A stretch of 26,232 nt of DNA from a virus: positions 1 to 26,232 of IMG/VR virus record IMGVR_UViG_3300035670_001116. One strand, 5' to 3'. The position numbers and the translations under genes are program-made. The notes beneath the pieces are model-generated. The model was not told where the DNA came from. It was given only the letters and a program-made list of their open reading frames with translations, and did not search any database. Numbering within the stretch: position 1 is the first letter of the stretch; each line of letters starts with the position of its first letter. Shown here one piece after another: positions 1 to 26,232 of this stretch.

Positions 1-2
1 TG

Positions 3-68
3 ACTTGGTGGCAGCTGCTGCTCTTAGTAGCAGTCATCGTAGTGATCGGAAGTAACTTCGGGTGGTAA
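3..68 (+). CDS. C-terminal end of a plus-strand membrane protein (partial)
   Basis: This frame is open from the left edge to a TAA at 66-68 and ends in a strongly hydrophobic run (WWQLLLLVAVIVVIGSNFGW), which reads like one membrane-spanning segment with a short polar tail. It runs towards the lysis operon and stops three bases before the palindromic terminator at 71-96, as a real convergent gene would. Only 21 codons are visible, so the function cannot be named. A small membrane protein of the neighbouring operon is the simplest reading. The other plus frames are less convincing: one starts with a stop codon, and the other gives a polar peptide. Confidence 0.5.
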   Translation, partial: TWWQLLLLVAVIVVIGSNFGW

Positions 69-70
69 TA

Positions 71-96
71 CAAAAGCCCTCCTAGGAGGGCTTTTG
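71..96. terminator. Bidirectional terminator between convergent operons
   Basis: This is a perfect 26-base palindrome: the arm CAAAAGCCCTCCT is followed directly by its complement. The A-run and T-run flanks let it work as a Rho-independent terminator on either strand. It lies between the stop of the plus-strand gene entering from the left (68) and the stop of the o-spanin gene (112), so it ends the lysis operon and the opposing transcript. Confidence 0.85.
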
Positions 97-111
97 TGAG
101 AGTAGCGCTGA

Positions 112-333
112 CTACTTTTGGGCTTTTATGATGGTAACGAGACCGTTGTGAATCCTGACACACTCAGTGATGCCTGGACCGGCCTTCTCGGCCCAGCGCA
201 TCACCTCAGCACCTGTCAGACCTGTCAGCGCTGGTGGATTCTCGCAACGCTTCAGGAACTCTTCGTCAGGCGTGAACGGGGCTACTGTCGGTGCGCATCC
301 GGTAAGCAGTACGCAAAGTGCAAGTGCTCGCAT
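112..333 (-). CDS. Rz1: o-spanin, Rz1-like outer membrane lipoprotein
   Basis: This is a 73-residue protein with a short signal peptide and a lipobox (LLTGC, acylated Cys13), so it should be processed by signal peptidase II and anchored in the outer membrane. The mature part has about 61 residues and begins with a proline-containing stretch (CAPTVAPFTP), as is common in Rz1 proteins. Its ATG (333-331) shares one base with the TAA stop of the Rz-like gene (TAATG), so the two are translationally coupled. In known spanin pairs the lipoprotein binds the periplasmic end of the i-spanin and fuses inner and outer membranes in the last step of lysis. This is a separated-overlap arrangement, not the fully nested form of lambda. 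The call rests on lipobox, size and position, since Rz1 sequences are poorly conserved. Confidence 0.85.
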   Translation of the reverse strand: MRALALCVLLTGCAPTVAPFTPDEEFLKRCENPPALTGLTGAEVMRWAEKAGPGITECVRIHNGLVTIIKAQK

Positions 334-656
334 TATCGCCCCATCAAGGTGTTGAATGCTGCACGGCCCTCTTCGTCCAAGCAGACATTCTTGTAGACTT
401 CCTTTTCCACCAGAAACGGTATGCGGTCTGTAACGACTTTCACCTTGTCCTGGTAGACAATCCTGTCTTGGTAGACGATCTCTTTGGTAATCCTGTCAGC
501 AGTTACTACCTTGACCTCCTGATTTGCCAGACGGGTCTTCAGGTCTGCAAGTTCTCCAGCTCCAAGCTTGTAGCCGGTAGTGAAGCCCACCGCGCCAATA
601 ACTGCAGCACCTATCGCAGCGCCTACACCAAAGAACTTGAGGTTATCGAGTAACAT
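333..656 (-). CDS. Rz: i-spanin, Rz-like inner membrane protein
   Basis: The 107-residue product has one N-terminal glycine- and alanine-rich membrane segment (about residues 9-31), then a charged region that should form a periplasmic coiled coil (KTRLANQEVKVVTADRITKE and on), and a short C-terminal end with one Cys. This is the N-in, C-out shape of Rz-type i-spanins. The gene starts 14 bases inside the end of the endolysin gene and has GGAGG nine bases before the ATG. Its stop overlaps the start of the lipoprotein gene. The protein should span the periplasm with its Rz1 partner and disrupt the outer membrane after the wall is cut. Identification is by architecture and gene order, not by strong sequence similarity. 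Confidence 0.87.
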   Translation of the reverse strand: MLLDNLKFFGVGAAIGAAVIGAVGFTTGYKLGAGELADLKTRLANQEVKVVTADRITKEIVYQDRIVYQDKVKVVTDRIPFLVEKEVYKNVCLDEEGRAAFNTLMGR

Positions 657-1182
657 AGCTCACGGCCTCCGCGTAGTTCTTGCCCCACTTTTCACGAAGC
701 TCAGCACGTTGAGCCGGAGTACCGTTCGTGTAGGCACCAGGACGCCAAGTGCGCAGGTAGTAGTTCCAAGCTTCTTCTACCTTACCGAGTTTTGGTAGCG
801 GAGCAGGGTCGCTGTAGAGCAGCAGCCTGCCCAGGCCTGCAGCAAGCACATCATCGTTCTCGATGGCGTTCCAGATCGCGGAGTTGCTTGCAGGTACGCC
901 GCGCTCGTCGTAGAGCTTGGCAGCGTGCTTCTTGGTAGCGGGATGTGTACGTACACCGGCAACCATGCCGCCACCTTGCTCACCTTGCAGGAACGACTTT
1001 GCAGGGCCTGTAGGCTTCGGAGGCTTGCCGACAAGTTGGCGGCGATGCTCAAGATTGGACTCTTGAAGGGCAATAGCCAAGATCATGACCCGTGCCTCTT
1101 TGCTGTCAAAAGCAGGACCCAGCAACTCAAGTGCTGGGTTGATACCTTCGACAGTGAACTTTTCCAGCTTATTGATTTTCAT
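643..1182 (-). CDS. Endolysin, lysozyme-like muralytic enzyme
   Basis: The 179-residue protein has the motif ALQESNLEHRRQ near its N-terminus, with Glu41 as the likely catalytic acid, then a glycine-rich QGEQGGGMVAGVRTHPA stretch and a C-terminal EAWNYYLRTWRPGAY segment. I recognise this order from phage lysozyme/transglycosylase-like endolysins. It should cleave the glycan strands of peptidoglycan. No signal peptide or N-terminal anchor is present, so release depends on a holin, and two holin-like genes lie just upstream. The ATG is preceded by GGAG at eight bases and lies 14 bases inside the previous gene, which suggests coupling. The exact bond cut is not shown by the sequence. Confidence 0.82.
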   Translation of the reverse strand: MKINKLEKFTVEGINPALELLGPAFDSKEARVMILAIALQESNLEHRRQLVGKPPKPTGPAKSFLQGEQGGGMVAGVRTHPATKKHAAKLYDERGVPASNSAIWNAIENDDVLAAGLGRLLLYSDPAPLPKLGKVEEAWNYYLRTWRPGAYTNGTPAQRAELREKWGKNYAEAVSYVTR

Positions 1183-1468
1183 CCCTACGCTCCGTACCGT
1201 TGAACATTGACCAGCGGTTGATATTCAAGATCAATCCGACAAGAATGACGCTTGCAAGTACCACACCTGCTGTCGTTGGTCGCTCACCCAACAGTACAGT
1301 CTGGAAGCCGGAGATCAGCGCTCCGGCAAGTAGCAAGGTGTAGCGTGCGCGTACCCGAAGGTAGTGCTTGCTGACCGGGGAGTTGAGCCTGCAGATACAG
1401 GCCCAGAATATCCCCACGCAGACGACAAAGTTTGTGATCGTCACAATGGTCTCTGGGCCGTATGTCAT
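1169..1468 (-). CDS. Holin-like small membrane protein (second of a pair)
   Basis: The 99-residue protein has three hydrophobic segments (about residues 8-28, 43-61 and 66-83), a basic loop after the first (KHYLRVRARY) and a short charged tail (TERRDENQ). Size, topology and position directly before the endolysin fit a holin or an antiholin. It starts within the ATGA overlap with the preceding holin-like gene, so the two are made together. Which of the pair makes the lethal membrane hole and which sets the timing cannot be told from the sequence. No dual-start motif of the lambda S type is evident. Confidence 0.65.
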   Translation of the reverse strand: MTYGPETIVTITNFVVCVGIFWACICRLNSPVSKHYLRVRARYTLLLAGALISGFQTVLLGERPTTAGVVLASVILVGLILNINRWSMFNGTERRDENQ

Positions 1469-1857
1469 GCGCCATCTCCGCTATCGTTGCTCTTGCCCAG
1501 CTTTCTTTCGATTACCAGACGCCCGAGCCAGGAAACAAGTTTGGGCCAATCGTCGCCGACTCCACCCACCACCAGGGCGATAGGGGCCAGCATCCATGTT
1601 GGGTCTTCGTGGCCCAACCACTTCCCGGCGATGCTGGCAATACCGACCGTCACCACGGCAGCGGTGGCATTCAGCCGCAGGAAGTAGGCGATAGCACCGA
1701 GCTTCGCCGATGGGTCCCTGCGGCCAAGCGCCCAGGCTGCGCCGACCGTGGAGGCAATCAGTATGACTGCGTAAGGCCCGATGATAGCGGCAAGTGCTGG
1801 ACTCAGCAATGTCGCAAACAGAGCCACCGTAACGCTTACAGGGTCGAGGTTGTTCAC
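1465..1857 (-). CDS. Holin-like membrane protein, GTG start (first of a pair)
   Basis: The 130-residue protein is hydrophobic. A long N-terminal stretch (about residues 8-45, enough for one or two spans) is followed by segments near 62-81 and 88-104 and a charged, soluble C-terminus (VIERKLGKSNDSGDGA). A hydrophilic C-terminal tail and position at the head of a holin-endolysin-spanin cassette support a holin. The start is GTG, with GAGG eight bases upstream. A closer ATG at 1865-1863 would encode only three residues. It is the first gene after the hairpin at 1898-1927 and overlaps the next gene by ATGA. A phage membrane protein of another role remains possible. Confidence 0.65.
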   Translation of the reverse strand: MNNLDPVSVTVALFATLLSPALAAIIGPYAVILIASTVGAAWALGRRDPSAKLGAIAYFLRLNATAAVVTVGIASIAGKWLGHEDPTWMLAPIALVVGGVGDDWPKLVSWLGRLVIERKLGKSNDSGDGA

Positions 1858-1884
1858 ACTTTCATCCTCTACACAAATAGTTGC

Positions 1885-1914
1885 ATTCTATCAACGCAAA
1901 GCGGGGTAGGCCAA
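1885..1914 (-). promoter_or_regulatory. Possible sigma70-type promoter for the lysis genes
   Basis: Reading on the minus strand there is TTGGCC (1914-1909), an 18-base gap and TAGAAT (1890-1885), matching the -35 and -10 consensus at four and five of six positions. It would start transcription just before the first holin-like gene. The -35 box overlaps the loop of the hairpin at 1898-1927. This is a pattern match only. Confidence 0.35.
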
Positions 1915-1927
1915 GACCTACCCCGCT
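1898..1927 (-). terminator. Strong hairpin, likely terminator before the lysis genes
   Basis: A perfect 13-base-pair stem (AAAGCGGGGTAGG with its complement) closes a 6-base loop. It lies between the small gene ending at 1957 and the lysis cassette starting at 1857. The downstream T-run is short (TTT then GCGTTG on the minus strand), so termination may be partial and could set the ratio of tail to lysis transcripts. Confidence 0.65.
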
Positions 1928-1956
1928 TTCTATCTGTCAATCTGCGCTGCTGTAGC

Positions 1957-2157
1957 CTAGTTGACGGCTTCGGCCTGCACTTTTTCGACCGGAGCTGCAG
2001 CATCCAAGGCTTCTTTCCTGCCAGCCTCGTAGGCCTGCCTTGCCACCTCGTTCATCACATGCTGGATGCTCGAAGCAAGTCCCAGGACCAGAGCGTCGGT
2101 CAAGGTGTTGCCCTTGTTCGCGTTCAGGATGTTGTGCATGTCTGGTTGAATTTGCAT
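1957..2157 (-). CDS. Small protein of unknown function
   Basis: This is a 66-residue protein with no recognised domain. The first half is polar and amphipathic (DMHNILNANKGNTLTDALVL). The second is an alanine- and glutamate-rich helix (MNEVARQAYEAGRKEALDAA). It has AAGGA six to seven bases before its ATG and starts nine bases after the stop of the DUF4376 gene, so it is a real member of the tail operon. It is the last gene before the 1898-1927 hairpin. Possible roles are a small virion protein or a lysis-linked factor, but nothing in the sequence decides this. Confidence 0.6.
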   Translation of the reverse strand: MQIQPDMHNILNANKGNTLTDALVLGLASSIQHVMNEVARQAYEAGRKEALDAAAPVEKVQAEAVN

Positions 2158-2166
2158 GATGGTTCC

Positions 2167-2802
2167 TTACCAAGTAATTGCTTCGACTTCTTCGGCGGTC
2201 TGCGCGGCGTCAATCTGCGCCCTCAGTACACGACCTTTTTCATGGGTGGAGGTGATGTGTGTCAGCATGGCAAAGCCCACTGTGATCACCTGATCAGCAT
2301 CGAGCACCACGGCAGTGTTGTCTGCAAGTGTCCACTCTACACTGAACGGTTGACCGGCGTCTTTGGCGATTTTCGCGGCAATAGCAGTGCCTGTGATTCG
2401 GCTTCGGCTTTCGCTGTCACTGTCGAATGTTCCAATACCTTCGACGGTAAAGCCTGCTGACTCTTGAGTATCCCTCGCAGCCTTTATCTCGGCCCACTTG
2501 CGCGCCTTCAGGCTTTCGAGGTCGCCTTCGACCTTCTCGGGCAGATAAGTTCCGCCGAAGAAGGGGTTGCCCTCGGTCACGGTCAAAGCCCTTTCGAGCG
2601 AGCCGTAAGGGTCATTCACGTCCAGCGCAGTAACTGGCAGCTTGGGATATTCCTGCCAGAGCAGGAAGGCGTCAGTGCCTTTCGACTCGTCAGGGTAAGA
2701 CCTGACTTCCAGCCCCAAGCCTTCCGGCTTGAGGGAGGCCTTAGCTACCCGGTGGAAGGTCGAGAGGCCGTTTCCGGTCATGAAGTTTTTAGAGATAGGC
2801 AT
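2167..2802 (-). CDS. DUF4376 domain protein, probable tail-tip/fibre associated
   Basis: The 211-residue protein has a C-terminal half (about residues 93-205) that looks like the DUF4376 family: LKARKWAEIKAARD, then a GFTVEGIGTFDSDSESRSRI stretch and a helical end. This family is often found in or next to phage tail fibre and fibre-assembly proteins. The N-terminal part (residues 1-90) includes a short EVRSYPDESKGTD region with no clear relatives. It starts ten bases after the J-like gene with AAGGAG at good spacing, so it is co-transcribed with the tip proteins. It may be a fibre accessory, assembly factor or minor tail protein. The domain call is fairly secure but the function is inferred from position. 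Confidence 0.7.
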   Translation of the reverse strand: MPISKNFMTGNGLSTFHRVAKASLKPEGLGLEVRSYPDESKGTDAFLLWQEYPKLPVTALDVNDPYGSLERALTVTEGNPFFGGTYLPEKVEGDLESLKARKWAEIKAARDTQESAGFTVEGIGTFDSDSESRSRITGTAIAAKIAKDAGQPFSVEWTLADNTAVVLDADQVITVGFAMLTHITSTHEKGRVLRAQIDAAQTAEEVEAITW

Positions 2803-2812
2803 TCGGTGCTCC

Positions 2813-5800
2813 TTAGCGTTTGATAGAGTTTAAAGTAATACTCACATTTCTCACGTACCTGTATGCTGCGTCTGGGGGGCTATCAGCTGTACTTCTTACA
2901 GAAAGCTCAACCTGATAAGCCTTTCCTGGCAGTATAAGAGGGTCAAGCCTGAATGAGAGTTCAGTGCTGCCTGAAGTTGTTGCCCCTAGGTCCAAAGTGT
3001 AACTAACTGTACCTCCAGAACGTCTGTAAACTGAGACTTTAAGTTGGGCAACACCAGTCTGTGAAACATTTAGCAAGAACTTAAACAGCCCAGACACTTC
3101 AAGTATAGAGACCTGGTATTCTGACACAGGTATAGTCCGTATCACGTTGAAAGTGTTGTTTCTCCATATGGTGTATGTTGCAGAGTCTCCATACTCAAAT
3201 ACCTCAGTGATACTTCCCGGAGCTAGTTGAGCTTCACCGATAACATTAAGTTTGTTCAGCTGCAGACCATTAGTCTCGTCGTAGGTAAGGTCGTTACCCA
3301 GCTTAAACATGGTAGTAGCGCCTGTCGCACTAAGGTTCCAGTACGAAGTGTTTGCCGCATTCTGAATCCGGCCAGCTGTCACGGTGCCCATGTTGGCCGC
3401 AATAGCAGACAAGGTTGTAACGCTAAGCTTGTCAGCGGTAATAGTGCTGGCAGCTATCTTGACAGCAGTCACAGAGTTCGCCGCAAGTTTGTCTACCGTG
3501 ATAGCACCAGCGCTCACCTTGTCTGCTGTCACGGCATTCGCTGCGAGTTGGGTAGCCGTGACAGAGTTCGCCGCAAGTTTGGTCACGTCGATGCTACCTG
3601 CGCCGATGCGCGCAGCGTTCAACGTGCCAGCGTTGATCTTGTCAGCTGACAGATTCCCTATATGCGCATTGACAATCGCACCATCTTGAATAGCAGCAGT
3701 GCCTACAGCAATGGCATTGGCAGCGATCTTGTTGGCGGTAATGGCACCGTCAACAATCAGCGCGGAGTCTTGCTTCAGACGTACACGAGGGTTGCCTATA
3801 AACAGACCTGCTGCAGCAGCATTGGTATAAACCGCAAGGAATCGGAACCTCACAAATGCGGTAGTAGCAGTGGCTGTGTAGTCGAACTCCAAGGACACCG
3901 TAGTGGCAGCTGCCGCAGGTGTGGTACGGTAATCGGTGGTGTAAGCATTTACAGATGTTGTACCTGTAGAGCCGTTCGAGGTGTAACCTTGAAGGTTTAA
4001 CTGTCCACGACCGTTCCAGCCAGCAGCGATATAGACATCTATAGTTACTCTGTAGGCCCTCCCAGGCTCCACGCTCATAAAGTATTCTTTAGCGCGGTTG
4101 TAAAGTTCCGTGTTAGACGTGCTGCCAGCCACGTTAGCCATTACAGGGCTGCAATTGAGTGCAGCCACTGCAGCGGCGTCCGTAGACGTTACCATATTAG
4201 TGTACCAATACACCAAGTCCTTGAACTCGGTATCCGAAAGCATGTTGCTGCGGTCAGCAACGACAAGCTTGCTTGCAGTAATGGCGTTAGCTGCGATCTG
4301 ATCTGCGCTTACAGCGCCTGCGGCAATCGTACCAGCGGTGACTGCGTTAGCTGCGATCTTGCCTGCGGTGACTGCGTTAGCTGCGATTGCGCCAGCGGTG
4401 ACTGCATTAGCAGCGATAGCTGTAGCAGTTACAGCATTTGCTGCAATCTTGCCTGCTGTAATAGCGCCGTCAACGATCAAGTTCGCACCATTCATCCTGC
4501 GAACAGTAATAGAGCCGAAGTAGCCACCAGTAGCCGCACCAGACAGCAGTCGGAAACCGATCTGCATGCGCTGGCGGGTGCCTGTCGCGATCTCGAAGGT
4601 CTTATAGACACCTGCCGAGGCTGCCGTGTCGCTATTTTGCACAACCTCGGCATCCCAGGTTACGGCAGAGTTGCTTGTCTTAGACCCGAGTCTCGTAACG
4701 ATCTGCAGGGTTGCCGCAGAAGCCGCCTGTCTAGCAGACTGCATAGACACAAGGTACTGGCTATTCGGTTCGACCTGGAAACCCATTGCTGGGTAAGCCC
4801 AAACGGTAGCATCAGCAGTTGCCGCAGAAGAAGCCGGGATAAGTATCACACGGCGGCCCCCGAACGAAGAGTTAGCGCTGGCGAAGCTGAATGAGGTGGT
4901 CGAAGAGTATCCACTGTCGTCCTGCATGTCGAAGTCAGGATACGCATTCGACGTGTCAGAAAGGACCATCTTAGACGCCACAACGGAACCTGCAGCAAGT
5001 TCCGTAGCGGTCACAGCACCGGCAGCAATCGTAGCAGTAGTCACGGCGTTTGCCGCGATTGTGCCTGCAGTAATTGCATTAGCAGCGATCTTGCCTGCTA
5101 CAACGGAGTTCGCAGCAAGTTGGGTAGCCGTCACCGAGTTGGAGGCAAGTTCAGTAGCAGTGACAGAGCCAGCAGCGATCTTGCCTGCTGTCACGGAGTT
5201 AGCGCCGAGTTCTGTCGCTGTGATCGTGCCTGCTGCAATGTGAGTAGCGGTGATCGTGTTAGCGGCAATCTTCGCGGCGGTTACGGCTCCGTCAACGATA
5301 AGTTCCCCTGCCGCCATCGGGCGCAGTACAGGGTTACGAATCCACAGATAGCCGCCTACGTTAGTAGATTGATTGTCCTGTGCAAACACCTTGAGGCGAA
5401 CTACTACGCTTGCTGGTGCAGTAAGCGTGGCAGAGTACGAAGCGAACACATTCGCAGACGGGACCACGAAGTTGCCGATGAATAGCCGGGTAGCAAACTG
5501 ATTTCCATTAACATCTACAAGTTCAAACACCTGACTTGAGTTCGCTGTCTGAGACTTGAGGTCCACGTTGAACAGATACGTGGAGCCTTTCTGTATTTCA
5601 AAAGTAGTAAAAAGTGTAGTGATGGTCTTGTGCTGCAGCCATACAGAGGGGTCAACAGTATTGCGCCCAAACCCAGCCGCTAACCAGGAAGTCGCGTTAC
5701 CTGCGATATTCCAGTCGGCAGTATCAGGAATCAGGTTCGTGGTAGAGCTGATTACAAGTTTGTCGGCAGTAATCGCCCTTGCAGCGATCTCTGCAGCAGT

Positions 5801-8800
5801 CACTGCACCAGCAGCGATCTTCGCAGTCGTAACAGAGTTTGCGGCTATCTCATTCGCTGTCACGGCATTCGCAGCAATCTTGCCAGCAGTCACTGCTCCG
5901 GCTGCGATGGAGTTTGCCGTGATGGCATTGGCAGCAACCTTGTCAGCGGTCACTGCACCGTCAACGATCAATTCCCCGCGAGCCATCTCAGTGACGCGGA
6001 AGCCTCCCCACTGGGACTCTACAATCGGAGCTGCGCTCCCGTAGTTCAGGTACGCACCAGCGGTAAAGTAGGCAGCCTTTGGAGGGAACTGGGCAACACC
6101 GTTCGGGCCGACAGTCAGAGCCGTGCGCGTCCAAGTCGTAGGCGTTACCGCGCTGACTGCTGGGAAGTAGAAGTTACCGGAGGATGCGTTTGTCCCAGGC
6201 CATCCAGCGCCGGGGTTCGGAGCGTCAGCCCCTGTCAGCAGCGCGCCGTTAGCGTCGTAGAACCGGATTGACGCGAAAGCACGGTTTGTCTGCGCGGCTG
6301 TAGCAATGAACCATGTCTCAAACAGGTATGTCTTGCTAGTGTCGATGGGTGTCATGTACGCTGCAGGAACCTGCATGCTTGTGGCGATAGAGGTCGCCAG
6401 CACGTTAGGTCCGGGAGCACCTTCGACAACCTTGCGTGTAAAGTTGGCGTTGGCCCACATGTCAGCGTCCTGGAAGAACGGATCGACGTTCACGGTGTCG
6501 GTAGCCGTTACAACCAACTTGCCTGCAGTAACCGACCCTGCGGCAAGTTCACGGGTGTTCACCGCACCGGCTGCAATCTTGCCAGCGGTGATAGCGTCCG
6601 CAGCCACGGTGCCAGCTGTCACAGCATTGGCGGCAATCTTGCCAGCAACGACAGCATTAGCTGCCAGCTTAGGTGTCGTGATCGCATTGTCAGCGATCTG
6701 AGTCGCAGCGATCTGACCTACGATGTCACCCACAACTACTTCAGCAGTGTACTTAGTACCGTCCCAACGGTAGAGCTTGCCGTTCCAGCTGATGACGGTA
6801 GTTGTCTTGGTGGTCGGCAGGGACGCACCAGTTGCCAGAGTCACAGGCTCGATAGAACTTGCAAACTTCGTAGCGTCAACTGCACCTGCAGCGATCTGGC
6901 CCGAGCTGATCGTACCTGTCAGGTCTGCTGTGGGAACTGCAGAGGTGTACGCGGTGCCGCTCCAGCGGTACAGCTTGCCCTGGAACGTGATCGTTTCGGT
7001 AGTCTTTACCGTAGGCAAGGTGGAGCCGGAAACGACCGTCACAGGCTCGATGCCGCTGGCAAACTTTGCAACATTCACAGCGCCTGCAGCGATCTTGTCA
7101 GACGTAACAGCATTCGTAGCCAACTTCCCAGCTTCAACTGCACCAGCAGCAATCTTCGACACGGTCACTGCGTTGTCAGCCAGCTTCGTGCTGTCGATCT
7201 GACCTGTCAAGTCTGCTGTGGCTACTTCAGCGGAATACTTTGTGCCGTCCCAGCGATAAAGCTTACCGTTCCACGACAGCACAGACCCCTGGCTAGTCGT
7301 AGGCAGAGACCCACCCGACCAAATCTTTACAAGCTCCACACCTGCAGCAATCTTTGCCGCATCAACAGCCCCAGCCGCGATCTTTTGCGCTGTAACAGAG
7401 CCGTCAGCCAACTCTCCAGCTGGGGGCAGCACATAAGTCGTACCGTCCCATGTGTAGAGCTTTCCTTCCCACGTAAGATTGTCGGTTGTCTTTGTAGCTG
7501 GTAGCGAACTGCCTGTCCAAATTGTCACAGGCTGGATGCTGTTCGCAAACTTGGTGGCGTCGATAGCCTCTGCAGCAAGTTTAGAGCCGCTGATAGACCC
7601 ATCTGCCAGCTTCGCTGCAAGGTCGAGATCGTCAGACAGGTCTGCATCGCCAACCTTACCAGCAGCGATGGTCACTGGAGTAGCTGTGTGCGCGGACTCT
7701 ATGCCGTCAACGCTTGTCCAAGTTGCCCAGAACAGGTACGTCTTGCCTATCTCGACGGTTGCCGTGCCGTGTGTACCTGGGGTCTCCGCAGCAAGTGTTG
7801 CGCTCGAAAAGGTAGGCAGTGGCTGGCCCTGCACAACCTCCGCATAGTAGAACTTTGTCGTCTTGTGACCATGGCCGACCGTGTAGGCAGGCAAGTCAGT
7901 GTACAGTGTAGCAACGGACAGCCCTACGAAACCAGCAAAGCCTGTAGGCTCGGGTGGAGGTGTGAGGTCAGGTACACGTTCTTGGTTGAAGTTCTCTTCA
8001 AGTATGACTTGACGAACCAGCATACCTTCAGAGAGCTTGCCGCTGCGGTTCCTCGCACGGCAGGCGAATGTCCAAGTGCCAGCTTCAGGCTGCGTAGTGT
8101 TGAACGCGCTGGTGTAGTAACCTGCGTCCAGAGGTGTCATGTCCTCCCAGGTAAAGGTCTCTGGATGCCCGATAAGGTAGCGAATCTCTGCACCGGCAAG
8201 GTCCGGTGGAGGGTCCATAGTTGTGTACTCGAAGTTGAACCTTCGAACACCTCCAGGAAGTTCCTGTACCGTGAAAATGTCGTAGTTGCGCGGCGGCTTC
8301 GCGTTGACAGTGATAGTCGTAACGGCACTTTCTGTCCACACGGACGGTATATCTCTTGCCGATATGGCGCGTACTCGCGCAACGTAGTCTCCAGCGAATA
8401 CGTTGTTGACTTCCACTTCTCGCAGCTGAGTAGTGGGCATACGTACCCAACCAGCGTTGGAGCGGTTCCACTCTACACCGTACCTGACTGCGTTCTCTAC
8501 AGAGGGCCAGGAAAGGGTAATAGTTACGCTGGCTGTTCCGTCAGCCGCGACCCTGTCTTCTGGCTGAATAGTGATGCTCGCAGGCGCAGCCTGCACGCCT
8601 GGAGGGATGATCGTCACCGGCTTGGGGTCGACCTTGGTGCCATTGTCGATGAACGCAAACTTTTGGCGCTCATGCTGCAGCGCTGTTACTGCGAATGTTC
8701 CGTCGCCATTGTCCTTTACAGAAAGTATAGAAAACTCTCTGGAAGCCACTTCGTCGGTATCTACACACCAGTTAGCTCCAGGCACAGGTGTGGCACCGAA

Positions 8801-10489
8801 ACCTGCGTCTGCAACAATGGTCTGCACCCCGTCTACTGTCGTGGTAGACTGGATGTAGCGGGATGCTGCGATACCGCTAGGCAAGTTGACTGTAACGACA
8901 TCCCCAATTACCACGTCAACTGGCTTGTCAAGTACAATACTGTTCTCTGTTGCAGAGACTATACGACCCCCCAGGCGCTTTCCTGCGAAAGCGGAGTCCA
9001 TGATCTTCACGATCTTGCCTGGAGTGACAAGTTGGCCGGACCTGTCCACAGTAAAGACCACAGTCTGAGTCTCAAACTTGGAAGACATCAAGGCCCACTG
9101 ACCCATACGCTGGGCCTGAGCCTCGCTGGTGCATCCGAAAGCTGTAATCTCAACCTTGTTGACACCGTAGCGGCGAATACCTTCAGCATCTTGGACATAG
9201 GCAATCTTCTGCCGGCCCAGATCGGTCATGTCGTTGTAAGACACCACGGCCACCGTGTAGCGCTGCTCTATATCCGTGCCAGAGTACGAGAACCTTCCGC
9301 CAACCACATTCGTCTGATTGTAGTTGTAGACAGGGTCACGAGGCATGTCAGCGACTGTCTCGATGGCCGAGCTAGACCAGTAGGTCATGCCTCGGAATAT
9401 GCTGACCAAGTCCTGCAAAACCTTGTATGCGTCTGCATCCTTCTGCAGGTAGACGTTGCAAGTGAATCGCGGTTCGACACCACCCTTGCCGTCCGAAACA
9501 AGTTCGTCGCAATACGCTCCGATCTGGTACAGCGCACCCTTGTTCAGCAGACTCTCATTGACCAGCTTACCAAGTCCGTAACGCTTGTGCGTAGCAAGGT
9601 CATAGAACACCCACGCAGGGTTGTTCGTGTAAGCGATCTTGAATTGTCCGTTCCACACACCTGTGTAGGTACGTGCCACTGGGTCGTAGTTCACAGGGAC
9701 ACGCACGCGGCGTCCGCGCATCCTGGATGCGCGTGTAGGTACGCTACGGAATTGCTGGGCATCGACCCGGATACCCATCAAGGCACTGTTGGGGTAGCGC
9801 AGCTTTGCGTCGATGACTTCGGCAAAGTTGTCGATCAACGTACCATCGGCGATGGTAGAACTGTTCGCATCAGGCGTGGTCCTTGTCACACGGACCATCC
9901 AGCCTGTCGTGGCCTTCGGCAAGTCGATTCGGTGTGTCCTTCGATAGGTCGAGGTTGTCTTACCTGTCAAAGAACTGTCAATAACAGTCTCCCACGCACC
10001 GCCATCAGTCTGTAGTTCGATCAGGTAGGCTACCGTGTAGCCAGAAATGTCACCATTCGAAGTATTGGCCTTGCTCAGACCATTGGTGCCGAGTGTAATA
10101 CGTACCGCCGAAAGCTCCTTATTGGTAACACTTCGAACCCACGGAGTTCCGTGTTTCAGCTCTACACCGATGACTGTCGTAGCTTCCACAGTTGGGAAGC
10201 CTTTGATATAGTCTTGATCTACCGTACCGCTTCGGTAGTCAATTGTAACGTCGCTGAAGTTCAGAGTACCGTCAGCATTCTCTACCGGAGTTCCGTCGAG
10301 AAGCACGTTCTTGAGGCCGTCTACAGGACCCTCAATCTCGCCTTCCGACAGCAAGTCGAGGACCGCAGCGTAGGTAACGCTGTGCAGACTGTCTCGGGCT
10401 TCCACAGGTGCGCGGCCTCCACCGCCTCCCTTGCCCTTGCTGCCTACAATACGAAACCCACCCTTATAATTCTCGACCACGGTATTCAT
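2813..10489 (-). CDS. J: Giant J-like central tail tip/host specificity protein
   Basis: At 2558 residues this is about twice the size of lambda J. Residues 1 to about 620 are the J core, including the glycine-rich N-terminus, SVTYAAVLDLLSEGEIEGPV and WQ-type ring domains. Fibronectin III-like domains follow at about 630-950, beginning near SITIQPEDRVAADG. From about 950 to 2370 there is an array of 10-residue units (for example AANAVTAGKI). It is interrupted by four short WDG modules (about 987-1250) and four sandwich-like domains of about 150-175 residues (near 1327-1502, 1579-1727, 1846-2000 and 2077-2239). The C-terminus (about 2367-2558) starts like the DUF1983 end of J proteins (ANMGTVTAGRI) and finishes in a small beta-rich domain, the likely receptor-binding part. 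Its ATG overlaps the I-like stop (ATGA). The core acts as the tail tip hub. The roles of the inserted domains are inferred. Confidence 0.93.
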   Translation of the reverse strand: MNTVVENYKGGFRIVGSKGKGGGGGRAPVEARDSLHSVTYAAVLDLLSEGEIEGPVDGLKNVLLDGTPVENADGTLNFSDVTIDYRSGTVDQDYIKGFPTVEATTVIGVELKHGTPWVRSVTNKELSAVRITLGTNGLSKANTSNGDISGYTVAYLIELQTDGGAWETVIDSSLTGKTTSTYRRTHRIDLPKATTGWMVRVTRTTPDANSSTIADGTLIDNFAEVIDAKLRYPNSALMGIRVDAQQFRSVPTRASRMRGRRVRVPVNYDPVARTYTGVWNGQFKIAYTNNPAWVFYDLATHKRYGLGKLVNESLLNKGALYQIGAYCDELVSDGKGGVEPRFTCNVYLQKDADAYKVLQDLVSIFRGMTYWSSSAIETVADMPRDPVYNYNQTNVVGGRFSYSGTDIEQRYTVAVVSYNDMTDLGRQKIAYVQDAEGIRRYGVNKVEITAFGCTSEAQAQRMGQWALMSSKFETQTVVFTVDRSGQLVTPGKIVKIMDSAFAGKRLGGRIVSATENSIVLDKPVDVVIGDVVTVNLPSGIAASRYIQSTTTVDGVQTIVADAGFGATPVPGANWCVDTDEVASREFSILSVKDNGDGTFAVTALQHERQKFAFIDNGTKVDPKPVTIIPPGVQAAPASITIQPEDRVAADGTASVTITLSWPSVENAVRYGVEWNRSNAGWVRMPTTQLREVEVNNVFAGDYVARVRAISARDIPSVWTESAVTTITVNAKPPRNYDIFTVQELPGGVRRFNFEYTTMDPPPDLAGAEIRYLIGHPETFTWEDMTPLDAGYYTSAFNTTQPEAGTWTFACRARNRSGKLSEGMLVRQVILEENFNQERVPDLTPPPEPTGFAGFVGLSVATLYTDLPAYTVGHGHKTTKFYYAEVVQGQPLPTFSSATLAAETPGTHGTATVEIGKTYLFWATWTSVDGIESAHTATPVTIAAGKVGDADLSDDLDLAAKLADGSISGSKLAAEAIDATKFANSIQPVTIWTGSSLPATKTTDNLTWEGKLYTWDGTTYVLPPAGELADGSVTAQKIAAGAVDAAKIAAGVELVKIWSGGSLPTTSQGSVLSWNGKLYRWDGTKYSAEVATADLTGQIDSTKLADNAVTVSKIAAGAVEAGKLATNAVTSDKIAAGAVNVAKFASGIEPVTVVSGSTLPTVKTTETITFQGKLYRWSGTAYTSAVPTADLTGTISSGQIAAGAVDATKFASSIEPVTLATGASLPTTKTTTVISWNGKLYRWDGTKYTAEVVVGDIVGQIAATQIADNAITTPKLAANAVVAGKIAANAVTAGTVAADAITAGKIAAGAVNTRELAAGSVTAGKLVVTATDTVNVDPFFQDADMWANANFTRKVVEGAPGPNVLATSIATSMQVPAAYMTPIDTSKTYLFETWFIATAAQTNRAFASIRFYDANGALLTGADAPNPGAGWPGTNASSGNFYFPAVSAVTPTTWTRTALTVGPNGVAQFPPKAAYFTAGAYLNYGSAAPIVESQWGGFRVTEMARGELIVDGAVTADKVAANAITANSIAAGAVTAGKIAANAVTANEIAANSVTTAKIAAGAVTAAEIAARAITADKLVISSTTNLIPDTADWNIAGNATSWLAAGFGRNTVDPSVWLQHKTITTLFTTFEIQKGSTYLFNVDLKSQTANSSQVFELVDVNGNQFATRLFIGNFVVPSANVFASYSATLTAPASVVVRLKVFAQDNQSTNVGGYLWIRNPVLRPMAAGELIVDGAVTAAKIAANTITATHIAAGTITATELGANSVTAGKIAAGSVTATELASNSVTATQLAANSVVAGKIAANAITAGTIAANAVTTATIAAGAVTATELAAGSVVASKMVLSDTSNAYPDFDMQDDSGYSSTTSFSFASANSSFGGRRVILIPASSAATADATVWAYPAMGFQVEPNSQYLVSMQSARQAASAATLQIVTRLGSKTSNSAVTWDAEVVQNSDTAASAGVYKTFEIATGTRQRMQIGFRLLSGAATGGYFGSITVRRMNGANLIVDGAITAGKIAANAVTATAIAANAVTAGAIAANAVTAGKIAANAVTAGTIAAGAVSADQIAANAITASKLVVADRSNMLSDTEFKDLVYWYTNMVTSTDAAAVAALNCSPVMANVAGSTSNTELYNRAKEYFMSVEPGRAYRVTIDVYIAAGWNGRGQLNLQGYTSNGSTGTTSVNAYTTDYRTTPAAAATTVSLEFDYTATATTAFVRFRFLAVYTNAAAAGLFIGNPRVRLKQDSALIVDGAITANKIAANAIAVGTAAIQDGAIVNAHIGNLSADKINAGTLNAARIGAGSIDVTKLAANSVTATQLAANAVTADKVSAGAITVDKLAANSVTAVKIAASTITADKLSVTTLSAIAANMGTVTAGRIQNAANTSYWNLSATGATTMFKLGNDLTYDETNGLQLNKLNVIGEAQLAPGSITEVFEYGDSATYTIWRNNTFNVIRTIPVSEYQVSILEVSGLFKFLLNVSQTGVAQLKVSVYRRSGGTVSYTLDLGATTSGSTELSFRLDPLILPGKAYQVELSVRSTADSPPDAAYRYVRNVSITLNSIKR
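3400..7640 (-). repeat. Array of 30-base (10-residue) coding repeats in the J-like gene
   Basis: Within the J-like gene, units of 30 bases encode A-A-(N/G/S)-(A/S)-(V/I)-T-(A/V)-x-x-(I/L). They occur in blocks between the inserted domains. Neighbouring copies can be nearly identical, for example between about 4330 and 4440, where the same GACTGCGTTAGCTGCGAT core recurs. The period, the conserved hydrophobic positions and the fully open frame show a protein repeat, probably an extended beta-helical or fibrous shaft. Confidence 0.9.
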
Positions 10490-11124
10490 TGCTTATCTTC
10501 CGAAATTAGTGCCGCACTGATGGTTGCCGACCCAATCCAGCACTCGCCGTACAGCAGGGGAACGCAGTTGCCCTGGGCGGTTGTGTTCACTGGACCGTTG
10601 AAATTATACGACGCTCCGTTGTCTGGACCATCCTTTGTCGAGATACCTTTTTGCTGTGGCGATATAAGCTGCACCGCGCCGCTCAGCATCAGGCCTGCTC
10701 CAATACCGACAAGTGCTGACTGCGCAGAGATCATCACGCCAAGAGCATCAAGTCCGATTGCACCAGCGACGTTACCGATGACTGGTGCAAGGTACGGGGC
10801 TACGAAAAACAGTGCAGCTCCCAGTATGAATGTGAATGCACCGCTTTTCGCACCAGCCATGACAGGTGCAATTCGAATATCCTTGCCAAGGTTCGGCATA
10901 AGGAGTTCTTTTTCGGACAGGTTCTTAGTACCGTAGAAAGCCGCGTACTTGACACCTTTGGACTCGCTTTCAAGCATGTACTTCTCCAAGCCAGGAATCA
11001 TGGCCGCGAGAAAGGTGACGGCTTCCGAGCAATTTGCTACGGCAATCTTATGCACCCGCCCAAAGCGTGCGCCCAGTTTGCCGTATAGGCGAACTGTTGT
11101 CAGAGGTTGTTCTGTGTATGTCAT
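10486..11124 (-). CDS. I: I-like tail assembly protein
   Basis: The 212-residue protein has a beta-rich N-terminal part (TTVRLYGKLGARFGRVHKIA), a central hydrophobic, glycine- and alanine-rich region (about residues 95-155, enough for two helices), and a polar C-terminal part (NFNGPVNTTAQGNCVPLLYG). This matches lambda gpI, which takes part in tail tip assembly just before J joins. Order M-L-K-I-J is conserved here. It starts in an ATGA overlap with the K-like gene and ends in an ATGA overlap with the J-like gene. Whether it stays in the mature virion is not known from the sequence; in lambda gpI is not found in the finished tail. Confidence 0.88.
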   Translation of the reverse strand: MTYTEQPLTTVRLYGKLGARFGRVHKIAVANCSEAVTFLAAMIPGLEKYMLESESKGVKYAAFYGTKNLSEKELLMPNLGKDIRIAPVMAGAKSGAFTFILGAALFFVAPYLAPVIGNVAGAIGLDALGVMISAQSALVGIGAGLMLSGAVQLISPQQKGISTKDGPDNGASYNFNGPVNTTAQGNCVPLLYGECWIGSATISAALISEDKQ

Positions 11125-11894
11125 GCTTTGTAGTCCTTGTGTCGCAACACGTCAGTAGTTATCTCAAGCCAATACCCGCCGTACACCACTCTGTCTGACA
11201 AGCGTCCATACATGTGATGCAGCATACTGTTTGGCACCTTATGAAGTTCTGGACTCTCCTTTGGTACGGTATTCCCAAGAAACACTCCAGCATGGTTAGC
11301 CCTATCAGACCTACAATTCATCAGAATCACGTCACCGACTCTGTACTCAGCAGGGTACTGCCCCACGGATTCAAAACCTGCTTTCTTGAAGTTATCTACA
11401 TAGAGATTCACGCCATCCTTTTTCCACCAGTCATCTTCCCTTTCGAAGTCTGGTAGTATGATTCCAGCATCTCGGTAGTACCAGTCCCGTATAATTGTGT
11501 AGCAGTCAAGCACTCCGTGAAAGAACTGCCTTCCGACAAGAGGCGCTTTCCAGCCTGTCGGCTCAAGCATGCACTCGCCTGCGTAAGCTCCATCACGGAT
11601 AGACACAATCACCCAAGGCATACAGCTTTCTTCACACGCAACCTTGTCAGCTTCAGAAGGTACTGCGTCGTGGTCTGGGTGGGTATGGACAAATGCAAGG
11701 ACTTGGTACTTGTCCTCGATAGCCTGAGACTCTTCGATTGATACCGCGAAGTTATCCCCAGGTTTAGGAGACATGTTCTTGCACTCGATATACTTCTCTT
11801 TACCGTTTTCTGCGACAACGTATCCGCAGGCTTCCCTCGGATACTCTCGTATTCCGTGGGATATGATCGCCTCTCTTGTCTTTTCGTACAGCAT
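11121..11894 (-). CDS. K: K-like tail tip peptidase, JAMM plus NlpC/P60 domains
   Basis: The 257-residue protein has two enzyme-like domains. Residues 1-110 form a JAB/MPN domain with a complete JAMM motif (Glu21, then HTHPDHDAVPSEAD giving His70, His72, Ser80 and Asp83), which in this family binds zinc. Residues about 115-255 form an NlpC/P60 domain with likely catalytic Cys131 (GVLDCYTIIRDWYY) and His201 (RANHAGVFLG). Such proteins belong to the tail tip, and the NlpC/P60 part could open the peptide part of the wall during DNA entry. It starts one base inside the L-like stop (TGATG) and overlaps the I-like start by ATGA. Both active sites look intact. Base composition is lower in G and C than in the head genes. 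Confidence 0.92.
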   Translation of the reverse strand: MLYEKTREAIISHGIREYPREACGYVVAENGKEKYIECKNMSPKPGDNFAVSIEESQAIEDKYQVLAFVHTHPDHDAVPSEADKVACEESCMPWVIVSIRDGAYAGECMLEPTGWKAPLVGRQFFHGVLDCYTIIRDWYYRDAGIILPDFEREDDWWKKDGVNLYVDNFKKAGFESVGQYPAEYRVGDVILMNCRSDRANHAGVFLGNTVPKESPELHKVPNSMLHHMYGRLSDRVVYGGYWLEITTDVLRHKDYKA

Positions 11895-12616
11895 CAGTAA
11901 CCTCGCACACGGTCTGCGGCAGGGAAGCAGCCAATCGGCAGCTCAGAATTTTCTCCGTAGCGGCGTTTGCAACTTGACAGGTATCCGGCGCATGTATCTC
12001 TGACAGGGTCTGCAGTCGGATTGTCGTTGATGTCGTACATCGGGCCTGTATAGCCGCAATCAGGTCCACGGTATCCGCTGATCTCTATCCACTGGCACAC
12101 ATCAGCAACAACTTGCCTCCCTGGAAGCTTCTTGCTTCTGTAATCCATAGGGGACTTCAGCTGGAAAGTCACTGTCTCTTGCAGAGATTCAGACTTTCGA
12201 GACACAATCCACGAGTCCATGAACTCTTGTGTTGGGTCTGCAGAAGGATTCCCTTCCGGGAAGTTAGCGGCGTCAAGGTACTTCTTGTACGTGCTGATGC
12301 GGTATACCGTAGTGCCGACCAAGTCTTGCAGTGCCTCGCACATGGCCGATATGACGTTGGGCAGAGGATTGCCTTCCGCATCACGCCCGATATTGCCTAC
12401 CACGAGCTTGGGTTGCGGTGCCTGACCTGTACCAGACACTTCGAAGCCTTCACCTGAGATAGCCCAAGGCTCATAGCTTTCGCCCTTCCAAATGATAGGG
12501 CCGTCTTCAAGGTGTCCGTGGAACCTCAGAATTCCTGCACCGAGAATGCTCATGTCAAGGACATACAGCCTTATCTCGCTGCCTACCTCCAGTTGTTGTA
12601 CGTCTGCTGTAATCAT
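11894..12616 (-). CDS. L: L-like minor tail protein with probable iron-sulphur site
   Basis: The 240-residue protein resembles lambda gpL: a beta-rich N-terminal domain and a C-terminal domain with conserved cysteines at 174, 187, 209 and 216, plus Cys230 (VCQWIE, PDCGYTG, DTCAGY, SSCKRRYG, IGCFP). Lambda gpL binds a [4Fe-4S] cluster through four cysteines with very similar spacing, so the same ligand is likely here. It is a structural part of the tail tip between the tube end and the J hub. It begins in an ATGA overlap with the M-like gene and shares one base with the K-like gene. Cluster binding is inferred from residue spacing. Confidence 0.92.
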   Translation of the reverse strand: MITADVQQLEVGSEIRLYVLDMSILGAGILRFHGHLEDGPIIWKGESYEPWAISGEGFEVSGTGQAPQPKLVVGNIGRDAEGNPLPNVISAMCEALQDLVGTTVYRISTYKKYLDAANFPEGNPSADPTQEFMDSWIVSRKSESLQETVTFQLKSPMDYRSKKLPGRQVVADVCQWIEISGYRGPDCGYTGPMYDINDNPTADPVRDTCAGYLSSCKRRYGENSELPIGCFPAADRVRGY

Positions 12617-12951
12617 GGTCCGAAGTGTTGTCTAAAGGTTAGAGAGAGCGTCTGGTATCCGCCGTTGAGAGTCCTCTTGGGCGTCTTAGCTTTGAACTTC
12701 AGCGGTGCAGTTTCTCCGGGCGGAGTCCACAAGAAGTGCTTGAACCCTTGGTGACGTAGCACGAAATCGGTAATAGCCTTGACACGCGCAGCATCACCGT
12801 CGAAGCTCAGTGTCCACACCTGCCTGACGTTGTTGATACCTTGAGCAGCTTCCTGCTCGTACCCATCCCCGAGTCCTGCAGTGATTACGGAAAATTCGTA
12901 GTCAACACTCGCACCCGGAATAGGGCACCAGTTAAAAGTTTCAACGGCCAT
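12613..12951 (-). CDS. M: M-like minor tail protein
   Basis: The 112-residue protein matches the short phage minor tail protein family that includes lambda gpM: an N-terminal TFNWCPIPGASVDYEF segment, a central GYEQEAAQGINNVRQVWTLS strand region, and a C-terminal GGYQTLSLTFRQHF end. It forms a ring at the distal end of the tube to which the L-like protein attaches. The start lies 11 bases inside the tape measure gene and the stop overlaps the L-like start by ATGA, which places it firmly in the M-L-K-I-J string. Confidence 0.92.
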   Translation of the reverse strand: MAVETFNWCPIPGASVDYEFSVITAGLGDGYEQEAAQGINNVRQVWTLSFDGDAARVKAITDFVLRHQGFKHFLWTPPGETAPLKFKAKTPKRTLNGGYQTLSLTFRQHFGP

Positions 12952-15900
12952 TTACAAGTCCCCAAATCAGTCCGCCCTGCATGGTCTCACGGGCAATTGT
13001 TTCTCGCATCTTGGCATTCAGGGCTTGGGCAACTGCCTTACTTCCAGTGTCGTTACCGCCGGAAGTAGTTGTAGCTGTCTGAGCACCTTCAGCCGTGACA
13101 GTAGTGGTCATGTAGATGTAGACATCTCCGCCGCCTCCGCCTGTGCTGCCACCGCTGCCGTAGGTGCGAACACCCAGGTTGCCGTCAGGGCCTCGGGTCA
13201 GCGGCATGATGGCCTCTGGCCCAGCCTCGCCGAACACGCCAGCGCCCTTGGCAAACGCGAACAGCTTAGGTGTTGAGTGTACCTGATTGCTGTAGCGCGA
13301 AAGGCTTGGGCTGTCGTACACGCCGCCTTTCGCGTTGGCGAAAAAGCTCATGACACCCTCGCCGATGGTGCCCAGCAGCCCGCCAAGGCCCGACATCGTT
13401 TGCTGCGCAGCAATCCTGGCAAGTTGCTCGATAGCCACATCTGCCAGAGACTCCCAGCCAAACTTACCTGTCTTCACGAAGTTCACAAAAGAATCTTCCA
13501 TCGACCGCAGGACAGATGTCGTAGCAGTAGCGGCGTGACTCGCGTAGTCGGTAACAGACTTCATGTAGTCTTCGTAAGACCTGCGGACACCGTTGCTGTA
13601 GCTGTCCCGTGCAAGTTGCTTCTTGGCCTCGTTCTGCTGGTAGATCGCGTACTCTTTATCAGCGAAGTCTTGAATCTGTGCAAGTTCTTGGTCCCTTACA
13701 GCTTGACGCAGTGCTACACCCTCTTCCGAGAGGCCTACAACTTCACGGTTGTAGCGCTTCTCGACTTCGAGTCGCATATCAGCGTAGCTGTTGTCGATGC
13801 GTACTCGCTCTGCGGCATCTTGCGCGAACTGGCCGCCGCGCTCAATACCGATCAGGTCAGCGTTGGGAGTAGTAGCTTTTCGCAGACGCTCGTTACCTGC
13901 AGACATGATCTGCTGCATAGGTGTAAGGCGCTCTTCGATAGCCTTGTTGCGTTCTTGCTCCAGCTTGAGTGCTTCGGCTGTGTACTTGATGTCAAGCACT
14001 TGCAGATTCGTCTGCGCTTCCTTGTACGCCTTGATAGACTTGGGGTCCCCTGCAAGTTCACTGATCTTGTTGCTGAGCGCTTCACGCTCCATGCGGTAAG
14101 TCTCTTGTGACTTAAACTGCAGCCAGTCGTAGTAAGCCTCGGCGTCGATCTTACGCTGGTCATACAGCGTAGTCACGATCTGCTTCTCAGCATCAGAAAC
14201 CTTCTTGAAGGCTTCGAACTCTTGGTCGTAGTATTGCTGCGCCTTGGAGGGGCCGCGAGGGCCGCGACCTTCGCCTTGGAAGTCGGCAAGGTTCCATTGC
14301 TTCGTACCTGTCACCAGCTCGTTCGCGCTCTGCTTCGCAAGTTGTGCTTCTGCCAGGGAAATCTTGAATGCATCGTCAGCATTCTTCCTGCGCTCTTCTT
14401 CGGCAGCATTCAGACGTTTCAGTTGCTTGTCACGTTCTTTGTATAGGTTGTTGAGCTTTTCCTCTTCAGGCCTAAGCTTCATGAGTATAGAGTTGGCCGC
14501 TGCCTTGTCAAAACTGTTGAAACTTTCGTACTTGGCGCGCAGAGGGTTAACAATATCTTCTTGCTTCGTAATAGGGTCTGCGTAGCTGCCCTTGATATCT
14601 GCAGAGGCGTTAGCGGCCTTCACCCTGGCCTCGGCTTCTGCAAGTCCGATACCTGTCAGGCGCTCCCTGTTTACAGCTTCGAGGTGCTTATTCTCTTTCT
14701 CCAGTGCCTCGATGATATTGTCAGTCTTGGTAGTGTAGTAGTCCTCTGCACTCTTACCGGCCTTGTCTACGTAAGCGCTGTAAAGCATCCACGCAGCACT
14801 GCCGATGGCGACCACATTCCCCACGACAGGAATGAGGCGTGAAAGGGTAGCCAGCCTACCTGCGGTAGCTGCTCCAGCTGCAGCAGTGGCTACGCCCGCT
14901 TCCGCCACGGCGGCGGCATAGCGGCGCTCTGCTGCTGTCTGCGCGACCGTTGCTGCTGTGGCAGCGACCTTCATGCTCACGTACTGGCCCAGGCCCGCCG
15001 AGGTCACTGCCAGCGCACCTGTAACTGCACCGGCAGTGAGCCGGAAAGCGCCCCAGGCCATGGCAAGGTGCGCCAAAGGCGTCAGATTTTCGGCCAGGGC
15101 AACGCCCAAGTCAGCGACGGTACTGGTCAGCGTAATCAGACCTTGTCGTGCTTCGTCGGAGGCGAATGCTTCCCTGAAAGCATTCGCCATCAGGTAAAGC
15201 TGCGGCTCCATCTCTTGGAACGCCGCAAACATGGTAGTCCTGAAGGTAGCGCCTGCTGCCTCAAAAGCCTTCTGTGTAGTCTGTCCGAGGTGGGCGGCGT
15301 TGATAGCAGCTTCGCCGCCAGCAGCACCCACTCGTGCAAGGTCTTCCTCCAACTTGTTCGAGAACCTGGAGCTGTCCTTGGCTGCTGTCTGGTAGGCCTG
15401 CAGAGAAGCCACGGCAGACTTAGCACCACGCTCACCGAAGATGGCCTGCAGCAGATTGCCTTGCGACTTGGCGTCGTACTGCGAAAGAACACCTGACAGC
15501 AGTCGCATCTGCTCGGTCAGAGGTACGACACTGCCGGTGGCATCCTTGAAGTCCAAGTTCAGAGACTTCAGAATCTTCGTGACCTGCCCGCTGCGACCAG
15601 TAATATCCGCATACATGTTACGGATAGCAGTACCAGCTGCGGAGCCTTGAATACCCAGCTGTGCAAGGTACTGAATCTGCAGCGCAACATCTTCCTGCGT
15701 AGCGCCATACTGCTCGCCAACCACCGAGGCAGTCTTCATGGCTTCGCCGAACGACTCGACACTAGCCTTGGAGTCTGCCGCTGCACGAGCGATGATGTCC
15801 GCAGAGCGCTCGAAACCTGCAGCACCTGTGCCGAAGGCTGTAGTCACGGACACCAGCACGTCAGCTGCAGTCTGCAGATCGGTAGTACCGGCGGTACTGA

Positions 15901-17749
15901 AGTCCAGCACTGTCTGAGTAACGGCCAGTACATCATTAGCCTTCAGACCGGCAAGGCTCAGCACCTTGAAGGCTTCGGAGATTTCCTTGGGACCGCGAGG
16001 GCCGTTGTAGCCCAGTTCGATCATGCGATCAGTCAGAGCCACCATCTCCGAGCCGGTATTCTCGCCCAGTCGCTCGATAATCTCCAGCGTGTGTGCGATC
16101 TCCATACCTGCCTTGGCAGTCTGCATGAAGCCGTTGGAGATTGCCGCGCCAGCGAACAGAGGGGCCAGATTGCCCCAGGTCAGCCACAGCAGATTGAAGC
16201 CCGATGCCAAGCCTCGTGCCATGGAGTGGACATCGTTGCCGGAGAATGCCAGTTGCTTGAAGCTGGCATCGAGACCTATAGAGCTTGCTGTAACCGCCTT
16301 CGAAGTCTTGGATGTTTCCTCAAGCGACTTAGTGTAAGCTCGTATCTGGCTCTGCGTTCCTCCAAGTTCCCTTGTAGATATGAACGAGTACACTCCAGCA
16401 GGGCTTGCCATGGCTGTTGTACCAGCCGTAGCTCTCTGCCTCTCTAGGCGTTCCTGTTCCTTAATGAACTGCCTCTGCATCGCAAGCTGTCGCTCTTCAG
16501 CTTTCTGCTGAGAGCGCATTGCAGCCTCTCGCATTGCAGCCTTCGCGGACTCAAACGCCCTGTCTGCAGCAAGTTGTTTTTCCTTCGCAGCGAGTTGTTG
16601 CAGCGCGAGTTTCTCTTGCGCAGCGCTAAACTGCCTATCCGCAGCAAGTTGTTTTTCCTTCGCAGCTACCTGCTGTTGTGCTAACTTTTCCTGGGCGGAC
16701 TCAAACGCCCTGTCTGCAGCAAGTTGTTTTTCCTTCGCAGCGAGTTTTTGCAACGCAAGTTTCTCTTGGGCTGCACTGAACTGCCTGTCTACAGCAAGTT
16801 GTTTTTCCTTCGCAGAGAGTTCTTGCTGTACAGCCCGCTCTTGCGCTGCGCTGAACTGCCTGTCTACAGTCAGCTGTTTTTCCTTTGCAGCGATCTGCTG
16901 TTCTGCTGCTCTGTCTTGCGCCGAAACGAACTGCCTATCCACAGTTAGCTGCTTTTCCTTTGCAGCGACCTGTTGCTGTGCTAACTTTTCCTGGGCAGCG
17001 CTGAACTGCCTGTCTGCAGAGAGCTGTTTCTCCTTTGCAGAGAGTTGTTGCAGTGCAAGCTTCTCTTGGGCTGCACTGAACTGCCTATCCGCAGCAAGTT
17101 GTTTTTCTGTCCGAGACCTGTCCTCTGCAGCCATCCGGCTTTCAAGTGCTTCACGCTCGGCGATATAGGCAGACCTGTCCTTCAGCGCATTTGCGTGGTA
17201 AGCGGATATTTGCGCACCGGCCTTGCGAAGTGTCTCTACCTCTGCAAGTTCTACCGTATTCAGCTGCTTGAGTCCGTCACCACCGACAAGCATCTCATAG
17301 GCTGCGGTCATCTCTGCCCGCGCCTTAGCGGCTGCACCCTTCGCCTTCGATACTCCAGAGCGTGTGCCGTCCTCGATAGCGGAGCCTATTTCCTTGGAAA
17401 GCTGCTTTTCAAGTGGAGAGCCTACTCCCATAGCGAGTGTGCGCAGTTCGGTCTGCAGCACAGCTCGCGTCATCTGGAGTTCGCTCTTGATGGTCTGAAC
17501 CACCTGGGTTCCCATACCTTGGAACCCCTGGACCATCTTGTTTATCGCAGGGTCTATCTCACGGATAGACTTTGCCAGTTCCTGGAATACGGAACCTTGG
17601 CCCTTTAGACCAACAATGATCTTTCGTACTTCTTCAAGAGACCTCCCGGAGCCTTTCGCAGACGACAGTACACCTTCAAGGTTGTCTACTGCCTTAGCCA
17701 ACCTCTCGATGTCTTCTACGCCTGCTGCCTTGACGGTGTACTCTAGCAT
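12941..17749 (-). CDS. Tail tape measure protein
   Basis: The 1602-residue protein sets tail length and travels inside the tube. The N-terminus (residues 1-215) is helical. Residues 216 to about 415 are eight copies of a 25-residue charged repeat. Residues about 520-830 match the TP901 core of tape measures (LSLAGLKANDVLAVTQTVLD and the GTDLQTAADVLVS-like continuation). A hydrophobic segment follows near 975-1000 (VVGNVVAIGSAAWMLYSAYV), then long coiled-coil regions. The C-terminus resembles the lambda tape measure end (SFFANAKGGVYDSP, AFAKGAGVFGEAGPEAIMPL). GGAG precedes the ATG, only about a dozen bases after a terminator. The gene ends 11 bases inside the M-like gene. Taking about 0.15 nm per residue, it predicts a tail up to about 240 nm. 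Confidence 0.95.
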   Translation of the reverse strand: MLEYTVKAAGVEDIERLAKAVDNLEGVLSSAKGSGRSLEEVRKIIVGLKGQGSVFQELAKSIREIDPAINKMVQGFQGMGTQVVQTIKSELQMTRAVLQTELRTLAMGVGSPLEKQLSKEIGSAIEDGTRSGVSKAKGAAAKARAEMTAAYEMLVGGDGLKQLNTVELAEVETLRKAGAQISAYHANALKDRSAYIAEREALESRMAAEDRSRTEKQLAADRQFSAAQEKLALQQLSAKEKQLSADRQFSAAQEKLAQQQVAAKEKQLTVDRQFVSAQDRAAEQQIAAKEKQLTVDRQFSAAQERAVQQELSAKEKQLAVDRQFSAAQEKLALQKLAAKEKQLAADRAFESAQEKLAQQQVAAKEKQLAADRQFSAAQEKLALQQLAAKEKQLAADRAFESAKAAMREAAMRSQQKAEERQLAMQRQFIKEQERLERQRATAGTTAMASPAGVYSFISTRELGGTQSQIRAYTKSLEETSKTSKAVTASSIGLDASFKQLAFSGNDVHSMARGLASGFNLLWLTWGNLAPLFAGAAISNGFMQTAKAGMEIAHTLEIIERLGENTGSEMVALTDRMIELGYNGPRGPKEISEAFKVLSLAGLKANDVLAVTQTVLDFSTAGTTDLQTAADVLVSVTTAFGTGAAGFERSADIIARAAADSKASVESFGEAMKTASVVGEQYGATQEDVALQIQYLAQLGIQGSAAGTAIRNMYADITGRSGQVTKILKSLNLDFKDATGSVVPLTEQMRLLSGVLSQYDAKSQGNLLQAIFGERGAKSAVASLQAYQTAAKDSSRFSNKLEEDLARVGAAGGEAAINAAHLGQTTQKAFEAAGATFRTTMFAAFQEMEPQLYLMANAFREAFASDEARQGLITLTSTVADLGVALAENLTPLAHLAMAWGAFRLTAGAVTGALAVTSAGLGQYVSMKVAATAATVAQTAAERRYAAAVAEAGVATAAAGAATAGRLATLSRLIPVVGNVVAIGSAAWMLYSAYVDKAGKSAEDYYTTKTDNIIEALEKENKHLEAVNRERLTGIGLAEAEARVKAANASADIKGSYADPITKQEDIVNPLRAKYESFNSFDKAAANSILMKLRPEEEKLNNLYKERDKQLKRLNAAEEERRKNADDAFKISLAEAQLAKQSANELVTGTKQWNLADFQGEGRGPRGPSKAQQYYDQEFEAFKKVSDAEKQIVTTLYDQRKIDAEAYYDWLQFKSQETYRMEREALSNKISELAGDPKSIKAYKEAQTNLQVLDIKYTAEALKLEQERNKAIEERLTPMQQIMSAGNERLRKATTPNADLIGIERGGQFAQDAAERVRIDNSYADMRLEVEKRYNREVVGLSEEGVALRQAVRDQELAQIQDFADKEYAIYQQNEAKKQLARDSYSNGVRRSYEDYMKSVTDYASHAATATTSVLRSMEDSFVNFVKTGKFGWESLADVAIEQLARIAAQQTMSGLGGLLGTIGEGVMSFFANAKGGVYDSPSLSRYSNQVHSTPKLFAFAKGAGVFGEAGPEAIMPLTRGPDGNLGVRTYGSGGSTGGGGGDVYIYMTTTVTAEGAQTATTTSGGNDTGSKAVAQALNAKMRETIARETMQGGLIWGLVNGR
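16505..17104 (-). repeat. Eight 75-base tandem repeats in the tape measure gene
   Basis: Unit boundaries fall at 17104, 17029 and so on, every 75 bases. Seven copies are well conserved (consensus KQLAADRQFSAAQEKLALQQ followed by a residue and AAKE) and the eighth diverges after KQLAADRAFESAK. Copies alternate between two families, for example RQFSAAQEKLALQ and RAFESAQEKLAQQ, suggesting duplication and unequal exchange. A 25-residue period equals 7+7+11, which suits a coiled coil with one stutter per repeat. Confidence 0.92.
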
Positions 17750-17761
17750 CTCCGCTCCAAT

Positions 17762-17787
17762 AAAAAATCCCCGCTAAGCGGGGATTT
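17762..17787 (-). terminator. Rho-independent terminator just before the tape measure gene
   Basis: On the minus strand AAAATCCCCGC pairs across a TTA loop with GCGGGGATTTT, and a run of T follows (ATTTTTTATT). It lies between the stop of the chaperone extension (17794) and the tape measure ribosome site, with only 12 bases between hairpin and start codon, so there is no room for a new promoter after it. The tape measure must be made from read-through, as with an attenuator. Confidence 0.85.
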
Positions 17788-17793
17788 TACAGG

Positions 17794-18204
17794 CTATCGG
17801 CGTTTAGGGCGAGCCGGGTTTTTGCCCTTGCCGTCCTTTTTCGGGGCCTTTTCTGCTTTTTCGAGGTCAACCAGCGATTTTGCCTTCTGCCAGCACCTGT
17901 CCATGTTTCGTATCAGGCCCAGGAACTCTTCGTAAGGCATCATCTTGTACGCATGAAGCAGCCGGTAGAATGGCCTGATGTGCCGCTCTTTCAGGTTGTG
18001 TGGTATTGCTCCGAACTCCCCGAAAGAGTAATCACGCTCAGGCGCGATCTCGTAAAACCAAGGCAACAGCAGAGACACTTCGTCGTTTAACCTGGGCGGT
18101 TTAGGCCTTTCCGGTAGTGGCAGGCCCATCTTTTTCCGAATAGAGACTATCTTCTGATGCCCCTCTTCGTCCCACCCAAGGTTAAACTTGAAGTGCTCTA
18201 TTAG
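17794..18204 (-). CDS. T-like extension of the tail assembly chaperone (made by -1 frameshift)
   Basis: This frame is open from the slippery site at 18210-18204 to a stop at 17794. It adds 136 residues (starting LIEHFKFNLGWDEEG) to the 142-residue chaperone, giving a fusion of about 278 residues. An internal ATG at 18129 would give a 111-residue protein on its own, but no good ribosome site precedes it, and the open frame continues upstream exactly to the slip site. The segment has a helical core (PHNLKERHIRPFYRLLHAYK) and a very basic tail (KKDGKGKNPARPKRR). By analogy with lambda gpGT, the extension binds tube subunits while the G-like part binds the tape measure. It is needed for assembly and absent from the finished tail. 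Confidence 0.88.
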   Translation of the reverse strand, partial: LIEHFKFNLGWDEEGHQKIVSIRKKMGLPLPERPKPPRLNDEVSLLLPWFYEIAPERDYSFGEFGAIPHNLKERHIRPFYRLLHAYKMMPYEEFLGLIRNMDRCWQKAKSLVDLEKAEKAPKKDGKGKNPARPKRR

Positions 18205-18629
18205 TTTTTTGCCTCTTCCTCCGTCATCACGGAGTAGTTCTTGCGATTCGCAGCGAATCGCAGAATGACTTCCGCGAATTCTTCCATAGCCATCAGTTCG
18301 TAGGCCACCTCTTCGCTGTAGCCTTCAATGACTTGGCCCTTGAACTTCAGCTTGTCCCACCCAACCAGCGTGAACTTGGCGTGTGTACGAATGAAGACTT
18401 CATCCACGGCTGCAGTCCAGGCTTTGTTTTCGGCCTTGCGCTCTTCCGCAGGGAACTTCTCGTTCAGTTCCTGCAGGCGTGTATTGCGGTACGCCAAGGC
18501 TTCCGCAGTGTTGATCTTCGCAACCTTGAAGGTGGTTCCGCCGATCTCCAGCGGTGCGCCCTTCTCAGCCTTGTCCTTGTCCACGGCGAATTCCGCAAAG
18601 AGGTCGATCAGGTTTTCAGTATTGCTCAT
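18201..18629 (-). CDS. Tail assembly chaperone, G-like
   Basis: The 142-residue acidic, mainly helical protein (EALAYRNTRLQELNEKFPAE and on) lies between the tail tube and tape measure genes, the usual place of the chaperone pair. Its ATG has GGAG six bases upstream. It ends in ...EEEAKN with the slippery heptamer A AAA AAC directly before TAA, so a fraction of ribosomes slip back one base and continue into the T-like frame. It follows the terminator at 18678-18706. In lambda the G protein coats the tape measure and recruits tube subunits. The identification rests on position and the frameshift signal more than on sequence similarity. Confidence 0.9.
   Translation of the reverse strand: MSNTENLIDLFAEFAVDKDKAEKGAPLEIGGTTFKVAKINTAEALAYRNTRLQELNEKFPAEERKAENKAWTAAVDEVFIRTHAKFTLVGWDKLKFKGQVIEGYSEEVAYELMAMEEFAEVILRFAANRKNYSVMTEEEAKN
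18204..18210 (-). other. Programmed -1 ribosomal frameshift site (A AAA AAC)
   Basis: In the chaperone frame the codons are GCA AAA AAC TAA. The heptamer A AAA AAC fits the X XXY YYZ rule, and slipping back one base leads into the open T-like frame with CTA ATA GAG. A weak stem (CAAG with CTTG, plus two G-U pairs) can form shortly downstream. Position at the G/T junction is as expected for tail chaperones. Confidence 0.9.
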
Positions 18630-18654
18630 GTAGTGCTCCAGTTAAGACCAGCTG

Positions 18655-18660
18655 ATTGTA
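18655..18660 (-). promoter_or_regulatory. Possible -10 box upstream of the chaperone gene
   Basis: TACAAT on the minus strand matches the -10 consensus at five of six positions and lies between the terminator at 18678-18706 and the chaperone start at 18629. No good -35 box is found at normal spacing, so this is a weak candidate for restarting transcription after the terminator. Confidence 0.22.
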
Positions 18661-18677
18661 TGCGATGTCTGACCATT

Positions 18678-18706
18678 AAAAAAGCCCCTTCCTTTCGGAA
18701 GGGGCC
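18678..18706 (-). terminator. Rho-independent terminator after the tail tube gene
   Basis: On the minus strand GCCCCTTCC pairs with GGAAGGGGC across a GAAA tetraloop and is followed by TTTTTT. It lies 34 bases after the tail tube stop. A strong terminator here keeps tube transcripts abundant relative to the chaperone and tape measure transcripts. Confidence 0.9.
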
Positions 18707-18739
18707 TAAGGTGCCGGTTGTCAAGGCCGGACTGGAGCA

Positions 18740-19957
18740 TCAGGGGAATTTGATGCGGTCCACGAAGAGCACGCCACCGTTGATCTTGGCGTCGGTGGAG
18801 TTGATCTGCAAGCCTGTCAGCTCCACGGAAGCAAGCACGTCCTGGTTGTTGCCCTGAATCGAGGTCTCGTGGCTGGTGATGTTCGCCTTGGGGTACGTGA
18901 ACACGTAGCCGTAGCCTTCGGAGTCGAAAGCAGTCATCGCAACTTCCACGTTCTCGTTGTCAACGAATTGGTCGTACAACGTGTCTTCCTGGCTGAAGTA
19001 GATTTCAGCGCTCATGGTGGTTGTGATGTTGCCGTTGCCGATGCCCACAGCGCCTGCCACGCCGTTAGCGTCTGCAGAGCACATCGCATTCTGCTGGCGC
19101 AGGTTGTTGTCGTAGCTCAGAGCCAAGCTCGACAGGAAAGTGCCGGTCAGAGGCTGCTTGTCCACCCAGATACCGCACACGGTTCCGGTCATGCCGGTCA
19201 TCACGCGGCGCTCTTGAAGAGCTTCCTGCGTTCCAGGCAGCACGGTAGCGGCAGTCTTCTTGGTGCCGTCGCGGCCCATGAACTGGAACTCGCCAGTGGT
19301 CAGCGCACCTTGCGCGGCATTGATAGCCATGCTCGACACGTTCATGCCTCGGTAGGCACGGAACACGCCCACATCCGAGAATTCCTTCTCGATGGTGTAC
19401 GAGCGGCGCTCCACGCCGTTGCGCAGACGGCTTCCCAGGATGTACACCCCGGTCATCACACCGGCCTCCGCAGGCGTCGAGGCGTCCAGCTTGATCAGCT
19501 GTGCCTGGATGGCATCGGCAGCATCGGAGATGCGCAGCAGTCGGCGGTAGTTCTTTTCACCCACGGGCGAAGAGATGCCGATGAACTGGCCGCGTACCAG
19601 ATTCGCCACAGGGAAGGCTCCAGTGGCAATGCTCAGCTCGGTAGCTGTGGCCGTGATCTCCAACGGAGTCACGTCTTCAGCCGCCCACGCACCCTGCAGA
19701 GCTGCCTCGATCAGGTAGTCATAGGTCGTGGCCTTGAACTCGATATTCACGCCGCCACTCGCGGAAGCGGTAGTGGGCACCATGTCGGACACGCCGCGAT
19801 TCGGATTGATTTCTTCCGAAGCGGTCTTCTCGATCTGGTACGTCAGACTCTCGCCCGTGAAGGGCAACAGCTTGTGGTTTCCCACTGTCGGTGTAACACC
19901 GAATAGGGTTTCTTGGGCAATCCGCAGGATGCCACGGGAAGAGGATGCAAGTTCCAT
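18740..19957 (-). CDS. Major tail tube protein
   Basis: The 405-residue beta-rich protein fits the phage tail tube family: an N-terminal GILRIAQETLFGVTPTVGNH stretch, a central region with YTIEKEFSDVGVFRAYRGM and GEFQFMGRDGTKK, and a C-terminal domain with SLALSYDNNLRQQNA and QGNNQDVLASVELTGLQINS. It polymerises in rings around the tape measure to make the tube. Position between tail terminator and chaperones supports this. The length, about 400 residues, suggests an added outer domain beyond the core tube fold. GGAG lies six bases before the ATG, and a strong terminator follows the gene, consistent with high expression. Confidence 0.92.
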   Translation of the reverse strand: MELASSSRGILRIAQETLFGVTPTVGNHKLLPFTGESLTYQIEKTASEEINPNRGVSDMVPTTASASGGVNIEFKATTYDYLIEAALQGAWAAEDVTPLEITATATELSIATGAFPVANLVRGQFIGISSPVGEKNYRRLLRISDAADAIQAQLIKLDASTPAEAGVMTGVYILGSRLRNGVERRSYTIEKEFSDVGVFRAYRGMNVSSMAINAAQGALTTGEFQFMGRDGTKKTAATVLPGTQEALQERRVMTGMTGTVCGIWVDKQPLTGTFLSSLALSYDNNLRQQNAMCSADANGVAGAVGIGNGNITTTMSAEIYFSQEDTLYDQFVDNENVEVAMTAFDSEGYGYVFTYPKANITSHETSIQGNNQDVLASVELTGLQINSTDAKINGGVLFVDRIKFP

Positions 19958-19985
19958 GGGTTTCTCCAGTTCTCGCTAGGTTACG

Positions 19986-20008
19986 GCCTGCCCGACCAGC
20001 GGGCAAGC
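19986..20008 (-). other. Hairpin between tail terminator and tail tube genes
   Basis: GCCTGCCCG (19986-19994) pairs with CGGGCAAGC (20000-20008) across a five-base loop, with one weak pair on the sense strand. There is no T-run after it, so it is not a normal terminator. It may be an RNA processing or stabilising structure ahead of the highly expressed tube gene. Confidence 0.5.
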
Positions 20009-20024
20009 ATTCGAGGTTACGGTT

Positions 20025-20459
20025 TCAGCGCTTTGATGTGTCAAACCAGAAGGGTGTAACTAGCCCCTCTTCTTGCCAGCCCTCACGAGGGCCGTTTGGC
20101 GGGCTTACCTGTCGTGTAGGGTACGTCCTGACTGGAAACATGCTGTCGTTACTCGTGAAGAGTCTCGTAGCTGCATCCAGCACATTATTCACAGTAATAA
20201 GTCCCTGTCCATCGCCCTCCTTATAGCAACATTCAAGTTGGATGGTGCCCATCAGTCGTGTTGGTGCATCTGGACCAATCCCGACATCATCACCGTCGAT
20301 GTAAATGAGCTTGAGGTTGACATAGGCGCTCTTGTCCGTGGAAACATCCACCGGAGCCGACCCAGGCCACTGCACCCTCACGGCAGGGAAGTCTGTGTCC
20401 ATGACAGCCTTCAGCGCTGTCACAATCTTTTTACGTACATCTTCTCTTGTGACTATCAT
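20025..20459 (-). CDS. Tail terminator-like protein (U-like)
   Basis: The 144-residue protein has the form of small tail terminator proteins: an N-terminal helix (MIVTREDVRKKIVTALKAVM), a strand with AVRVQWPGSAP, and a long beta section (AYVNLKLIYIDGDDVGIGPD) ending in FWFDTSKR. Such proteins cap the growing tube and join it to the neck. It is directly upstream of the tail tube gene and starts in an ATGA overlap with the preceding completion gene; its own ribosome site is weak, so coupling is likely. The fold assignment is from pattern and place, not from a strong motif. Confidence 0.78.
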   Translation of the reverse strand: MIVTREDVRKKIVTALKAVMDTDFPAVRVQWPGSAPVDVSTDKSAYVNLKLIYIDGDDVGIGPDAPTRLMGTIQLECCYKEGDGQGLITVNNVLDAATRLFTSNDSMFPVRTYPTRQVSPPNGPREGWQEEGLVTPFWFDTSKR

Positions 20460-20977
20460 CGGATGGCTTTCTTGATCAACTTCTTGCTGCTGTACTTCAT
20501 GTCAAGGTATCCCAGCATCGCCACACCGCCGTAAGATGCAAGTCGGTTGACATCACGGATAGGCTTGCCGAACGGACCTACGCCGCGCTCTACCTCTTCT
20601 GCGTATGGCATCCTATTCACGAACTTGACAATGGAGTTGTAGCGAATATCCTTGATCTTCGCAAGTTCCCTAGCGACCGTCATAGTGACCGCAGGGTCAG
20701 ACCCCATCTGAAAAGGCTCGGGGTCTCTACGGTTGGCACTCTCTCGGGCTTGCCATGCGGGATTCTTGATCGAGTAAGGCGCAGGTGACTTGGAGCCGTG
20801 AAATTCAATGCCCCAGTGCAGGGCAAGTTCACCACTCCACTGTGGTGTATGCGCGACAAGGTCCAAGAACATCGTCTTGACAAGGTTCTGGTGCGTTGCC
20901 GTCACAGAGCCTTTCAGCTTCTCAATGTCCTTGCGCATCTTTGCGACAAGTTCTCTGGAACCTTTGCGCTCTATCAT
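20456..20977 (-). CDS. HK97 gp10-like neck/tail completion protein
   Basis: The 173-residue basic protein begins with a helical region (RELVAKMRKDIEKLKGSVTA), then has HTPQWSGELALHWGIEF, a tyrosine- and glycine-containing middle, and VKFVNRMPYAEEVERGVG. The pattern 'T-P-x-W-S-G-x-L' followed by 'N-x-x-x-Y-A-x-x-x-E-x-G' is typical of gp10/minor tail completion proteins that join tail to head. It starts and ends in ATGA overlaps between a connector gene and the tail terminator gene. A role in the neck is well supported by order. The exact ring it forms cannot be told. Confidence 0.78.
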   Translation of the reverse strand: MIERKGSRELVAKMRKDIEKLKGSVTATHQNLVKTMFLDLVAHTPQWSGELALHWGIEFHGSKSPAPYSIKNPAWQARESANRRDPEPFQMGSDPAVTMTVARELAKIKDIRYNSIVKFVNRMPYAEEVERGVGPFGKPIRDVNRLASYGGVAMLGYLDMKYSSKKLIKKAIR

Positions 20978-21813
20978 GCCACTCTCCGTATATGCAGGCC
21001 GTAGCCTCCTTCGAGCTTCTGCCTAGCAAGTACCGTCCATGTCTCGCCGGCTATCACAACTTCGCCTTGGTGTTCGAATTCTGGTATGTCTTCCACGATC
21101 AGCGTCTTGTCGCCAGCGTAGTTCAGCGGCTGCGCCTGATCAAGCCTTCTGAAGAATTGGTAGCGCTCTATGAGCAGGCCTGGGTGCTGCGTACTCGGCG
21201 AGTTGGTCAGCGTTATAGGGTCGCGGACTCCAGGCCTTTCAACTGTGACAGGTCCTCCAGGCTTTTCTCCACCAGCCAGCAAGTCTGCTTCCACAAACAT
21301 GAAGCCCTCAGCAACCTCGGACGCCATTCTCGCGTGCCAGATGTTGTCTCCAACCTTGAAGAATTTCCCGTAGAGGTCTGTCTCGCTGAGCGCGAAGCTG
21401 AACTCATAATAAGGCTCCAGCTCAGATGTCGCAGCTTCTGCCGTATTCTTCGTCCAACGAGAGAACGCATAAGCCTGTCTGGGCGTGGCCGGGGCCTGCA
21501 GCAACTCGGCGGCGTTCAGGATGCTATACAGGTGGTGGCACTTGCGCGCCGACATGGTCTGCCTGATCACCTGACCCTGGAAGCCGTCACGGATGGGGTC
21601 TGACAGCACCCACTGCTCGTCGTACAGCGTAACGACACGGCGCGCAGGCAGCACCAGCTCCGGTGCCAGCGACACGGTACGGCGTCGAATGAACGAGCCG
21701 TCCAGCTGGGCACCGTCATAGGTAGCGAACTGGCCGTCATATAGGTAGACTCCCGTGTAGGCGTCGTACAGAGGGTCGTTGTCAAAGAACGAAGATGCAA
21801 CAGCAAGGTCCAT
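20974..21813 (-). CDS. Putative virion/connector protein of unknown function
   Basis: The 279-residue protein is rich in beta segments and aromatic residues. The early region is tyrosine-rich (NDPLYDAYTGVYLYDGQFAT), the middle contains PYYEFSFALSETDLYGKFFK and the end EVVIAGETWTVLARQKLEGG. I do not recognise a family. It begins one base after the preceding stop, with GGGAG six bases before the ATG, and ends in an ATGA overlap with the completion protein. Its place between the head and tail genes suggests a neck or head-surface structural protein. Length is greater than that of usual head-tail adaptors. Confidence 0.65.
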   Translation of the reverse strand: MDLAVASSFFDNDPLYDAYTGVYLYDGQFATYDGAQLDGSFIRRRTVSLAPELVLPARRVVTLYDEQWVLSDPIRDGFQGQVIRQTMSARKCHHLYSILNAAELLQAPATPRQAYAFSRWTKNTAEAATSELEPYYEFSFALSETDLYGKFFKVGDNIWHARMASEVAEGFMFVEADLLAGGEKPGGPVTVERPGVRDPITLTNSPSTQHPGLLIERYQFFRRLDQAQPLNYAGDKTLIVEDIPEFEHQGEVVIAGETWTVLARQKLEGGYGLHIRRVA

Positions 21814-21814
21814 C

Positions 21815-22339
21815 TTACTCTCCCGTCACAGGGTCTGTTCCAAGCTCTGCGACTGCTGTCTGGTAGAAAACAGGTGTAGTCGTGGGAATCTCTTCTCCGT
21901 ACTCTTCCAGCTTCTCCAGCAATTCGTCGCCCAGGGCAGTCATCGCGTTCAGCAGCTCGCCCTTGATCTCGTCAAAGGCTGTCTGCACGCGCTCTTGCTC
22001 TGCCTTGCCGTCGCCGATCTTGCGCATGCCGAAGATGGGCAGCGAAGGTGCAAGTAGCATCGCAGCAGCGTAGCACGAATAGACCTGGGTCAGGCCGTAT
22101 ATCTTGCGCTCCAGCTTCGTCAGTGGAGGGTTGTTGTCTGGGTCTGTCTCGTTAAGCTGCTTCTTAGCTTTCAGAGCCTCGAACACATCAGGTATGCCAG
22201 TGTACAGACTCTCCAGCTGTGTCTCAAGCTGTACCGCGTAAACTGGTAGCAGTATTGTCTCGTCTTTCAGCTCCTTGACAGACACACCGAGCAGCGCTCG
22301 AATGTCGTTTGTCGAAGGGATATAGTCTGTCATCTGCAT
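21815..22339 (-). CDS. Putative head-tail connector protein
   Basis: The 174-residue mainly helical protein starts IPSTNDIRALLGVSVKELKD, has a TKLERKIYGLTQVYSCYAAA helix and a long charged helix (ERVQTAFDEIKGELLNAMTA). Small helical proteins at this position often form the adaptor ring below the portal (lambda FII or HK97 gp6 type), but I see no decisive motif. It is the first gene of the connector/tail segment. GAGG lies six bases before the ATG, and a good promoter (22387-22359) lies just upstream. It is separated from the head genes by the plus-strand ribbon-helix-helix gene. Confidence 0.6.
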   Translation of the reverse strand: MQMTDYIPSTNDIRALLGVSVKELKDETILLPVYAVQLETQLESLYTGIPDVFEALKAKKQLNETDPDNNPPLTKLERKIYGLTQVYSCYAAAMLLAPSLPIFGMRKIGDGKAEQERVQTAFDEIKGELLNAMTALGDELLEKLEEYGEEIPTTTPVFYQTAVAELGTDPVTGE

Positions 22340-22358
22340 GTTGCACCTCTTTGCTGCG

Positions 22359-22387
22359 ATTCTAAGTTACACGCTTGCAAGTGTCAC
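22359..22387 (-). promoter_or_regulatory. Sigma70-type promoter for the connector/tail genes
   Basis: On the minus strand GTGACA (22387-22382), a 17-base spacer and TAGAAT (22364-22359) each match consensus at five of six positions. It points into the gene starting at 22339, about 20 bases on, giving a very short leader. The -35 box lies inside the perfect inverted repeat at 22378-22390. Confidence 0.6.
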
Positions 22388-22403
22388 TTGGACAGGTTAC
22401 ACT
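22375..22403 (+). promoter_or_regulatory. Possible promoter for the plus-strand ribbon-helix-helix gene
   Basis: TTGCAA (22375-22380), a 17-base spacer and TACACT (22398-22403) match the -35 and -10 consensus at four of six positions each. The start would fall about 12-15 bases before the ATG at 22424. It is divergent from, and overlaps, the minus-strand promoter. Confidence 0.35.
22378..22390. promoter_or_regulatory. Inverted repeat, possible operator in a divergent promoter
   Basis: CAAGTG-T-CACTTG is a perfect inverted repeat. It covers the -35 box of the minus promoter and touches the -35 box and spacer of the plus one. Further copies of the half-site lie at 22399-22404 (ACACTT), and GTTACAC occurs twice exactly 30 bases apart (22366 and 22396). 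Six-base half-sites suit a ribbon-helix-helix dimer. Confidence 0.5.
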
Positions 22404-22423
22404 TCGACCAAGTTGGAGTTGCC

Positions 22424-22630
22424 ATGACCAAGAACAAGCTCGAAAATCCGATAACCTTGAGGGTGCCCCTGCCCTTGCGCCGCGTGCTCGAAGACCACCT
22501 TGCCGAACACGATCTGGTGCGCAGCCGCTTTGTGCGCGCTGCCATCACGGAGAAGCTGATGCGCGAGCGCAGCGCTCTACGCCGCAAGTCTGAGCCTCCC
22601 AGCCCGTTCCCAACAGAAAAAGGCCCGTGA
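22424..22630 (+). CDS. Ribbon-helix-helix (Arc/CopG-like) DNA-binding protein
   Basis: This is the only complete plus-strand gene in the window. From the ATG at 22424 (GGAG six bases upstream) it encodes 68 residues: a likely beta strand (ENPITLRVPLP), helix A (LRRVLEDHLAEHDL), helix B (RSRFVRAAITEKLMRER) and a basic, proline-rich tail. This is the ribbon-helix-helix layout of small phage and plasmid repressors, which bind DNA as dimers through the strand. An upstream ATG at 22388 would add 12 residues but has no ribosome site and would overlap the promoter elements. The stop lies in the loop of the terminator at 22618-22639. Its place between two minus-strand late segments, next to an inverted repeat, suggests control of its own gene and of the tail genes; that is inference. 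Confidence 0.75.
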   Translation: MTKNKLENPITLRVPLPLRRVLEDHLAEHDLVRSRFVRAAITEKLMRERSALRRKSEPPSPFPTEKGP

Positions 22631-22639
22631 GGGCCTTTT
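22618..22639. terminator. Bidirectional terminator closing the head genes and the plus-strand gene
   Basis: AAAAGGCCC pairs with GGGCCTTTT across a GTGA loop, with T-runs on both sides (CCTTTT on plus, TTTTTC on minus). The plus-strand gene's TGA lies in the loop and the last head gene stops 19 bases away at 22658, so one element serves both convergent transcripts. Confidence 0.88.
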
Positions 22640-22657
22640 CCTTTTCTCGTCCGGCTG

Positions 22658-22975
22658 TCAGGCCTTCTTGACTTCGATCTTGCCAGCCTTCAGCTGGGCA
22701 TCCAGCCATGCCGAAGGTACTGCCTCGGTCCACGAACCGCCGGGGTAGGCCTTCAGGGTCAGCACGTCCAGCATGCCGTTTGCGCTGTTGGGGCGCACCA
22801 GATCGCCAGCGGCAATGTCCTTGCCGGGTACTGGTTCCGCATCCGGTGAACGCAGGCCGGAAATCGAAGCCGCCACGTCGTTCTTGGAAGGTGCTGGCGC
22901 AGCTTGCGCTGGATTTTGTGTCTCAGCGGCCTTACCTTGGTCGGCAACCTTGCCGGTATCTTTTTCGTTGCTCAT
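22658..22975 (-). CDS. Small protein of unknown function after the major capsid gene
   Basis: The 105-residue protein has a charged, disordered N-terminus rich in Lys, Ala, Gln and Pro (residues 1-35) and a compact C-terminal half (GDLVRPNSANGMLDVLTLKA, then a GGSWTEAVPSAWLDAQLKAG helix). No family is recognised. AGGAG lies six bases before the ATG, and it follows the capsid gene by about 50 bases containing a hairpin, so it belongs to the head segment. A head-surface, neck or scaffolding accessory role would fit the place, but the sequence does not show it. Confidence 0.65.
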   Translation of the reverse strand: MSNEKDTGKVADQGKAAETQNPAQAAPAPSKNDVAASISGLRSPDAEPVPGKDIAAGDLVRPNSANGMLDVLTLKAYPGGSWTEAVPSAWLDAQLKAGKIEVKKA

Positions 22976-22991
22976 GCTGTGCTCCTAAGTT

Positions 22992-23010
22992 GGGGACCTC
23001 CCAGGTCCCC
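22992..23010 (-). other. Hairpin after the major capsid gene
   Basis: GGGGACCT and AGGTCCCC form a perfect eight-pair stem with a three-base loop between the capsid stop (23027) and the next ribosome site. There is no T-run, so full termination is unlikely; a stabilising 3' structure for the capsid message or weak attenuation is more likely. Confidence 0.6.
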
Positions 23011-23026
23011 ATTTCCAATTGACGGA

Positions 23027-24202
23027 TTATGCCAGAACCAGGATGTCCCAGGCGTCGGGCATGAAGCGCTCGACCATGGAGCCGGTGTCGAAGCGCATCT
23101 TGGTGCCACGACGAATCAGGTCTTCCTCGGTGGCCTTGTAGTCCACAGCGGTCGAAGTGATGTAGTTGTAGCCAAAGCGCTTGTCGAAAGCCACGATGGT
23201 GTTGGCGGGCCACTCGGGGTCCTGGGTGATGATCACGTCCACCTTGTCAGGCCAACGTGGGTTGATCACGCTGTCCAGGGTGTCGATGCGGTTGGAGCTG
23301 ACCTTCTCGTTGTCCACCGTGGGGCGGTTCAGACGATTCTCGATAGCCAGCGCACCGTCCAGGTCAGTGACCACGGTAGTGATCGTGCGGCGCAGGTTGT
23401 TGCGCCACAGGAACTTAATCCAGGCCGCTTGGGTCAACTTGCCGCCAGTCGCTGCGGGGTCCAGCGAAGACGCTTGCACGGAGCCACCGGGGATGACCGA
23501 GGCCAGAGCAGGCATGTTGAAGTCGGGGTCGCCGTTCAACAGGGTCATGATCTGGTACATCGAGCGGTGTGCCGCCGACTCTTCAGCTTGACGCTTCAGC
23601 GACAGCGCAATCACGTCGATGGTGATGTTGCGGGTCACTTGGTCGGAGAACTCGATACCGATGGCCTCGCCCATGATCGCGTTCTTCTTCATGCTGGTGG
23701 TCAGGGTCAGCATGCGAGCGGGTTCCGACAGCTGGGCCACAGGTTGTGGCTTGGAGTTGGCGGGCCGCTTGAAGTTCAGGATGGGCGTTTCCCAGGTGGT
23801 GGTAGTCAGGCTGCGGTTCAGCGCTGCATTCACCTGCAGCATACGACCGTAACCAGTCAGGTCATCACGCAGGTGGTTCTCGATGGCCTGGAACAGGATG
23901 GCCTGAGTGACCAGACGACCAGTCACGGAGCCGTCACCGCCCACGGAGGCAGCTTGAGCACCTTCGGGACCACGATAGCCCTTGCCGGACATCGCGTCTT
24001 CGATGGTAGTACCAGGGGTGATGCCCATCTGGAAGGCAATCTGGTTCAGCGCGGACGCTTCACCGGCAGGAATCGGGGCAGTCAGGCTGCGCTCGATGTG
24101 CTGCGCGACAGTGGGCGAGCCTTGTTCGCGCATGGCGGCGAAGGTGCCCTGGTCGATGTTCACGGTCTGGAGACCAGCCGTGGTGATCACGTTGAATTTC
24201 AT
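23027..24202 (-). CDS. Major capsid protein (HK97 fold)
   Basis: The 391-residue protein has the features of HK97-fold capsid proteins: an N-terminal arm (MKFNVITTAGLQTVNIDQGT), a segment rich in small residues (GGDGSVTGRLVTQAILFQAI), a long central helix area, and a C-terminal domain with TIVAFDKRFGYNYITSTAVD and MVERFMPDAWDILVL. It follows protease, scaffold-like and decoration-like genes, the usual order. GGGAG lies seven bases before the ATG. Many copies build the icosahedral shell. I see no clear protease cleavage site; a short N-terminal arm and a separate scaffold gene suggest little or no delta domain. Confidence 0.92.
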   Translation of the reverse strand: MKFNVITTAGLQTVNIDQGTFAAMREQGSPTVAQHIERSLTAPIPAGEASALNQIAFQMGITPGTTIEDAMSGKGYRGPEGAQAASVGGDGSVTGRLVTQAILFQAIENHLRDDLTGYGRMLQVNAALNRSLTTTTWETPILNFKRPANSKPQPVAQLSEPARMLTLTTSMKKNAIMGEAIGIEFSDQVTRNITIDVIALSLKRQAEESAAHRSMYQIMTLLNGDPDFNMPALASVIPGGSVQASSLDPAATGGKLTQAAWIKFLWRNNLRRTITTVVTDLDGALAIENRLNRPTVDNEKVSSNRIDTLDSVINPRWPDKVDVIITQDPEWPANTIVAFDKRFGYNYITSTAVDYKATEEDLIRRGTKMRFDTGSMVERFMPDAWDILVLA

Positions 24203-24220
24203 CTCGGTTCTCCCTCGAAA

Positions 24221-24697
24221 TTACAGGAATTCGGCAACGCAGACAGTTCCGGCGGCACCCGTGCCGACAGGACCCAGGTCCACGATACGCATCAGGAAAG
24301 GCGCGACTTCAGTGCCAGCACCCTTTTGCACGGGAGTGCAAGGGACTTCACCTTCGCCGATGGAGGCGATGGGAGTGCCCAAGGCAGGCTGTGCAGCAGC
24401 GACAACGATGTCACCAGCGGCCAGGGCGGCGGTGGACACCACCTCGACGTAGCCGGAGCAGACGATACCGCCCACCGACAGACCACCACGGGTAGCGCCG
24501 GTCAGCTCGTACTCGCTGGAAGTCACGATGCCTTCGATCTTGTCACCGGCAGCGCACAGGTCGTACTGGCCGGGGCCGATCAGCTTCACGGCCTTGCCGA
24601 TGTCGGCGGCCTTGAACAGGCGAGAGGTAGTGCCCAGGTTCACAGTGCGGATTTTCTCCTTGTGAATCGTGGGGACCAGTTGCAGACGTGCGGGCAT
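24221..24697 (-). CDS. Head decoration-like protein
   Basis: The 158-residue protein is made of short beta strands with many small residues (AADIGKAVKLIGPGQYDLCA, GLSVGGIVCSGYVEVVS, LAAGDIVVAAAQPALG, GTGAAGTVCVAEFL). This is the barrel-like, glycine- and alanine-rich composition of capsid decoration proteins of the lambda D/DUF2190 kind, which stabilise the expanded shell. It stands between scaffold-like and capsid genes, with AAGGAG six bases before the ATG. Five cysteines are present, which is many for this size. The assignment is from composition and place; a capsid accessory of another fold is possible. Confidence 0.75.
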   Translation of the reverse strand: MPARLQLVPTIHKEKIRTVNLGTTSRLFKAADIGKAVKLIGPGQYDLCAAGDKIEGIVTSSEYELTGATRGGLSVGGIVCSGYVEVVSTAALAAGDIVVAAAQPALGTPIASIGEGEVPCTPVQKGAGTEVAPFLMRIVDLGPVGTGAAGTVCVAEFL

Positions 24698-24707
24698 GTC
24701 TTTCTCC

Positions 24708-25265
24708 TTAGAAGTTCAGATTGCGTGCCAGCTGCAGGCTTGCCACGGTTTGGGCTTCCTGGGCGTTGGCGTTGTTTTCGGTATTCCCGGCAGCCTTGCT
24801 TTGACGGCCTGCAGGGAAAGCCTTGCTGAAGTCACTCTTCAGAGAAGCGTGCATTTCAACCAGTGCGGCGGCACTCATTTTCGAGGCATCGACGGGCTTG
24901 GACAGCGCCACACCCATCTTTTCCACGTAGGGAGTCAGCGCTGCGGCCAGCGCCTGCATCGAAGCTTCGGCACTTGCCAGAGCAGCCTTCGCTGTTTCCA
25001 GCTCGACGTTCTTGGCTTCCAGCTGCGCAGCCTTGGCCTGGACTTCGGCGGTGCCAGCTTCCAGCTTGGTATTCATTTCGACGATCTGCGCCTTCAGGCC
25101 CTCGACGGTGACTTCGCCTTCGTCGGTTTTCGCGGCGGCAGCTGCGGCTGCGGCAGCGGCTGCTGCGGCGGCGGCATCCGGCGCTGCATCCTGGGGCGTA
25201 GCCATGGCGAGAACTTCCTCCATGGGTACTCCGTCTTTCAGGGCTTGCAATTGCTCGGGTGTCAT
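24708..25265 (-). CDS. Scaffold-like coiled-coil protein with a polyalanine run
   Basis: The 185-residue protein has a short helical start (TPEQLQALKDGVPMEEVLAM), a linker with 15 alanines in a row, then a coiled coil of about 60 residues (VEGLKAQIVEMNTKLEAGTA and on) and a C-terminal helix with a polar, flexible end. A highly helical protein between prohead protease and capsid genes is the mark of a scaffold that guides shell assembly and is removed later. GGAG lies six bases before the ATG. It is separate from the protease gene, unlike the nested C/Nu3 of lambda. Base use in the alanine run is mixed, so it is not a recent slippage product. Confidence 0.72.
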   Translation of the reverse strand: MTPEQLQALKDGVPMEEVLAMATPQDAAPDAAAAAAAAAAAAAAAKTDEGEVTVEGLKAQIVEMNTKLEAGTAEVQAKAAQLEAKNVELETAKAALASAEASMQALAAALTPYVEKMGVALSKPVDASKMSAAALVEMHASLKSDFSKAFPAGRQSKAAGNTENNANAQEAQTVASLQLARNLNF

Positions 25266-25285
25266 AGGTAACTCCGTTTCTACTT

Positions 25286-25314
25286 GGGCGGATTATGTGG
25301 CAAACATTCCGCCC
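25286..25314. other. Long hairpin between protease and scaffold genes
   Basis: GGGCGGA pairs with TCCGCCC, and inside it ATGT pairs with ACAT, giving eleven pairs with a two-base bulge and a five-base loop. It fills most of the gap between the protease stop (25331) and the scaffold ribosome site. No T-run follows, so it is more likely a processing or translation-control element than a terminator. Confidence 0.6.
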
Positions 25315-25330
25315 CAGCAAGGTTCGCAGG

Positions 25331-26185
25331 TTACATTGCCTGCAAGTTGGTAGTCGAAGACCTCTGCGAGGCCAGCTCATTCGCCTTGGCAAGTGCCACA
25401 CCCAGGCCTCCGAGCTGGTCGATCAGTCCACCGGCCAAGGCTCGGGCACCCAGCACCGACTGCCCATCACCGAAATCGGCGCGCAGCTGGTTCACGTCCA
25501 TTCCACGGTAGCGGGCAATGCTGTCGTAGAAAATGGCTGTCATGTCCATGACTTGCTGCTGAAAGTATTTGGCCGCGTCTTCGCTCAACTCTTCCTGGGC
25601 GTTGCCAGCCATCTTCAGCTTGCCGCTCTTGAAGGTGTAGAACTTGATACCTTCCTTGGCGTAAGCGTCCACCAGATTCACGAGCTGGATGATGCTGCCC
25701 AGCGATGCAAGGATGCTGGTGTTGTCCGCCACGATGTAATCGCTCGCCGACGCTAGCCAGTATCCAGCACTCGCTGCCGTGGCGGCATAACCCACCACAG
25801 GCTTGAGCTTGGATACCTCGCGCAGCATCCTCGCTGTGCCTTCCACACCATTGACGTGACCACCATTCGTGTCGTAGTACGCCACCACAGCCTTGACTTC
25901 AGGCTTTGCCACGACTTCGGCCAAGGCACCCTTGATGTCCTCGTAGCCCACGTAGCCGAATGCGCGCTTCCAGCCAGCTTGACCGGCCACCAAGTTGCCA
26001 GCGATTTTCACGATGGCTACGCCGCCACTCATTTGAGCCATCGCAGGAATGCCCCAGTAGCGGTCATCCTCGAAAGCCGACACGGCCTGTGCAGGCGCTG
26101 CAGCAATGCGCTCCAGTGGTGGAGGCTTCATCGACAAGAGTACGTGGCGCTGTGCAGCGCATTCATCTCCGCACCAAATTTCCAT
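25331..26185 (-). CDS. Prohead protease, S49/SppA-type (lambda C-like)
   Basis: From the ATG at 26185 the protein has 284 residues. The start is chosen because AGGGAG lies six bases upstream and the preceding gene stops just before it; an ATG at 26215 would lie inside that gene. The core has the signature of S49 serine peptidases: an oxyanion-type TNGGHVNG (Gly108-Gly109), the likely nucleophile Ser139 in AATAASAGYWLAS and the likely base Lys191 in KSGKLKMAGN. It should cut scaffold and perhaps capsid or portal proteins during head maturation. The N-terminus carries CGDECAAQRH, a Cys-x3-Cys pair not needed for the protease fold. The 65-base gap after it holds a hairpin. Confidence 0.88.
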   Translation of the reverse strand: MEIWCGDECAAQRHVLLSMKPPPLERIAAAPAQAVSAFEDDRYWGIPAMAQMSGGVAIVKIAGNLVAGQAGWKRAFGYVGYEDIKGALAEVVAKPEVKAVVAYYDTNGGHVNGVEGTARMLREVSKLKPVVGYAATAASAGYWLASASDYIVADNTSILASLGSIIQLVNLVDAYAKEGIKFYTFKSGKLKMAGNAQEELSEDAAKYFQQQVMDMTAIFYDSIARYRGMDVNQLRADFGDGQSVLGARALAGGLIDQLGGLGVALAKANELASQRSSTTNLQAM

Positions 26186-26186
26186 T

Positions 26187-26231
26187 TCATTCTCCCTTAG
26201 CGCCAGTAGGCGCATCAGACTTCAAATTGTC
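26187..26231 (-). CDS. C-terminal end of the upstream gene, probably portal (partial)
   Basis: This is the only open minus-strand frame at the right edge. It encodes DNLKSDAPTGAKGE and then TGA (26189-26187), and its stop is followed after one base by the protease ATG. Tight packing upstream of a lambda C-like protease points to the portal gene, whose C-terminal end is often polar and disordered. With 14 residues, identity is inferred from order only. Confidence 0.5.
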   Translation of the reverse strand, partial: DNLKSDAPTGAKGE

Positions 26232-26232
26232 C

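Follow-up and report, generated by a model that had tools for sequence, protein, structure and literature searches.

The J-like fibre protein encoded in the window (the whole 26,232-nucleotide stretch of the viral record IMGVR_UViG_3300035670_001116 analysed here) is probably built as a decapeptide shaft that displays colinear, exchangeable glycan-binding side modules, similar to carbohydrate-binding modules (CBMs) and set between common joints. A PHROGs scan of neighbouring ORFs identified the source DNA as a fragment of a siphovirus structural operon, located on the minus strand and including homologues of head protease, major head protein, tail terminator, tape measure, M, L, K, I and J. 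The gene order is of the lambda type (tape measure, M, L, K, I, J), and the protein itself is of the lambda J type, its head matching FNIII-A_GpJ, Phage-tail_3 and phrog_31. As to a diversity-generating retroelement, which would bring a reverse transcriptase and adenine-directed point changes in a fixed fold, the same scan of this contig fragment found no reverse transcriptase among 20 neighbouring ORFs; the type of variation seen is the replacement of whole domains.

Beyond residue ~960 the protein forms a shaft of 10-residue repeats (consensus IAANAVTAGK), into which are set four short GKLYRWDGTKY modules (residues 961–1264), followed by four domains of 150–183 aa, hereafter cassettes D1 to D4. 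Each cassette is preceded by a decapeptide block ending in K[LM]V (KLV in D1, D2 and D4, KMV in D3) and closed by LIVDGA[VI]TA, upon which a new decapeptide block begins. Four domains between nearly identical flanks had been described in an earlier note made from the sequence alone, and they were found where it had placed them; some details required correction. The entry boundary T-N/S-N-x-x-x-D that it gave holds apart from D1, which has TDTVNVDP, and the exit (E/N)LIVDGA(V/I)TA holds apart from D4, which reads SALIVDGAITA. Within positions 3400–7640, the span given in the earlier note, the cassettes occupy 3764–6520, while 6698–7609 corresponds to the second, different repeated module (GKLYRWDGTKY). 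The proposal that the cassettes explain most of the protein's doubled size is roughly right: from an excess of ~1,426 aa over lambda J (1,132-aa chain), cassettes and shaft blocks together (residues 1324–2355) account for ~1,031 aa, and the cassettes alone for 670 aa. The coordinates of all features are collected in the table.

Features of the J-like gene, with positions in the window. Relatives are designated by L numbers and cassette clusters by c numbers.
Feature	Position	Strand	Basis
J-like tail-tip / central fibre gene, 2,558 aa	2813..10489	-	PHROG match to phrog_31 ('central tail fiber J'); residues 15–734 matched in the PDB by lambda J and the F2-pyocin tail fibre
J head, residues 15–733, FNIII-A_GpJ and Phage-tail_3 domains	8291..10447	-	Pfam, PHROG and PDB matches
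Shaft segment with four short GKLYxWDGTxY modules, residues 961–1264	6698..7609	-	repeat analysis; relatives differ in module number
Conserved decapeptide block ahead of first cassette slot, residues 1255–1323	6521..6727	-	65/76 residues as in L005, where the first slot has a different cassette type
Cassette D1, residues 1324–1505, CBM-like beta-sandwich, cluster c1	5975..6520	-	AlphaFold pLDDT 85; 84–94% identical copies in L002–L005 beside different neighbours
D1 exit flank LIVDGAVTA	5945..5971	-	sequence
D1–D2 decapeptide block	5762..5944	-	sequence
Cassette D2, residues 1577–1728, cluster c9	5306..5761	-	leave-one-out profile 42.0 bits vs best shuffle 12.8; c9 members in L010, L079, L087, L095
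D2 exit flank LIVDGAVTA	5276..5302	-	sequence
D2–D3 decapeptide block	4973..5275	-	sequence
Cassette D3, residues 1840–2002, cluster c8	4484..4972	-	leave-one-out profile 36.6 bits vs best shuffle 10.2; relatives in L005, L055, L057
D3 exit flank LIVDGAITA	4454..4480	-	sequence
D3–D4 decapeptide block	4271..4453	-	sequence
Cassette D4, residues 2074–2242, cluster c11	3764..4270	-	AlphaFold pLDDT 84; Z 14.8 Douge central fibre, Z 14.2 TmCBM61; relatives in L002, L049
D4 exit flank LIVDGAITA	3734..3760	-	sequence
Conserved scaffold past last slot (NAIAVGTAAIQDGAIVNAHIGN...) and distal decapeptides	3419..3733	-	61–64/75 residues common to L002, L004, L050, whose last cassette is of another type
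Fibre C-terminal tip	2813..3418	-	no family match in Pfam and PHROG searches

The LIVDG motif is present in four copies in the window protein and in hundreds at the equivalent place in its relatives, and its recurrence at domain ends is not due to chance. It is the sole invariant stretch across the cassette alignment; the N-terminal joint is conserved too, the cassette surfaces are not.

D1 to D4 show no clear sequence similarity when compared in pairs. J-type proteins were gathered by flank motif from genome and viral contigs, an alignment of the flanks being the productive query for relatives, and ~240 cassettes were excised. As single tblastn queries against 50,697 annotated phage records, D3 and D4 gave no match, and a search of the viral contigs with D4 alone found no relative. 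As included decapeptides inflate similarity, both flanks were trimmed off to obtain the cores used for profile work. Iterated profiles seeded with D1, D3 or D4 unite all cores, with zero matches to reversed sequences, and the profile seeded with D2 recovered just its five close members. When the target and its close relatives were excluded, the leave-one-out profiles gave 38.6 bits for D1 and 43.3 bits for D4 (D2 and D3 in the table), the maximum for 2,000 shuffled controls being 12.8 bits. The four domains, which the earlier note had considered different, are on these profile scores divergent members of one superfamily.

AlphaFold gave confident models for D1 and D4, both of them beta-sandwiches, in agreement with the sandwich-like domains described in the earlier note. 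When compared with solved structures, the D4 model matches residues 154–344 of the central fibre of mycobacteriophage Douge, which correspond to its CFP-NTD (Z 14.8, 179 residues aligned, rmsd 7.3), TmCBM61 (Z 14.2, 135 aligned, rmsd 2.6) and CBM16 (Z 14.0, 139 aligned, rmsd 3.1). The top solved matches of the D1 model are CBM16 (Z 12.7), Douge (12.6) and CBM4-2 (12.2), the overall range for both models against CBM16, CBM61, CBM4 and the Douge central fibre being Z 11.8–14.8. With a jelly-roll beta-sandwich the cassettes belong to the CBM-like (galactose-binding-like) superfamily, D1 and D4 by model, D2 and D3 by profile only. CBM_4_9 (PF02018) is matched by 22 of 88 cassettes (best 6e-13), and the profile of the cassette alignment matches Douge gp20 at 2e-9 and chains of CBM22, CBM70 and CBM16 at 1e-8 to 1e-7. 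D1 to D4 themselves gave no PF02018 match in Pfam at E values up to 1 (0.5 for D1–D3 with flanks), and Pfam assigned them neither a carbohydrate-binding nor another convincing family. Because related cassettes match PF02018 and those of the window do not, the relation of D1–D4 to CBM_4_9 is, as judged from these searches, at the superfamily level. Among predicted viral structures, the cassette fold is present in many tail and fibre proteins. Insecticidal Cry/Vip, meprin and Fbs1 domains also appear among the Foldseek matches, the likeness being one of fold only.

It has been reported that the Douge CFP-NTD, expressed alone, bound mycobacterial cells and surface glycans (PMC13033339). Taking into account this precedent and the fold and profile matches to CBMs, the most likely function predicted for D1–D4 is glycan binding. 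We propose that the shaft of decapeptide repeats, probably trimeric, would carry the CBM4/9/16-like beta-sandwiches as side-binding modules, each domain having evolved its own surface, most likely for different host-envelope glycans. Cassettes would make the first contact more avid or wider in range, ahead of commitment by the C-terminal tip. The K[LM]V entry and the LIVDGA[VI]TA exit would act as structural joints, bringing the chain back into the shaft in register, so that any cassette would fit any slot. In-frame crossovers in the similar DNA of joints and decapeptides would then give rise to viable new arrays, on which selection for altered host recognition may act.

A different reading makes the sandwiches spacers, clamps for folding, or units for trimerisation/registration of the shaft, which bind nothing, diverge neutrally and are exchanged as any spacer works. 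Conservation of the joint and of the LIVDG exit, with LIVDG alone invariant and the surfaces variable, is consistent with it, and galactose-binding-like folds serve many structural roles (meprin, Fbs1 and Cry domains are among the matches). However, the nearest matches are overwhelmingly glycan-binding modules and the nearest phage one binds glycans (PMC13033339); moreover, the shaft can continue without cassettes, and their number ranges from 1 to 7, which argues that they are not needed for shaft building. We consider inert spacers unlikely, as they fit the CBM matches less well than glycan binders do.

Arrays vary widely among relatives. Between 1 and 7 cassettes were detected in each of 111 J-type proteins of phages and prophages other than this one; they fall into ~118 clusters (defined at 40% identity) and 91 distinct combinations, all these counts being approximate as segmentation was automatic and some cassettes were cut short or missed. 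Hence, related phages do not all have the same four domains; had they done so, this would have spoken against the modules postulated in the earlier note. The window array is c1-c9-c8-c11. Other arrays are c1-c7-c11-c3 (L002), c1-c7-c26-c12-c3 (L004), c35-c6-c12-c11 (L049), c35-c1-c12-c3 (L051) and c13-c27-c14-c1-c20-c8-c3 (L005), the latter being found without c27 in L055 (c13-c14-c1-c20-c8-c3). Cluster c1, to which D1 belongs, opens the detected array of the window and takes the fourth place in that of L005. Close relatives have single cassettes in common, at 84–98% identity, beside differing neighbours. For D1, identity between the window and L002 is 94%, and 86% with L005, the right-hand cassettes being unrelated; D1 is thus a domain at least 70% identical in proteins that differ elsewhere, as defined for mosaic receptor-binding proteins. 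The outer blocks are conserved while slot content changes (65 of 76 residues before the first slot, window versus L005; 61–64 of 75 past the last slot, window versus L002, L004 or L050). The array is found on lambda-type J heads (window, L007, L065, L050, L010), on the other tail-fibre head phrog_5616 (L014, L017) and on proteins without a recognisable J head (L002).

L002, L003 and L004 are 92–94% identical in DNA until a decapeptide block ends and a cassette starts; the next cassette differs in each, and L002 and L004 regain ~94% identity in a block farther downstream. Gain, loss and swapping of modules, as suggested in the earlier note, are thereby seen directly in near-identical proteins, with the refinement that swapping appears colinear. 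Ancient lineage divergence and losses from one large ancestral array, without exchange between phages, would also produce differing arrays, and the conflict-free order of common cassettes in the close group (see below) is what loss would be expected to leave. Against it stand the unrelated cassettes of L002, L003 and L004 next to DNA of such high identity, which in L002 and L004 lies on both sides of them, the different right-hand cassettes of the window and L002 beside a D1 that is nearly the same, and the at least 20 types that a single ancestor would need; we regard this history as improbable. As to assembly artefacts from repeats, the gene is indeed repetitive, but the longest exact repeat is 23–79 nt across eight J genes, which is too short, independent contigs show the same cassettes and partial architectures again, and the cassettes are whole open domains, in frame, so that this explanation is scarcely credible and was rejected.

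The seams were located from DNA identity profiles in preference to HSP starts at LIVDG, which say little because any decapeptide block aligns with any other. The sample is small: 22 right-side pairs of similar cassettes (at least 75% identity) with different right-hand neighbours, and three left-side pairs in detail. On the right side, mean DNA identity inside the cassette was about 0.85 (0.77–0.89 over its last 180 nt); it was 0.88 within LIVDG, 0.72 over the next 15 nt and about 0.5–0.7 thereafter (0.51–0.68). On the left side, identity in the pairs L004/L051 and L002/L004 rises from 0.2–0.6 to ~0.9 at the preceding LIVDG, so the cassette travelled with its decapeptide block. In L005/L055 only the cassette is common, the identity of the block being at background, which places the seam at K[LM]V. 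Judging from these profiles, the moving unit can include the upstream decapeptide block, the seam then being at LIVDG. As LIVDG is conserved at the protein level, the end of similarity at this motif may in part be due to selection on the joint, and need not mark exactly where the crossover took place. The synonymous variation of the LIVDG codons, seen even inside one gene, led us to reject a fixed DNA recombination site there. The simplest route would be general, homologous crossover, in frame, within similar repeats.

Within the close group, common cassettes never occur in conflicting order, and with one close relative dropped this is equalled by 0.12% of shuffles. Free permutation was rejected for this group on account of its conflict-free order. 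Common descent also helps explain the conserved order there. Across the whole set, a few cluster pairs show inconsistent orders. Overall, cassettes appear to be replaced in register, gained and lost in colinear slots, rather than freely permuted.

If the cassettes bind sugars, their exchange would let a phage change the bacterial surfaces that it grips. The notion of a modular fibre becomes a readable architecture, the slots, cassettes and seams of which can be listed from sequence in more than 100 J-type proteins, and the resulting catalogue of arrays lets one ask whether the cassette set predicts the surface sugars recognised. The cassettes also form a natural collection of candidate glycan binders, each small, foldable by itself and conserved in its boundaries, and function can be tested directly in close protein pairs that differ by one cassette. 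More tentatively, and with the odds somewhat against so broad a statement, the decapeptide shaft and LIVDG joints might constitute a general docking scaffold in J-type and other tail fibres, in phages of several bacterial phyla, with a shared pool of more than 100 cassette types and with joints kept partly as in-frame recombination seams, host recognition being combinatorial along one fibre.

CBM-like modules on siphophage virions are already known: in lactococcal 936 siphophages and evolved Dit proteins, CBMs are interchangeable virion bricks, some of them proven host binders (PMC6669499). These are inserted in Dit, neck and major tail proteins (PMC6669499), whereas in the window a single central fibre has the slots in series. 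Receptor-binding proteins are also known to undergo domain shuffling, with recent high-identity swapping reported by Smug et al. (2023, PMC10684548). In the tail-fibre and neck-protein examples considered here, C-terminal domains are exchanged on a common N-terminus (PMC10684548); unlike them, the window protein has serial internal slots and a recurrent seam motif. In the open-licence literature searched, no central fibre was described as having a colinear series of slots with a recurrent joint.

With lambda J (phrog_31), the window protein has in common the J head (residues 15–733), the place after the K and I genes and the nature of central fibre, but lambda J, with a chain of 1,132 aa, does not reach half the length, and in its solved structure the match is confined to residues 19–643 of the window protein. 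The cassettes resemble CBM4/9, CBM16, CBM22 and CBM61 (PF02018 and relatives) in beta-sandwich fold and profile similarity; unlike these, they are set in a phage fibre between fixed joints, and those of the window lie below Pfam detection, their binding being predicted. Douge belongs to another phage lineage and, unlike the window protein, has one such domain near the N-terminus and one at the tip, without a cassette array on decapeptides. Like the cassettes, the N-terminal domain of Douge gp20 (PDB 8ZDO/8ZDP/8ZDQ; PMC13033339) is a CBM-like sandwich and part of a central tail fibre, that of Douge being a trimer located below the hub of the tail; it is both the best structural match of D4 (Z 14.8) and the best sequence-profile match (2e-9), and it binds host glycans.

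The cassette shaft, that is, the decapeptide-repeat part of the J-like tail-tip protein into which the beta-sandwich cassettes are set, appears from the proteins that carry it to be portable between tail-tip types, because a shaft of the same kind is also found on proteins without a recognisable J head (the N-terminal lambda-J-type part). Such proteins are encoded at loci L002, L003, L004, L005, L049, L051 and L055 of other phages or prophages, L002 being the one covered by the family search; its shaft protein begins with MATTSRKDLPGTNAPNWSQRVTEELRVLMG. Downstream of the array, the C-terminal tips of L002, L004 and L055 are of different types from those of L005, L049 and L051 and do not track cassette content. 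The tip is therefore probably exchanged separately from the cassettes.

Ahead of the cassettes, the shaft is broken up by short modules, whose copy number ranges from 0 to 5 across relatives. When these were compared with Pfam, the sole hint was CBM_5_12_2, with a score below the cutoff. The families matched by the protein encoded directly downstream of J are tail-fibre/tail-protein families, and the matches are confined to its C-terminal half.

Features in and next to the J-like gene
Feature	Window position	Strand	Characteristics
Short shaft module (n=4)	6698-7609	minus	F(A/V)xxI(E/Q)PV...SLPT.K(T)T...GKLY.WDGT.Y
211-aa protein	2167-2802	minus	phrog_2837, phrog_1141 matches

At Rhizobium loci that include L014 and L017, a phrog_5616 tail-fibre head precedes cassettes related to these, and the cassette type of cluster c0 (clustered at 40% identity) often occupies both an early and the last slot of the array.
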